Assembly (NCBI RefSeq): GCF_000695095.2
Contig: NZ_CP011454.1
Coordinates: 1,922,001 to 1,986,000 of the forward strand
Source: Gemmatimonas phototrophica
Lineage (GTDB): Bacteria; Gemmatimonadota; Gemmatimonadetes; Gemmatimonadales; Gemmatimonadaceae
Reading direction: 5' to 3'
Length of the DNA stretch: 64,000 bases
In this document: positions 1 to 64,000 of the stretch, one piece after another
Layout of the letters: the number at the start of each line of letters is the position of its first letter
Numbering within the stretch: position 1 is the stretch's first letter
The notes under the pieces: model-generated
Database searches by the model: none
What the model saw: only the letters and a program-made list of their open reading frames with translations
What the model was told of the DNA's origin: nothing
Program-made: the position numbers and the translations under genes

Positions 1-452
1 AGCCGGTGCGCGCGGTGCAATGACGGGAGCCCCGCCGGCAGCCCCTCCTCAAGCGTGGAGCGATTGGCCTTCTGCGCCTTCATGCTTTCCCACGGCCGCT
101 TGATCCCATCGCCGTACAGGTGCGGATGCCGCGCATGCATCTTGGCGATGAGCGCTCCCGCGACATCCTGCATGGTGAATGCTCCCCGGTCTTCGGCCAC
201 GACCGCGTGAAAAAGTACCTGCAGCAGCAGGTCCCCCAACTCGTCGCGCAGCACCGCGTCGTCGCCACCGGCAATGGCGTCATCCACTTCGTGCGCTTCT
301 TCAATCAGATAGGGGCGGAGCGTGGTGTGGGTCTGGACCCGGTCCCAGTCGCAGCGGGCCCGCAGATCCTTCATGAGGGCCAGCGCGTCATCGAGCGAGC
401 GCGGGGCAGGGGAGTTCTCCCCAGTGGGACCTTCGGAAGACGAGGCGTCCAT
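1..452 (-). CDS. mazG: Nucleoside triphosphate pyrophosphohydrolase MazG (partial, runs off the window start)
   Basis: About 150 N-terminal residues are visible, read leftward from an ATG at 452-450; the C-terminus lies outside the window. The all-alpha NTP-PPase metal motif is present as E51-E52-x-x-E55 followed by E71-x-x-D74 (ELGD), and the segment with LFHA and KMHARHPH is typical of MazG proper. The family hydrolyses (d)NTPs to NMP plus pyrophosphate, cleaning the nucleotide pool and influencing ppGpp. It is divergent from alr with only 39 bp between them, so promoters must overlap. The family call is secure; the length of the missing part is unknown. Confidence 0.93.
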   Translation of the reverse strand, partial: MDASSSEGPTGENSPAPRSLDDALALMKDLRARCDWDRVQTHTTLRPYLIEEAHEVDDAIAGGDDAVLRDELGDLLLQVLFHAVVAEDRGAFTMQDVAGALIAKMHARHPHLYGDGIKRPWESMKAQKANRSTLEEGLPAGLPSLHRAHR

Positions 453-491
453 CGTTGTGCGGGCTGCGTGAAAGCGCTTAGGATTGCCGGT

Positions 492-1667
492 ATGGCTGCC
501 TCGCCAATATACCCGACCCGCGACGACGATTTCGCTCGCGCCTGGCTCGATGTCGACCTCGGCGCCCTGCGCCACAACGCCGGCGTTCTGCGTGCGCGGG
601 CCGGCGTGCCGTTGCTGCCCATGGTAAAGGCCAATGGCTATGGGGTGGGAGCAGTGGCTGTCGCCCGGGCACTGGGTATGGCCTTTGACGACCAGCCCGC
701 ACTCGCCGACGCCCCCTGGGGGCTGGGGATCGCGTCGCTCGACGAAGCGGAACTGCTTCGCGAGGCGGGCTGCCTGGGGCGCATCGTCTGCCTGCAACCC
801 CTGCTGCCCAACGAGTTGGTACGCGCGCACGCGTTGGGGGTTACCCCGGCATTGCATCGCGCCGCCGATATCGCCCGGTGGACCACCCTCGGGGCACCGG
901 AGGCACTGGCGCCCTACCACCTGTCCGTGGATACCGGCATGGCCCGAGCCGGTATTCGGTGGGACGAGGTGGATTCGCTCCGCGATGCCATGCGACAGGC
1001 GCCCCCTCAGGGCGTCTTTACACACTTTCACTCCGCCGACGAATCGCTCGCTTCACGCGACGAACAGGACGGCCGTTTTGCCGACGCCCTGGCGGTCTTG
1101 CACGATGTCCTCCCCCCTGACGTCCTGCGGCACAGCGACAACAGCGGTGCGATTGCCAGCCGCCACGCCGGGTCACCGGGGCATCTCGCCCGTCCCGGTA
1201 TTGCCCTCTATGCCGGACTGTTCAGTGAGGAGCTCGGACTGCAGCCGGTGGTGCACCTGCGGGCCCGGATTATCGATCTCCGCGCGGTTCACGAGGGGGA
1301 GTCGGTATCTTACGGCGCAACCTGGCGGGCGCCCGGCCCACGCCGGATCGCCACCATTGCCTGCGGCTATGCCGATGGCTATCGGCGGCATCTTTCCAAC
1401 GCCGGCATGGTACTCATCAACGGAGTGCGCTGTCCGGTCGCGGGACGGGTCACCATGGACATGATCATGGTGGATGTCACCGCCGTGGACTGCGACCTGG
1501 GACAGGTGGCTACGCTGCTCGGGTACGACGGACAGGACTGTCTGACCGTCGAAACCGTGGCCGGGCTGGCTGGCGTGTCTCCTTACGAGTTGCTCGTCGG
1601 GCTCACTCTGCGGGTACCGGCGGTCTACCATGCCTCCATTCGTTCTTCCATTCCATCCTCGGTCTGA
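492..1667 (+). CDS. alr: Alanine racemase
   Basis: This 391-residue PLP enzyme interconverts L- and D-alanine, supplying D-Ala for peptidoglycan. The PLP lysine is K46 in VKANGYG, the catalytic tyrosine is Y274 in VSYGAT, and the GYADGYRR and GRVTMDMIMVDVT segments are family hallmarks. The frame stays open upstream to position 120, but that extension lies antisense to mazG. The ATG at 492 puts the first conserved strand (AWLDVDLGALRHN) where the family has it. It heads a co-directional group with deoB (12 bp gap) and cdd. Confidence 0.96.
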   Translation: MAASPIYPTRDDDFARAWLDVDLGALRHNAGVLRARAGVPLLPMVKANGYGVGAVAVARALGMAFDDQPALADAPWGLGIASLDEAELLREAGCLGRIVCLQPLLPNELVRAHALGVTPALHRAADIARWTTLGAPEALAPYHLSVDTGMARAGIRWDEVDSLRDAMRQAPPQGVFTHFHSADESLASRDEQDGRFADALAVLHDVLPPDVLRHSDNSGAIASRHAGSPGHLARPGIALYAGLFSEELGLQPVVHLRARIIDLRAVHEGESVSYGATWRAPGPRRIATIACGYADGYRRHLSNAGMVLINGVRCPVAGRVTMDMIMVDVTAVDCDLGQVATLLGYDGQDCLTVETVAGLAGVSPYELLVGLTLRVPAVYHASIRSSIPSSV

Positions 1668-1679
1668 ATCGCGCCTCGC

Positions 1680-2891
1680 ATGACAGCAACACCCCCCACC
1701 ACAGTCTCCGCTGCCGATCCGGCGCTGCGACGGGCCATCATTGTCATTCTTGATGGCGTTGGTTGCGGTGCCGCGCCCGATACCGAGGCCTATGGTGATA
1801 CCGGGAGCGACACCCTCGGCAACGTGGCGCGGGCGGTAGGGGGGCTCTCGCTCCCGAACCTGCAGCAACTGGGGCTGGGGACGGCAACGGACGTACAGGG
1901 GGTCCCTCCCGTCCCCCGTCCGGCCGGTGCCTGCGGGGTCATGTTGCCGCGGTCGGCTGGCAAGGACTCCACCACCGGTCATTGGGAGATCGCCGGTTTG
2001 CATCTCGAGATGCCGTTCCCCACCTACCCGAACGGCTTTCCCCCAAGCGTCATCGACGCCTTTGTGCAGGCCACCGGTCGACCGGTGATTGCCAATTGCG
2101 TCGCCAGCGGAACGGCCGTGATTGCCGACTGGGCAGAGGAGCAGCAGCGGTCCGGAGCCTGGATTGTGTATACCAGCGCCGATTCGGTCTTTCAGGTGGC
2201 CGCTCACGAAGAGTGGATCCCGCTCGAGGAGCTGTACCGGGCCTGTGAAGTGGCCCGCACGCTCCTGGTGGCCCCGCACGATGTCTCCCGGGTCATTGCC
2301 CGCCCGTTTCGCGGTACCCCGGGAGCGTGGGCGCGAACTGCCAACCGGCGCGACTACTCCATTCAACCCCCTGGCATCACCCTGCTGGACGTCCTGGAGG
2401 CGGCCGGTGTCCCCCGCAGCGGTGTCGGCAAGGTGGACGATCTTTTCGCCGGTCGGGGCATCCGGTCGCGGCATACCCAGGACAACGCTGAAGGCCTGGA
2501 GGCCATTCTTCACTGGCTGAATACGGCCCCGCGTGGGTTCTGCTTTGCCAACTTGGTAGATTTCGACCAGCAATTCGGGCATCGCAACGATGTCCCGGGT
2601 TTTCAGGGGGCGCTCGAGGCGTTCGATCGAGCGCTCCCTTCACTGCTTACTGCCCTCCGGGAGGACGACCTGCTGTTCATTACGGCTGACCATGGCAACG
2701 ACCCGACCACGCCGTCAACGGACCACGCGCGCGAGCGCGTACCGCTGCTCGTCGCGGGCGCCCGTGTGCGCGGTGGTTCGCTGGGAACGCGGGACACTTT
2801 TTCGGATCTGGGGGCCACGGTGGCCGACTGGTTCGGGCAATCGTGGCGCGGACGCGGCACGTCGTTCCTTCCTGAACTGCTGCACGCGTGA
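1680..2891 (+). CDS. deoB: Phosphopentomutase
   Basis: This 403-residue enzyme of the alkaline-phosphatase superfamily interconverts (deoxy)ribose 1-phosphate and 5-phosphate in nucleoside salvage. The metal-binding start ILDGVGCG, the nucleophile region KDSTTGHWE with threonines 98-99, and the late metal motif [13 protein letters not shown] are all present. The length matches bacterial DeoB. Its stop overlaps the GTG start of cdd by 4 nt (GTGA), so the two nucleoside-catabolism genes are translationally coupled. Confidence 0.96.
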
Positions 2892-3301
2892 CCCCGTTGC
2901 CATCACACATCACGCGTCTGCGCGAACTGGCCGATGCGGCCCGCGCCAACGCCTGGGCTCCGTACTCGGAGTTCCCGGTCGGTGCGGCGCTTGAAACCGA
3001 AGACGGGCAGGTCTTTGCCGGCTGCAACGTGGAGAACGCCTCGTATCCGGCGGGGACCTGTGCGGAGCGCGTCGCGCTCGGCTCAGCAATCGCGGCCGGT
3101 GCGCGGAAGTTTGTGCGCGTAGTGATCACGTCACAGCAGCATGAGCCCACGCCCCCGTGTGGCATTTGTCGTCAGGCGTTGGTGGAATTCGCCCCTGCGC
3201 TGGAAATCGTTGCCGTCACGCCCGATGGGCGTGCGGCTCGCTGGTCGCTGGCAGAGTTGCTGCCCGCACCATTCACGCCTGCTTCGCTCGAGAATGTCTG
3301 A
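2888..3301 (+). CDS. cdd: Cytidine deaminase
   Basis: This 137-residue homotetrameric-type deaminase converts cytidine or deoxycytidine to uridine forms. The zinc and catalytic signature is complete: C58-A-E60 in TCAER and P-C91-x-x-C94 in [18 protein letters not shown] binds substrate. The GTG start overlaps the deoB stop. With deoB it forms a pyrimidine nucleoside salvage pair, deamination followed by use of pentose phosphate. Its last 8 nt overlap the start of the following lipoprotein gene. Confidence 0.96.
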
Positions 3302-4583
3302 GCGCGTTCGTTGGTCGTGGTCGCGTCTTCGCGCCCCGTTGCTGGTGTTGTCGATGATCACGGCGTCAGCCGTCACGGCCGCCTGTACCGAAAATCTGGA
3401 GGGAGGCGCTGCCTGCCCTTCGCTCTGCCCCGAACAATCGGAGCAGTTCCGCGACACCACGTTCGAGGCTGTTGTCCTCGACACGTCGCTCGGGGGCTAT
3501 CCCGCTCTCGGACTTGGCACCAATCTCCTGCTCGCCAACCGGCCCGACACGCTGGTCACGCGCGCCATCATGCGGTTTGATCTGCTGACGACCGCATACT
3601 TCCCCAACGGCACCGGCGCCCTCGACTCCATCAGTACCGTGGATTCGGTGTTCCTCAAGGTGCCCCTCGACACGACCGGCCGCCTCGGTACCACGCCGGT
3701 CACGCTGGAGGTCTACGATGTCGATACCACCGCCAGTGACACCGTCCCGGCGGTTTTACGGGCGCTGTTCCGCCCCGATCGGCTCATTGGATCGCTGACG
3801 CTGACGCCCAACGCCACCAGCGACACGATTCGCATTCCGATCAGCAAAACCGTCATGCAGGCCAAGATTGCGGCCAAGAGCCGGTTGCGAGTGGGCATGC
3901 GGCTCAGTGGGGCCGGCCAACTGCGGTTGCGGGCCTTTACGTTCGGGGCCGGCAGCACCACGCTGCAGTATGACGCGGCCACCGACACGTCATACCGCCC
4001 CATCATTGTCACCGCGGGCACCACGCTGCCCAATGCGCCAGATGATGTGAACCAAGCGTACTCGGTGTACGCCCTTACCGATGTGGGGTCGTTGCCACCG
4101 GAGACCACCGGGCTCGTGGTGGGTGGCTATCCGGCCTATCGGACCTACATGCGGTTCAACGTGCCACTGCGCATTACCGATTCCAGCACCATCGTGCGCG
4201 CTGACCTGCTGCTCACGCAGCAGCCCAGCCGCTTTGGGAACGTCGCGGATTCTGTCGCTGTCTTTCCGCTCGTGCCCACGACGACATCGGAGATTAGCGA
4301 CCTCCGGCGCGTGCTGGATCTGGCATCGGAAGGAACGCTTACCGGTATCGACACCACGCGACTGGTGCCTCGCGATAGTGGCCAGAAGGCGCTCAACGTG
4401 TTGGCCCTTGCCCGCTCGTGGCGCACGCTGCCTACCAGTGTCCCACGCGCCTTTGCGCTGCGTATTGCGCTGGAAGGTGCGCAGCCGGCGGAGTTGCGGT
4501 TCTTCAGTAGTCGCGCGTCTGCCTCGTTGCGTCCCAAGTTGCGCATCACTTACCTGCCGAAGTCGGAGTTTGTCCTGCCATGA
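3294..4583 (+). CDS. Putative lipoprotein of unknown function, DNRLRE-like
   Basis: This 429-residue predicted lipoprotein has a hydrophobic signal ending in the lipobox-like SAVTAAC (Cys31). The mature part is beta-rich and shows two similar halves, each with a YPA...RAIMRFDL or [10 protein letters not shown] segment. It closes with [10 protein letters not shown], reminiscent of DNRLRE-type extracellular modules; that likeness is my pattern judgement, not a search result. The ATG at 3294 was chosen because the longer open frame runs back inside cdd. It is coupled by ATGA to the barrel gene downstream, suggesting the two work together at the outer membrane. Confidence 0.72.
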
Positions 4584-5758
4584 CGCGCCTCCGCCCGATG
4601 AGTTCATCGTTGCGCCGTCCGGCGCTGGCTGTGGCCGGATTGGTAGCGGCCGCGTTGTCAGCGTCGCCCCAGGCTGCTCTGGCCCAAGGGTCTCTGGGAG
4701 CGCTCGGATTTGGCTATCCTGTGAACGGCATGAGCACGCGCGCGTCCGGCACCGCCGGCGCGTTTGTCGAGTTTGACGCGCTCACCCCCATCAACCCGTC
4801 CGCCATTGGCGGGCTGGGACGCACGGTCCTCAGTGCCCAGGTGGAACCGGAGTATCGCACCCTCACCTTGGGCGCGGTGCGTGAAAAGACGGCGTCGCAG
4901 CGCATCCCGCTGATTACCGTGGTCTTTCCGGCCCGTCGTGGTTTTGCGGTGGCGTTCAGCGCTCGCGGTTTTCTCGATCGCTCGTATACCACGACGACGA
5001 CCGGCTCCGCCGTGATCGATGGCAATACGCTCCCCACCAGCGAAGTGCTCACGATGCGTGGTGCGATCGGTGATATTCGCGGCGCGTTGGGATGGCAGAT
5101 CAATCCGCGTTTCCGGGTCGGGCTGGGCGGGCACATCTTCACCGGCGACAATACCGCGTCCCGTGAACGAACGTTTGCCGACACGCTGCAGTTCGGCAGT
5201 ACACTCGATTCCTCCAAGGTCACCTATATCGGCACGGCACTCTCGTTTGGTGGCGAAGCGCGTCTCTTCAGCGGACTGTCGGCCATCCTGTCGTACCGTA
5301 TGGGCAACGACCTCGATGCGCGCATCCGTGATACGACGCGCGCGAGCGGTGGAGTGCCGACCCGTGTTGGTGGGGCCCTCCGCTACGACGGCATCCCCGG
5401 CTCGGTGTTCTCCGTGGGATTCGAGCAGGTCAAGTGGTCGGATATGCAGAGCATTGCCTCCAGTCGCACCGTCGCCAGCGATGCCCAGAACGTCTATGTG
5501 GGTGCCGAAGTCGCCGGTCCACGACTGCGCGGCTTTCCGGTCATGGTGCGCGCCGGTTTCTCCCGCAACCAGTTGCCATTCAGCATCTCGGCTGAGCAGG
5601 TCACGGAGTCGCGCATCGGTGGTGGCATCGGTATTCCCATTGCCCGTGATGCCGCGTCCATCGACTTTTCGCTGCAACGTGCCAATCGCTCGCTGGGCGG
5701 TTCGTCCATTAAGGAGTCGGCGTGGTTGCTCGGTGCCGGCATTCAGATCCGCCCGTAA
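4580..5758 (+). CDS. Outer-membrane beta-barrel protein, PorV/FadL-like
   Basis: This 392-residue exported protein has a signal peptide ending near ALA-Q (residues 33-36). The mature start GFGYPVNGMSTRASGTAGAFVEFDALTPINPSAIG resembles the N-plug region of PorV/UPF0164-type barrels. The rest alternates short amphipathic strands and turns and ends in an aromatic-poor IQIRP. It overlaps the preceding lipoprotein gene by 4 nt and lies 12 bp before miaB. The substrate is unknown; a lipoprotein-barrel pair could form an export or assembly complex (inference). Confidence 0.68.
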   Translation: MTRLRPMSSSLRRPALAVAGLVAAALSASPQAALAQGSLGALGFGYPVNGMSTRASGTAGAFVEFDALTPINPSAIGGLGRTVLSAQVEPEYRTLTLGAVREKTASQRIPLITVVFPARRGFAVAFSARGFLDRSYTTTTTGSAVIDGNTLPTSEVLTMRGAIGDIRGALGWQINPRFRVGLGGHIFTGDNTASRERTFADTLQFGSTLDSSKVTYIGTALSFGGEARLFSGLSAILSYRMGNDLDARIRDTTRASGGVPTRVGGALRYDGIPGSVFSVGFEQVKWSDMQSIASSRTVASDAQNVYVGAEVAGPRLRGFPVMVRAGFSRNQLPFSISAEQVTESRIGGGIGIPIARDAASIDFSLQRANRSLGGSSIKESAWLLGAGIQIRP

Positions 5759-5770
5759 GGTGATCCCGTC

Positions 5771-7162
5771 ATGACCGTTCCCGTTCTCCACTTCGATGAT
5801 GCCGTGCCGGTGCCTGGCACGCCCAAGCCCACGGTGTACATCGAGACCTATGGCTGCCAGATGAATGTGGCCGACTCGGAACTGATGTACGGGAAGTTGG
5901 CCGCGCATGGGTACGAGCCGGTGGATCTGCCCGACGGCGCCGATGTGATTCTGGTGAACACCTGCGCCATTCGCGAGAATGCCGAAACGCGGGTGATTGG
6001 CCGGCTCGGTGAGCTCAAGCGGTTCATGAAACCGGACACCATCGTTGGGGTGACCGGCTGCATGGCGCAGCGCCTCGGACCGCGCGTGCTCGATCAGGCC
6101 AAGCATGTGTCGCTCGTGGTGGGGCCGGATGGCTATCGGGCACTGCCGGCGCTCCTCGACGGCGCACGTCGCGGCGAAAAGTTCACCGCCACCGATTTCG
6201 ATCTCGAAGAGCACTACGAAGATGTGGTGGCTCGCCGGTTTGAAGGGGTCAAGGCGTGGATTCCGGTGCAGCGCGGCTGCGACTACCGGTGCACCTACTG
6301 CATTGTGCCCACGACGCGTGGGCCGGAACGCAGTCGCAAGCTCCCTGATGTGGTGCGTGAAGTGCAGCAGGTGGTGGAGCAGGGGCTGTCAGAGGTCGTG
6401 TTGCTCGGCCAGACGGTCAACTCCTACACCGATGGCACGCATGATTTTGCGGATCTGTTGCGGGCTGTCGGGGCCGTGGACGGTATTCGGCGCGTTCGCT
6501 ACACCAGCCCGCATCCCAACGACTTCAGCGACCGGGTGATTGCCGCCATGGCGGAAACGCCCACGGTGTGCGAGCACATTCACCTGCCCATGCAGAGCGG
6601 ATCCACCAGCATGCTCAAGCGCATGCTGCGTCGGTACAGCCGCGAGGAATACCTCGAGTGCGTGGCCCGCATGCGGGCCGCCATTCCCGGGCTCGCCCTC
6701 ACCACGGACATCATCGTGGGGTTCCCAGGAGAGACCGACGAGGAATTTGAGGACACGCTGTCGCTGGTGCGCGAAGTGCGCTTCGACGATGCCTTCATGT
6801 TCAAGTTCTCACCGCGCGAAGGTACGCCGGCTACGCGGATGCCTCCTGAATGGACCATTCCGGATGCGCTGGTGGCCCAACGGTTCGAACGGCTGGTCGC
6901 CACGGTGCGCGGGATTTCGCGTGAGAACAACCTCAAGCGGCTTGGCGATACCACGGAAGTGCTCGTGGAAAAGGTGGCGCGCGATGGTGAGCTGCTGCAG
7001 GCCCGTTCCCGTGATTTCAAGACGGTGATGGTGCCCGCCGACTCGGCTCGCATTGGTGATTACCTCACGGTGCAATTGACCGGTACCACTGGCGCCACGT
7101 TTACGGGAACGCCGGTCGGCGACAAGAAGGAGCGCGTACCGCTACCCATGGCCACGTTGTAA
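5771..7162 (+). CDS. miaB: tRNA-2-methylthio-N6-dimethylallyladenosine synthase MiaB
   Basis: This 463-residue radical-SAM methylthiotransferase adds the 2-methylthio group to i6A37 of tRNAs reading UNN codons. The N-terminal domain has three cluster cysteines, in YGCQMN (C29), NTCAIRE and VTGCMAQR. The radical-SAM cluster is C170-x3-C174-x2-C177 in RGCDYRCTYC, followed by TTRGPERSR, and a TRAM domain ends the protein. The YIETYGCQMNVADSE start and length favour MiaB over RimO or MtaB. Confidence 0.94.
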   Translation: MTVPVLHFDDAVPVPGTPKPTVYIETYGCQMNVADSELMYGKLAAHGYEPVDLPDGADVILVNTCAIRENAETRVIGRLGELKRFMKPDTIVGVTGCMAQRLGPRVLDQAKHVSLVVGPDGYRALPALLDGARRGEKFTATDFDLEEHYEDVVARRFEGVKAWIPVQRGCDYRCTYCIVPTTRGPERSRKLPDVVREVQQVVEQGLSEVVLLGQTVNSYTDGTHDFADLLRAVGAVDGIRRVRYTSPHPNDFSDRVIAAMAETPTVCEHIHLPMQSGSTSMLKRMLRRYSREEYLECVARMRAAIPGLALTTDIIVGFPGETDEEFEDTLSLVREVRFDDAFMFKFSPREGTPATRMPPEWTIPDALVAQRFERLVATVRGISRENNLKRLGDTTEVLVEKVARDGELLQARSRDFKTVMVPADSARIGDYLTVQLTGTTGATFTGTPVGDKKERVPLPMATL

Positions 7163-7240
7163 ACGTGAACGCCCGCGCTGCGCGCGCGGGGCATCGGGTG
7201 CGCATTCCGGATGACGTGCGCAAGGAATTGATGACAGTCC

Positions 7241-7275
7241 AACGGCATGCCGCATGCACCATGCAGCATGCCGTT
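7241..7275. repeat. 10-bp inverted repeat over the comEC start
   Basis: AACGGCATGC (7241-7250) and GCATGCCGTT (7266-7275) are perfect inverted copies around a 15-nt loop that itself contains further GCATGC-like units. Both candidate comEC ATG codons (7247 and 7268) lie inside the arms, so in RNA the hairpin would bury the initiation region. Confidence 0.6.
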
Positions 7276-9604
7276 GCTCATTCATGCCGTCGCCTGGTGG
7301 TTGGCCGGGCTCTTTGTCGCCGAGTGGCGGCATACGCCTGCGCCGTGGCTGCTGCTGGCGGGAGCGTTGGCGGTGGTGGTGCGGGCGCGGCGCGTGGAGC
7401 CGCTGCTGGCCATTGCCGGCATGGTGGTGGCGACGAGTGCGCAGGTGGAGCTCACTCGGTGTCAGGGGCTGTTGCATGCGTCGCTGCAACGGGGAGACAC
7501 CGTCTGGATCGCGTTGGCGGAAACACACCCGTCGCGTGGTCGCCGGGCTGCTCAGGGGCGAGGGGTCGTGCACGAACGTGTACACGCCCCGCGTTGCCGT
7601 GTCCCTGCCACGGTGCAGTGGAGTCCCCTCGACAGCCAACCGCTGCCGGCGGCGGGGAGCACCGCAGGCATTGCCGCTATGTCGCTGCGGACCAACGGTG
7701 CGCTGCGGCTCAGCATGGCGAGAACCACGCGTGCCACTGGTGTTCGAAATCCGTGGCGGGCCTGGCAGGCCAGACTTGGTCGCACGATTGACGAGGCGTT
7801 CCGGCAACGTGCCCCCCTGGTTCGCGCACTGCTGATTGCGGACCAACGCGGTATCGCGCCTGAACTTCGCGACCTGTATGCCGATGCCGGGTTGGTGCAT
7901 CTGCTCTCTGTGAGCGGAATGCATGTGGCTATCATCGCCGGCGCCTTGTTGACGCTCGGCGGAGTACTGCGGCTTCCACGCGCCGCCGTGGAGCCGGCTG
8001 CGATGCTGCTGGTCGGAGGCTACGTGCTGCTGCTGGGATGTCCGGCTCCCGCCGTGCGCAGCGCCGTCATGCTCGGAGTCATGTCGCTCACCGCCCGCCT
8101 GCAGCGCCCCGTGCATGAATGGACCGCGCTGGCCCTCGGCGCTGTCATCCCCACCCTCGATCCGCGCGTGGTGCACGACCTCGGGTGGCAGTTGAGTGTG
8201 AGCGGCATGGCCGCCCTGGTCGCTGCGCGTGCCCTCAAGCGGCGCTGGCGACATCAGGCCAGACAGGGGCCATTGTCCCAGCCGTCGCTGACGGGACGGC
8301 TGACGAACGGCTGGCGATGGGCGCTCGCGCGCCAGGGGATTGGCGGTTGGATGGTTTCCGAAGTGCTCACCGGGGTCATCGCTACGCTCGTCACGGTACC
8401 GGTGATTGCGTGGACTTTTGGCCGAATCAGTCTCATCGCTCCACTGTCCAACCTGGCAGCAGGGCCGGTGGTGGGTGTCATGCAGCCCGCCTTGTTCCTC
8501 GCGTTACTCTGGGCGCAACTGGCCCCGCCGGCGCTGGCAAAGTGGTTACCGGATGCGACGCAGCCACTCATGGCGCTCCTCGATCTGATCGCGTCGTACT
8601 CGGCGGCAGTGCCCGGCGCCGTCATGCCCGTGGCGCCAACCCTGTGGACGGCCGTGGGAGCGGGGGGAGCAGCGGCCCTGGTGGTACGGGGCACGGCTGA
8701 TCGGCGAAGCACCCCATGGTACGTGGCGGCTGCCGGGCTGCTGGCCGTCACTCTGTGGGGACCCGTGGTTGCGCGCGGGAGCGGGCAATTGGAACTCCAT
8801 GTACTTGATGTGGGGCAGGGCGATGCCGTTGCCCTCCGCACCCCGAAGGGGCGCTGGGTGCTCGTTGATGCCGGTCCGCGGTGGAACGGTGGTGATGCCG
8901 GACGACGCACGGTCGTGCCGTATGTGCGGCGACTCGGTGGCGAGGTGGCACTCTTTGTCATGACTCATCCGCACGACGATCACGTTGGCGGTGCGGCGTC
9001 GGTGGTGCGGGCGCTCGAGGTACCGCGCTGGTGGGAGCCCGCCTTCGTGGCGGCCAGCCCGGGCTACCGCGCGGCGCTTCAGGCGCTGCAGCAGCAGCGC
9101 AGTGCCTGGGAACGGGTGCGTCCCGGGGCCGAATTCACACTCGACGGGGTCACGCTCACTGTGCTGGCGCCCGACTCGGCGTGGACGGCCGCGCAATCTG
9201 ATGCCAATGAATCATCGGTGGTACTCCGTGTCGCCTATGGACGCCACAGCTTCCTGCTCACCGGAGATGCGGAACGGGAGGAAGAGGCATGGATGCTGGC
9301 GCACGTGGATCATGCGCTGCTGCAGGCCGATGTACTGAAAGTCGGACATCACGGCAGCCGGACCAGCTCATCCGCGCCATTCCTCGCCGTGGTAGCTCCG
9401 CGGCTGGCCATTGCCTCGTTGGGGGCCGGTAACCGGTACGGGCACCCCGCCACGGAAACAGTGGCGGCGCTGCTCCAGCAGGGGGTTCCTCTGTTGCGTA
9501 CCGATCACGAAGGGACGGTGGTGGTACGCAGCAACGGTGAGCGGCTGGCCGTGCAGGCGGGCGCTGATCACTGGATCATTCCCCCCGCTGCGCGTGTTTG
9601 GTGA
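7268..9604 (+). CDS. comEC: DNA internalization-related competence protein ComEC/Rec2
   Basis: This roughly 778-residue polytopic inner-membrane protein is the channel that takes in single-stranded DNA during natural transformation. It has hydrophobic N-terminal segments, a central competence domain ([34 protein letters not shown]) and further membrane helices. A C-terminal metallo-beta-lactamase-like domain follows, with VGQGDA, VDAG and HPHDDH at residues 567-572. The start is uncertain: ATG 7268 gives the usual MPLL... opening, ATG 7247 adds seven residues, and neither has a clear ribosome-binding site. No other competence gene is in the window. Confidence 0.92.
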
Positions 9605-9788
9605 CCAGGTGGACGGCTGGAGCGTGTGTGGATGCTTGTTACATGCGTTTCAGTCGATTTGCCGACGAAAAACCGTGGCGTTGCTCTTGCACGAGCTTGC
9701 CCGCACATCACAGCTTTCCGCGCAGCGCACGCGGCGTCACGCAACGGCCGCGGCAAGCGTCTCGCGTTCACCCTTCGGGGGTCCTACC

Positions 9789-10868
9789 GTGGTCAAGCAT
9801 ACTGCGACGTCGGTCGTCACCATCGAGCGCTTTATCATTGAGCAGGAGCGCATGTTTCCCGAGGCCACCGGCGAACTGTCCGGTATCCTCTACGACATGG
9901 CGCTCGCCGGCAAAATGATCGCCAACAAGGTGCGCAGCGCCGGGCTCGCCGACATTCTCGGGGCGACGTCCAATGAGAATGTGCAGGGCGAAGTGCAGCA
10001 GAAGCTCGATGTCATCGCCAACGAGATCATCGTCAAGGCGTTCGATCACGGGGGGCGGCTCTGTGCCATGGCGTCTGAGGAAGAGCCCGACATCATCCAG
10101 ATCCCCGAAGGTTTTCGCAGTGGCAAATATGTGCTGCTGTTCGATCCGCTTGATGGATCATCCAACATCGACGTCAACGTCCCTGTCGGCACCATTTTCT
10201 CCGTGTTCCGCAAGATCACTCGCGGGGCGCGCGGCGAAATGGAAGATCTGCTGCAGCCGGGGCGTCGACAGGTGGCGGCGGGCTACATCCTGTACGGCTC
10301 GAGCACGATGCTGGTCTACACGACCGGGCAGGGGGCGCACGGATTTACCCTCGACCCATCCATTGGGGAATTCCTGCTTTCGCATCCGAACATCCGCATT
10401 CCCGAGCGGGCGCGCTATCTGTCCGTGAATGATGCGTACGAACAGGATTGGCCCGAGCCTACGCGCGCACTCATGCGCCGGTATCGTGGCCTCGACGGAC
10501 AGAAGAAAGCACTCAACGTGCGCTACGTCGGCTCGTTGGTCGCCGACTTTCATCGCAACCTGCTCGGGGGCGGGGTGTTCTGTTATCCCGCCAACGAAAA
10601 AGCCAACCGTGGCAAGTTGCGGTTGCTGTACGAAGCCAATCCGCTGGCGTTCATCGCTGAGCAGGCCGGTGGCCTTGCGACCGACGGCTACGGGAGCATT
10701 CTCGATGTCGAGCCCACAGAGTTGCATCAACGCACGCCCCTGTACATCGGCAGCAAGACCGAAGTGGAACTCGTCAACGAATTCCCGCTGCCCAAGTACG
10801 TGGCCCCCGGCATTCCCGAACGACGGGGAGCAACCCGGGGCGCGCCGTCCCCGCTGTCAGCGTCCTGA
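9789..10868 (+). CDS. fbp: Fructose-1,6-bisphosphatase, class I
   Basis: This 359-residue enzyme dephosphorylates fructose 1,6-bisphosphate, the committed gluconeogenic step. The metal and phosphate signature [11 protein letters not shown] (D119 onward) is exact, and [22 protein letters not shown] and [12 protein letters not shown] are class I landmarks. The frame is open far upstream into comEC; I start at GTG 9789 because it follows a G-rich ribosome-binding site and yields a family-length N-terminus ([10 protein letters not shown]). A strong terminator hairpin begins 18 bp after the stop. Confidence 0.95.
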
Positions 10869-10886
10869 GATTTCACGGCTCGTGAC

Positions 10887-10929
10887 ACAGAAGCCCGTCA
10901 ACTCCATTCGCGAGTTGACGGGCTTCTGT
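10887..10929. terminator. Perfect 18-bp hairpin between convergent genes (bidirectional terminator)
   Basis: The left arm at 10887-10904 and right arm at 10912-10929 are perfectly complementary over 18 bp with a 7-nt loop (CATTCGC). A short T-rich tail (TGTTTG) follows on the plus strand and the arm itself ends in ACA-type bases on the other side. It sits between fbp (+) and the lipoprotein gene (-), where one element can serve both. Confidence 0.85.
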
Positions 10930-10948
10930 TGTTTGCGCCGGGCATGGC

Positions 10949-11542
10949 TCAGTTGATCACGTCGGCCGGCTGATCGTTGGCACAGCTCACCGCGGGATTC
11001 CAGTCGGCAAACAGGCCGCTGGGATTGTTGCTCGGGACCCAGATGTGCAACACCCAGAGACCGTCGCGGGTGTTCTTGTGGAACGGCAGCCCATGGATGT
11101 CCGGTGGCGTCTCGCCCTGCAACGGCACACCCCATTCCACACCAATCAGCCGCTTCCTGCCATTCTGCTGCGTTTCGTACATGAGAATGTTCGGCCGGAG
11201 CTCATCTATCACCCCGTTTTTCACCATCTCGAAATTGATGTAGTGCACGCCCTGGCTTCCTGCCCCGGACTTCTCTCGGCAATTGATCACCACGTTCCAG
11301 CCTTGCTCCTTCATCGCGTTGGCGTCCTGCATGGTCGTCACGGCATTCCGGAGGCGCCCGAGATACGCCCGTTGCTGCGCCGACAGATTTTTTTCATTGA
11401 TGATGTTGTGCGTGGCATGGCCAAAAGTCTCCTCCGCTACGGCAGACGGCTCGGTTGCCGCCTCCTTCGTTTCGGTGCAGGCGGCAATGGCAACGACCAC
11501 AATGGGCACGAGCAACCACGACAGGGCATGATGGGGACGCAT
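10949..11542 (-). CDS. Small lipoprotein of unknown function
   Basis: This 197-residue predicted lipoprotein has the signal LLVPIVVVAIAAC, with lipobox cysteine 22. The mature part has a helical region (LSAQQRAYLGRLRNAVTTMQ) followed by a beta-rich domain with HYINFEMVKNG, LRPNILMYE and LHIWVPSNNPSGLF. I do not recognise the family. The ATG at 11542 is preceded on its strand by GGAG about 7 nt upstream, a clear ribosome-binding site. The frame stays open for over 1100 codons upstream, but that is a high-GC shadow of the two genes on the other strand. Confidence 0.8.
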   Translation of the reverse strand: MRPHHALSWLLVPIVVVAIAACTETKEAATEPSAVAEETFGHATHNIINEKNLSAQQRAYLGRLRNAVTTMQDANAMKEQGWNVVINCREKSGAGSQGVHYINFEMVKNGVIDELRPNILMYETQQNGRKRLIGVEWGVPLQGETPPDIHGLPFHKNTRDGLWVLHIWVPSNNPSGLFADWNPAVSCANDQPADVIN

Positions 11543-11677
11543 GGTGTTCTCCAGTTGGTCAGCACGGGAAAGGGGATGTAGTGTGGGACACACAAGGAGG
11601 CGGAAGGCAAACCGGATTTGGCTCATGGCCCATTGCCGGAGGGTCGTCTCCTCGGCGCAGCATGATAGATTCCGGAA

Positions 11678-13273
<1,596 letters not shown>

Positions 13274-13279
13274 TCGACC

Positions 13280-14446
13280 ATGACGCCCGACGCCGCTGAC
13301 TCCGCTGCTCCCCCGTCGGCCGCACCACGCCCTCTGGCCGTGGTGCGGGCCATGATCGATGCGCTCGATCGCGATCTGATGCAGATCCTTGCCCGTCGCA
13401 TGGCGCTGGTGGCGGAAGTGGCGGCGTACAAGCGCCAGCATGGCATCAAGATTCGCGATGCGCAGCGGGAGCAGGAGGTCCTGCGTGATCGTCACGAACG
13501 CGCGCTGGAACTTGGGCTGCCGGCGGGCGAAATCGAGTCCATCTTTCGGGTCCTCCTCCGCTCCAGTCGGGATCATCAGGCCGCCTTGCGGGCGGAGGTC
13601 CCCGCCTCGGAAACGCCGTACACCATCTCCATCATTGGTGGCCACGGAAAGATTGGACGCCTGCTGGCCCGGCTGTTTGGCGATCTCGGGCACCGCCTGC
13701 TCATCGTCGATACCGATACCACACTGGAGGCCGCCGAAGCCGCGGCTGCATCCGATGTGACGGTCATCAGTGTCCCGATTGACCGTACCGAGGAGGTCAT
13801 TCGCGCGGTAGGGCCGCACGTGCGGCCGGATGCCCTGCTCATGGACGTCACGAGCATAAAGTCGGCGCCTATGGAGGCCATGCTGGCCAGCACGACTGGC
13901 AGTGTGGTGGGCACCCATCCCATGTTCGGTCCCAATGTGCACACGCTGCAAGGACAACGCGTCGTGGTGTGCCGCGGGCGTGGTGATCGCTGGGCCGATT
14001 GGGTGACGCACAGCTTCACCGCACGCGGTCTGGTCATTACCGAAACCACTGCACAGCAGCATGATCGTGCGATGTCGGTGGTGCAGGTGCTGACACATTT
14101 CCAGACGCAGGTGCAGGGGCTGACGCTGGCCAGGCTGGGGGTCCCCCTCGCCGAGACCCTTCCTTTCACCTCTCCGGCCTATCTGTTGGAGTTGTATGTG
14201 ACGGCGCGGCACTTTGCGCAGGACCCGGGACTCTACGGGCCCATCGAAATGCGCAATCCGCGAAGTTCCGACGTCACGGCTGCTTTCGGCACGGCCGTGC
14301 AGGAGCTGGCGCAGGTCATTGCCGGAGGGGATCAGGCGGCGTTCACCCGCCTGTTTGAGGAAGTCCGGGCGTTCTTTGGGGACTTTACGGCCGAAGCGTT
14401 GGTCCAGTCGAGCTTCCTGATTGATCGCATCGTGGAGCGCAGCTGA
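13280..14446 (+). CDS. tyrA: Chorismate mutase/prephenate dehydrogenase fusion (T-protein)
   Basis: The 388-residue protein combines two steps of tyrosine synthesis. An AroQ-type chorismate mutase spans about residues 15-105 (IDALDRDLMQILARRMALVAEVAAYK, R-x-x-R-E-x-x-V). A dehydrogenase starts with the nucleotide-binding GGHGKIG (120-126), followed by MDVTSIK, GTHPMFGP and a helical dimerisation region. This matches the enteric T-protein organisation. It is preceded 6 bp upstream by the mutase subunit gene, an arrangement with no obvious metabolic logic. Confidence 0.93.
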   Translation: MTPDAADSAAPPSAAPRPLAVVRAMIDALDRDLMQILARRMALVAEVAAYKRQHGIKIRDAQREQEVLRDRHERALELGLPAGEIESIFRVLLRSSRDHQAALRAEVPASETPYTISIIGGHGKIGRLLARLFGDLGHRLLIVDTDTTLEAAEAAAASDVTVISVPIDRTEEVIRAVGPHVRPDALLMDVTSIKSAPMEAMLASTTGSVVGTHPMFGPNVHTLQGQRVVVCRGRGDRWADWVTHSFTARGLVITETTAQQHDRAMSVVQVLTHFQTQVQGLTLARLGVPLAETLPFTSPAYLLELYVTARHFAQDPGLYGPIEMRNPRSSDVTAAFGTAVQELAQVIAGGDQAAFTRLFEEVRAFFGDFTAEALVQSSFLIDRIVERS

Positions 14447-14490
14447 ATGCGAAGCGGGATCCAATTCATGGCCTGCGTTGTTGTTCTCGC

Positions 14491-14889
14491 ATGAGTCGCA
14501 CGCAAGGGCGCCTATCGCTCAATCCCCTCCGCTGGTTCCGTCAGATCGAAGACGGACTCTTCCGTTTGGCCGCGGAGGCCGAATACCGGCTCAGGCTGGT
14601 GCCGCGAGGCACTCGCATTATCCCCAGCGACTTCGATCGCCGCATGATCCGGATGTTTCTGGTCGTCATGCCCATGCTGGTGGGTTCGCTCTTCATCGAT
14701 GATCGGCAATTTCGCACGCGACTGCTGGTGCTGGCGTTCGCCGTGGTGTTATTCACGGTTGTGCTGATCTTTGTGCTTGACGCACGTTCTTCCAACTACA
14801 CGGGCCGGGGCCGTCCATTGCCGACGCCCAAGCCCCGAAAACCGGTTCCGCCTCCCACTCAGCCGCACTGGACGCGTCGTCGTCCGTAG
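14491..14889 (+). CDS. Small membrane protein of unknown function
   Basis: This 132-residue protein has an amphipathic N-terminus (NPLRWFRQIEDGLFRLAAEAEYRLRLVPRG is charged and helical), two adjacent membrane segments around residues 53-68 and 75-92, and a basic, proline-rich tail (PTPKPRKPVPPP). I do not recognise the family. It follows tyrA by 44 bp in the same direction and has no catalytic motif. Confidence 0.62.
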   Translation: MSRTQGRLSLNPLRWFRQIEDGLFRLAAEAEYRLRLVPRGTRIIPSDFDRRMIRMFLVVMPMLVGSLFIDDRQFRTRLLVLAFAVVLFTVVLIFVLDARSSNYTGRGRPLPTPKPRKPVPPPTQPHWTRRRP

Positions 14890-14929
14890 CGGTGATGTTT
14901 GCTTTGCCACTCGATTACGAGCGTTACCT

Positions 14930-15376
14930 ATGCGCGCCGTCGGCACCGCACTGACCATCACGTTGATCGCCGCCTCCACGGCATCGCTCATTGCCGCCAC
15001 GCCCTATGTCCGCCTTTCCCAGGCGAACTGGGTGGCCGCGCTCACCGGCAAGGACGGACGCAAGGTCACGGGGAAGGCCACCGCGGCACCCACCGCAGAT
15101 GGCACCGGCACGGTAGTGACTGTGTCATTTGAGGGGGATACGCCCGGAGCCACGCGCCCCTGGCACGTACACACCGGCTCCTGCGCAAAGAGTGGCGGTG
15201 TCGTGGGCGGGGGGCGTGTCTACACACCGTTGGCCGTTGATGCCAAGGGACAGGCCAGCGGTAAAGCCACGCTGGCGGTGCCGCTGGCCGACACCACCAC
15301 GTATTACGTGAACATCCACGACAGCGCCGCGGCCATGGGCATCATTGTCGCGTGCGGAGATCTGGCCAAACGGTAG
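14930..15376 (+). CDS. Exported CHRD/superoxide-dismutase-like small protein
   Basis: This 148-residue protein has an N-terminal signal (ALTITLIAASTASLIAA). The mature beta-sandwich has HVHTGSC and IIVACGDL, segments that recall CHRD and Cu/Zn-SOD-like folds (PHGxHxH and GxxIACG). The full set of copper and zinc histidines is not present, so no dismutase activity is claimed. The ATG at 14930 places the signal peptide correctly. Its last 35 bp overlap the end of the convergent M1 peptidase gene. Confidence 0.65.
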   Translation: MRAVGTALTITLIAASTASLIAATPYVRLSQANWVAALTGKDGRKVTGKATAAPTADGTGTVVTVSFEGDTPGATRPWHVHTGSCAKSGGVVGGGRVYTPLAVDAKGQASGKATLAVPLADTTTYYVNIHDSAAAMGIIVACGDLAKR

Positions 15377-17999
15377 ACCGGATGCGCACCGTGCGCTCAA
15401 GATCGTCGCGCGCCTGAAGCACTTTCTGACGGAGATCGGGAGCCAACGTTGCATGGCCGGCGAGCCAGGCATCCACCGTCTCCAGTGCGGCGCGGTCAGT
15501 TTGCCCGCTCAGCGTCGCCCCCAGCCAACTCCCCAGGAAAAAGATCCGACGGTTGGCCTGAATCCAGGGCAGCGTATCCAACGCCGCCGTCAGGTACGGT
15601 CGCGACAGACGCTGCTGCTCCGGATCGTGAAAGCTGCGGAGGCTTGAGGTCACCCACTCCTCGTTCAATGCGGCGTCGCGGAACCAGCGGGAGAACAGAT
15701 GCGCCTTCGTGGCGCTGTCCGGCTTCGCCGCCGTAGCGACAAACGCCTGGCGTTGCCCCTCGGTCGTTGCATCGCGCTGCGACTCGGCCGCAATCAGTGA
15801 GTCCGAGTCGGAGGCGCCGCGGGCGACCAGTCGCGTCACCAGCGACCAGCGGGTAGGCGCACGGACCGCGAGCCCCAGGGCACTGTCGGCCCTCAGCCAT
15901 CCACGAAGCTGGGCCAGGGCGGCCGGACGTTGCGCGAGGCCGATGTACGCATCGAGGTGGGCCTTGCGCGTGCCGTAGGGGCGCGTCGCATCGCCCGCAC
16001 CACGCAGCAGGAGTGCCTCCACCTCCGGCAGGATCTCCTCCCGTACCGGTGCCGGACTGTAGCGACTGACTGCCGTCGTAAGGCGCCCTACCAACGTGCC
16101 GGCCAATTGCTCATCCCGTTCCGTGGGGAGCGACTGCAGCGCCATACGGACGAAGCGCCCGGGGGCCAGACGTGCCTCGCGCACCAGATCCCACAGCGAG
16201 CCCCACAACATCGCCCGCAGAAAGTCGTCGTCAACTGATGCAATCTGCTGCTCAAGCCAGTTCACGCTCATCGTATCGGGCAGCACAATCGCGTAGCCAT
16301 AGTCCCCTTCGTTGGCATACACGAACGCCGGGGCCTCTCTGCCCACCGCATCACGCACAATGGTGGTATCACCGCGCAGCTCCACGGGGATCTGCACCGG
16401 CGGGCGATTCGGATAATGCAACCGTACCTGCATCTTGAGTGGCCACGCGCCGGCGCCGGACAGCGCCGGTTGGGCCGGCCGCTGCACGAGCCGCAATTGC
16501 ACAATACGGCCGTCGCGCACGTCCAGCTGTTGCTCCACGATGGGCATACCCGGGCGCAGCATCCATTGTTTGCCCCAGGCGGTCAGATCACGACCCGACG
16601 CCACCCCGATGCTGGCGAGCAACTCCTGCCAGGTCGCGTTCCCATAGGCATGCTCCCGCAGGAAACGCTGCACGCCACGCTGGAATGCTCGCGCACCCAC
16701 CAGATACTCAAGCTGCTTGAGCAGTGAAGGCGCCTTGTTGTACACAATGGGCCCATAGTTGCTCTTGGCTTGATCCAGATTGGCCAACGATTGCCACACG
16801 GGCGTGGTCCCCGACGTGGCATCTGTTCCGTACGCCGTGGGTTTGTTGCGCAGATAAAAAGTCTTCCACGCATTGGAGCTCGGCTCGAGCGAGGCCTGCA
16901 TGCGCGCCGCCATGAAGGTGGCAAAGCCTTCCTTGAGCCACAGATCATCGAACCAGCGCATGGTCACGTAATCGCCAAACCACTGGTGCGCCACCTCATG
17001 AAACGTGGTGGCTTGCCGCCCCAGCAACTGCGACGTCGTCGGGCGCTCCCGATAGATGAAGCTCTCCTCGTTGTAGAACACCGCGCCCGGGTGCTCCATA
17101 CCGCCAAACGGGAAGGCCGGAGCGAGCAGGGCATCGTACTTGTCGAATCCGTACGCCACGCCGAAATATTCGCCGAGCCACCGCAATGCCCGCGCATTCA
17201 TGGCCAGCAGCGTATCCGACTCCGCTTCCTTGGCTCGCGACGCGCGCACGTACAACGACATCGGCACCGGTGCGCCACGCGGCACGATCACGTCGCGTCG
17301 CGTGTGCACCTGCCACGGCCCCGCCGCAAAGGCCATGAGATAGGTGCTCAGCGGCTTGGTGTTCGCAAAACGATGCGTGCGACGATCGCCCGCACTGTCC
17401 ACACCGATCAGGGCCCCGTTGGCCAGAGCCCGCCATCCGCGCGGTGTCGTGAGCGTCAGTTGCAGTCGCGCTTTCAGGTCCGGCTGGTCGAACGACGGGA
17501 ACAGCAGATTCGCATCCGATGGCACGAGCAGCGTGTACAGATACGTTGCACTGTCCGTTGGATCCGTGGTGCGAATGATGGCGGCACCGGCAGATGCCAC
17601 CGGGGTCAGGAACTCCACTGTGACCGTATTCCGCCCGGCCCGCAGCAACCCACTCGGCACGGTGATGTGGTGGCGGTTCCAGGCACTGGCGGCCCCAGCC
17701 CACGGTCGTCCGTTCACCGCTCCGCCAAGTACGGCAGTTCCCCGGAAGTCGAGGATTACATCGCCCGCGCCCCGCCGCAGAAACGACAGGGTGACGGCGC
17801 CGGAGGCGGTATCCGCCGTCCCGACCGTCAACGCCAGATCGTAGCGCACCGCGCTCACCTGGCTGCGCCGACGCGCGGCCAACTCGGCTGACACCCCGGG
17901 TCCGGCGAGCCCGCCGGCGGACTGGGCCGGTACCGAAGAAACGGACAGGACACCGGCCAGCATGGCCAGCGACAGCACGAGGAGCATTCGAGAAGTCAT
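15342..17999 (-). CDS. Exported M1-family metallopeptidase (aminopeptidase N-like)
   Basis: This 885-residue protein has a signal peptide (MLLVLSLAMLAGVLSVSSVPAQS). It carries the substrate-anchoring GGMEHPGAVFYNEE (equivalent of GAMEN), the zinc site H334-E-V-A-H338 in FHEVAHQWFGDY, and the third ligand in WLKEGFATFMA. M1 enzymes remove N-terminal residues from peptides; export suggests periplasmic or external peptide scavenging. The long C-terminal half resembles the helical ERAP1-C-like domain. The ATG at 17999 was chosen over an upstream one because it starts the signal peptide. It overlaps the convergent gene by 35 bp. Confidence 0.92.
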   Translation of the reverse strand: MTSRMLLVLSLAMLAGVLSVSSVPAQSAGGLAGPGVSAELAARRRSQVSAVRYDLALTVGTADTASGAVTLSFLRRGAGDVILDFRGTAVLGGAVNGRPWAGAASAWNRHHITVPSGLLRAGRNTVTVEFLTPVASAGAAIIRTTDPTDSATYLYTLLVPSDANLLFPSFDQPDLKARLQLTLTTPRGWRALANGALIGVDSAGDRRTHRFANTKPLSTYLMAFAAGPWQVHTRRDVIVPRGAPVPMSLYVRASRAKEAESDTLLAMNARALRWLGEYFGVAYGFDKYDALLAPAFPFGGMEHPGAVFYNEESFIYRERPTTSQLLGRQATTFHEVAHQWFGDYVTMRWFDDLWLKEGFATFMAARMQASLEPSSNAWKTFYLRNKPTAYGTDATSGTTPVWQSLANLDQAKSNYGPIVYNKAPSLLKQLEYLVGARAFQRGVQRFLREHAYGNATWQELLASIGVASGRDLTAWGKQWMLRPGMPIVEQQLDVRDGRIVQLRLVQRPAQPALSGAGAWPLKMQVRLHYPNRPPVQIPVELRGDTTIVRDAVGREAPAFVYANEGDYGYAIVLPDTMSVNWLEQQIASVDDDFLRAMLWGSLWDLVREARLAPGRFVRMALQSLPTERDEQLAGTLVGRLTTAVSRYSPAPVREEILPEVEALLLRGAGDATRPYGTRKAHLDAYIGLAQRPAALAQLRGWLRADSALGLAVRAPTRWSLVTRLVARGASDSDSLIAAESQRDATTEGQRQAFVATAAKPDSATKAHLFSRWFRDAALNEEWVTSSLRSFHDPEQQRLSRPYLTAALDTLPWIQANRRIFFLGSWLGATLSGQTDRAALETVDAWLAGHATLAPDLRQKVLQARDDLERTVRIRSTVWPDLRTRQ

Positions 18000-18172
18000 C
18001 ACTGGAATTAGTCCACGAGCAACGCGTCGGCAATCGCCAACCGGACCCTCGATCATCTTACGAAGCGGACCGCTCGTGGAATACCATTTTACCGTGCCGT
18101 GCTGCACACTTCATGCGAGCGCCTGTTCGATGCGTCGTTCCCGAGCTGAACCCCGCCCTTTGCCCCACGCCC

Positions 18173-19627
18173 ATGTCGTCGGAAATCCGTCCTGAACACC
18201 CGGCTCCTTCGTGCGCCGGATGCGCTCGTGTCGACCGGCGCCAGTTTCTTGCGTCGGCATCGGTCCTTTCGTTGGGCGCGCTGGCCACGGCGGCCTGCGG
18301 TGACGGGGTGTTCAGCGGTCCGGAAACGGTGCCGGCGTTTCCTTCCACTCCGTTTACACTCGACCCCCGCACCGTCACCGCGTTGCAGCAGGTGGGAGGG
18401 CGCACCGTGGTGCAGAACGGCACCACATCGCCGGTGCTGGTGGAGCGGGTGGGGGCGTCGCAATACCGGGCGCTCTCGCTGGCGTGCCCGCATCGGGGGA
18501 CGATCGTGAATGTGCAAGCCGACGGGTTTCTCTGCCCCAACCATGGCGCCCGCTTCGCGGCCGACGGTACGTGGCTGGGTGGGCAGGAAACGGTGGACCT
18601 CGCGCCTGTTGCCGTACGGGTCAACCCCGATGGCACCCTCAGCATTGGGGGAGCCCCACCACCACCGGCCATCGGGTTGGGAGCCACCTCGGCGGTCTTT
18701 GTGACCACGACGACCGGAAACAACCCGGCCGGCCAGACGATAGCGATTTCCAATGCTGGCGGCGGGTCGCTGGGAGGGCTGCAGGTTGGGTTGGCCTACG
18801 CCCCCAACCAACGCAGCGGCTGGCTGTCGGTGCAACTCAATCAGGCCACCGCGCCGGCCCTGCTGACCCTGGGGGCCAGCAAAGGCACACTCCCGGCCGG
18901 CATCTACAACGCCACCGTTACGGTCAATGCCACTGGCGCGACCAACGGGGCGCAGACCATTGCCGTCTCCTTTCTGGTCCAGGACCCCACAACGCCGGCG
19001 TCGCTCCAGCTGTCGGCCACAGCGCTCGCGTTCTCGGCTCCACTGGGCACCGCCCCGGCCGCCCAAACCGTCCAGTGCAGCAATGCCGGCGGAGGCAACG
19101 TCACGGGGCTGGCCGCGCAGGTGGCCTACGGCGCCGGTGCCACAGGCTGGCTGAGCGTGACGCTCAACCAGACCACGGCCCCGGCCATCCTCACCGTACG
19201 CCCCACCAGCACCTCTCTGTCACCCGGCACATATACCGCTACGGTGACCATTTCGGCCACCGGGCTCGCGCCGCGTACCCTCGCCATTGCGCTGACCGTG
19301 ACGCCTGGCGGTCTGGTGGTGAACCTGGCCGCCTGGCCCGCCCTGGCCAATGTGGGGGGCGTTGCCGGCAGCGTTGGGAACGTGAACGGCGGACCGGTGG
19401 CGGTCGTACGTACTGGCACCAGTAGCTTCAGCGCGTTCTCCATGGTGTGCCCGCATGCCGGCACGACCATCAACGTGGTGAATGGCGCCAGCTTCCGCTG
19501 CCCCAACCACGGGGCCCTGTTCAATGCCAGCGGCGACAATCTGCCAAACTCGCCGCAACGCACCGACGACCTCACCCGCCTCACCGTGAGCTACACCCCA
19601 GGCGCGTCCACGCTGATCGTGACCTGA
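18173..19627 (+). CDS. Tat-exported lipoprotein with two Rieske [2Fe-2S] domains
   Basis: The 484-residue protein starts with a twin-arginine signal (D-R22-R23-Q-F-L) ending in the lipobox-like TAAC (Cys42), so a folded cofactor protein is exported and lipid-anchored. Rieske domain 1 has C105-P-H107 and C121-P-N-H124. Two BACON-like beta-sandwich repeats follow (about residues 170-275 and 280-385), sharing GWLSV-LNQ-TAPA-LT and AGIYNATVTV/PGTYTATVTI. Rieske domain 2 has C426-P-H428 and C443-P-N-H446. It probably acts as an electron carrier; the partner is unknown. ATG 18173 is used rather than 18113 so that the Tat signal lies near the N-terminus. Confidence 0.85.
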   Translation: MSSEIRPEHPAPSCAGCARVDRRQFLASASVLSLGALATAACGDGVFSGPETVPAFPSTPFTLDPRTVTALQQVGGRTVVQNGTTSPVLVERVGASQYRALSLACPHRGTIVNVQADGFLCPNHGARFAADGTWLGGQETVDLAPVAVRVNPDGTLSIGGAPPPPAIGLGATSAVFVTTTTGNNPAGQTIAISNAGGGSLGGLQVGLAYAPNQRSGWLSVQLNQATAPALLTLGASKGTLPAGIYNATVTVNATGATNGAQTIAVSFLVQDPTTPASLQLSATALAFSAPLGTAPAAQTVQCSNAGGGNVTGLAAQVAYGAGATGWLSVTLNQTTAPAILTVRPTSTSLSPGTYTATVTISATGLAPRTLAIALTVTPGGLVVNLAAWPALANVGGVAGSVGNVNGGPVAVVRTGTSSFSAFSMVCPHAGTTINVVNGASFRCPNHGALFNASGDNLPNSPQRTDDLTRLTVSYTPGASTLIVT

Positions 19628-19650
19628 CCGCGCGAAACCGGGGAGTGGGG

Positions 19651-19679
19651 GGATTGCCGTGGAAATGCCCCGGCAACCC
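19651..19679. terminator. Possible terminator hairpin after the Rieske gene
   Basis: Arms 19651-19659 and 19671-19679 pair over 9 positions with one A/C mismatch around an 11-nt loop. No T-tract follows, so it may be a weak or factor-dependent stop. Confidence 0.35.
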
Positions 19680-19681
19680 AA

Positions 19682-19710
19682 TTGAACCCCACCCCCGAAT
19701 TGGCTATGTT
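19682..19710 (+). promoter_or_regulatory. Sigma-70-type promoter for the FmdB-like gene, argS and possibly the long operon
   Basis: TTGAAC at 19682-19687, a 17-bp spacer and TATGTT at 19705-19710 are close to consensus, with a start expected near 19717 and the first ATG at 19746. An inverted repeat CCAATT/AATTGG (19678-19683 and 19698-19703) overlaps it and could be an operator. Confidence 0.55.
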
Positions 19711-19745
19711 TCGAGGCTGTTTGACCTTAGCCAACTTTCGTAGCC

Positions 19746-20006
19746 ATGCCAACTTACGAGTTTCGCACGCCCGACGGCTCCATCATCGAGCGGATCTTCA
19801 AGATCAGCGAAGTCCCTGAATCCGTCGAGTTGCCCGACGGCAGTGTGGCCACACGCATCATCTCCGGTGGTGCCGGCCTGCTGTTCAAGGGCTCCGGGTT
19901 CTACATCACCGATTACGGCAAGGACGGCAAAAAGGACCAGCGTCCAGCCGCCCCCGCCTCCAGTGATTCCAAGCCTGCGGCGCCTCCGGCGCCCAAGGCC
20001 GAGTGA
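19746..20006 (+). CDS. FmdB-family-like small protein lacking the zinc ribbon
   Basis: This 86-residue protein opens with MPTYEFRT and contains GLLFKGSGFYITDYGKD, both hallmarks of the FmdB regulatory family, and ends in an alanine/proline/lysine-rich tail. The family normally carries CxxC pairs forming a zinc ribbon; there is no cysteine at all here. Function is unknown even for intact relatives. It follows a good promoter, and argS starts 67 bp downstream. Confidence 0.75.
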   Translation: MPTYEFRTPDGSIIERIFKISEVPESVELPDGSVATRIISGGAGLLFKGSGFYITDYGKDGKKDQRPAAPASSDSKPAAPPAPKAE

Positions 20007-20073
20007 CGCCGGCCGTTGTGCACGCCTCCGTGCATGACGGCCGAGTGCCGTCCTTTCTCTCTCTGAACACTCC

Positions 20074-21726
20074 GTGACTCAGGCTGACGCCCTGCGTGCC
20101 GAACTGGCGCGCGCGGCGCGCACTCTTGGTGCGCCCGACGACGTGTCCCCCATTCTCGAGCGGCCGCGTGATCCGTCGTTCGGCGACTGGGCCACCAACC
20201 TCGCCATGACCCTCGCCAAGCCGCTCGGCAAGAAGCCGCGCGACATTGCCGAGGCGCTCATCGCCGCACTCGATATGCCGAGCGTCGGCATTGTGTCGGC
20301 GGAGATCGCCGGCCCAGGCTTCGTCAACATCCGCCTCGACGCCGGCTTCCAGGCGCGCGGACTGCTGGCCATCCTCGCTGCCCCCGAACAGTGGGGGCGA
20401 TTCGATGTCGGACGCGGCGAACGGGTGTGCGTGGAGTTTGTCTCCGCCAATCCCACCGGCCCGCTGCACGTAGGACATGGGCGCCAGGCCGCACTCGGCG
20501 ATGCGATCAGCACATTGCTGGAATGGACCGGGTGGGCTGTTGACCGCGAGTTCTACTACAACGACGCCGGCGTACAGATCGCCAATCTGGCCAAGAGCAC
20601 GCAAGCGCGCGTCCGCGAGTTGGCGGGCCAGCCGCTGGTCATTCCCGAAGGCGGTTATCACGGCGAGTACATTCGCGAAATTGCCGAACGCTATGTGCAG
20701 GCGCATCCGCACGATGCGGCCGGCAATGATCTTGAGGCCTTGCGCATGTTCGCCGTGGCCGCCCTCCGGCACGAGCAGGATCTCGACCTGCAAGCCTTCG
20801 GCGTCAAGTTCGATACGTACTATCTCGAAAGTTCACTGTACACCGACGGCCTGGTGGACAAGACCGTCGAATCCCTGAAGCAGTCGGGATACACCTACGA
20901 GGAAGACGGCGCCCTGTTCCTGCGCACCACCGACTTCGGTGATGACAAGGACCGCGTCATGAAGAAGAGCGCCGCCAAGGGCGGCGATTACACCTACTTC
21001 GTGCCCGACGTGGCGTACCACGTGACCAAGTGGGAGCGCGGCTACCATCGCGCCATCAACGTGCAGGGGGCCGACCACCACAGCACGACCACGCGTGTAC
21101 GCGCGGGGTTGCAGGCGCTCAAGGTGGGGATCCCCGAAGGATATCCCGACTACGTGTTGCACCAGATGGTGACCGTCATGCGCGGCGGCGAAGAGGTGAA
21201 AATCTCCAAGCGTGCCGGTTCGTATGTCACCGTGCGCGATCTGATTGACGAAGTGGGGCGTGATGCCGTGCGCTATTTCTACCTCATGCGCAAGGGCGAC
21301 TCGCAGTTGGTGTTTGACGTCGATCTGGCGCGGAGTCAGTCGGAAGAAAATCCGGTGTACTACGTGCAAATGGCGCACGCTCGCATGTGCGGCATCTTCC
21401 GCGTTGGCGAAATCGACGCCACGACCGTGACGGGCACCGGCGTGGATCTGGGCGTGCTCAGCGAGCCCGCCGAACAGGAGCTGGTGAAGCAGCTGCTCGA
21501 CTTTCCGGCGATGGTGAAGGGCGCCGCCGATACGCTGGAGCCGCACCGCATTGCCGGCTGGTTGCTGGAAACCGCCCGCGCGGGGCACACCTGGTACCAC
21601 AAGCATCACGTCCTCGGGGAACCCGAGGCCATCACGCAGGCGCGCCTGGTACTCGCGCGCGCCACGCAGCTCGGCATCGCCGCCGGCCTGCGCATTCTCG
21701 GACTGTCGGCGCCGGAGCGCATGTGA
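20074..21726 (+). CDS. argS: Arginyl-tRNA synthetase
   Basis: This 550-residue class I synthetase charges tRNA-Arg. It has the N-terminal Add1-type domain, the HIGH motif as H132-V-G-H135 in NPTGPLHVGHGRQA, a KMSKS-equivalent K376-I-S-K-R, and the C-terminal anticodon-binding helical domain starting near SEENPVYYVQMAHAR. The GTG start at 20074 gives the expected N-terminus. Its stop overlaps the next gene as GTGA, opening a long translationally coupled gene run. Confidence 0.96.
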   Translation: MTQADALRAELARAARTLGAPDDVSPILERPRDPSFGDWATNLAMTLAKPLGKKPRDIAEALIAALDMPSVGIVSAEIAGPGFVNIRLDAGFQARGLLAILAAPEQWGRFDVGRGERVCVEFVSANPTGPLHVGHGRQAALGDAISTLLEWTGWAVDREFYYNDAGVQIANLAKSTQARVRELAGQPLVIPEGGYHGEYIREIAERYVQAHPHDAAGNDLEALRMFAVAALRHEQDLDLQAFGVKFDTYYLESSLYTDGLVDKTVESLKQSGYTYEEDGALFLRTTDFGDDKDRVMKKSAAKGGDYTYFVPDVAYHVTKWERGYHRAINVQGADHHSTTTRVRAGLQALKVGIPEGYPDYVLHQMVTVMRGGEEVKISKRAGSYVTVRDLIDEVGRDAVRYFYLMRKGDSQLVFDVDLARSQSEENPVYYVQMAHARMCGIFRVGEIDATTVTGTGVDLGVLSEPAEQELVKQLLDFPAMVKGAADTLEPHRIAGWLLETARAGHTWYHKHHVLGEPEAITQARLVLARATQLGIAAGLRILGLSAPERM

Positions 21727-22667
21727 GTTCTGCCTTCAACACCATCAAGAATCCCGTCCTCGTCGTGGGCTCGGTGGCCCTCGACTCGGTCGAGACGCCG
21801 TTCGGCAAAGCCGACGAAGTCCTGGGCGGTTCTGGCACGTTCTTCTCGTCCTCGGCGTCGCACTTCACCCCGGTGCAGTTGGTTGGCGTGGTGGGGGACG
21901 ACTATCCCGTGGAGAAGCTCGAGCCGCTGGCCGCGCGCGGCGTTGATCTCGCCGGCCTCGAAAAGGTGAGTGGCTCCAGCTTCCGCTGGCGAGGCCGCTA
22001 TCGGCACGACCTCAACTCGGCGGAAACTCTCGAGACGCACCTCGGCGTGTTCTCGCACTTCCGGCCAAACATTCCCGAGCAGTTCCGCAACGCCCCGTTT
22101 GTGTTTCTGGCCAACATCGATCCGCGGCTGCAGCTGCAGGTCCTCGAACAGGTCAAGAAGCCGCGTCTGGTGGCCTGCGACACGATGAACTTCTGGATCG
22201 AGTCGCGCCGCCCCGAACTGGTGGAGTTGCTCGGTCATGTCGACCTCATCACGCTCAATGATGCCGAAGCGCGCCAGCTCACCGAGCACACCAATCTGGT
22301 GAAGGCCGCGCGCTGGATCATGGACAAGGGCCCCAAGTTCGTGCTCATCAAGAAGGGCGAGCACGGTGCCTTCATGTTCACGCGCGACAGCATCTTCTTT
22401 GCGCCGGCGTATCCGCTGGAGAACGTGTTCGATCCCACCGGTGCTGGTGACTCGTTTGCCGGTGGCTTCATTGGCTACCTCGCCGCAACCGGCGACCTGA
22501 GCGAGAGCAACATGCGCCGCGCCGTCGTGGTGGGGTCGGCCATGGGATCGTTTGCCGTGGAGAAGTTCTCCAACCAGCGGTTGCTCGAAATCACCCGTGC
22601 CGACATTGACGCGCGTGTGCAGGAGTTCCGGCAGTTGGTGGCGTTTGACGCGGAGATCGGCGAATGA
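21723..22667 (+). CDS. PfkB-family carbohydrate/nucleoside kinase
   Basis: This 314-residue ribokinase-fold kinase has the signature DPTGAGDSFAGGF with the catalytic base D243, the N-terminal GSVALDSVETPFG segment, and TLNDAEARQLT. The substrate cannot be read from sequence; the short form with a TPFGKADEVLGGSG start suggests an inosine/ribokinase-like member rather than phosphofructokinase. The frame is open further upstream inside argS; GTG 21723 overlaps the argS stop by 4 nt and fits the local overlap style. It is also coupled by ATGA to purM. Confidence 0.88.
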   Translation: MSSAFNTIKNPVLVVGSVALDSVETPFGKADEVLGGSGTFFSSSASHFTPVQLVGVVGDDYPVEKLEPLAARGVDLAGLEKVSGSSFRWRGRYRHDLNSAETLETHLGVFSHFRPNIPEQFRNAPFVFLANIDPRLQLQVLEQVKKPRLVACDTMNFWIESRRPELVELLGHVDLITLNDAEARQLTEHTNLVKAARWIMDKGPKFVLIKKGEHGAFMFTRDSIFFAPAYPLENVFDPTGAGDSFAGGFIGYLAATGDLSESNMRRAVVVGSAMGSFAVEKFSNQRLLEITRADIDARVQEFRQLVAFDAEIGE

Positions 22668-23707
22668 CCGGGGCACCGCTGGACTACCGCAGCGCCGGCG
22701 TGGACATCGACGCCGCCGACGACGCGAAAAATCGTTTGGCTAAGCTCGTGCAGAGTACCATGACGTCGGGGGCGCGTGGCGCCTTTGGCGGCTTTGGCGG
22801 CATGTTCCGCGTGCCCGAGGGGTACCGCGCACCGTTGCTCGTGGCCAGTGCCGATGGGGTGGGCACCAAGATCAAGATTGCCATCGAAGCTGGTCGCCAC
22901 GATACCATTGGCCATTGCCTCGTGAATCACTGCACGAACGATATTCTCGTGCAGGGCGCCATCCCGCTCTACTTCCTCGACTACGTGGCGTTCGGCAAGC
23001 TTGAGCCGCCCGTAGTGGAAGGCGTGGTGGCAGGTGTCGCTGCCGGCTGTCGCGAGAACGAATGCGCGCTCATCGGCGGTGAGACCGCCGAGATGCCCGG
23101 TGTGTATACGCCCCCCGATTACGATCTGGCCGGCTTCATTACCGGCATCGTGGAAGAAGACGCCGTCCTGGGCAGTGCCCGTGTGCAGAACGGCGATGTG
23201 CTGGTGGCGCTCGCCGGTGATGGGCTGCACACCAACGGGTATTCGTTGGCTCGCCGCATCATCAGCGATCGGCTCAAGCTGGGGGTGCACGACCTGTTCC
23301 CGGGCGCGAATGGCGCGAGCGTGGCCGATGTCATGCTCAAGGTGCACCGCTCGTATCTGCAGTGCCTCAAGCCGGTGCTCGGGCACATTCACGCCATGGC
23401 GCACATCACCGGCGGCGGACTGCCCGGCAATCTCAACCGGGCGTTGCCTGAAACACTTGATGCCAGCGTGGACACGTCCACGTGGACCATCCCCAATGAG
23501 TTCAGTGTACTCGCGGAGGCGGGGCAGGTGGCCTCGCTCGAGATGTTCCGCGCGTTCAACATGGGGGTGGGTATGGTGGTCATCGTGCCAAAGGAAAACG
23601 TGTCACACATCACGTCGCGCGCTGCGGCGTGCGGCATTGCGGCGTGGGAGCTTGGCGCGGTCGTGCCGGGTAGTGGCCGTGTGCGCCTCGACGGGCAGGT
23701 GACATGA
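22664..23707 (+). CDS. purM: Phosphoribosylformylglycinamidine cyclo-ligase (AIR synthetase)
   Basis: This 347-residue enzyme forms aminoimidazole ribotide from FGAM and ATP in purine synthesis. Diagnostic segments are DYRSAGVDIDA, ADGVGTKIKIA, VNHCTNDILVQGA, GGETAEMPGVY and LAGDGLHTNGYSLAR. It overlaps its neighbours by 4 nt on both sides. No other pur gene is adjacent; the coupling to riboflavin genes downstream may reflect that GTP feeds that pathway (inference). Confidence 0.96.
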   Translation: MTGAPLDYRSAGVDIDAADDAKNRLAKLVQSTMTSGARGAFGGFGGMFRVPEGYRAPLLVASADGVGTKIKIAIEAGRHDTIGHCLVNHCTNDILVQGAIPLYFLDYVAFGKLEPPVVEGVVAGVAAGCRENECALIGGETAEMPGVYTPPDYDLAGFITGIVEEDAVLGSARVQNGDVLVALAGDGLHTNGYSLARRIISDRLKLGVHDLFPGANGASVADVMLKVHRSYLQCLKPVLGHIHAMAHITGGGLPGNLNRALPETLDASVDTSTWTIPNEFSVLAEAGQVASLEMFRAFNMGVGMVVIVPKENVSHITSRAAACGIAAWELGAVVPGSGRVRLDGQVT

Positions 23708-24735
23708 GGTTCGGCGTGCGAGGCATCGGCGCCGCCGCGCTAGTCGCTACCTCGGTGGCGACACCGCCTGCCCGAGAGCTTGCCGCGCAGACCACAGCGG
23801 GTTCCTGCTCCGTCACTGTTGCCGGATTCAACACGTTCTCCGGACCGGATGCGTGCACTAAGGCCCGCGATCTTTTCGCCTTCATCATGCCGCAGGCGGG
23901 TGTAGCACTGTCCGGTGGTAATCCCGTCCTGGGAGAAGGCGGCACCATGGGCGGCTGGGGCAAGCGCGCCATCTCGCTTCGCGTGACGGCCGTCGATGGG
24001 CAACTGCCCAATAACGCCGTCCCCATTTCGCTGAGCGGCTCGGCCGTTTCGTCAAATTTCGGGGCAACACGGGCGCCCGTGCCGGTACCGTCGGTTGACG
24101 CAGCTATTGGCCTATTCGCCGGTATTCCCGCTGGCCTCACCAACGTGGGCGGTGTCGATCTCCTTCTCGGCGCCACGTACTTGCCCAAAGTCGACGAAGA
24201 GGAGTTCTCCATCGCGCCGCAAACGTCCAGCTTTGCGCTGTCGTACGGCGTGCGGGTGGGGGCGTTGCAGGAGTCCTCGCTCGTTCCCGGCGTGAGTGTC
24301 AGTTATATGCGCCGCAAATTGCCCACGGTGTCGTTAGGCTATGCCTCCAGCAACGACACCATCAGCGTACGCAATCTGGCCGCCACGTCCAACAGTCTTC
24401 GCATTGTGGCCAGCAAGCGCGTCGCCATCTTCGGGCTGGCCGCGGGCGTGGGTCGCGACCAGTTGGAGAACACTGCGGGGGTCGAAGCCGTGGTCAACGA
24501 AACTGTGCTCGGCGTACCGCAGCGTGGACAGGTAACGCTGAACGCGCTTCGCCAAACGACAACGCGCAATACGGCGTTCGTGAACGCCAGCGTGGGCCTG
24601 CTCCTTGCGCGTCTGGTCGGTGAAATCGGGTGGGCGGCCGCCGGCGACAGTGATCCCACCACCAACACCTTCGATGGCCGTGCCGCCAACGCAGGGTATC
24701 GGTACGGTTCACTTGGCGTCACTGTTCGATTCTGA
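23704..24735 (+). CDS. Exported beta-barrel-like protein of unknown function
   Basis: This 343-residue protein has a signal peptide ending near ELAAQ (residue 28). The mature chain alternates short hydrophobic strands and polar turns (GVDLLLGATYLP, SFALSYGVRVGAL, VSVSYMRRKLPTVSLGY) and ends in SLGVTVRF, with the terminal phenylalanine typical of BAM-assembled outer-membrane barrels. I do not recognise the family. It starts 4 nt inside purM and overlaps the likely ribD start, an odd place for an envelope gene. Confidence 0.7.
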   Translation: MRFGVRGIGAAALVATSVATPPARELAAQTTAGSCSVTVAGFNTFSGPDACTKARDLFAFIMPQAGVALSGGNPVLGEGGTMGGWGKRAISLRVTAVDGQLPNNAVPISLSGSAVSSNFGATRAPVPVPSVDAAIGLFAGIPAGLTNVGGVDLLLGATYLPKVDEEEFSIAPQTSSFALSYGVRVGALQESSLVPGVSVSYMRRKLPTVSLGYASSNDTISVRNLAATSNSLRIVASKRVAIFGLAAGVGRDQLENTAGVEAVVNETVLGVPQRGQVTLNALRQTTTRNTAFVNASVGLLLARLVGEIGWAAAGDSDPTTNTFDGRAANAGYRYGSLGVTVRF

Positions 24736-25873
24736 TCGGTCGCCATCTGGCGATCAACCGCCGCACTCCGAGGCGCACGCGCCGGGCACCACGCCCGACG
24801 ACGTGCGCTTCATGCGTCAGGCCTTGAGCCTCGCCGATCGTGGGGCGGGGCAGGTCGCCCCCAATCCGCTCGTCGGGGCCGTCATCGTGCGCAATGGCAC
24901 GGTGATCGGCGAAGGGTGGCACCAGCGCTACGGCGGTCCTCACGCCGAGGTGCACGCGCTTCGCATGGCGGGCGATAAAGCGCGCGGGGCTACCGCGTAT
25001 GTCAGCCTCGAGCCCTGCAATCACTTGGGGCAAACCGGGCCGTGCACGGAGGCCTTGGTGGCCGCCGGCATTACGCGGGTCGTGTGCGCCACGAGGGACC
25101 CCAATCCCAAAGCGGCCGGTGGCATCGAGCGGCTGCGGGCGGCGGGAATCGAGGTGCTGTCGGGAGTCTGCGAAGCCGACGCGCTGTTGCAGAACGCCCC
25201 GTTCTTCCACAGCGCCCGTGGAGCCCTATTGCCCTTTGTCACCCTCAAGCTGGCCCTCTCCCTCGACGGGGCCATTGTGGGCGCGTCGCGTCGCCGTGCC
25301 TGGCTGACCGGGCCCGAGGCGCAGACGGCCGTGCATGCCCTGCGGGCGTCAGCCGACGCCGTGGCCGTAGGCATTGGCACCGCGCTGGCGGATAACCCCG
25401 CCCTGACGGTCCGGCTGGCCCAGGCCCCCCGGGTGGCCCCCGTACGCGTCGTCTTTGACCGCCAGGCACGGCTCCCCGCGACGGGTACGCTGGTGCAGAC
25501 GGCCCGCGAGACGCCCGTGTATGTCTTGGCCGCCCCCGACGCCCCAGCGGCTCGCACCGACGGCCTCCGCGACGCCGGTGTAACGGTACTGCATGCCGCC
25601 GATCTCTCCGCCGGGCTCCAGGCGCTGGGGGCGCAGGGCGTCCGACATCTGTTGGTGGAAGGAGGCGCCCAAATCGCCTCGGCGCTCATGGCCGCCGGTC
25701 TCGTACACCACCTGATTATCTTTCAAGCTCCGGTCATTCTGGGGGCAGGGGCTGTTCCGGCCTTTGCCGCACTCCCGGGGCAGGACGCCGATACGGCGCC
25801 CCGCCTGCGCGTGCTCGAGCGCCGTGGATACGGCGCCGATCTGATGACCCGTTACGCTGTTTCCGGAGACTGA
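24713..25873 (+). CDS. ribD: Riboflavin biosynthesis deaminase/reductase RibD
   Basis: This bifunctional enzyme of about 386 residues performs the second and third steps from GTP to riboflavin. The deaminase zinc site is H77-A-E79 with C102 and C111 (PCNHLGQTGPC); the reductase half follows with LKLALSLDGAIVG and a late LLVEGGAQIASAL. The start is uncertain. TTG 24713 keeps a G/C-third-position coding pattern upstream of the conserved VRFMRQAL, while GTG 24803 or ATG 24812 would trim that leader. The chosen start overlaps the barrel gene by 23 nt. Confidence 0.92.
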   Translation: MASLFDSDRSPSGDQPPHSEAHAPGTTPDDVRFMRQALSLADRGAGQVAPNPLVGAVIVRNGTVIGEGWHQRYGGPHAEVHALRMAGDKARGATAYVSLEPCNHLGQTGPCTEALVAAGITRVVCATRDPNPKAAGGIERLRAAGIEVLSGVCEADALLQNAPFFHSARGALLPFVTLKLALSLDGAIVGASRRRAWLTGPEAQTAVHALRASADAVAVGIGTALADNPALTVRLAQAPRVAPVRVVFDRQARLPATGTLVQTARETPVYVLAAPDAPAARTDGLRDAGVTVLHAADLSAGLQALGAQGVRHLLVEGGAQIASALMAAGLVHHLIIFQAPVILGAGAVPAFAALPGQDADTAPRLRVLERRGYGADLMTRYAVSGD

Positions 25874-25880
25874 AGACAGG

Positions 25881-26531
25881 ATGTTTACGGGGCTTGTAGA
25901 CGACGTTGGGCTCATTGAGCACGTCGCCGACACGCCGGCCGGGCGCGAATTGCGCATCGTCAGCCGGTATACCGACCTTGCAGACGGCGAGAGCATCGCC
26001 GTCAACGGGGCCTGTCTCACGGTACGTGAACACGGGATCTCCGCCAGTGGTCGCGGCTGGTTTACCGTGGCCGCGATCGTAACCACCCTGGGGCGCACCA
26101 CCATCGGCGACTGGGAAACGGGCGGCACGGTGAATCTTGAACGCGCCATGAAGCTCGGCGACCGGCTGGGGGGGCACTTGGTGCTCGGACACGTGGATGG
26201 ACTTGGCCGCGTGCTCGATACCCGCGACGAAGGCGACGCCTGGCTCATCGATCTGGAATTGCCGGCGTCCATGCGCCCCCTGCTGGTGGACAAGGGCTCC
26301 ATCGCGGTGAATGGCGTGAGCCTCACCGTGAATGAGCTGCTCCCCACGGGAGTGCAGCTGTCCATTATCGAATACACCAAACAGCACACTACGCTGGGCC
26401 TGCTGGCGGCCGGCGCGAATGTGCATGTAGAAGCCGATGTGCTGGCCAAGCATATCGAACGACTGCTGATGCCCTATCTGCGCGCGACCGACGCGCCTAC
26501 ACTGGCCGCAGCACTGACGGAGTTGAAGTGA
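25881..26531 (+). CDS. ribE: Riboflavin synthase alpha chain
   Basis: This 216-residue enzyme dismutates two molecules of dimethyl-ribityllumazine to riboflavin. The duplicated beta-barrel shows MFTGLVDDVGLIEHV in the first half and LGGHLVLGHVDGLG in the second, with SIAVNGACLTV and SIAVNGVSLTVNEL as the matching pairs. A ribosome-binding AGGATG context precedes the ATG. It overlaps ribBA (TGATG) and lies in a contiguous rib cluster. Confidence 0.95.
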   Translation: MFTGLVDDVGLIEHVADTPAGRELRIVSRYTDLADGESIAVNGACLTVREHGISASGRGWFTVAAIVTTLGRTTIGDWETGGTVNLERAMKLGDRLGGHLVLGHVDGLGRVLDTRDEGDAWLIDLELPASMRPLLVDKGSIAVNGVSLTVNELLPTGVQLSIIEYTKQHTTLGLLAAGANVHVEADVLAKHIERLLMPYLRATDAPTLAAALTELK

Positions 26532-27778
26532 TGACGCAGGATACGGAACCCACTGGCACTGCGCAGGACGCCGAGCCGGTTTTTGGCACGGTCGAACAGG
26601 CCCTTGCCGATATTGCCGCCGGAAAGTTTGTCGTGGTGGCCGACGACGAAGATCGCGAAAACGAGGGAGACCTCGTCTGCGGTGCGGAGCTCGTCACGCC
26701 GGAAATGGTCAACTTCATGCTCGAAGCCAAAGGCATGATTTGCCTTTCCATGACCAACGAGTTGGCGGACCGGCTGGGCCTCGAAATGCAGGTGGATCAC
26801 AACACCGAGGCCATGTCCACCGCCTTCACGGTGAGCATTGATGCCGCGGCCAAGTACGGCGTCACCACCGGCATCAGTGCCAGCGATCGGGCCACCACCA
26901 TTCGCGTGGCCGTCGCTGCCGGCGCCACGCGCGCGGACCTGCGGGTACCTGGCCACATTCACCCTCTGCGCGCCCGCAACGGCGGCGTGCTGCAGCGGGT
27001 AGGCCACACCGAAGCGGCCGTCGATATTGCGCGACTCGCCGGCCTGCAGCCGGCCGGCGTGATCTGTGAAATCCTCAACAAGGATGGCACGACCGCGCGT
27101 CGCCCGCAGCTCGAGGTGTTCGCCAAGGAACACGGCCTCACCTTCATCACCATCGCGCAGCTGGTGGCCTATCGACTGCAGCACGAACGACTCGTGCATC
27201 GCATGGCCGACGCGCGCCTCCCCACCAATTACGGGGACTGGCGCATTGTGGGCTACAAGAACGACGTTGACCACCGGGAACACATCGCCATCGCCTACGG
27301 CGATGTAACCGATGGCGAAGACGTGCTGGTGCGCATGCACAGCAAATGTCTCACCGGCGACGTGTTCCATTCCCGCCGCTGCGACTGCGGCTGGCAGCTG
27401 GAAACCGCCATGCAGATGATCCAGGCCGAGGGGCGCGGCGTCATCGTGTATCTCGATCAGGAAGGACGCGGCATCGGTCTGCTCAACAAGATCAAGGCCT
27501 ACGAACTGCAGGACACCGGCGCCGACACCGTCGAAGCCAATGAACAACTCGGCTTCAAACCCGATCTTCGCAATTACGGCATTGGCGCGCAAATTCTGCT
27601 CGATCTGGGCGTGCGCTCCATTCGGATTCTGACCAATAACCCGCGCAAGCTCGTGGGGCTCGACGGCTACGGTCTCGTGCTCAAGGATCGTGTGCGTATC
27701 GAGGCACCGTCCACCAGTGAGAACGCTTCCTATCTTGAAACCAAGCGCACCAAGCTTGGACACCTCTTCGCCGTCTGA
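26531..27778 (+). CDS. ribBA: 3,4-dihydroxy-2-butanone-4-phosphate synthase/GTP cyclohydrolase II
   Basis: This 415-residue fusion provides both early branches of riboflavin synthesis. The RibB part has the acidic loop D38-D-E-D-R-E-N-E and GHIHPLRAR. The RibA part has zinc cysteines C273, C284 and C286 in CLTGDVFHSRRCDC and the YLDQEGRGIGL loop. ATG 26531 overlaps the riboflavin synthase stop as TGATG; a GTG one codon earlier is also possible. Both halves look catalytically complete. Confidence 0.96.
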   Translation: MTQDTEPTGTAQDAEPVFGTVEQALADIAAGKFVVVADDEDRENEGDLVCGAELVTPEMVNFMLEAKGMICLSMTNELADRLGLEMQVDHNTEAMSTAFTVSIDAAAKYGVTTGISASDRATTIRVAVAAGATRADLRVPGHIHPLRARNGGVLQRVGHTEAAVDIARLAGLQPAGVICEILNKDGTTARRPQLEVFAKEHGLTFITIAQLVAYRLQHERLVHRMADARLPTNYGDWRIVGYKNDVDHREHIAIAYGDVTDGEDVLVRMHSKCLTGDVFHSRRCDCGWQLETAMQMIQAEGRGVIVYLDQEGRGIGLLNKIKAYELQDTGADTVEANEQLGFKPDLRNYGIGAQILLDLGVRSIRILTNNPRKLVGLDGYGLVLKDRVRIEAPSTSENASYLETKRTKLGHLFAV

Positions 27779-27785
27779 GATCGCC

Positions 27786-28283
27786 GTGGCTGAATTCAAT
27801 GGGGATCCCCGCGGGGAAGGCCGACGCATCGTGGTCGTGGCCAGTCGCTTCAACGAAAGCATCACGGTGCCCCTGGCCGAAGGTGCGGTAAGCACGTTGG
27901 TCGAGAAAGGCGTTCGCTTCGAGGACATCGATGTGCTCTGGGTGCCGGGCGCGTGGGAATTGCCCGTGGCGGTGCGCCGTGCGCTGGCCTCCGAGAAGTA
28001 CGACGCGGCCGTGGTGGTGGGCGCGGTCATTCGCGGTGGCACGCCGCACTTTGAGTTTGTGGCCGGGGAAACGGCACGCGGCCTCATGGAGGCCTCTCGC
28101 GACTTCGAAGCGCCGGTCACGCTCGGACTGCTGACGACGGATACCATGGAGCAGGCCGAGGAACGGGCCGGCGGTGCGCATGGCAACAAGGGCGTTGATG
28201 CGGCGCTGGCGGCACTCGAAGTGCTCGACCTGTTCGACCGTGCCTTTGCCGACGACCGCTTCGGCGAGGATGACGACGCATGA
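27786..28283 (+). CDS. ribH: 6,7-dimethyl-8-ribityllumazine synthase
   Basis: This 165-residue subunit of the icosahedral-type lumazine synthase condenses the pyrimidine and butanone phosphate intermediates. Hallmarks are VVASRFNESIT, VPGAWELPVAV, VVGAVIRGGTPHFEFV and GLLTTDTMEQAEERAGG. GTG 27786 was chosen because the open frame upstream runs inside ribBA. It completes the rib set needed from GTP to riboflavin, apart from the unlinked phosphatase. It overlaps nusB by 4 nt. Confidence 0.95.
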   Translation: MAEFNGDPRGEGRRIVVVASRFNESITVPLAEGAVSTLVEKGVRFEDIDVLWVPGAWELPVAVRRALASEKYDAAVVVGAVIRGGTPHFEFVAGETARGLMEASRDFEAPVTLGLLTTDTMEQAEERAGGAHGNKGVDAALAALEVLDLFDRAFADDRFGEDDDA

Positions 28284-28795
28284 GCAACCTTCGCGACGAA
28301 GCGTTCTGGGATGGTCCTTCGCAGGAGCCATTGCTCCCCAGGCAGGGAAAGCGCACGCGTGGCAAGCCAACCACGAAGGCCGAGCGGGTCGAAACGCGCG
28401 GGCGCGCGCGGGCGCTGCAGGCCTTGTATGCGGCGGATGTGCGTGGCGATCAGACGGAGCTGCGTCGTATTGCCACCACCGTGTTCGACGACCTCGCCAT
28501 CGATCCTGACGAGCGGACGTTTGCGTCTCGCATTGTGGCCACGGTGGCCGATCGCGGCGGAGAGCTCGATGCGGCGCTCGCCGAAGTCACGAACAACTGG
28601 CGCCTCGAACGGCTCGGTGCCATCGAACGCAGCGTCCTGCGTCTTGCGGCCGCGGAACTCGCCCGCAACGAAGCACCGGTCAAGGTGGTGCTGCAGGAGG
28701 CGGTGCACCTCGCGGAACGCTATGGCACCGAACGCAGTGCACGCTTCGTGAACGGCGTGCTCGACGCCTACGCCCGCAAGCTCGGCAAGCTGTGA
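28280..28795 (+). CDS. nusB: Transcription antitermination factor NusB
   Basis: This 171-residue all-helical protein supports rRNA antitermination together with NusE. Recognisable segments are TRGRARALQALYAADV near the start and the C-terminal NEAPVKVVLQEAVHLAERYGTERSARFVNGVLDAYA. The ribH-nusB junction is a widely conserved bacterial arrangement. About 35 extra basic residues precede the core. Its stop overlaps the next GTG start. Confidence 0.94.
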   Translation: MSNLRDEAFWDGPSQEPLLPRQGKRTRGKPTTKAERVETRGRARALQALYAADVRGDQTELRRIATTVFDDLAIDPDERTFASRIVATVADRGGELDAALAEVTNNWRLERLGAIERSVLRLAAAELARNEAPVKVVLQEAVHLAERYGTERSARFVNGVLDAYARKLGKL

Positions 28796-29967
28796 CCGCT
28801 GCGGGGAGCAACAGCGCAGGCGTGGCGCCGCGCCGAGATACGGCGAGCGCGCGTCTGCGTATTGCCGTGGTGAATTGGCAATGCCGGGATAATCCCCTGG
28901 CTGGTGGGGCGGAAATCCACCTGCACGAGATCTTCGGACGGTTGGCCGCCATGGGGCACGAGGTCGTGCTGCTGTGCGGCGGCTGGCCGGGCTGTCCGCC
29001 CCGCGCCACGCTTGATGGCATCGAGGTGCATCGCGTGGGCACCCGGCAGACGTTCCCCTTTCTGGCCCGTCGCTACTGGCACACCCATCTCGCCCCGCGC
29101 GGCTTCGATGTGCTGGTGGAAGACATCAATAAGGTGCCGCTGTTCACGCCAACCTGGCGTGCCCCCAAGCTGGTCGCGCTGGTCCCCCACCTCTTTGGTG
29201 GAACCGCTTTCCAGGAATTGGCCGCCCCACTCGCCACCGCCGTCTGGCTTTCCGAAAAGCCGCTGCCCTGGTTCTATCGCCGATATGCCTTTGAGGCCAT
29301 CAGCGAAAGCACCAAGGAAGACCTGGTGCAGCGCGGCATCGCTGCCGACCGGATTCGCGTCATTTTCCCCGGAATCGATAGCCAACACTATACGCCTGAT
29401 CCCTCCCAAAGGGCGACTCGCCCCACATTTGCGTATCTGGGTCGCCTAAAGAAGTATAAGGGAGTAGATCTTGTCCTCAGGGCCTTTGCCGCCTGCGACG
29501 TTCCCGAGGCCACGCTGGAGATTGCCGGAGCTGGCGAGTTTCGCGCCGAGCTTGAGCAATTGGCGGGAACCCTTGGGGTTGCTTCGCGGGTACGGTTTTT
29601 AGGACGAATTGACGAGACTGAGAAGTGCGCCTTGCTTCGACGGGCTTGGGCGACGGTTTTCGCATCACCAAAGGAGGGGTGGGGCATTACGAACCTGGAG
29701 GCAGCAGCGAGCGGAACTCCGGTGATTGCGTCGAACTCCCCGGGAATTCGTGAGTCCGTGAGGCACGGCGAAACAGGGTTTCTCGTGAAACACGGAGACG
29801 TGGCTGCCATGGCTGGTTGCATGCGGCGCCTCAGCGACGAGCGGACGCTCGTCGAACACCTGGGGGCCAATGCACGACGCTTCGCCGAGGGCTTTACCTG
29901 GGCGAACGCCGCGAAGGAGACCGAAGCCCACCTCCGTGAGGTGGTGGGAAGGGAGGAAGGTCGCTGA
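28792..29967 (+). CDS. GT4-family glycosyltransferase
   Basis: This 391-residue GT-B glycosyltransferase has an acceptor-side start RIAVVNWQCRDNPLAGGAEIHLHEIFGRLA, the linker VIFPGIDSQHY, and a donor-binding domain with YLGRLKKYKGVDLVLRAF, EGWGITNLEAAASGTPVIAS and GETGFLVKHGD. It probably adds a sugar to an envelope lipid, protein or glycan; the acceptor is unknown. It overlaps nusB by 4 nt and hpf by 1 nt. From about 29385 to 29800 codon use drifts to more A/T third positions than in its neighbours. Confidence 0.88.
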   Translation: MTAAGSNSAGVAPRRDTASARLRIAVVNWQCRDNPLAGGAEIHLHEIFGRLAAMGHEVVLLCGGWPGCPPRATLDGIEVHRVGTRQTFPFLARRYWHTHLAPRGFDVLVEDINKVPLFTPTWRAPKLVALVPHLFGGTAFQELAAPLATAVWLSEKPLPWFYRRYAFEAISESTKEDLVQRGIAADRIRVIFPGIDSQHYTPDPSQRATRPTFAYLGRLKKYKGVDLVLRAFAACDVPEATLEIAGAGEFRAELEQLAGTLGVASRVRFLGRIDETEKCALLRRAWATVFASPKEGWGITNLEAAASGTPVIASNSPGIRESVRHGETGFLVKHGDVAAMAGCMRRLSDERTLVEHLGANARRFAEGFTWANAAKETEAHLREVVGREEGR

Positions 29968-30278
29968 TGGAGATCATCCTGCACGCGCACCACGCGGAAG
30001 TGACGGAGTCGCTTCGCACCCAGGCCGAATCGGCCATCCGCCGCATTGCGACACGATTGCACCACGTCGCCAATGCCATCGTACGATTTGTCGGTGACGG
30101 GCCCACCCGTCGCGTCGAAATCGTGCTCCGCGGAACCCGCCATCGAGAACTCTTCGCCGTGGCCGACGCGCATGCCTTTGCGCCGGCACTCAGCACGGCA
30201 GTGCACCGCCTCGAAAGCCAGGTGGCCAGCGTGCGTCGATCCCGCCGGGTACCTCGCAATGGAGATCGCACCGGGTGA
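29967..30278 (+). CDS. hpf: Ribosome hibernation promoting factor, short form
   Basis: This 103-residue protein has the HPF/RaiA beta-alpha-beta-beta-beta-alpha pattern: MEIILHAHHAEVTESLRTQAESAIRRI, then VRFVGDGPTRRVEIVL and a final helix. It lacks the C-terminal dimerisation domain of long HPF, so it would act like the short form that binds the 30S decoding region and aids 100S formation. It overlaps the upstream gene by one base and hprK by 4 nt. A link of hpf with PTS genes is known from rpoN-type operons, but no rpoN is present here. Confidence 0.82.
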   Translation: MEIILHAHHAEVTESLRTQAESAIRRIATRLHHVANAIVRFVGDGPTRRVEIVLRGTRHRELFAVADAHAFAPALSTAVHRLESQVASVRRSRRVPRNGDRTG

Positions 30279-31249
30279 GCAAACGCCTGACCGTAGGCAT
30301 GCTCTACGAGCAAATGAAGGATGTGCTCGAATTGGAGCTGCTCGGCCCGGCCACCGGTCTCGATCGCGAGATCACGAGCCCCGAGGCGTCAAGCCCGGGG
30401 CTCGTCCTTGCCGGCTACATCAATCGCTTTCCGTATCAGCGCATTCAGGTGCTCGGCGAAACCGAGATCACCTACCTGCAGTCGCTCGACGAGGCGCAGC
30501 GCGCCACCAATCTCGAGCAGTTCTTCGGATTCCCCATCCCCTGCGCGTTCATCACCAAGGCGCTCGAGCCACCTGAGCCACTCATGCGTCTGGCGGATGA
30601 CGCCGGCATGACGGTGCTCCGCTCGCGTCTCAAGACCGCCGAGTTCTACCGGCTCATCAAACCGTTTCTCGCCGACCAGTTTGCGCCCACCACCACCATG
30701 CATGGATCGCTCGCCGACGTGTATGGGGTCGGGTTGTTCTTTACCGGAAAGAGCGGGATCGGGAAATCGGAGTGCGTGCTGGATCTGGTGGAGCGTGGCC
30801 ATCGGCTGGTGGCCGATGACCTCGTATTCGTGTCGCGCCGTGGCAACGATGTGCTCATCGGCAAGGGCCATGAGCTACAGCGTCATTTTATGGAAATTCG
30901 TGGCGTTGGGTTGTTGGATATTCCGGCCATCTTCGGTATCCATGCCGTGCGTCAGCAGAAGCGGCTCGAAGTCGTGGTGGTATTGGAAGAGTGGGATGCC
31001 GATGCGCAGGTCGATCGCACCGGACTGGACGTGCAGACCATCGACGTCCTCGGCGTGGAGATCCCCAAGATCACGGTGCATCTCAACCCCGGAAAAAACA
31101 TCACGGTCATCGCCGAAGTCATCGCCATGAACCATCTCCTGCGCTATTATCGCGGGTACGACACCGCGACCGCGTTCAACGAACGACTGATTGGCCAGAT
31201 GCGCCGGAAGTCGGACGTGCAGCGCTACCTGCAGGAGGATGACGAGTAG
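30275..31249 (+). CDS. hprK: HPr kinase/phosphorylase
   Basis: This 324-residue bifunctional enzyme phosphorylates HPr on Ser46 and can reverse the reaction. The Walker A motif FTGKSGIGKSE is at residues about 156-166, ADDLVF provides the acidic pair, and the family signature EIRGVGLLDIPAIFG is intact. The N-terminal domain is also full length. The target serine is visible in the HPr encoded 2.5 kb downstream in the same operon. The GTG start overlaps hpf as GTGA. Confidence 0.95.
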   Translation: MSKRLTVGMLYEQMKDVLELELLGPATGLDREITSPEASSPGLVLAGYINRFPYQRIQVLGETEITYLQSLDEAQRATNLEQFFGFPIPCAFITKALEPPEPLMRLADDAGMTVLRSRLKTAEFYRLIKPFLADQFAPTTTMHGSLADVYGVGLFFTGKSGIGKSECVLDLVERGHRLVADDLVFVSRRGNDVLIGKGHELQRHFMEIRGVGLLDIPAIFGIHAVRQQKRLEVVVVLEEWDADAQVDRTGLDVQTIDVLGVEIPKITVHLNPGKNITVIAEVIAMNHLLRYYRGYDTATAFNERLIGQMRRKSDVQRYLQEDDE

Positions 31250-31650
31250 TGTCCGATGGGGTTGAGCAGGAAACGCCAGTGCGAGCAATCGTGGCCGGGC
31301 ACGGCACTTTTGCCAGTGGTATCATCTCGGCTGTTGACCAGATAACCGGTCGCGGGGGGCAGTTCGTTGCCTTCTCCAACACCGGTCTGGGGCTGGACGA
31401 TATTCAGGGAACACTGGCGGCGGCGCTTGACGCCAGCCACGCGCGGGTGATCTTCACCGATCTTCCGGCTGGAAGCTGCACCATGGCGGTGCGCCGTATG
31501 ATTCGTGATCGCCCCGGTGTGCTGTTGGTTACCGGAATCAATCTTTCGTTGCTGCTCGACTTTGCCATGCAGGACGACGCCGATCCCGCGCATGCCGTTC
31601 AGGCGGCGCTGGACCGGGGCCGCGCCTCCATGGTCGTGCACGGCGCCTGA
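31249..31650 (+). CDS. PTS mannose/fructose/sorbose family EIIA component
   Basis: This 133-residue single-domain EIIA of the mannose family has its phosphorylatable histidine in VAGHGTFASGI, followed by IFTDLPAGSCTMAVRR and LLVTGINLSLLLDF. It takes the phosphoryl group from HPr and passes it to EIIB. The GTG start shares one base with the hprK stop. It is the first of four adjacent EII genes in A-B-C-D order, so the permease is complete. Confidence 0.87.
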   Translation: MSDGVEQETPVRAIVAGHGTFASGIISAVDQITGRGGQFVAFSNTGLGLDDIQGTLAAALDASHARVIFTDLPAGSCTMAVRRMIRDRPGVLLVTGINLSLLLDFAMQDDADPAHAVQAALDRGRASMVVHGA

Positions 31651-31685
31651 TCGCCGACGCTGCGTCGCGACCTCCTACCGTTCGC

Positions 31686-32180
31686 ATGCCCATCGCGCTT
31701 TATCGTATCGATGATCGTCTCATTCACGGCCAGGTGGTCGTGGGATGGGGGCAACCGCTTGAGCTGGGCTTCATCGTGTTGGTGGACGACGAGGTGGCCT
31801 CCAGTGAGTGGGAGCAGGAGCTGTACCGCATGGGCGTCCCGCCTGAGATGGCGGTGTATTTCCACACGGTTGGTGATGCCGCCAACCAGCTGGCCGAGTT
31901 TGAGCGCAATCCCAAGCCGGGCATTGTCCTGGTGGGTGACATTGGCACCATGCAGCGCCTTGTCACCGCCTCCGCCGGACAGGTGCGAACCGTAAACGTA
32001 GGCGGGGTGCACCATTCTCCCGGACGTGTTGGCCGCTTGCGGTATGTGTTTCTCACGCCGGCCGAGGAAGAAGGCCTGAAGGAGATGGCCGCGCACGGCG
32101 TGGATGTCACCGCGCAAGACGTTCCCTCCGCGCGCCCGGTGCCGCTCGCAGAATTGCTGCAATCCAGTCCGGGCGCCTGA
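31686..32180 (+). CDS. PTS mannose/fructose/sorbose family EIIB component
   Basis: This 164-residue EIIB has its active histidine H14 in YRIDDRLIHGQVVVGW, the diagnostic phosphorylation site of mannose-family IIB proteins. NVGGVHHSPGR and the C-terminal VPSARPVPLAELL fit the family. A 35-bp gap separates it from EIIA, the widest break in this part of the operon. It shares one base with EIIC. The transported sugar cannot be told from the sequence. Confidence 0.92.
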   Translation: MPIALYRIDDRLIHGQVVVGWGQPLELGFIVLVDDEVASSEWEQELYRMGVPPEMAVYFHTVGDAANQLAEFERNPKPGIVLVGDIGTMQRLVTASAGQVRTVNVGGVHHSPGRVGRLRYVFLTPAEEEGLKEMAAHGVDVTAQDVPSARPVPLAELLQSSPGA

Positions 32181-32890
32181 TGGACGGCCTGGCCTTGCTC
32201 GTGGATCTCGTACCGGTGGCGCTGCTGGCAGGCGTGGCGGGACTTGATGTCGTGAGCTTTCCACAGGCCATGATCTCCCGACCTATTGTGGCCGCCACGC
32301 TGGGCGGGGCCTTTCTCGGGGCGCCGGAGGCCGGGCTGGTCTGCGGGACGGCCCTTGAATGCCTGGCTCTTGAGGCGCTCCCGGTGGGGGCCTCCCGTTA
32401 TCCCGAGTGGGGCAGTGCCTCGGTGGTGGCGGGCGCGGTGGCGGCGGTCGGAGCCACGGACTCCTCGTTCCCCGATGTCGGTGCCTTTGCGGTGGCGGTG
32501 CTGGTGGGAATCCTCACCGCCTGGGGCGGTGGTTGGACCATGGTCAAGCATCGCCAGCTGATCGCCCGCTTCGCCCGCCCGCGTCTTGGGCAGCTGGCGG
32601 CTGGCTCACGGAACACGGTCGTCGGGCTGCAGGTGTTCGGGATGACCGCCGACCTCATGCGTGGGGCCATCATCGGAGCCGTGGTGTACCTGCTGTCGCG
32701 CCCGGTCGCCGCCATGGTGAATACCAAATGGACGGTGGACGAAGATCTGTCGCGGGCCATCATTGTGGCCTGTGTGGCGGCGGTGGCCGCGTCGGCGGTC
32801 TGGAAGGACTTCCATGCCATTAGCGGCACACGGCGCCTGTTCGTGGCCTCGCTCGCCGTGGGGACACTGCTCGTGGTGGCCGGTGGCTGA
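32180..32890 (+). CDS. PTS mannose/fructose/sorbose family EIIC component
   Basis: This 236-residue inner-membrane protein has about seven hydrophobic segments. The conserved stretch AMISRPIVAATLGGAFLGAPEAGLVCG followed by LPVGASRYPEWG is typical of mannose-family IIC channels. It partners with the EIID encoded next, whose GTG start lies 8 nt before the EIIC stop. It is slightly shorter than many family members (about 250-270 residues) but complete in pattern. Confidence 0.88.
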   Translation: MDGLALLVDLVPVALLAGVAGLDVVSFPQAMISRPIVAATLGGAFLGAPEAGLVCGTALECLALEALPVGASRYPEWGSASVVAGAVAAVGATDSSFPDVGAFAVAVLVGILTAWGGGWTMVKHRQLIARFARPRLGQLAAGSRNTVVGLQVFGMTADLMRGAIIGAVVYLLSRPVAAMVNTKWTVDEDLSRAIIVACVAAVAASAVWKDFHAISGTRRLFVASLAVGTLLVVAGG

Positions 32891-33731
32891 CGCCGACCTG
32901 CATCCGTCCCCCCTCCCTCCGGTCGCTGCCACGCCGGCAACCGGGACGGCACCGGTATTGCCCCTTCACGACGCGGCGCCACTCCCCACAGGCTTGCGCC
33001 TTTCCATGCTGCTCCGCTGCATGGCCATCCAGGGCTCGTGGAACTACGAAATTCTGGTGGGCAATGGCGTCGGTTTTTGCGTGGAGCCCGCGCTGCGGCA
33101 ACTCCCCGGTGGTGTGGATGGGCCGCTCTACAAGGAGGCGTTGGCTCGACAATCCGTCTACTTCAACGCGCACCCGTACCTCGCGTCGCTGGCTATCGGC
33201 GCCCTGGCGCGCGCTGAACTGGACCAGGTGCCCCCCGTCCGCATTGAACGGTTCCGCACGGCGCTCTGCGGCCCGCTCGGCAGCGTCGGCGACCGTCTGG
33301 TCTGGGCGGCATGGCTCCCGGCGTGCTCCCTCGTGGCGCTGCTGCTCTTCGGCTTTGGCTGGTCCCCGCTTGGAGTCATGGTGGGGTTCCTCTTACTGTA
33401 CAACATCGGACACCTCGCGCTGCGCGACTGGGGACTCCGGGCCGGCTGGCGTTTCGGTCTGCGGGTTGCCACGGCGCTGGGACATCCGGTGCTTCAGCAT
33501 GGCCCGCGCTACATTGGTCTGGTGTCGGCCGTACTTGGGGGGCTCGCGCTCCCGCTGGCGGTCCATCGGGCCATTGGTAGTCAGAACCCGTTGTCGCCAA
33601 TCCCCATGGGAGTAGCGGTTGCTACTCCGGTACTCGCTGTCCTCCTCGTGCGACTGCAAAGCCGTGCCGAGGGATGGCGCGTCGTCCTGTTGTTGCTCGC
33701 GGCTTTTGTCCTTTACTCGGTGGTCCGTTAA
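32883..33731 (+). CDS. PTS mannose/fructose/sorbose family EIID component
   Basis: This 282-residue EIID opens with a proline-rich cytoplasmic leader and then has LLRCMAIQGSWNYEILVGNGVGF, the family landmark around SWNYE, and GPLGSVGDRLVW. A hydrophobic C-terminal half follows (LLLFGFGW, VGFLLLYNIGHLAL, VVLLLLAAFVLYSVV). With EIIC it forms the sugar channel. GTG 32883 overlaps EIIC; the open frame further upstream is a shadow of EIIC. It shares one base with ptsH. Confidence 0.88.
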   Translation: MADADLHPSPLPPVAATPATGTAPVLPLHDAAPLPTGLRLSMLLRCMAIQGSWNYEILVGNGVGFCVEPALRQLPGGVDGPLYKEALARQSVYFNAHPYLASLAIGALARAELDQVPPVRIERFRTALCGPLGSVGDRLVWAAWLPACSLVALLLFGFGWSPLGVMVGFLLLYNIGHLALRDWGLRAGWRFGLRVATALGHPVLQHGPRYIGLVSAVLGGLALPLAVHRAIGSQNPLSPIPMGVAVATPVLAVLLVRLQSRAEGWRVVLLLLAAFVLYSVVR

Positions 33732-33997
33732 TGGCTGAACGATCCGTCCAAATCGTGAACAAGCATGGGCTGCACGCGCGGCCCGCGGCCGAAATGGTGA
33801 AAGCCGCGTCGAAATTCAAGAGCGATATCACCATCTCGCGAGATGATCTCGAGGTGAACGGCAAGAGCATCATGGGCGTCATGATGCTGGCGGCGGAATA
33901 CGGCGCCACCATCACCCTGCGCGCCGCCGGTCCTGATGCGGACGACGCGCTGGAGGCGCTCTCCGCACTGGTGGCGGCGCGCTTCGGAGAGAGCTGA
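33731..33997 (+). CDS. ptsH: PTS phosphocarrier protein HPr
   Basis: This 88-residue HPr has the EI-dependent site His15 in NKHGLHARPA and the regulatory Ser46 in VNGKSIMGVMML at exactly the canonical position. Both the transport and the HprK-dependent control roles are therefore possible. It lies between the EIID gene (one-base overlap) and ptsI (start immediately after the stop). A serine-phosphorylatable HPr together with hprK in one operon is strong evidence for a functional regulatory loop. Confidence 0.96.
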   Translation: MAERSVQIVNKHGLHARPAAEMVKAASKFKSDITISRDDLEVNGKSIMGVMMLAAEYGATITLRAAGPDADDALEALSALVAARFGES

Positions 33998-35734
33998 GTG
34001 CTTTCGGTTCTCCGCGGCATTCCCGCGTCGCCGGGGATCGTCGTGGGCCCCGTGCACCTCCTGCGATGGGAGGTGCCGGAGGTGCGTCATCGACTCGTGG
34101 ATGACAGCAGCATTGAACAGGAAATCGAACGATTCCATGCCGCGGTGGAACGCGCGCGCGAGCGGCTGCGACTGCTGCGTGCCCGCACGGAGGCGCAGGC
34201 CGGACCGGAAGAAGCGGCCATCTTCGATGTGCAGCTGTCTATTCTCGATGATGGCGAGCTGACGAACAGCACCATTGCGCTGATCCGGCAGAATCTGGGG
34301 GCGGAAAAGGCGTTCGACATCGTGCTGTTGGAGTGGCGCCAGCACTTTGCGCGCTCCAGCGCTCCCATGCTGCGCGAAAAGGTGGGCGACCTCACCGACG
34401 TGCACATCCGCGTGCTCTCCATTCTGCTGGATCTGCCCGATCACGATCCGGTGGATGTGCCGCGGGGCAGCAACACCATTCTGGTGACGCACGATCTCAC
34501 GCCGTCGCTCACCATGCAGCTCGATCGCGAGTGCATTGCCGCCATTGCCACGGAAGCGGGAACTGCCACCGCTCATGTGGCCATCCTCGCCCGTTCGCTT
34601 GGACTGCCGGCGGTGGTGGGTCTGCGTAACGCCCTCACCGCGCTGCACGGCGGGGAAATCGTCATTCTCGACGGTGCCGAAGGCACCATGGTGATCTCGC
34701 CGTCCGATCACGAAGTGGATGAAGCCCGGCAACGGGTGGCCGAAGAGGAAGGGCGCGCCGACGTCATTCGCGAATTGGCGCTGAGCGAACCCGTCACGCG
34801 CGATGGGGTCCGCGTGGTAATCCGCGCCAATGTCGATATTCCCGAAGAGTCCGACTACGGCGCCAGCAGTGGTGCCGAAGGGGTCGGCCTCATGCGCACC
34901 GAATTCCTCGTGGTGGGGCGTGCCAGCATGCCCGACGAGGAGGAACAGTATCGTGCCTATACGCGCGTGGTGAAGGCCTTCGCCGGTCAGACGGTCATCA
35001 TCCGCACGTATGATGTCGGAGGGGACAAGCTTCCCGTGGGAGGCTTCCCGCACGAAGCCAATCCCTTCCTGGGGTGGCGGGCCATTCGCATGTGCCTCGA
35101 CGAGAGCGAACTGTTCAAGGTGCAGCTGCGGGCCTTGTTGCGGGCTGCGGTACACGGCGATCTGCGCATCATGTTGCCGCTGGTCGTTACGGTGGACGAA
35201 GTGCGCGAAACGCGTCAGCTGATCAGCGAATGCATTGATGAACTGGCGGCGCGACGCGTCCCCTTCCGTGATGACGTCCCGCTGGGAGTCATGATTGAAA
35301 CTCCCGCCGCCGCGGTGGCCTGCGATACGCTGGTCCGCGACGTGGATTTCTTCAGCATCGGTTCCAACGATCTGGTGCAGTACATGCTGGCCGTCGATCG
35401 TGGCAACGCCAATCTCGCGCCCCGCTTCACGCCGTTCCATCCTGCCGTACTGCGTCTCATGGCACAGGTGCAGGCCACCGGCGCCGCACATGGCATCGAT
35501 GTCTGCGTCTGCGGCGAAATGGCGTCGCAGCCGCTCGCCGTCTTCGCCTTGCTCGGCTTGGGGCTGCGCCAGTTGAGCGTGGCGCCGCGGGCCGTCGCTG
35601 ACGTGAAACGCATCATTCGTGGGGTACGGGCCGAGGTGGCCGCCGACGCCGCCCAAGCCGCCATGGCCTGTAGCACGGCCCGCGAGGCCGAGGTCCTGCT
35701 GCGACGGCGCCTTCGGGCCGAGTTGCAGCTCTAG
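33998..35734 (+). CDS. ptsI: PTS phosphoenolpyruvate-protein phosphotransferase (Enzyme I)
   Basis: This 578-residue Enzyme I has an N-terminal HPr-binding region ([15 protein letters not shown]), the phosphorylatable H193 in [21 protein letters not shown], and a PEP-binding TIM barrel. The barrel shows [60 protein letters not shown] and CGEMAS. It uses PEP to start the phosphorelay to HPr. The GTG start directly abuts the ptsH stop, and the run of coupled genes from argS ends here. Confidence 0.96.
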
Positions 35735-35743
35735 GGGTGTTTC

Positions 35744-35767
35744 CCCCGGTGGCACCGTGCCCCGGGG
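35744..35767. terminator. GC-rich hairpin after ptsI
   Basis: CCCCGG-T-GGCA (35744-35754) pairs with TGCC-CCGGGG (35758-35767) through a 10-bp stem with one bulged T and a 3-nt loop. There is no T-tract, so termination here would be weak or Rho-assisted; the position at the end of the long operon is apt. Confidence 0.4.
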
Positions 35768-35778
35768 CCCCGGAACGG

Positions 35779-35807
35779 TTGCAGTTGCCCCGATCCTCCC
35801 CTAGTCT
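35779..35807 (+). promoter_or_regulatory. Candidate sigma-70 promoter for metK
   Basis: TTGCAG at 35779-35784, a 17-bp spacer and TAGTCT at 35802-35807 precede the metK GTG by about 46 bp. The match is moderate, but the position between a hairpin and a housekeeping gene is right. Confidence 0.4.
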
Positions 35808-35853
35808 ACCCAAGACTTTGCGAAGTATTCACTTACCCCGAGACCAGCACCCC

Positions 35854-37023
35854 GTGGCCGATCGTCATCTCTTCACGTCTGAGTCAGTCACCGAAGGACA
35901 CCCGGACAAGATTGCGGACCAGATCTCTGATGCCGTTCTCGATGCCATCCTGACCGTGGATCCCGCCGCGCGCGTGGCATGCGAGACGCTCGTCACGACC
36001 GGCCTCGCTGTCATTGCCGGCGAAATCACGACCACGGCCTACGTGCACTTGCCGGAAATCGTCCGTCAGACCATCGATGGCATTGGCTACAACAATGCGG
36101 AATTCGGTTTCGACGCCAAGACGTGTGCCGTGATGAGCACCATCGATCGGCAGTCGCCGGACATCGCGCAGGGTGTGGATACGGGCGGCGCCGGTGATCA
36201 GGGAATGATGTTCGGCTATGCCACCGACGAAACGCCGGAGCTCATGCCGTTGCCCATCCAGCTGGCGCATGCGCTCACGCATCAGCTCTCGGTGCTCCGC
36301 AAGGACGGCACCTATCCCTGGCTGCGCCCCGACGGCAAGGCACAGGTCTCCGTGGTCTACGAGGGCGACCGTCCAGTGGCTGTGGATACCGTTGTCATTT
36401 CCACCCAGCACGACGAAAAGGTGTCCAACACCAAACTCCGTCGCGCCATCCTCGACGACGTCATCCACGCGACCATCCCCGAAGAGTTCATCGCGCGCCG
36501 CATGAAGACGCACATCAACCCCACCGGCCGGTTTGTCATTGGCGGCCCACAGGGTGATGCCGGCCTCACGGGGCGCAAGATCATTGTGGACACGTACGGT
36601 GGCATGGGGCGTCATGGCGGCGGTGCCTTCAGCGGCAAGGACCCGTCCAAGGTGGATCGCTCGGCCTGCTATGCGGCACGCTGGGTGGCCAAGAACATCG
36701 TGGCCGCCAAACTTGCGCGCCGGTGTGAAGTGCAGGTGGCCTACGCCATTGGTGTGGCCGAACCTGTGTCGGTGTACGTGCAGACGTTTGGCACGGGCGC
36801 GGTGCCTGATCGTGAAATCGAAGCGGCGGTCAATGCCGTCTTCGACCTGACGCCTCGTGGCATCAGCAAGGCGCTCGACCTGCGCAAGCCCATTTATCAA
36901 GCCACGGCCGCCTATGGGCACTTCGGGCGGAAATCCGAAACCATTGGCCGTGGCAAGTCGGCGCGTACCACGTTTACGTGGGAACGCACCGATCGCGTCG
37001 CCGCGCTCAAGAAAGCGCTGTAA
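35854..37023 (+). CDS. metK: S-adenosylmethionine synthetase
   Basis: This 389-residue enzyme makes SAM from methionine and ATP. Diagnostic segments are [33 protein letters not shown], the P-loop-like [21 protein letters not shown], and [21 protein letters not shown] 35854 gives the family-typical start just before HLFTSESV; the frame is open to 35737 but no homologous residues lie there. It has its own upstream promoter candidate. I found no SAM riboswitch in the 119-bp leader. Confidence 0.96.
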
Positions 37024-37145
37024 CAGGCGCCCATGGACCTCAACCGACCGCTGGGGCGCCGCCGCCGGATGTTGGCAAGGCGGCGTGCCATGCGGTCGGT
37101 TTGCTCCCGTGGCGGGTATTCTCGGTATCCCCACCCGGAGTCCGC

Positions 37146-37664
37146 ATGATGCAGGAAGTCACCGTGGCCCGCCTCGGCCTCGATAGCGCGACGAATTCGT
37201 ACGTCGTTATCCTGCGCGAAAAGGTGGGCACCCGTGTGCTGCCGATATGGATCGGCAAGCCGGAGGCCGAATCCATTCTCATGCAGATGAATCAACTCAA
37301 GCGCGAGCGCCCGCTCACGCACGATCTCTGCAAAGCGCTCATCACCGGACTCGGCGGAACGCTGCGTCGGGTCAGCATTACGCGCGTGGAGAAGAGCACG
37401 TACTTCGCGGAGATGCAGCTCGAGGGCGCCAACGGCCTCATTGAGGTCGATGCCCGTCCTTCGGACAGTATCGCCATCGCGCTTCGGCTCGATGCCCCGA
37501 TCTACGCGCCAGATGCTCTGCTCTCGGTCATGGAGGTGGATGGCGACGACACGTCGCCCACGCCTCAAGAGACTGGGGAGGACGTGCACGGCCTGTCCGC
37601 CGAGCAATTGCAGGCTTACCTCGAGAATCTCCGGCCGGAAGACTTCGGCAAGTTCATCCCCTGA
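37146..37664 (+). CDS. Bifunctional nuclease family protein (DUF151)
   Basis: This 172-residue protein carries the BFN domain: VARLGLDSATNSYVVILREK, RVLPIWIGKPEAESILM, RPLTHDLCKALI and GLIEVDARPSDSIAIALRLDAPIYA. Archaeal and plant relatives were reported to have DNase/RNase activity; the bacterial role is poorly known. Two consecutive ATG codons (37146 and 37149) follow a GGAG ribosome-binding site. An acidic C-terminal tail may bind partners. It lies alone between metK and an envelope protein gene. Confidence 0.88.
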   Translation: MMQEVTVARLGLDSATNSYVVILREKVGTRVLPIWIGKPEAESILMQMNQLKRERPLTHDLCKALITGLGGTLRRVSITRVEKSTYFAEMQLEGANGLIEVDARPSDSIAIALRLDAPIYAPDALLSVMEVDGDDTSPTPQETGEDVHGLSAEQLQAYLENLRPEDFGKFIP

Positions 37665-37684
37665 GACTCCGTTCACCGTTCCCC

Positions 37685-38911
37685 GTGCCGAACCTTCGTG
37701 CCGTGTTTCGTCTCGTGAAGCATCCGTTGCTCAGCCTGCTCGTCCTCGCCGCTACACTCATGACTGCTGCGGTGGCTGGCGCGCAGACCACCAGTCGTAC
37801 GGTTGAAGGCCGCGTCCGACGCCCCGTGCGCGAGGGGGCCGACTCCACGGGCATGGGCCCCACCCGCGACGTGTGGGTCACCCTGCATCGGGTTGGCAAG
37901 GACACGGCGGGGCCGGTCGATTCGGTACGCAGCGACGCGAACGGTCGGTACCGCTTCACCTACACCCCGTTCGGCAATGCCGACGCGGTCTATTTCGCGT
38001 CAACCACCTACGGCGGCATTGCCTATTTCACGGCGCCGCTCAAGACCGCCAAGGCCACTGGCGACGAAACCGAAATCACCGTCTTCGATACCACGTCGCG
38101 CACGTTCCCCCTGTCCGTAAAGGGGCGACACCTCATTGTCAGCAAAGCCGACAGTTCCGACAAGCGCACGGTGGTGGAGGTCTTCGAGCTCTCCAACGAC
38201 AGCCTCGCCACGCTGATCGCGGCGGAAGTACCGAACGCCGCGCCCACCTGGAGTGTGGGAATTCCCGCCGCTGCCGTCGATGTGCGGGCCAACGAAGGCG
38301 AAATCTCCCCCGATGCATTTGCGGCACAGAACGGCCGGGTCTCGGTGTTCGCACCGATCGCGCCCGGCGTCAAGCAAGTGGCCTTTTCGTACAAACTACC
38401 CAGCAGCAGCTTCCCACTGCGCGTGCGGTCGGAAGCGGGCGCCGTGGTCTTTGAAGTGCTGCTCGAAGAGGCGCAGGGCACCGTGAAAGGGCAGGGCTTC
38501 ACCTCAGTCGATGCGGTCGCACTTGAAGGGCGCAACTTCCGTCGGTTCCTGTCGCAGGACGTCAAGCCGGACGCCGACGCGGTTATCGAATTGCCGTCCA
38601 GCGGGACTCCCGGACGCAATCTCTACATTGCCGGCTTGTTGGTCGCGGTAGGGTTTCTCATGATGCTGGCACTGACGCGCAGCATGCAACGCGCGGCCAG
38701 CAAGCGCGGCCAGGTGGTGCCCACGCTGCGGCCGCAGGAGCCGGATACGCCACTCGGAGATCGGCTCGCGCAGGAGATTGCGGCCCTCGATGCCGTCTAT
38801 GCCCGACAGGATAATCCGTCGGCGGCGGTTACCGCCGCGTATCAAGCACGACGCGCGGAGCTCAAGGCAGCGCTAACGCAAGCGCTTGCTGAAGCCGGGT
38901 CCGGACGGTAG
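37685..38911 (+). CDS. Exported, C-terminally membrane-anchored protein with carboxypeptidase-regulatory-like domain
   Basis: The 408-residue protein has a signal peptide ending near AGAQ (residue 34). A beta-sandwich follows (VEGRVRRP, DVWVTLHRVG, SDANGRYRFTY) like carboxypeptidase-regulatory or transthyretin-type folds. A middle periplasmic region comes next, then one membrane helix at about 312-332 (LYIAGLLVAVGFLMMLAL). The charged cytoplasmic tail, ending LKAALTQALAEAG, recalls the tails of some cytochrome-maturation proteins. Function is unknown. The cobalamin riboswitch begins just past its stop, and that riboswitch's promoter lies within its last codons. Confidence 0.68.
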   Translation: MPNLRAVFRLVKHPLLSLLVLAATLMTAAVAGAQTTSRTVEGRVRRPVREGADSTGMGPTRDVWVTLHRVGKDTAGPVDSVRSDANGRYRFTYTPFGNADAVYFASTTYGGIAYFTAPLKTAKATGDETEITVFDTTSRTFPLSVKGRHLIVSKADSSDKRTVVEVFELSNDSLATLIAAEVPNAAPTWSVGIPAAAVDVRANEGEISPDAFAAQNGRVSVFAPIAPGVKQVAFSYKLPSSSFPLRVRSEAGAVVFEVLLEEAQGTVKGQGFTSVDAVALEGRNFRRFLSQDVKPDADAVIELPSSGTPGRNLYIAGLLVAVGFLMMLALTRSMQRAASKRGQVVPTLRPQEPDTPLGDRLAQEIAALDAVYARQDNPSAAVTAAYQARRAELKAALTQALAEAGSGR

Positions 38912-38914
38912 GTT
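38886..38914 (+). promoter_or_regulatory. Sigma-70-type promoter of the B12 uptake operon
   Basis: TTGCTG at 38886-38891, a 17-bp spacer and TAGGTT at 38909-38914 predict a start near 38921, exactly where the structured riboswitch leader begins. It overlaps the final codons of the preceding gene. Confidence 0.45.
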
Positions 38915-38920
38915 CTAATC

Positions 38921-39112
38921 GTCGCACACAGGGTGCGACGGACAACTGATTTCGAGCACGGGACACGGAAACCGGTGAAAAGCCGGTGCGGCCCCGCCAC
39001 TGTAACGGGTAACTCTGCGGTCCTCACGGACTGCACAGCAGCGTCACTCAGTTCACCACTGATCGCAAGATTGGGAAGGTGAGTGACGTCGCCCGGAGCC
39101 AGGAGACGACCC
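38921..39112 (+). promoter_or_regulatory. Cobalamin riboswitch
   Basis: The leader has the core elements of the AdoCbl aptamer in order. First is a GAAACCGGTGAAAAGCCGG stem, then GCGGCCCCGCCACTGTAACGGG (38989-39008), a variable arm, and the conserved B12 box GCCAGGAGAC at 39098-39107. A short outer hairpin GTCGCAC/GTGCGAC (38921-38939) opens it. Such aptamers lower expression when cobalamin is plentiful. It precedes btuF-btuC-btuD-btuB-lipoprotein, which fits exactly. Whether it acts on transcription or translation is not clear from the sequence. Confidence 0.96.
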
Positions 39113-39231
39113 GCGCTCTCTCTTTGACGAAGACCCTCGAGGGGGGGCTCGTGCAAACGTGACTGCGCGGTCGTGTCATTACCGTCGTCATGGGTGCTCG
39201 GGCGTCTTCTCGTGGGAGAGGATGCCCGTTC

Positions 39232-40188
39232 GTGTTTCCTCACCCACGATTGGTACGCAGGGTGCGTGCGATCCTGCTGCCGGTATTCGGCAGCGTGCTG
39301 GTCGCGTGCTCCGGCGATCGTGCCGCGTCGTCCGCCTCACCGGCGGGCGCGTCTGTGGCTGCGCCATCCGTTACCGATGACTTTGGCGCACCACTCCCCA
39401 CCGATGCGCAGTTCGCCGAGCGCGTCGTATCGCTCAATCCCGCGGCCACCGAGGCAATCTTTGCCATTGGAGCCGAGGCGCGGCTCGTGGGACGTTCCCG
39501 ATGGGATAAGTATCCGGCTCAGGTGGAGCGCATCCCCGCGCTCGGTGATGGGATTCGCCCGGCGGTCGAAGCAATTCTCGCCGCCCGCCCTACGCTGGTC
39601 ATTCTGTATGCCACCGCCGAGAACCGCGCGGCGGCTGACGCGCTGACCCGCGCTGGCATACGAACGATCGCCCTGCGCGTCGACCGCATCGCGCAGTTCC
39701 ACGCACAGTTGCGTGCGTTGGGGGTGGCGCTGGGCGCAACGGCACGCGCGGCTGCCGTCAGCGATTCGGTGCAGCGCACCCTAAATCGAGTGCGAACACT
39801 CACAGCACGCGTGACCGATCGCCCCACCGTCGTGTGGCCCGTCTGGAATACCCCGCCCATGGTCATTGGCGGGGGCAGCTACATGGATGAACTGCTGGAG
39901 ATCGCCGGGGCTCGCAATGTGTTCCATGAGCTCGCGCAGCCTTCACCATCCGTGAGCATGGAAGAGGTCATGGCCCGCAATCCGGCCTACGTGATTGTGA
40001 GCGCCACACAGGCCACTGAGCTGGGGCGCAACGACAGCTGGCGGGCGCTGGCCGCCGTGCGCGAACAGCGGTTCATCACGCACGACCCGGTGGTTACCGG
40101 GCGTCCGTCCGTGGTCCTTGGGATGGCCGCCGTTCAACTCGCCCGGGCATTGCACCCGGCACTCGCGGATTCCTTGCGTGATCGCTGA
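39232..40188 (+). CDS. btuF: Cobalamin ABC transporter substrate-binding lipoprotein
   Basis: This protein of about 318 residues has the lipoprotein signal ILLPVFGSVLVAC (Cys26). Its mature part is of the helical-backbone BtuF/FepB type: RVVSLNPAATEAIFAIGA, DKYPAQVERIPALGDG, EAILAARPTLVI, LLEIAGARNVF. It would deliver B12 to BtuCD. GTG 39232 follows GGAGAGG; an in-frame ATG at 39190 lacks a ribosome-binding site and would lengthen the signal. It overlaps btuC by 11 nt. The B12 assignment rests on the riboswitch and neighbours. Confidence 0.9.
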   Translation: MFPHPRLVRRVRAILLPVFGSVLVACSGDRAASSASPAGASVAAPSVTDDFGAPLPTDAQFAERVVSLNPAATEAIFAIGAEARLVGRSRWDKYPAQVERIPALGDGIRPAVEAILAARPTLVILYATAENRAAADALTRAGIRTIALRVDRIAQFHAQLRALGVALGATARAAAVSDSVQRTLNRVRTLTARVTDRPTVVWPVWNTPPMVIGGGSYMDELLEIAGARNVFHELAQPSPSVSMEEVMARNPAYVIVSATQATELGRNDSWRALAAVREQRFITHDPVVTGRPSVVLGMAAVQLARALHPALADSLRDR

Positions 40189-41194
40189 ATCGGGGGATAC
40201 CTCCCACAGCGAAAACCGTACCGCCTGGCCATGGGTGCTAGGGGGCGTGCTGTTGGTGCTCGTCGCGATGCTCGGCATCGCGCTCGGCGCCATCGCCTTG
40301 CCCGTCGGACAGGTGCTGGATGCCCTCCGGGGCGTTGGGGAGTCATCCACTGTTTCCATCGTGCGCGATTTGCGTCTCCCGCGCGTACTGCTCGCCGCCA
40401 TCGTGGGGGCGGGGCTCGCCATGAGCGGCGGCGCCTTGCAGGGCACGCTCCGCAATCCCTTGGCCGAACCGTATTTGCTGGGGGTGTCTGGCGGCGCCGC
40501 CGTGGGCGCCGTGATGGCCATGGCCTTTGGTGTGGTGGCGCCTGTGCTCATTACGGCCTGCGCCTTCGCGGGCGCTGCTGTAGCCACGCTGGTGGTTACG
40601 GCATTGGCACGCACGGTAGGCGGCAGTGGCGACACGCGATTGTTGCTCATGGCCGGGGTGGTCGTGGGGGCCTTTGCCAATGCGGCCATTCTCGTGGCGC
40701 TTGCCGACGCACCACCGGAACGACTCCGCGGTGCGCTCTGGTGGATGATGGGCAGTGCCGCCGATGCATCGTGGGGCGCCGTCCTGCGCAGCGGTGCGGC
40801 GGTTCTGCTGCTGGGCGGCATTCTGGTGTGGCGCGCGCGCGAACTCGATGTGTTGGCGCTGGGCGCAGAGCCCGCCGCAGCGCTCGGCGTAGACGTGGAT
40901 CGCGCCTCGCAGCGCACATTTCTGGTGGCCAGTTGGCTGGCCGCCGCCACGGTGGCCGCTGCCGGACTGGTTGGTTTTGTCGGGCTGGTGGTACCCAACC
41001 TGGCCCGCGCACTTGGGGCACGACAACACCGCCCCATGATGCTGCTGTCGGCGGTCTACGGCGCCGTGCTGCTGGTGGCGGCCGATCTGCTGGCGCGTAC
41101 GCTGCGCGCACCGGCCGAGTTGCCGCTCGGGGCCGTGACGGCGCTGGTGGGTGTGCCGTTCTTTCTGTCGCGTCTGCGCAAGGTGGCCGCATGA
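40178..41194 (+). CDS. btuC: Cobalamin ABC transporter permease (FecCD/BtuC family)
   Basis: This 338-residue inner-membrane permease has about ten helices. Family landmarks are LRLPRVLLAAIVGAGLAMSGGALQG, NPLAEPYLLGVSGGAA, GALWWMMGS and the cytoplasmic coupling region GLVGFVGLVVPNLAR. As a dimer it would form the B12 path across the membrane with BtuD. GTG 40178 sits inside the btuF end, and the stop overlaps btuD as ATGA. Confidence 0.93.
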   Translation: MIAESGDTSHSENRTAWPWVLGGVLLVLVAMLGIALGAIALPVGQVLDALRGVGESSTVSIVRDLRLPRVLLAAIVGAGLAMSGGALQGTLRNPLAEPYLLGVSGGAAVGAVMAMAFGVVAPVLITACAFAGAAVATLVVTALARTVGGSGDTRLLLMAGVVVGAFANAAILVALADAPPERLRGALWWMMGSAADASWGAVLRSGAAVLLLGGILVWRARELDVLALGAEPAAALGVDVDRASQRTFLVASWLAAATVAAAGLVGFVGLVVPNLARALGARQHRPMMLLSAVYGAVLLVAADLLARTLRAPAELPLGAVTALVGVPFFLSRLRKVAA

Positions 41195-42036
41195 CGGGCG
41201 GCGTCTCACCCCTGTCTGGTTCGCCCAGTCATGCCGGTGCCCCATCGCTCGCGTTCCACGCCGTCACGGTGCGCTATCCGCAGCGTGAGGTTGCCGCGCT
41301 GTCCAATGTGACGCTCCACGCGCAGCCTGGATGTGTCACGGCCGTCGTGGGCCCCAACGGCAGCGGCAAGAGCAGTCTGGTACGCGCGTTGCTGCGCCGC
41401 GTACCGCTGGCTGGCGGTCATATCGAACTGGACGGCGTCAACATCGCGCAGAGCACCGCGCGCGACCTCGCGCAACAGGTGGCCATCGTGCCGCAGCGCG
41501 AAGAACCGGTGATGCCCCTGTCGGTGCGCGAGTTCGTATTGCTGGGGCGTCACCCGCGCCGCAGCGCCTTTGGTGGACCCTCGGCCGACGATCGGGCGCA
41601 CGTCCTCTCCGCGCTCGATCGCGCAGGCATTCTCGACGCCGTGGATCGTCGCACGGACTCGTTGTCGGGGGGCGAGTGGCAACGGGTGCGCATCGCGCGA
41701 GCGCTGGCACAGGACACACGCGTATTGGTACTCGATGAGCCCACCACGTTTCTCGATATCGCGCACGAGATGGCGGTCTTTGAACTGGTAGACACGCTCG
41801 CCCGTGAAGGGCGTACCGTGTTGCTGGTCAGTCATCAGCTCAATCTTGTCGCGCGCTTCGCTGAGCACATCGTGCTGCTCGACAAGGGACAGGTGGCCGC
41901 GGCGGGCACGGTGGATGACGTGATGCGGGGCGATGTCCTGGAAGCCGTGTACGATTGGCCACTGGTTGTCACACGCGATCCGGCCATTGGCGTGCCGGCC
42001 CTGTTGCCCCTGCGCGGCCGGGGGCGGTCTCGGTGA
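41191..42036 (+). CDS. btuD: Cobalamin ABC transporter ATP-binding protein
   Basis: This 281-residue ATPase subunit has Walker A GPNGSGKS (54-61), a Q-loop VPQREEPVMPLSV, the signature LSGGEWQR, Walker B VLVLDEPTTFLD and the H-loop VSHQLNL. It powers the BtuC permease. It is coupled by ATGA upstream and GTGA downstream to the receptor gene. The long open frame reaching back to 40231 is a shadow of btuC. Confidence 0.94.
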   Translation: MTGGVSPLSGSPSHAGAPSLAFHAVTVRYPQREVAALSNVTLHAQPGCVTAVVGPNGSGKSSLVRALLRRVPLAGGHIELDGVNIAQSTARDLAQQVAIVPQREEPVMPLSVREFVLLGRHPRRSAFGGPSADDRAHVLSALDRAGILDAVDRRTDSLSGGEWQRVRIARALAQDTRVLVLDEPTTFLDIAHEMAVFELVDTLAREGRTVLLVSHQLNLVARFAEHIVLLDKGQVAAAGTVDDVMRGDVLEAVYDWPLVVTRDPAIGVPALLPLRGRGRSR

Positions 42037-44102
42037 TCAGCGCCGCGCTCTTCATGCTGCTGCAGGGACCGGCTGCGGACATTGTGCGGGTGTGCGCGCA
42101 GGATGCTCGCACTGGCGAGGCGGTGGTAGGGATCAGTGTGCGCGCCGCCGATGGAGCCACGCACACCGCGGCAGGTGCGTGTACCACGGTGCGGGCGGGC
42201 GTGGGCACGGCACTGATGATCATGCGGGTGGGGTATCTGCCGCGGCCGGTGGTCCTGAGCGGTAACGGCGTGACGGTGTACGTGATGCTGGTCCCCCGTA
42301 CGAGTCGTGGTGTGGGGGATTCCCTCGGGTTTGCGGTGCTGGCCACCCAGCGTGTCACTGCCAACGCGCAGGCTGACGCCAATGGCGCGCGCGTGCACGC
42401 AACGATCAGTGCGCAGCAGGCGCGCGAGCGCGGCGTGGGCAGTATGAACGGCGTGATCGGATTGCTCCCGTACACGTCGCTCCGTTCGGCGCGCGGAGAA
42501 TCGGGATTGAGTTTGCGCGGGGCGCGGCGAGAGCAGGTGGTCATCACGCTCGATGGGTTGCCACTCAACGATCCGGCCACCGGCCTGGCCGATGTCTCCG
42601 ATGTCCCGCTGGTGGCGCTGCAGTCGGCAACGGTATTGCCCGGTGCGGATCCGCTGAGCGCCGGCAGTGGGGCGAGCGGTGGCGTGTTGTCGCTGACCAC
42701 AGGCGCCCAGCGCACCGTCAGCGTGCGCAGCGGGGCCTTTGGGCAGCGGGTCGCCGAAGGCGCCTGGGCGGGAGTGGTGCAACAGACACGCTGGCACGGG
42801 GCACTCTCCCATCGAACGGCGCGCAATGACTTTGCATTCGTAAACGCGGCGGGTGTGCAACCGGTAACGGAAACGCGCATCAACAACGACGAGCGGCGCA
42901 CGGTCTTCACCGGCGGGTTGGTTAGTGCGCGTACTCAGTGGAACCTGCTGTTCTCCACTGGTGAGCGGGGCATGGTGGGCCCCGCCAATGTGCGCGCATA
43001 CGACAGTGACCGGTCACTCACCACGCGGCTCATGGTGCGAGGGCAGACGGCTGTTGGGAACAGCATGCTCTCCACGGGCGCACGGGCGTTCATGCTGCGC
43101 TACCGTGATCCCGCCAGTCCAACGCGTGATTCACGCGCGACGGCGTGGGCCAGTGATGCCGAGTGGCGTGGAAACGTCGCCGGGGGATCCTGGCGGGTGG
43201 GTGGTGGTGCGGATGGACTGACCGCCACGGGCAACGTGCAGCAGCAGCGGGCGCGCGGATTTGCCGCGTGGGGATGGCAACGCCCTGGTGCCGCAGCACA
43301 GCGTGTGGACGCTGATGCTGGAGTACGGGTGGACGTGGTGGAACGCAGTGGCGTGCTCCCCACGGCGTCCGTCGGCAGCAGCGTCAGGCTGTCTGGTACA
43401 CGTAGTGGTTCGGTCGTTCGGCTGGTGTCCCGCGTGGCGCAGGCCGTTCGTGTTCCAACGCTGTACGACTTGTATTTCTCCTCGCCGCAGCGACTGGATG
43501 TGCAGGCGCTGTCGCCTGAGCGTGTCCTGCTGGATGCCAGCACGGGGGTACAGGGCGTCTGGCAAACGCCACGGTGGCGCGCCACGGGCGAACTGCAGGC
43601 GGTTGCGCGCGACACGCGCGACGCCATTGTCTGGTTCCCCGGCAACTTTGGCTGGAGTCCGGCCAATGTCGGGCGCGAGCGGCTGCGCGGCACAGAGGCG
43701 CGTGTTGAACTCAACACACTCGCCCTGTCGCTGGGGGTGTGGCACACCTGGTATCAGCCCACGCTGCGTAGCGGTGGGCTCACCATCCCCACGCCGTACG
43801 TCCCGCTGCACAGCGTGGGCGGGCAAGGGCTCTGGCAGCATGGGGCTCACGCGCTCAGTGCCGTAATTCGCTTTCAGGGGCGACGGCCGTTCACGGCCGG
43901 TCCTCGAAATCCGCTCTTTGAACTGCCGGCGGTGACGCTGCTCGATGTGGCCATCACCCGCCGTCATCTGTTCACGCACCTCGATGCCCTGTTCTCGGCA
44001 GGGCTCGACAATGCCACCAACGTGCGGTGGCAGTCAGTGCGTGGCTTCCCAATGCCCGGGCGCGGCTGGTCCGCCTCGCTCACGTTGCAGCCGCGGCCGT
44101 AA
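42033..44102 (+). CDS. btuB: TonB-dependent outer-membrane receptor, presumed for cobalamin
   Basis: The 689-residue protein has a signal peptide (ISAALFMLLQGPAA), a short carboxypeptidase-regulatory-like domain (CAQDARTGEAVVGISV) and a plug with GLSLRGARREQVVITLDGLPLNDP and GSGASGGVLSLTTG. A beta-barrel follows, ending in the receptor-typical GFPMPGRGWSASLTL. TonB receptors import scarce ligands across the outer membrane; riboswitch control and coupling to btuFCD make B12 the likely ligand. GTG 42033 overlaps the btuD stop. No TonB gene is present in the window. Confidence 0.88.
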   Translation: MISAALFMLLQGPAADIVRVCAQDARTGEAVVGISVRAADGATHTAAGACTTVRAGVGTALMIMRVGYLPRPVVLSGNGVTVYVMLVPRTSRGVGDSLGFAVLATQRVTANAQADANGARVHATISAQQARERGVGSMNGVIGLLPYTSLRSARGESGLSLRGARREQVVITLDGLPLNDPATGLADVSDVPLVALQSATVLPGADPLSAGSGASGGVLSLTTGAQRTVSVRSGAFGQRVAEGAWAGVVQQTRWHGALSHRTARNDFAFVNAAGVQPVTETRINNDERRTVFTGGLVSARTQWNLLFSTGERGMVGPANVRAYDSDRSLTTRLMVRGQTAVGNSMLSTGARAFMLRYRDPASPTRDSRATAWASDAEWRGNVAGGSWRVGGGADGLTATGNVQQQRARGFAAWGWQRPGAAAQRVDADAGVRVDVVERSGVLPTASVGSSVRLSGTRSGSVVRLVSRVAQAVRVPTLYDLYFSSPQRLDVQALSPERVLLDASTGVQGVWQTPRWRATGELQAVARDTRDAIVWFPGNFGWSPANVGRERLRGTEARVELNTLALSLGVWHTWYQPTLRSGGLTIPTPYVPLHSVGGQGLWQHGAHALSAVIRFQGRRPFTAGPRNPLFELPAVTLLDVAITRRHLFTHLDALFSAGLDNATNVRWQSVRGFPMPGRGWSASLTLQPRP

Positions 44103-44189
44103 CCCGCGTCGGCACTTCGGGCGCATGGTTACGCATGCGCACGAGGGCATCTGCAGGACCGTTGTCTCACTCCCCACATCGGCCTTTCG

Positions 44190-45350
44190 ATGATGAAGCA
44201 AGGTTTCTCTCTGTCTATTTCACGTCGTACAATCACACTGGTTGGCCTCGTGCTGACCACCGCTCTTGTCGGCGCGTGCGGTAGCGACAATCCGACCACC
44301 ACAACGCCGCAGCCTCCGCGCGGAATTCTGGTGCTCGATGGATTCATTCAGCCCGGCCTGACTTTTCTTGGCGATACGGGAACCGCCTCCACCAAGCTGG
44401 CGCTGGGCCCCTCCACCGAATTTGATGCCGGCGGCTTTACGCTGGAACGCGATACGGTGCTGGCCGTTTCAAGCCGCGGGGCCGGTGACCTGCTGTACAT
44501 CACTGATGTCCGTGCATCCACGTTTCGTCGCCTGCAGCTCCCGCCCCGCAGTAATCCGTCGCGCGCGCGATTGTTTCGTGGCAGCAATGGTCAGTCGCTC
44601 ATTGCTGCCGCACTCCGCGATTCAAGCGCCATTGCGCTGGTCGCGGTGACCGGTGCCGGCACGCCGGCCATTACCCGTATTCCCAATGCGGGGCTCTGTC
44701 CCACCGACATGTTTCAGTACGACAACGCCACCTGGGTGGTGGATGCCAATGCCAACTGCAAGGCCAACTATGCGGTGCAGGGCGACGTGCGTCTCATTCG
44801 CATCCCCAATACGGGCACGACGCGCGACACGATCAACGTGACTGGAATGCGCGGCTCCGGAGCCTCGGCGTTGGTCATCGGCGACGTGGCGTATCTCAGT
44901 GCGGGCGGCGACGCGAGCTTTGCGAGCTTCCCGTACACACTACTGGCCACCGGTTCCGTGGCCCGGATTGACCTGCGTAACCGGCGCGTGCAGCTCACAC
45001 GACAGATGCCCGCCGGCAGCTACGGGGCCGGCACCAAGCTCGGCCTCGATGGCTTCCTGTATGTCTCGCTGTATGAGAATCTCAGCGCCTTTGCTGGACG
45101 CATTCTGAAGGTGCGCGCGGACGATCTCTCCTTCGTCACCAACGGCGCCACGCCATTCCTTGATCTCAAGTCGGCCGCTGGTGCCGCGGTAAACTGCGGC
45201 AGCGGGCAGGCTGATGCCTTTGGCCGCCTCCATTGCATTCAGAACGGGACCGGATCCGTGACCTCGCTTGTCGTCTTCTCCCCCGCGTTCCAGGAAGTCC
45301 GTCGCGTGCTGGCCGGCCAGGGCGGTGTGGATATGGCGCTGCGGCCGTAA
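44190..45350 (+). CDS. Lipoprotein, possible beta-propeller, in the B12 operon (BtuG-like role suggested)
   Basis: This 386-residue predicted lipoprotein has a signal ending TALVGAC (Cys30) followed by a serine/threonine/proline linker. The mature chain shows repeated strand groups with blade-like spacing (DTVLAVSSRGAGDLLYITD, SLIAAALRDSSAIALVAVT, DVAYLSAGGDASF, GFLYVSLYENLSAF). This suggests a beta-propeller of the YncE kind. It follows btuB by 87 bp with no clear terminator, so riboswitch control is likely. In Bacteroides, BtuG is a propeller lipoprotein that captures B12 for BtuB; an equivalent role here is inference. Confidence 0.72.
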   Translation: MMKQGFSLSISRRTITLVGLVLTTALVGACGSDNPTTTTPQPPRGILVLDGFIQPGLTFLGDTGTASTKLALGPSTEFDAGGFTLERDTVLAVSSRGAGDLLYITDVRASTFRRLQLPPRSNPSRARLFRGSNGQSLIAAALRDSSAIALVAVTGAGTPAITRIPNAGLCPTDMFQYDNATWVVDANANCKANYAVQGDVRLIRIPNTGTTRDTINVTGMRGSGASALVIGDVAYLSAGGDASFASFPYTLLATGSVARIDLRNRRVQLTRQMPAGSYGAGTKLGLDGFLYVSLYENLSAFAGRILKVRADDLSFVTNGATPFLDLKSAAGAAVNCGSGQADAFGRLHCIQNGTGSVTSLVVFSPAFQEVRRVLAGQGGVDMALRP

Positions 45351-45379
45351 GGGCAGCCGCCGCGCGTATGCGGAGCCGT

Positions 45380-45411
45380 ACTCCGGGAGGGCCACGATTC
45401 CCTCCCGGAGT
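45380..45411. terminator. 12-bp hairpin closing the B12 operon
   Basis: ACTCCGGGAGGG (45380-45391) and CCCTCCCGGAGT (45400-45411) pair perfectly around an 8-nt loop. It lies 30 bp after the lipoprotein stop and before recO. No T-tract follows, so strength is uncertain. Confidence 0.6.
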
Positions 45412-45444
45412 GCAAAACGGCCGTGGTTTCCGCCATCGTTCGCC

Positions 45445-46194
45445 ATGCCTTTGCTCCAGACCGACGCCGTCGTGCTGCACGTCGCCGACTACCTCGAGTC
45501 CAGCCGCATCCTGCGGCTGGCCACTCGCGATGCCGGGGTGCTCTCCGTCGTCGCGCGGGGGGCCCGGTCGTCCAAGAAGCGCTTTGGCAGCGCCGTCGAC
45601 CTGTTTGCGGAAGGGCAGGCGCAGCTGCAGCTCAAGCAGGGGCGCGACCTCCACGCCCTCAACAGCTTCGATGTCACACGTGCCCGACCAGCCCTCGCGC
45701 TCGACCTCGGGCGCTTCACCGCGGCGAGCACCATCGCGGAGTGCGTGTTGCGGCTGGTGCACGACGAGTCAGCGCCGTCGGTCTATCTGGCGCTTGTTGA
45801 CAGCTTCGATCGGCTCGCCACGGCCAAACCGCAGAATACGGCCAGCGTGACCTTGGGCGCCCTCTGGCAACTGCTGGGGGAAGTCGGGTACCGCCCCACG
45901 ATCGATAGCTGTGTCGAATGCCATGAGCCCATCGATCCGGCCAGCGAGGCACGCTTTCATCCTCTGGCCGGCGGCACCTGCTGCGTCCACTGCGCCCGCC
46001 GGATCCCTGGTGGCCGACTGCTCCCCCCGGAGGCCCGCGATACCCTGCGCCAGTGGCTCGACGGCGGATTGCCCCCCCTCGCGGATCCTGCCATTCGCGC
46101 CCACCAGCGTCTGCTCCGCGAGTTCCTGCACCAGCACCTCCCGGACAATCGCCCGCTCAAGGCATTTCAGCTGTGGGAACAGGGGGGATGGTAG
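45445..46194 (+). CDS. recO: DNA repair protein RecO
   Basis: This 249-residue protein has the RecO OB-fold start (LLQTDAVVLHVADYLESSRILRLATRDAGVLSVVARGAR), a helical middle, and a four-cysteine zinc motif C-V-E-C...C-V-H-C in the C-terminal domain. RecO with RecR loads RecA on SSB-coated gaps. The frame is open upstream to 45268, but that part lies within the preceding gene; ATG 45445 gives the typical N-terminus. Confidence 0.93.
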   Translation: MPLLQTDAVVLHVADYLESSRILRLATRDAGVLSVVARGARSSKKRFGSAVDLFAEGQAQLQLKQGRDLHALNSFDVTRARPALALDLGRFTAASTIAECVLRLVHDESAPSVYLALVDSFDRLATAKPQNTASVTLGALWQLLGEVGYRPTIDSCVECHEPIDPASEARFHPLAGGTCCVHCARRIPGGRLLPPEARDTLRQWLDGGLPPLADPAIRAHQRLLREFLHQHLPDNRPLKAFQLWEQGGW

Positions 46195-46313
46195 TTTTTA
46201 GCTCACGCTACACGTGAAAGACAATGCCGTAAGTGAATGTTTCACAAATGAATACGTCGATTTTTACGGCCTTTAAGCCGTTTTGGACCCCTTCCGGAGG
46301 CACGGAATGTTGC

Positions 46314-46341
46314 TTGACGGCCGGGGTCACGCGTCTATAGC
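46314..46341 (+). promoter_or_regulatory. Sigma-70-type promoter for the small secreted protein
   Basis: TTGACG at 46314-46319, a 16-bp spacer and TATAGC at 46336-46341 give a start near 46348 and a leader of about 85 nt. The surrounding 46195-46310 stretch is markedly A/T-rich for this genome. It also contains a weak hairpin ACGGC/GCCGT (46266-46281) followed by TTTT that could stop recO transcripts. Confidence 0.55.
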
Positions 46342-46432
46342 TTCACAATGGATCCAACACCGTGGATCCGCTCTTCTCACCCTGTTACGGAGACGTCGAC
46401 TCAGAACCTGATTCGTCAGTCGGAGAAGCACC

Positions 46433-46888
46433 ATGAAACGTTCGTGGGGAGCACTGGGTCTGGTGCTCGCTCTCAGCGTGTTCATGCCACGAGTCGCGGA
46501 GGCCCAAACGTCGCAAGACGGGAAGGAACGCCGCAATGGAGCAACGCTCGGACAGAACTATCCGAATCCGTTCAATCCTGAGACTCGCATTCCGTTTAGT
46601 GTGGGTGATTCACCCACCTGTTCGCAGCCTGGTAAGCAGTACCGTGTCAGCCTGAAGATTTACAACGTCCTTTCGGACGTGGTGGCAACGCCGGTATTGC
46701 AGGGTGGAACAAGCGGAGTGGCCGGTGGTCAACCGCTGGAAAAAATAGCCGTTCCGTGTGGTGACTACGTCGCCTATTGGGATGGTAAGGTCCAAGCAAC
46801 CGGACGGGAGGCCGCCTCAGGCGTGTACCTGTATCGCCTCGAGGTGGATGGCGTGCCGCTGGTGAAGAAGATGATCGTGGTGAAGTAA
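46433..46888 (+). CDS. Small secreted protein consisting of a FlgD-like/type IX sorting-type domain
   Basis: The 151-residue precursor has a signal peptide ending AEA-Q (residue 24). Nearly all the rest is one domain with the landmarks [36 protein letters not shown] and [13 protein letters not shown], ending KKMIVVK. That is the pattern of C-terminal sorting domains (Por/T9SS type A, FlgD-like Ig folds) normally found at the end of large exported proteins. Two cysteines (CSQ and PCGD) may form a disulfide. It has its own promoter and a strong terminator, so it is a stand-alone unit. Confidence 0.8.
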
Positions 46889-46936
46889 GCAGTCGCTACA
46901 CGAGCACCACGAGACCCAAGGAATCAACAGTAAAAG

Positions 46937-46972
46937 TGGCGCCCCGGGTGGACGGACCCGGAGCGCCATTTT
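46937..46972 (+). terminator. Rho-independent terminator of the small secreted protein gene
   Basis: Arms 46937-46949 and 46956-46968 pair over 13 positions with one C/A mismatch and a 6-nt loop, followed directly by TTTTG. It lies 49 bp after the stop codon. Confidence 0.82.
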
Positions 46973-47166
46973 GCTGTCCGTCATTGATTGTGGCGCCATG
47001 TGCTGTTGATTCGCATACACAGCTGCGATCCCGCCATTTCGCGGGTGAACGGCCCCTGACACTGCAGCATTGTCACGCGCGTACGGCACCCAAGCGGCAC
47101 CAGCGTCGCGCTGCCTGCTGCTCTGGCAGTCTTTGTGTGGCACCCCAATTGCCCCGTCTTCCCGGC

Positions 47167-49841
<2,675 letters not shown>

Positions 49842-49845
<4 letters not shown>

Positions 49846-50828
49846 GCCAAGGTGGGCGGAGGGGAGTGATTGCCAGCGTGGTGTTACTGTCCACTCTGGG
49901 CGCCTGTGGCGGCGAAAGTCCGCCCGGAGCACCCGGAGTGCCAGTTACGCCCGTTCTGCCTCCAGCGGGCCCGATAGGGCCCCTGGTGGCAGGGCAGAGC
50001 TATAGCGATGCCGGTGGCTATGTGGAGTTTATTCCGGGCGACGCGCCGCTGATCATCGTGGCCCCGCATGGTGGCACACAATCGCCGGCCGGCCTCCCCG
50101 ACCGCAACTGCAGCGGCTGCGTGACCGTCAACGATCTCAACACGCAGGAACTCGCACGCGCCATCGTGGACACCTTTCGCGTGCGCACCGGTGCACGCCC
50201 CGCGCTCGTGCTCAACCGATTGCATCGCCGGAAGTTTGATGGCAACCGGGCACAGGCCGAAGCCACCGGCGGCACCGCCGCCCTGGCCAATACCTGGACG
50301 TGGTGGCACGCCGCCATCGATTCCGCCAAAGCCAACGTTGGTCGCCGCACGACCCGCGGACTGCTCATTGACCTGCATGGACACGGCCACGCGGTGGCTC
50401 GACTGGAGTTGGGCTACCTCCTCAACGGCACGGATCTGCGCTCCGGTGATGCCGCTCTCGTGGCCAGCGCCGCAATGGCGCGTACCAGTATTGCCCGACT
50501 CTCCGGCGACACCCCGTCGGCACCTGATCGCGGGCTCCCGCTGCTGCGTGGCTCACGCAGCCTGGGGGCCTTCATCACGGCCCGTGGCTACCCCGCGGTG
50601 CCGTCGCCGTCCGATCCGGCACCACAGGCAGGGCAGGAGTTTTTTGAAGGCGGATACAACACGGAACGTCACGGGTCGCTCAATGGCGGTGCCGTTGATG
50701 CCATCCAGATCGAATGTCATCTCAACGGTGTCCGCGACAGTGAGGCGGCCCGTGCCGCCTTTGCCTCCGCCCTGGTGACGGCGTTGCTGCAGTACCTCGA
50801 TGTACATTACGGCTGGCGCCCCGCATGA
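49842..50828 (+). CDS. Lipoprotein with N-formylglutamate-amidohydrolase-like domain
   Basis: This 328-residue predicted lipoprotein (signal [11 protein letters not shown], Cys22) has a proline-rich linker and a domain with [42 protein letters not shown] and [10 protein letters not shown]. These are arranged like the zinc and substrate motifs of N-formylglutamate amidohydrolases and related amidases. Substrate is unknown, perhaps a cell-wall or gamma-glutamyl peptide. The GTG start overlaps the clpB stop and the stop overlaps tadA, though a functional link to either is not obvious. Confidence 0.72.
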
Positions 50829-51298
50829 CTACGGCCCCTGTTTCGCCCCTCCTGCAGCACGCCATGAGTGAAGCCCTGGCCGAAGCTCAGGAAGCCGCAC
50901 GCGCCGACGAAGTGCCGGTGGGAGCGGTGCTGATGCACTCGCAAACCGGCGATCTGCTCGTGCGCACGCAGAACCGCATGCGCCGTGATCATGACGGAAC
51001 CGCACACGCCGAGCTGCTGGCCATTCGTGAAGCGGCCCGGCTGTTGGGAGACCGCTCACTGCTCGACTACACCCTGGTGGTGACGCTGGAGCCGTGTGCC
51101 ATGTGTGCCGGCGCCATCGTGCTGGGTCGTGTGGGCACGCTGGTCTTTGGCGCCTGGGATGATAAGGCCGGCATGTGCGGCAGCGTGGGCGACGTGGTGC
51201 GACACCCCCGTCTCAACCACCGCCCCGAGGTGCGAGGCGGGGTGCTCGAGCAAGAGTGCAGTTCGGTACTGAAGGAATTCTTCGCCACCCGGCGCTGA
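50825..51298 (+). CDS. tadA: tRNA-specific adenosine deaminase TadA
   Basis: This 157-residue enzyme converts A34 to inosine in tRNA-Arg(ACG). The zinc and catalytic residues are H61-A-E63 and P-C91-A-M-C94 in LEPCAMCAGAIVLGRV; DDKAGMCGSVGDVVRHPRLNH is the TadA-specific substrate region. The length is normal and the ATG overlaps the preceding stop by 4 nt. Confidence 0.94.
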   Translation: MTTAPVSPLLQHAMSEALAEAQEAARADEVPVGAVLMHSQTGDLLVRTQNRMRRDHDGTAHAELLAIREAARLLGDRSLLDYTLVVTLEPCAMCAGAIVLGRVGTLVFGAWDDKAGMCGSVGDVVRHPRLNHRPEVRGGVLEQECSSVLKEFFATRR

Positions 51299-51361
51299 CC
51301 GCAGCGAGGGTGGGGCCGGGCAGGCTTTGACCTCGCCCTGATCGCGTGCCACTTTCTGGGC

Positions 51362-52342
51362 ATGCGCTCACTCCCCTCTGCTGCCTCCGCCGGTCTGCTG
51401 GCCGGCCTCCTGCTTCTGGCCCCGGCCGCGCACGCGCAGTCGTCGCGTGCGCCCGCCGCCCCGCCGTTTCAGGCGCTGTCCATGTTGGGCGACACCCTTC
51501 GCGCCCTCCCGCTCTCGCCAGCCGTTCAAGCGCGCTACGAAGCGCAGTTGGCCACCGCACGACGGGCGTATGTGCGCACGCCCACCAATGTCGACTCCAT
51601 CATCTGGTACGCTCGCCGGCTGGGCTACCTCGGCAAGCTGCGGGAATCCATCGACATCTACACGCGCGGCATCAGGCTGTATCCCAACAATCCATGGCTC
51701 TATCGCCACCGCGGACATCGCTACATCAGCGTGCGCGATTTCGCGTCGGCGGTCACCGATCTCAAGCGCGCCGATGACCTCACGCGCGACAAGCCCGATG
51801 AAGTGGAACCCGATGGTCAGCCCAATGCGAAGAACACCCCCATTGGCACGCTGAAATCGAACATCGGCTATCACCTGGCACTCGCGTACTACCTACAGGG
51901 CAGCTGGGGAGAGGCGGCGCAGGTGGCGCAGCGCGAAGTGGATGCCGCCACCAACGATGATCGACGCGTTTCCATGGCCCATTGGCTGTACATGTCGCTC
52001 CGCCGCGCCGGTCGCACCGCCGATGCTGCCAAGGTGCTGCAGCCCATGCGCCGGAACATGAACATCATTGAGAACCAGGCGTACCACAAACTCATGCTGC
52101 TGTACAAAGGGCTGCTCCCCGCCGACTCCGTACTTACTGCAAGCGCGACAGGGGAGCTCTCCGTACAGGACGCCTCGGCCGCCTATGGCGTGGCCAACTG
52201 GCATTGGTACAACGGACGTCGCGCCGAAGCCGAAGCGCTGTATCGTCGCATTGTGGACGGCGGACAGTGGGGCGCCTTCGGCACGATTGCCGCCGAGGTG
52301 GAACTCTCTCGCTCGCCTAATGGAGCGTCGGCTCGTCGTTGA
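51362..52342 (+). CDS. Exported tetratricopeptide-repeat protein
   Basis: This 326-residue protein has a signal peptide ending AHAQ (residue 26). Helical repeats of TPR type follow: SIIWYARRLGYLGKLRESIDIYTRGIRLYPNNPWLYRHRGH, then a second set around SNIGYHLALAYYLQGSWGEAAQVA, and a third at GVANWHWYNGRRAEAEALYRRIV. It probably serves as a periplasmic scaffold; no enzyme domain is seen. It ends 22 bp before the convergent 2-hydroxyacid dehydrogenase gene, with no strong hairpin between them. Confidence 0.8.
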   Translation: MRSLPSAASAGLLAGLLLLAPAAHAQSSRAPAAPPFQALSMLGDTLRALPLSPAVQARYEAQLATARRAYVRTPTNVDSIIWYARRLGYLGKLRESIDIYTRGIRLYPNNPWLYRHRGHRYISVRDFASAVTDLKRADDLTRDKPDEVEPDGQPNAKNTPIGTLKSNIGYHLALAYYLQGSWGEAAQVAQREVDAATNDDRRVSMAHWLYMSLRRAGRTADAAKVLQPMRRNMNIIENQAYHKLMLLYKGLLPADSVLTASATGELSVQDASAAYGVANWHWYNGRRAEAEALYRRIVDGGQWGAFGTIAAEVELSRSPNGASARR

Positions 52343-52364
52343 CGTTCCACCCGCAGTTCTGGTG

Positions 52365-53324
52365 CTAGTATCCCCGCCGCCGGTCCACCGTCCACTTCGG
52401 TAACTCGCCCCGCTCAAGGCTCTCTGCACACTCGAGAAATCCTTCAGCGGCGCCGGCAATGGTCGTGAGGCCAGAGATATGCGGAGATACCATCACCCGT
52501 GGGTCGTTCCACAGCGGCGATGTAGTGGGCAGCGGTTCGGTGACAAACACATCAAGCGCCGCCGCACGCAGCCAGCCGTTGTCCAACGCGTCGGGAATGG
52601 CCGACTCATCTACCACCGCGCCACGCCCGGCGTTCAGCAACACCGCACCACGGCACCGCGACAGCACGTCGCGCGACACCAGTCCGCGACTCTCCGCTGT
52701 ATCCGGAATGCACAACACAATCCAGTCGGCGTCACCTACGAGTTGAGGTAACTGGTCTACGGTATGCACGGCGGCAAAGGCCGGATGCGTTGCCACGCCG
52801 GACCGCGACACGCCGGTGACATGCACCCCCAGCGCGTGCAATGACGCGGCAATGGCCGAGCCGATATCCCCCGTACCTACCAGCACGGCGCGCGTACCGG
52901 CCACGCGCGCAATATCACGCGGCGCCCACCGCTGTTCCCGTTGCGCGTCCATCAGCGACACCACCTGCTGTTGAATGGCAAACACCCGCGCCACGGCCCA
53001 TTCGGCAATCATGGGGCCAAACGATTCCGGCGAACGCGTAAGCAAAAGCGATTCATCCAGCCCCGGGCCCAGCCAGCCATCCACGCCTGCGCCGGTGCTG
53101 TGCACCCACTGTACCGATCCCATGTCGCTGGCCGCCGGCGGGCGCTTGAAGCCAATGTAGGTATCCGCCCACGCCAGATCGTCTGTCGTGATCTGAGTGA
53201 ATGGCGCACCGCGGATCTCCAGCGTGGGGCGAGCGGCGCGCAGCGCGGTCGTAATGTCGGCGTGCGCGTTGGCACCAATCACCACACGCTGTGGTGAAAA
53301 CGGCAGAGAAAGCGCGAGAGGCAT
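52365..53324 (-). CDS. D-isomer-specific 2-hydroxyacid dehydrogenase
   Basis: This 319-residue NAD(P)-dependent dehydrogenase has the nucleotide-binding VLVGTGDIGSAIA and the catalytic arginine in LLNAGRGAVVDE. The glutamate is in FVTEPLPTTSPLW and the histidine in VSPHISG. The GhrA/SerA-like family reduces 2-keto acids such as glyoxylate or hydroxypyruvate; the exact substrate is unknown. It is the last gene of the seven-gene minus-strand operon, 2 bp after the permease gene. Confidence 0.9.
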   Translation of the reverse strand: MPLALSLPFSPQRVVIGANAHADITTALRAARPTLEIRGAPFTQITTDDLAWADTYIGFKRPPAASDMGSVQWVHSTGAGVDGWLGPGLDESLLLTRSPESFGPMIAEWAVARVFAIQQQVVSLMDAQREQRWAPRDIARVAGTRAVLVGTGDIGSAIAASLHALGVHVTGVSRSGVATHPAFAAVHTVDQLPQLVGDADWIVLCIPDTAESRGLVSRDVLSRCRGAVLLNAGRGAVVDESAIPDALDNGWLRAAALDVFVTEPLPTTSPLWNDPRVMVSPHISGLTTIAGAAEGFLECAESLERGELPKWTVDRRRGY

Positions 53325-53326
53325 GA

Positions 53327-54151
53327 TCAGGGCAGGGCACGAGAGGGACGGCGGCCGAGTGCATCACCAACGGCGTTGCACGCGAGCACCGTGATAAAAA
53401 TGAAAAGGCCGGGAAAAATGGCGAGCCAGGGCTCCGAGCTCATGGTGCTCTGCGCCTGATACAACATGTTGCCCCAACTGGCGGTGGGCGGCTGTACGCC
53501 AACACCAAAGAAGCTCATGGTGCTTTCCAGTAGAATGGCTCGACCAATGGCCAGCGTGGTGGCTACTGAAGCGGTTGGCACAATGGCCGGCAGAATATGT
53601 CGCAGCAACACGCGAACGGGTGTGGCGCCCATGGCGTGGGCCGCCTGCACGAAATCCTGCGTCACTAACGACTGGACGTCGGCCCGTACCACGCGGGCTG
53701 TTTCCATCCAGCCGGTAAACGCCACCAGCAGAATGAGGGTGGGCACCCCGGGTTGGACCACCGCCGCCGCCAGCATGAGCAGCGGGAGTCGCGGCACCGA
53801 GAGCATCGCGTCGGTGAGGCGCATGAGCAGATCATCCACCCACCCACCGGCAAAGGCGGCGACGCTCCCAATCATCACCCCCAGCCCCGCGCTGGCAAAC
53901 GCCGAGAGCAGGCCAATGGCCAGCGACACACGGGCACCCAGCAGGACTCGCGTGAGTACGTCGCGCCCCAGTTCATCAGTCCCAAACCAATGCATGCCCG
54001 AAGGCGCCGCACGCCGGTTGGCGAGATCAAGCGCATCGGCCGCAAAAGGCGCCACCAGCGGAGCGATGATCGCACCGGCAATAAGGGCCAGCAAAAACAG
54101 CAGCGCCGGCGACGGACGGGCGCTGCGGTTCATACCCACGTTCGCGCTCAT
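53327..54151 (-). CDS. Peptide-type ABC transporter permease, DppC/OppC family
   Basis: This 274-residue inner-membrane protein has about six helices. It has the N-terminal domain with FGTDELGRDVLTRVLLGARVSL and the EAA-type loop AAHAMGATPVRVLLRHILPAIVP. WGNMLYQAQ and a final FITVLACNAVGDALGR-like end confirm DppC type. It is coupled by ATGA to the DppB-type gene. No ATP-binding subunits are encoded next to it. Confidence 0.93.
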   Translation of the reverse strand: MSANVGMNRSARPSPALLFLLALIAGAIIAPLVAPFAADALDLANRRAAPSGMHWFGTDELGRDVLTRVLLGARVSLAIGLLSAFASAGLGVMIGSVAAFAGGWVDDLLMRLTDAMLSVPRLPLLMLAAAVVQPGVPTLILLVAFTGWMETARVVRADVQSLVTQDFVQAAHAMGATPVRVLLRHILPAIVPTASVATTLAIGRAILLESTMSFFGVGVQPPTASWGNMLYQAQSTMSSEPWLAIFPGLFIFITVLACNAVGDALGRRPSRALP

Positions 54152-55101
54152 GCCCCGGCCTCACGCGTGCGTGGATCCAGCCGCTGCACGGCCAGATCCG
54201 CCACCAGGTTGAGCAGCAGCACCGCCACCGCACCGCACATGAGAAATGCCATGAGCACGGGATAGTCGCGCTTCACCAATGCCTCGGTGAACAGGCTACC
54301 CACTCCTGGCCACGCAAACACACTTTCCGTGACCACGGCGCCAGAGGCCAGCATCGCGGCATCCAGCAACACCACCGTAATGAACGGGGCCACGGCATTG
54401 GGAAGCGCATGGCGCAGCACAAGCCGCGCTTCTGAAAACCCCCGCACTCGGGCAGCGCGAATGAATGGAAGCTCCAATGTTTCCCTCATGGCCCGGCGCA
54501 GGTAGCGCGACCACGCGGCCCCCTGTACGGCGGCCAGCACCAGCGCCGGCAACATCAGATGGGAAAGGCGATCGGCCAGATCGGTAGCGCCGAATGACTG
54601 TCGCCCCGACGACGGCAGCCAGCCGAGTTGAATGGCGAAGACCAGCTGCAGTAATAGCCCGAACCAGAACACCGGCAGCGAAATGCCGGCCGTAGCCGCC
54701 ACGTTGGTCACACGATCCGCTCCGCGACGTACCGCCGCCACAATGCCTACCGGCAGCGCCAGCAGCAACGCCAGGACACTGGACGCGCCCACCAACTCCA
54801 TCGTGGCGGGAATGCGCTCCAGCACCCGGTCAATGACGGGCCGTCCGTCGGCGTAGCTATACCCCCAATCGCCGCGCACAAACGCCCCCAGCCAGCGCAG
54901 GTACTGCACGCCCACCGGCGCGTCCAGTCCCATCGCTATGCGCAGGCGCGCAATGTCTTCCGGACGAACGTTCGGATTCTCCAGATACGCCGCCAGCGGG
55001 CCGCCGGGAACCGCCTGCAGTAGCCCGAACACCAGCACGGAGATGAGCAGCAGCAGCGGAACGCCCTGCATCACCCGCCGGAGAATCAGCCGTCCTGTCA
55101 C
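54148..55101 (-). CDS. Peptide-type ABC transporter permease, DppB/OppB family
   Basis: This 317-residue inner-membrane permease has the DppB start LILRRVMQGVPLLLLISVLVFGLLQAVPGGP, a periplasmic loop with RLRIAMGLDAPVGVQYLRWLG, and the EAA loop RAARVRGFSEARLVLRHALPNAV. GTG 55101 overlaps the substrate-binding protein stop as GTGA, matching the operon style; an upstream in-frame GTG (55119) is less likely. With the DppC-type protein it forms the membrane channel. Confidence 0.92.
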   Translation of the reverse strand: MTGRLILRRVMQGVPLLLLISVLVFGLLQAVPGGPLAAYLENPNVRPEDIARLRIAMGLDAPVGVQYLRWLGAFVRGDWGYSYADGRPVIDRVLERIPATMELVGASSVLALLLALPVGIVAAVRRGADRVTNVAATAGISLPVFWFGLLLQLVFAIQLGWLPSSGRQSFGATDLADRLSHLMLPALVLAAVQGAAWSRYLRRAMRETLELPFIRAARVRGFSEARLVLRHALPNAVAPFITVVLLDAAMLASGAVVTESVFAWPGVGSLFTEALVKRDYPVLMAFLMCGAVAVLLLNLVADLAVQRLDPRTREAGA

Positions 55102-56729
55102 CGCGGGACGATCTCCCACTCGTGCACATTCCAGAAGGGACCGGCGTTGGTTGGGTTGCCGGTAAAGCCCTTCAGCGTGGCCGGTACCGCATCCACCTTC
55201 GCGGTGTTGTACAGCACGATCTCCGGCGCCAACTGGGCAATGCGGCGCTGCGCGTCCCGCAGCAACGCGTTGCGCTGGGACTCATCGGCGGTGCGGTCAC
55301 TCTCGTACAGCAGCGCCGTCAGCGCGGCGTCGTCCACATAGTTGATGTTGCGACCGGCCGGTGGCATCCGGTCGCGGGCAAAAAACAGCGTCAACTCCGG
55401 ATCGGCACCCATCTGCCACCAATGCAGCATGGCGTCAAAGTCGCCTTTGAACCAGACGCTGCTGATCGAGGTACCATCCAGCAAGCGGATCTGCATATCC
55501 ACGCCAATGGCCTTGAGCGATTGCTGCAACGACTGGGACACATTCTCGCGAATCGCAAAGCCTGACTGCGTTATGAGCGTGAACGCGAAGGGTTTGCCAT
55601 CCTTGCTTCGAATACCATTGGCGCCCCGACGCCACCCCGCGGCGTCGAGCAGCGCATTGGCCTTCGCGGTGTCATAGGCGTACCGAGTCACGTTGGGCTC
55701 GTAGGCGGGCGACAGCGGCTGAATGGGGCCGTTCACCACATCCACCTGACCATCCAGAATGGTCTTCACCAACAGGTCACGGTCCACGGCATGGGTCAGC
55801 GCCTGCCGCACCCGCACATCGGCAAAGGCAGCAAAGTGGCGTTGGTTCAGCGTCACGTGCTCGTACCCATTCCCGACCACCTTGTTGAGGCGCAGCGACG
55901 GCAGGGGCGAGAGTTCACGCACCTTGTCCCACGGCAACAGCGCGACCATGTGTACTTCACCCGACTTGAGCAGGTTGATCCGTGTGGTGGTGTTGGCTAG
56001 GAACCGGAACAACAGCTGCTTGATCTTCGGCTCTCCGTTGGCGCGCCAGTAGTTCGGCACGGCGTCCAGCAAAATGTATTCGCCGGTCTTCCACTCTTTC
56101 ACCTTGTACGGACCGGTGCCCAGCGGTGCCCGATTGTAATCGTTGGCCGTATTCAGGTCGCGCCCGTCCAGCACATGCTTGGGCAGCGTACCCCGCACAA
56201 ACTGCAACTGGTAAGGGGCATATATCTCTTTGTAGTGCACCACCGCGGTGAGCGAATCCGGCGTGTCCACACTGGTGATCCGGTCAAAGCCGTCCACACT
56301 CTCCGGCTTCCAGTCGCCCTTGTTGATCGCGTCTACCGTGAATTTCACATCGGCTGACGTATGCGCGCGGCCATCATGCCACTTCACGCCCGGTCGCAAC
56401 TTCCAGGTGACGTCCATACCACCATCCGGCCGCAACACCACGCCGTTGTTCGCGAGCGTTGGAATCTCTGCGGCCAGTACTGGGACGATCTTCATCTGGG
56501 CGTCATTGGTGACCAACCCTTCCACCACGCACGACTCGATATCCTCGAGAATGTGCGTGGCGTACCGGTTCATCGTATCCGGCTCCCGATCGTAACCAAT
56601 AATCAGCAGGTCGTTGGACGGGCCACTATCGCGCTGGGTGTCCTTGGCACCTCCACACCCCGCGACCGCCAATGCGGTCAGCAGCAGCGTTGATACCGTT
56701 TGGCAACGTGGAAGCATACGCATCATCAT
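55098..56729 (-). CDS. ABC transporter substrate-binding lipoprotein, family 5
   Basis: This 543-residue predicted lipoprotein (signal TLLLTALAVAGC, Cys25) has an SBP_bac_5 fold: LIIGYDREPDTMNRYATHI, the landmark MDVTWKLRPGVKWHDGRAHTSADVKFT, GTGPYKVKEW, and ALTHAVDRDLLVKTIL. Family 5 proteins bind peptides, nickel, sugars or other solutes, so the ligand is open. The ATG overlaps the upstream DUF885 gene by 4 nt. The neighbouring hydrolase and dehydrogenase genes hint that the cargo is processed inside the cell. Confidence 0.92.
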   Translation of the reverse strand: MMMRMLPRCQTVSTLLLTALAVAGCGGAKDTQRDSGPSNDLLIIGYDREPDTMNRYATHILEDIESCVVEGLVTNDAQMKIVPVLAAEIPTLANNGVVLRPDGGMDVTWKLRPGVKWHDGRAHTSADVKFTVDAINKGDWKPESVDGFDRITSVDTPDSLTAVVHYKEIYAPYQLQFVRGTLPKHVLDGRDLNTANDYNRAPLGTGPYKVKEWKTGEYILLDAVPNYWRANGEPKIKQLLFRFLANTTTRINLLKSGEVHMVALLPWDKVRELSPLPSLRLNKVVGNGYEHVTLNQRHFAAFADVRVRQALTHAVDRDLLVKTILDGQVDVVNGPIQPLSPAYEPNVTRYAYDTAKANALLDAAGWRRGANGIRSKDGKPFAFTLITQSGFAIRENVSQSLQQSLKAIGVDMQIRLLDGTSISSVWFKGDFDAMLHWWQMGADPELTLFFARDRMPPAGRNINYVDDAALTALLYESDRTADESQRNALLRDAQRRIAQLAPEIVLYNTAKVDAVPATLKGFTGNPTNAGPFWNVHEWEIVPR

Positions 56730-58402
56730 TCGGCAAGCAGAAGTTTGGCCGCCAGCAACACCGGAATGGCACCGCGGCTCAGCAGCGCATCGTGGAAGCG
56801 GCGATACGAAAAGGCGCTACCCTCGCGAGCGCGCACGGCCTCGCGCAAGGCTAGAATGCCCTGCGTGCCGAGCCAGTACATCACCGCCGTCCCGGGGAAC
56901 ATGGAGTTCTTGGTGGTCTCACCGAGGGCCGCTGCGTGCGCCATACCGACCTCCGCCTCGTAATACTCCACGGCGTCGTCGAATGACATCACGCCAGTGT
57001 GCAGCGAGATGTCCACAATGGCCCGGGCCAGCATACGCACACGGCTTTGCTGTTCGGACGCTTGCTCAAGCGGCGTCAAAAATCCCAACTCATCCGCCAG
57101 TTCAGTGGCGTAACACGCCCACCCCTCGGCCATCGAGCCCCCCTGAAAGAGCCCGATACGACTGGCGCAATCCACTGCCGCCACCGTGCCGATCTTGGAG
57201 GTGGAATGCGTGGCCGCATGCCAGTTCTGCACATGATGCCCCAGCGCCCCGTGATGGACCACATGGTTCAGGGTAATGGCGCTGTGATTCCACTGCCGCA
57301 GGCGGCGCTCCTGCTCGGCCGCGGGAAGCGAGGCATCAACCGGGGTGACCAGGTACAGATGCTCGTCCCGCGGTTCATACGGTGCCGGAGAGCGATAGAA
57401 GAGGAAGTACAGCTGCGGCGCCGCATCGGCAGCCCAGGCCGGAATGGGCGTGTAGCGCAGCGGCCAGGTACCCCACTCCACCAGATCGTGATCGGTGGCA
57501 AACTCGCGGCACGCATCCCACTTGTCTGCATAGGCGGCCAGATACCCCGAGGTATCGGGATGATCATCTGCCAGTGCTTCGGCCAGCGCCTCCACACTGC
57601 CCGCAATTTCAATGGCCATGGATTCGAACCGCTGCTGCGCTTCCGGCATGTCTTCCTGGGCGCGGCGGAGCAGGGATGCGGCATCATCATCACAGAAGTG
57701 CCCACGGCGCAGCAGAATCTCATAGGCCTCTGCGCCAATGGCGGTTGAGGCCGTGTCGTCGAGCGGCTGCGCTCGCAGCCACTGTGCCGTTGCGTCCAGT
57801 GCGGCGGCACCAATCTCGCCCGCTTCCAGCACCCACAGCCGAGACGCATCATCGGCCCCGTGCGCGTCGAGCCACATCCCCAGTTTGTGGCGCAGGAGTT
57901 CGGCGCCTACCACACACTCCTTAACCGCCCGCTCCACCCACCGCGGCGGCATCGGTTCGGTTATGGCATCGGGAAGGTCACCCAGGAAGCGCGGCATGTC
58001 ATGCAGCCGCATCGCGATGGAGGCAAATGCATCCTCCACCGGCGTGGGCGGGCGCAACATGAGGCCTATCACGCCAAAGAGCGCCTCGCCAGTCCAGAGT
58101 GCCGGGTTCTTGTCGTGAAAGAACTTGCTCTCGAACTCCAGCTGTCGAACGTCCAGACTGGCCCGCGCCAGCTCCGCATCCAGATAGATGGCGTCGACCG
58201 CCAGCGTGCCCCAATCCTCCGTCTGCGGGAACGTGTCGTCGAGCGCAATGGTGATCGCTTCAAACTCGTCCTGTTCGTCATCGCGTGCCTCACGAGTCCA
58301 GTCCGGCAACTCGTGATCATGCAAACGCATCCCCGTGAACGTGGCATTCACCGGGTGGCGGAAGAAATACTGCTCCAGAAACTGGTCGATCGGCGATCTC
58401 AC
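56726..58402 (-). CDS. DUF885-family protein with degenerate metal motif, no signal peptide
   Basis: This 558-residue protein is related to DUF885 hydrolases: FRHPVNATFTG near the start, WNHSAITLNHVVHHGALGHHVQ, GSMAEGWACYATEL and MYWLGTQGILALRE. The family motif HEAxPGHxxQ reads H383-H-G-A-L-G-H389 here, so the expected glutamate is replaced by histidine, while EGWA is kept. No signal peptide is visible, so a cytoplasmic location is likely. It is the third gene of the operon, coupled by 4-nt overlaps on both sides. It may be a divergent hydrolase or a binding protein. Confidence 0.78.
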   Translation of the reverse strand: MRSPIDQFLEQYFFRHPVNATFTGMRLHDHELPDWTREARDDEQDEFEAITIALDDTFPQTEDWGTLAVDAIYLDAELARASLDVRQLEFESKFFHDKNPALWTGEALFGVIGLMLRPPTPVEDAFASIAMRLHDMPRFLGDLPDAITEPMPPRWVERAVKECVVGAELLRHKLGMWLDAHGADDASRLWVLEAGEIGAAALDATAQWLRAQPLDDTASTAIGAEAYEILLRRGHFCDDDAASLLRRAQEDMPEAQQRFESMAIEIAGSVEALAEALADDHPDTSGYLAAYADKWDACREFATDHDLVEWGTWPLRYTPIPAWAADAAPQLYFLFYRSPAPYEPRDEHLYLVTPVDASLPAAEQERRLRQWNHSAITLNHVVHHGALGHHVQNWHAATHSTSKIGTVAAVDCASRIGLFQGGSMAEGWACYATELADELGFLTPLEQASEQQSRVRMLARAIVDISLHTGVMSFDDAVEYYEAEVGMAHAAALGETTKNSMFPGTAVMYWLGTQGILALREAVRAREGSAFSYRRFHDALLSRGAIPVLLAAKLLLAE

Positions 58403-59550
58403 GGCGTGCCATCCGCAGCGAGTGGAATGGAGATCCAGCGTCGCTCCCGATACGACTTCTCCACGGCGTTGATCAGCTCCTGCACATGCGCGCCATCCTC
58501 GAAGTTGCCTTCGTTGCCGTCCACATCACCCCGGATTTCGGAGATGAACGAGTGCGTGAGATTGGAATAGAACAACGACCGCCATGACTCGCGCGGGCTG
58601 CCACCGGTGGGATAGAAGCGCTGTGGAATCTCCAGCTCCTTGAATTCCACCGAATCTGCGCTCGCGGCCTTCAGTGTTTCCGCAATGCCGTTCTCCTCCA
58701 CCATGCGGCAGATCAGCGCGCCCTTGCTGCCGTACACGCGTGCCTCGATGCCGGGATAGTTCCCCACCGTCACGAAGCTGGTCTGAATGGATCCAATCGC
58801 GCCGTTGGCGAACTCACCAATGAAGATGTCGCCGTCGTCGATGTTCATGCGCATCATCGTGCCGGTCGCGCGCACCATGCGTTCGGGAATGAAGTTCTTC
58901 ATGGTGCCAACTACCTGCGCAAACCGGCTCCCCATGCAGAGGTGGCCGATATCCATGATGGGCGCCCCATATCCCTCAAGAGAGGAGACGTGAATCTCCC
59001 TCTGGTCGGCTGTATGATCTACCTGACGCAGCGGATTCTGCGGATCGAGCCACTGCGAGTTCTGCTCGTAGCCGTTGAAGATGAACGGCTCGCCAATGAA
59101 CCCTTCGTCGATCAGCGACTTCATGTATCGCATGGCCGGGCTGTACCGGAACGTGAAGCCCAGCTTGGTCTTCAATCCCTTCGACCGCGCCAACGCGGCG
59201 GCACGTCGGGTCTCCGTGTAGTCGTAGGCCACCGGCTTTTCGCACAGCACATGCCGACCTGCCTCCAAGGCGGCCCAGCTGAGCGAAAAATGCGTGGCAC
59301 TTGGCGTGCACACATCAATCGCATCGAGGTCATGGCGCGCAATGAGCTCCTCATGTGACGCGTAGACATGCGGAATGTTGAACTGCTTCGCAAACGCTTC
59401 GGCGCGCTCGATGACCGGATCGGCGATCGCCATCACCTTGCATCGCGGGTCACGCGTGTACCCGGGAAGGTGCGCAAACTGGGCCCACGCACCAGCGCCC
59501 AGCACACCAACCTGTACCACTGAATCCTTCACCGTCACGGACGCGCTCAC
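58399..59550 (-). CDS. Gfo/Idh/MocA-family oxidoreductase
   Basis: This 383-residue NAD(P)-dependent dehydrogenase has the Rossmann start VGVLGAGAWAQFAHLPGY, the family signature HVLCEKPVAYDYTE and a C-terminal alpha/beta domain with GAPIMDIGHLCMG. Members act on sugars, inositols and related cyclic alcohols, so the operon cargo could be a carbohydrate or a glycosylated compound. It overlaps both DUF885 genes by 4 nt. Glycosyl hydrolase activity is also known for this fold, but no such motif is clear. Confidence 0.9.
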   Translation of the reverse strand: MSASVTVKDSVVQVGVLGAGAWAQFAHLPGYTRDPRCKVMAIADPVIERAEAFAKQFNIPHVYASHEELIARHDLDAIDVCTPSATHFSLSWAALEAGRHVLCEKPVAYDYTETRRAAALARSKGLKTKLGFTFRYSPAMRYMKSLIDEGFIGEPFIFNGYEQNSQWLDPQNPLRQVDHTADQREIHVSSLEGYGAPIMDIGHLCMGSRFAQVVGTMKNFIPERMVRATGTMMRMNIDDGDIFIGEFANGAIGSIQTSFVTVGNYPGIEARVYGSKGALICRMVEENGIAETLKAASADSVEFKELEIPQRFYPTGGSPRESWRSLFYSNLTHSFISEIRGDVDGNEGNFEDGAHVQELINAVEKSYRERRWISIPLAADGTP

Positions 59551-61334
59551 TGAATAACTCGTGAAGTATCGCCCGGCAGCATCAGCTGCCGGTGTGCCCA
59601 GATGGGGGCAATCCCGTTCTTCATCACACGCTCATGGAAGGCCTTGAGGCTGAAGGCTCCCCCTTCCTTGGCCTGGACATCTCGGCGCAACGTCAGCATG
59701 CCACGCTTCCCCAAAAAGTAGCCACCGTACGTCGGATCGTACGTGCCGCGCTCCGCTTCGCGCTTGGCGGCGGGAGCAGCGACATACGCATCCTGCTCAA
59801 AGCACCGCTGCGCATCGGCGAGCGTCCAGTCGCCAGCGTGAAGCCGGATCCCAGACAGCAGGCGACACACGCGGGTCAGGGCGTCACTCAGCTGGGCCAA
59901 CTCGTAGCGCGGATCGCTGTTCTTGTAGCCCTGTTCCACCACCAGCTGCTCCGTATAGTGCGCCCACCCGTCCTGTCCGCTGGACGGCTGCGGAAAGGGG
60001 TTCAAGCCAATCCAGATCCGGCGAACCTTGCCCGGCGTTTCCCGCATATGCACCGCATGAAGCCAATGCCCGGGCATGGCTTCGTGCGCCGAGGTAATGG
60101 CAATGGAGGCGTAGTTGTATCGCTCCAGCCAGGCCTCCTGCGCCGCCACCGGCTGCGTGGAATCGGCATCGGTGATGTAGTAGAAGCTCTTCACCGGTGG
60201 GTTCTCCAGAGGTGGCGACGCGTGCATGGACGCAAAGCCCAACGCAAAAGGCTGTGCCGGCGCCACCACAACCCGTTCACCCTCGGGTACCACGGCGAGG
60301 TCTTTCGCGCGCACAAACTGCGTGAGGGAATCCACAATGGCCTGTGTGGTGGCCACGACCTCTCCGCGCTTGGGGTGCGACCGCCGGACAACCAGCCACG
60401 TCTGCAAGGGATCCTTCCCCGGCGCCAAGCGCTCCGCCGCCGCCCGGAACTGGGTCTGATACGCCTTGAGTTCCCGTTCACCAAGCGCCACCAACTCCGC
60501 CAGCGGCACATCAATCAATTCCTCCGACCGATACCGCTGCGCCACGGCCTCCGCGCCAACTTTCCAGTCGCCCGACGCCGTCGGCAACACATCGCGTTCA
60601 AACCACGTGGTATAGGCATCGATCACACGACGCGCCGAGTCGGCCGCGGTCCGCAAGGAGTCCATGAGTGGCGTGCCACGCTCGGTGGCAAATGCCAGAT
60701 CGAGATCCTTGCCCAGCATGGCTGATGCGTTCTTCATCATCCCCAGCCCCCGTTCCGCAAAAATGCGTGGTGGGTTGCTGATATTCGTGCGAGCCGCCGA
60801 GACTAACGCAGGAACGCCGCGGAGCTTTCCCATCACCAACCGCATCCGCACGGGTGGCGGGGCATTTTCCATGGTCATGAGATTGTGTACACCATCGGAG
60901 AGCGCCGAGGCGTACAACATGGGGTTGCGTTTCCAGTTGGCGAGCGTTTCCTGTTCCAATAGCCACCCGTCGATCACCCCTTCGAGGATGCGACGGTCCA
61001 CCCGTTCGTCAGCGGTGAGGCTGCTGCTGTCTAACGATGTCAGAAGGGCACGAGTATTTTTCAGGTCGATGATTTCTTTCGCGATGGCTGCGGCGCTGAA
61101 GTCATCCAGCTGATCATCATGCATGTGCAGGCCGTTTCCAGCCGCAATGGACGGATGGCGACGTGCAAATCCATCCAGGTACTCATCGACCGCTGCGGCG
61201 AACGAAACGGGGCGCCCCACGGATGTTGCGTCAGCGTCTGGGGCTGGGGTGCACCCGCTGCTCAGTAGGGCCGTGAGCGCGAGAAGGGCAACCGGCAGAG
61301 GCCGGTGCAGGAGGCGGCGGGAGTGAAGTGTCAT
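59547..61334 (-). CDS. DUF885-family lipoprotein (putative secreted hydrolase)
   Basis: This protein of about 595 residues is a predicted lipoprotein (signal ALLALTALLSSGC, Cys28) and a DUF885 member. It has the intact H417-E-A-M-P-G-H423 motif, FAERGLGMMKNA, QRCFEQDAYVAAPAAKREAERGTYDP and YGGYFLGKRGMLTLRRDVQAKEG. The usual EGWA motif reads QDGWAHYTEQ, with Asp replacing Glu. It is the first gene of the minus-strand operon. ATG 61334 was chosen because the signal peptide starts there. Some DUF885 members act as metallo-carboxypeptidase-like enzymes; activity here is unproven. Confidence 0.82.
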   Translation of the reverse strand: MTLHSRRLLHRPLPVALLALTALLSSGCTPAPDADATSVGRPVSFAAAVDEYLDGFARRHPSIAAGNGLHMHDDQLDDFSAAAIAKEIIDLKNTRALLTSLDSSSLTADERVDRRILEGVIDGWLLEQETLANWKRNPMLYASALSDGVHNLMTMENAPPPVRMRLVMGKLRGVPALVSAARTNISNPPRIFAERGLGMMKNASAMLGKDLDLAFATERGTPLMDSLRTAADSARRVIDAYTTWFERDVLPTASGDWKVGAEAVAQRYRSEELIDVPLAELVALGERELKAYQTQFRAAAERLAPGKDPLQTWLVVRRSHPKRGEVVATTQAIVDSLTQFVRAKDLAVVPEGERVVVAPAQPFALGFASMHASPPLENPPVKSFYYITDADSTQPVAAQEAWLERYNYASIAITSAHEAMPGHWLHAVHMRETPGKVRRIWIGLNPFPQPSSGQDGWAHYTEQLVVEQGYKNSDPRYELAQLSDALTRVCRLLSGIRLHAGDWTLADAQRCFEQDAYVAAPAAKREAERGTYDPTYGGYFLGKRGMLTLRRDVQAKEGGAFSLKAFHERVMKNGIAPIWAHRQLMLPGDTSRVIQ

Positions 61335-61397
61335 GGCGCGGATAACGTGCCGATTGGGACCGCGTTCGGCAATGTGCAAGGTTGTTACTACTACCAA

Positions 61398-63761
61398 ATG
61401 GGCACTGTGTGTTTCCCTTGTCGTCATGCTGAGAACCCTTTCCCGTCAGCGATTGTGTCTGTTCCAGGACCCCTGATCATTTCCTCTGAGCTTCTGGCAC
61501 GTGCCGCCGAAGAGAACGCGGGGGTGCTGTATATCACGGACCTTGATCACGGCATTGTCTGGGCGAACGCCGCCTTTGTGCGCGCCACGGGATACACCTT
61601 GCAGGAAGTCGCCGGCATCAATCCGGGCGCGATCCTTGTAGCCCCCAATACCCCACCGTTGGCCGTCACGCATATTCTCGAGTCCCTCAACCGTGGCGAA
61701 CGCGTGGCCTCGGAACTCGTCTTCCGGCGCAAGGATGGCTCGTTGTTCAACGCCGCCCTGGCCATCGGACCATTGAAGGATGCGAGTGGGCAGGTCATCG
61801 GCTTCCAAACCAATGTGATGGATATCTCAGCGGTCCGTGCCGCTGAACGACGCTTGTCGGGCATCCTGGAAGGGACGCGGGCCGGAACATGGGAGTGGAA
61901 GATTCCGACCGGCGAGACCCGCCTCAATGAGCGTTGGGCGGAGATGTTGGGTTACACATTGGACGAGCTGCATCCCATCAGCATTGCCACCTGGAATGCA
62001 CTTGCACACCCGGATGACCTGCCGCTGTCCACACAATTGCTGGAGCGGCACCTCTCGGGTCAATCACCGCACTACGATTTTGTGTGCCGGATGCGCCACA
62101 AGCAGGGGCATTGGGTATGGGTGCACGACCGTGGGCAGGTCATCGAATGGGCAGACGATGGTACGCCGCTCTGGATGGCGGGTACCCACATCGATGTGTC
62201 GGAAATGATCCAAACGGCCGAGGCGCTTCGGCAATCGCGTGATCGGGCGCAGCATGTGCTGGATACGGTGCAATCCGTTCTCGTCTCCGTGGATGCCACT
62301 GGCTGCGTCACCCAGATCAACCACGCCGGCTGCGAGCTGTTTTCCCTCGACGAATCGCAAATTCTGCGGCGGAACTGGTTTACCGACCTCGGTATCTTCG
62401 CGCAGGGTGCCCCGCTGCTGCAGCGATTCCTGAGGGTCATTGGCGGCGGCGTTCCCCTTGCGCCGTGGACCGAACATGTCGTGCTCACCCGCAAGGCCGG
62501 TAGCCGCTTGCTTCGCTGGCACCATGTCCTGTTGCGCGACGAAGAGGGGACCGGGATCGGCGTCCTCAGTAGTGGGGAAGACATCACCGAGTTGCGTCTA
62601 TTGGAGCGCCTGAGTTCTCGGCGGGATCGACTGGAGTCCATTGGGACATTGGCGGGCGGAATCGCGCACGATCTCAACAACGCCTTGTCCCCCGCCGTCA
62701 TGGGAATGGAGCTCCTGCGGGAAGCGGCGCCCTCCGAAGGGGCCCTGCTGGATCTGATCGATTCCAGTACACAGCGCGCCGCCCAGATGGTTCGCCAATT
62801 ACTGGCCTATGCCAAAGGAGCCGAAGGAGAACGGCGGTCCGTGGATCTCACCGCATTGATCCAGGAAGTCGAACGTCTCATCCGTACCACGTTCCCCAAG
62901 AATCTCGTGATCGCGGTGAACTGTCCGGACGAGATTCCCAACATCCTCGGCGATGCCACGCAGGTGCACCAGATCCTCCTCAACCTCGCGGTGAACGCCC
63001 GTGATGCCATGCCGGAAGGTGGCGCACTCGTGATCGAGGTAGAGGTCATGTCGGTTGATGCCGAAGCGGCGTCGCGGGTGAGTACCGCGGCCGTTACCCC
63101 CGGGCCATTTGTGCATGTTGCCGTGCGGGACTCGGGTGCCGGAATTGCGGAAGGCGATCTCGATCGCATCTTCGATCCGTTCTTCACGACCAAAGGGCCC
63201 GAGCGCGGCACGGGCTTGGGACTGTCCACTGTGCTTGGCATTGTCAAAGGGCATGGCGGCTTCCTTCGCGTGGAAAGCGTGGCCGGGGCCGGAAGTACCT
63301 TTCACGTATACCTGCCAGTCCCCGACCAGGTCGCCGACGCTCCACCACCCCTGGCGGTGCGCGAAACATCGGCAAGAGAGCAATTCATTCTCTTCGTGGA
63401 TGACGAACCGCTGGTCCGGTCCGTCGCGATGCGACTGGCCCAGCGTATAGGTCGCGGCTCCCTCACCGCGAGCTCCGCGAACGAGGCGCTGGCGCTCCTC
63501 GCGAAACCCGACCACGGGATCACGACGGTCGTGACCGACCTCCATATGCCTGGCCAGGATGGGCTGTCTCTGACGAGGGAAATCAGGGAACGCTGGCCGG
63601 AGCTTCCGGTCGTCATCGTCTCAGGGCTGGTCACGGATGATCTGTGGCAGCAGGTCCGCGCCTTTCCGCGCGTGACGTTGCTTCCTAAGCCATTCTCGGA
63701 ACAGCAGTTGCGAGCCGCCGTCGAGCTCACGGCCCAACCCGTGCTGGCGGTTACCCCGTAG
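61398..63761 (+). CDS. Hybrid sensor histidine kinase with three PAS domains and a receiver
   Basis: The protein of about 787 residues has no membrane segment. It has PAS domains at about 35-145 (ITDLDHGIVWANAAFVRATGY), 150-275 (NERWAEMLGYTLDEL, with a PAC segment) and 280-400. A HisKA domain carries phosphoacceptor H424 in LAGGIAHDLNNAL. An HATPase domain (NLAVNARDAMPEGG, FDPFFTTKGPERGTGLGLSTV) and a receiver with phosphoacceptor D714 in VTDLHMPG follow. The start is uncertain: ATG 61398 or GTG 61455 (just before SVPGPLIISSELL). It is divergent from the importer operon by 63 bp. No response regulator with an output domain is nearby. Confidence 0.9.
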   Translation: MGTVCFPCRHAENPFPSAIVSVPGPLIISSELLARAAEENAGVLYITDLDHGIVWANAAFVRATGYTLQEVAGINPGAILVAPNTPPLAVTHILESLNRGERVASELVFRRKDGSLFNAALAIGPLKDASGQVIGFQTNVMDISAVRAAERRLSGILEGTRAGTWEWKIPTGETRLNERWAEMLGYTLDELHPISIATWNALAHPDDLPLSTQLLERHLSGQSPHYDFVCRMRHKQGHWVWVHDRGQVIEWADDGTPLWMAGTHIDVSEMIQTAEALRQSRDRAQHVLDTVQSVLVSVDATGCVTQINHAGCELFSLDESQILRRNWFTDLGIFAQGAPLLQRFLRVIGGGVPLAPWTEHVVLTRKAGSRLLRWHHVLLRDEEGTGIGVLSSGEDITELRLLERLSSRRDRLESIGTLAGGIAHDLNNALSPAVMGMELLREAAPSEGALLDLIDSSTQRAAQMVRQLLAYAKGAEGERRSVDLTALIQEVERLIRTTFPKNLVIAVNCPDEIPNILGDATQVHQILLNLAVNARDAMPEGGALVIEVEVMSVDAEAASRVSTAAVTPGPFVHVAVRDSGAGIAEGDLDRIFDPFFTTKGPERGTGLGLSTVLGIVKGHGGFLRVESVAGAGSTFHVYLPVPDQVADAPPPLAVRETSAREQFILFVDDEPLVRSVAMRLAQRIGRGSLTASSANEALALLAKPDHGITTVVTDLHMPGQDGLSLTREIRERWPELPVVIVSGLVTDDLWQQVRAFPRVTLLPKPFSEQQLRAAVELTAQPVLAVTP

Positions 63762-63793
63762 CGGCGGTCTTCGACCGTGAACGGGCGCAGCCC

Positions 63794-63822
63794 TTGATCC
63801 AGACCTGTTTCACGGTTATGTA
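63794..63822 (+). promoter_or_regulatory. Sigma-70-type promoter for tRNA-Ser
   Basis: TTGATC at 63794-63799, a 17-bp spacer and TATGTA at 63817-63822 place the start near 63830, about 37 nt before the mature tRNA. Confidence 0.5.
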
Positions 63823-63866
63823 TCGAGGCTATGAGAGTCCTTCCGCCATTCGGCAGCGGGGCCCTA

Positions 63867-63953
63867 GGATAGGTGGCCGAGTGGTTGAAGGCACCGGTCT
63901 CGAAAACCGGCATACCGGCAACGGTATCGTGAGTTCGAATCTCACCCTGTCCG
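63867..63953 (+). tRNA. tRNA-Ser (anticodon CGA)
   Basis: The 87-nt gene folds as a class II tRNA. Acceptor arms GGATAGG and CCTGTCC pair over 7 positions with one G-T, and the discriminator is G. The D-arm is TGGCCGAGTGGTTGAAGGCA. The anticodon stem CCGGT/ACCGG encloses the loop CTCGAAA, giving CGA, which reads UCG. A long variable arm and the TTCGAAT T-loop follow. CCA is not encoded. Confidence 0.96.
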
Positions 63954-64000
63954 CTGCACAATTGTTGTTTCTCAAGCGTGAACGCGCCGCCACGGCCTGC

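Follow-up and report, generated by a model that had tools for sequence, protein, structure and literature searches.

One gene of Gemmatimonas phototrophica encodes a protein with two Rieske heads held apart by two Ig-like repeats, and this two-headed gene is fixed beside argS across the genus. Both heads are under purifying selection. Rieske clusters are mostly known singly, one per chain, from the bc complexes, oxygenases and small ferredoxins. The window, which is the whole 64,000-nucleotide stretch of DNA analysed, belongs to a genome consisting of a single 4.7 Mb contig. An alternative in-frame ATG lies at 18113, 60 bases upstream of the start at 18173; the orthologue alignment favours a start at about 18173. 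The gene and its parts are as follows.

18173..19627, + strand: gene of the two-headed, probable Rieske lipoprotein, 484 amino acids plus stop (translation, Pfam, 17-row alignment, genus survey)
18173..18295, + strand: putative signal peptide, residues 1-41, in which C14-A-G-C17 precedes the twin arginine R22-R23 (sequence and alignment)
18296..18298, + strand: Cys42, candidate lipid-anchored cysteine (A-A-C-G-D-G); C42, G43, D44 and G45 are nearly invariant
18350..18652, + strand: N-terminal Rieske domain, residues 60-160 (29.2 bits to PF00355; fold match 9rk4, Z 12.0)
18485..18544, + strand: first set of cluster ligands, C105, H107, C121 and H124 (invariant in 17 rows)
18665..18991, + strand: Ig-like repeat 1, residues 165-273 (repeat alignment, repeat profile, fold match)
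18998..19309, + strand: Ig-like repeat 2, residues 276-379 (repeat alignment, repeat profile, fold match)
19313..19624, + strand: C-terminal Rieske domain, residues 381-484 (35.4 bits to PF00355; pLDDT 94.6; 5cxm, Z 12.4)
19448..19510, + strand: second set of cluster ligands, C426, H428, C443 and H446 (invariant in 17 rows)

Across the 17 rows of the orthologue alignment the twin arginine (R22/R23) and C42 hardly vary. The lipobox of the window protein is non-canonical at the -3 position, where it has T (T-A-A-C). Read from these motifs alone, the protein is probably a Tat-exported lipoprotein. As a separate observation, a CxxC, CxC or CxxxC motif stands just before the twin arginine in 61/67 Rieske Tat-like starts of the fetched loci vs 2/10 other Tat-like starts, and those two may be Rieske genes too. 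The CxxC of the window protein lies at 18212-18223, and the motif recurs in L002, L025, L030, L043-L049 and L066-L087.

PF00355 matches the protein in two stretches with 58 bits in total (cut-off 20.3). In a search of its own genome the N and C heads each exceeded that cut-off (29.2 and 35.4 bits, respectively), and among nine Rieske places this was the only frame with two Rieske domains. The two domains are 43% identical to each other. The original prediction had named two complete ligand sets at the positions listed above; both were found in the translation and in 17/17 rows of the alignment, where all eight ligands are invariant. Invariant columns number 25/101 in the N head, 40/104 in the C head, and 13/109 and 14/104 in the repeats. 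In 7/7 orthologue pairs dN/dS is 0-0.16 for both Rieske domains, and the highest value of any segment is 0.34, in repeat 2 of one pair; these are rough figures, as several dS values exceed 1. Conservation of the ligands speaks against failure of either domain to bind a cluster; each head would hold a [2Fe-2S] cluster.

Structure prediction with AlphaFold2, using the full chain and 17 orthologues, gave a pLDDT of 78 and a pTM of 0.46, so that the domains are modelled and their mutual orientation is not fixed. Folded alone, the C head reached a predicted pLDDT of 94.6. Its best solved match is 5cxm (PetC3; Z 12.4, rmsd 2.2, 95 residues), and the other structural matches listed for it are Rieske proteins or Rieske-containing enzymes or complexes. 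The best VIA-align row for the full model covers the N head (9rk4; Z 12.0, rmsd 2.5, 104 residues, model range 58-199), and the Foldseek search with the whole model was dominated by Ig and cadherin repeats. Each head is predicted to adopt a Rieske fold.

Alignment of the two repeats gave identity in 46/104 columns (44%) and a score of 201, against a maximum of 79 for shuffled sequences, pointing to repeats that are clearly homologous. They had been described as near-identical, which a 44% identity does not bear out. The description as BACON-like is weak as well. The window protein had no match to either BACON model (PF13004, PF19190) at E≤1 and so stays below the Pfam cut-off, and BACON_2 was matched by 4/17 orthologues, with a best E of 0.0014. 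Residues 163-379 have many matches among Ig and E-set beta-sandwich folds, a fold too common to assign BACON.

Stalk length varies. A chain from genome G218 (L065 1-2811 (+)) has six Ig-like repeats between its heads instead of two, and the repeat profile finds 2-9 copies in other fetched Gemmatimonadota proteins, with or without a terminal haem-c-like motif. An Ig-repeat gene lies directly downstream of a double-Rieske gene in L069 6753-9119 (-) and L070 929-4465 (-) (G120, G118), and both products have a C-terminal CX4CH. The Ig-repeat proteins of G184 and G068 (L071, L028) end in a CXXCH region. All four share the repeat family of the window protein and carry the terminal CX4CH or CXXCH where it has a Rieske domain. 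Pfam cytochrome matches were sub-threshold for the CX4CH pair (E 0.017 and 0.081), and none was obtained for the two CXXCH-ending proteins; the haem-c head of these Ig-repeat proteins is a putative one, named for its motif.

The two-headed form is present in one frame in 23/30 genus genomes, and in 16/17 of those at least 90% complete. The seven genomes without it are G078 and six at 57-86% completeness. In 13/13 genus loci that were fetched, including a decayed one, the gene adjoins argS; on that same side lie purM and the gene next to argS, which by eye is kinase-like. In the window the neighbours are an M1 peptidase gene on one side and a short ORF followed by argS on the other; no tRNA and no promoter-like site was found near the gene. 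The short ORF (19746-20006 (+), 86 amino acids) has a weak match to Zn_ribbon_8 (E 0.045), and a similar ORF is present in G078. G078, a near-complete genome, has a broken remnant of the C head at the argS place (L079 ~8642-8938 (-)), in which one ligand His is substituted and a stop codon interrupts the frame. Because the two-headed gene has been lost there except for this remnant, the protein is dispensable in G078. A contig scan, which reaches close relatives only, returned 16 loci: the titles of 15 name Gemmatimonadaceae, Gemmatimonadetes or Gemmatimonas, and that of the remaining one says only 'bacterium'. A plasmid search gave one match, a single-Rieske protein from Phycisphaera. The architecture is common within the genus, and we found no description of a two-headed or tandem Rieske protein, or of a Rieske-BACON architecture, in the open-access literature. 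The matches, as far as their available text goes, concerned dimeric complex III, oxygenase systems, arsenic, anammox subunits and other subjects.

Among known Rieske proteins the nearest is PetC3 of Synechocystis (5cxm), a plasma-membrane Rieske protein, which is the best solved match of the C head and also the best PDB sequence match, in that case to the N head. PetC3 differs in having one head and no Ig-like stalk, and the cysteines of boxes I and II occur in its matched stretch but are absent from both window heads. The Rieske subunits of cytochrome bc1 and b6f (1rie, 2zt9 and Kuenenia kuste4569, 9rk4) share the fold and ligand pattern of the window heads. Unlike them, the window protein has two heads, no disulphide cysteines, no Ser/Tyr and no cytochrome b neighbour; the disulphide cysteines of boxes I and II are found in 0/19 longN and 0/18 longC rows. 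A bc-complex subunit was rejected, because the window protein missed every bc1/b6f NCBIfam cut-off (NF045928, 38.9 bits with a cut-off of 250; TIGR01416, 27.1 bits with a cut-off of 97.4) and the same genome encodes another Rieske protein, the gene after which looks by eye like a cytochrome b gene (L053). A Rieske-type protein already known from Gemmatimonas, HucE of the group 2a hydrogenase (PMC7784904), was considered as well.

Closer in architecture are spacer-less double-Rieske lipoproteins of other Gemmatimonadota. Like the window protein they begin with a Tat-type N terminus and carry two Rieske domains per chain; they differ in lacking the repeats, the six that were aligned being 270-305 amino acids long. 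Such chains occur in 8/295 searched Gemmatimonadota genomes, at nine places, and cover nearly the whole of the A2 model, which was itself built from six of the chains that the A2 search then recovered. Their genes (in L066-L070, L073, L074 and L090) mostly belong to a cluster whose other members encode two small membrane proteins, TM1 and TM2, and a second Rieske protein, termed Rieske A. This four-gene cluster recurs across the phylum. The window protein's own genome has a copy at L051 5193-7365 (G000:C1:2548192-2550364), which consists of the two small membrane proteins, Rieske A and a lipoprotein termed Rieske B. Among the 31 non-argS loci fetched that carry a Rieske gene other than A, TM1 is present in 24, TM2 in 19 and Rieske A in 20, counts that describe a sample chosen for Rieske or repeat relatives and not de-duplicated (L042 and L090 are apparently the same contig). 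None of the three genes is present in any of the 13 argS loci, and TM2 is present in 29/30 genus genomes, elsewhere than the argS locus. Both TM1 and TM2 are small and of membrane type, and histidines are conserved across the four aligned examples of each. Their resemblance to DUF4079, cytochrome b561, DUF2214 and DUF6644 is weak, with one TM2 example passing the DUF6644 cut-off, and they may bind haem b.

Box II separates these Rieske proteins. Ser and Tyr, the pair typical of high-potential clusters, are both present in 22/22 Rieske A rows and in none of the others (longN 0/19, longC 0/18, shortN 0/9, shortC 0/9). In yeast, as given in the available text of PMC12954380, mutation of the Ser lowers the Rieske potential by 130 mV and that of the Tyr by 65 mV. 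Potentials are not safely read from box II residues, because the same text also reports a Rieske protein that lacks the Tyr yet has a high potential, +335 mV (PMC12954380).

A tree of 107 Rieske domains and 102 columns, from which two further domains had been removed by an HMM filter, placed the 19 longN rows in one clade and the 18 longC rows in another, each with starred support and not drawn as sisters. As each forms one clade, the divergence of the two heads predates the radiation of the genus. Most deep forks of this tree are unsettled with 102 columns. On a rapidly built tree each of the labels N and C has to change four times, and AU tests found a single clade compatible with the data for N (p 0.275) and for C (p 0.116), so that double chains may have arisen once or several times. 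Because the argS loci lack the cluster genes, what ties the window protein to the redox cluster is domain kinship alone.

We propose that the protein is a Tat-exported, lipid-anchored, lower-potential envelope carrier in which two independent Rieske heads, one near and one far, serve different partners, and we see about an even chance that this is correct. The near head would follow the lipid anchor, and the far head would sit at the end of the Ig-like stalk, two repeats long here and six in one relative. Both heads would be of the lower-potential kind; they have neither the Ser and Tyr of box II nor the disulphide cysteines found in respiratory Rieske proteins. Descent would most likely have been from the low-potential Rieske B lipoprotein of the small Gemmatimonadota redox cluster, and a domain-doubled, stalk-bearing version would then have become fixed beside argS in Gemmatimonas. 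We infer a separate docking partner for each head, electrons being collected or delivered at two heights above the membrane. An electron run along the stalk is not expected.

The original prediction offered two roles for such a molecule, passing electrons over a distance and bridging two partners in the envelope. Two intact, separately conserved heads held apart by Ig-like repeats, with a probable lipid anchor, are supported; a relay through the stalk is not. By ordinary domain size, two Ig-like domains would place the clusters several nanometres apart, and the limit for electron tunnelling is roughly 1.4 nm. Transfer within the molecule along the stalk is therefore unlikely, short of a chain folded back on itself or a packing of molecules against one another. 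Bridging of two putative partners is compatible with the data and is the preferred reading, though the gene stands alone between the M1 peptidase gene and argS.

Folding back of the stalk, or head-to-tail packing of chains, would bring the clusters within tunnelling distance and make the protein a two-electron carrier or a short wire. The two homologous heads, both constrained, fit such an arrangement, and the spacer-less relatives indicate that the wider group can accommodate closely set heads. We nevertheless regard it as quite unlikely, since the six-repeat stalk of G218 suggests that spacing is kept rather than contact, and the model, with its low pTM, does not fix how the heads are arranged. 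An equally improbable reading is that one head is redox-active and the other a structural or partner-binding copy. The C head does have more invariant columns than the N head, and in the N head of some orthologues the residue after the last His is altered (N-H-D/E/A/L instead of N-H-G). The ligands are intact in these too, all four of each head being invariant in every row, and dN/dS is low in both heads; neither the ligands nor dN/dS support a dead head.

The repeats may also do something other than space the heads. BACON-type repeats are often associated with glycan binding, and other Gemmatimonadota proteins, with or without a haem-c-like end, carry several copies of this repeat family, which would suit repeats that bind the cell wall or a polysaccharide. 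The protein would then act as an accessory, donating electrons to a periplasmic or surface enzyme encoded elsewhere, or it would belong to a surface structure. This is unlikely, although it deserves some weight: the window protein reaches no Pfam cut-off for a binding module, and the repeats are its least conserved part, as expected of a spacer. An artefact of chance motifs was also considered and rejected, because each head exceeds the Pfam cut-off, the ligands are invariant and the homology of the repeats lies far above shuffled sequences.

With two heads serving separate partners as the preferred reading, the protein can be set in the wider phylum, whose genus Gemmatimonas includes cultured strains. 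A general Gemmatimonadota design of a redox head on an Ig stalk is conceivable, though we hold it to be a speculative idea that is probably wrong. Lipid-anchored stalks of exchangeable length, bearing Rieske or haem-c heads, would reach across the periplasm from a compact membrane module, made up of Rieske A (high potential), Rieske B (low potential) and a pair of small haem-b-type proteins, and would offer electrons a route to the outer membrane that needs no multihaem cytochromes. A selected protein, present across a genus, in which a stalk of variable length keeps two Rieske clusters apart would be an unusual placement of envelope electron carriers, and it points to an uncharacterised cluster of small membrane and Rieske proteins that is spread through a common soil phylum.
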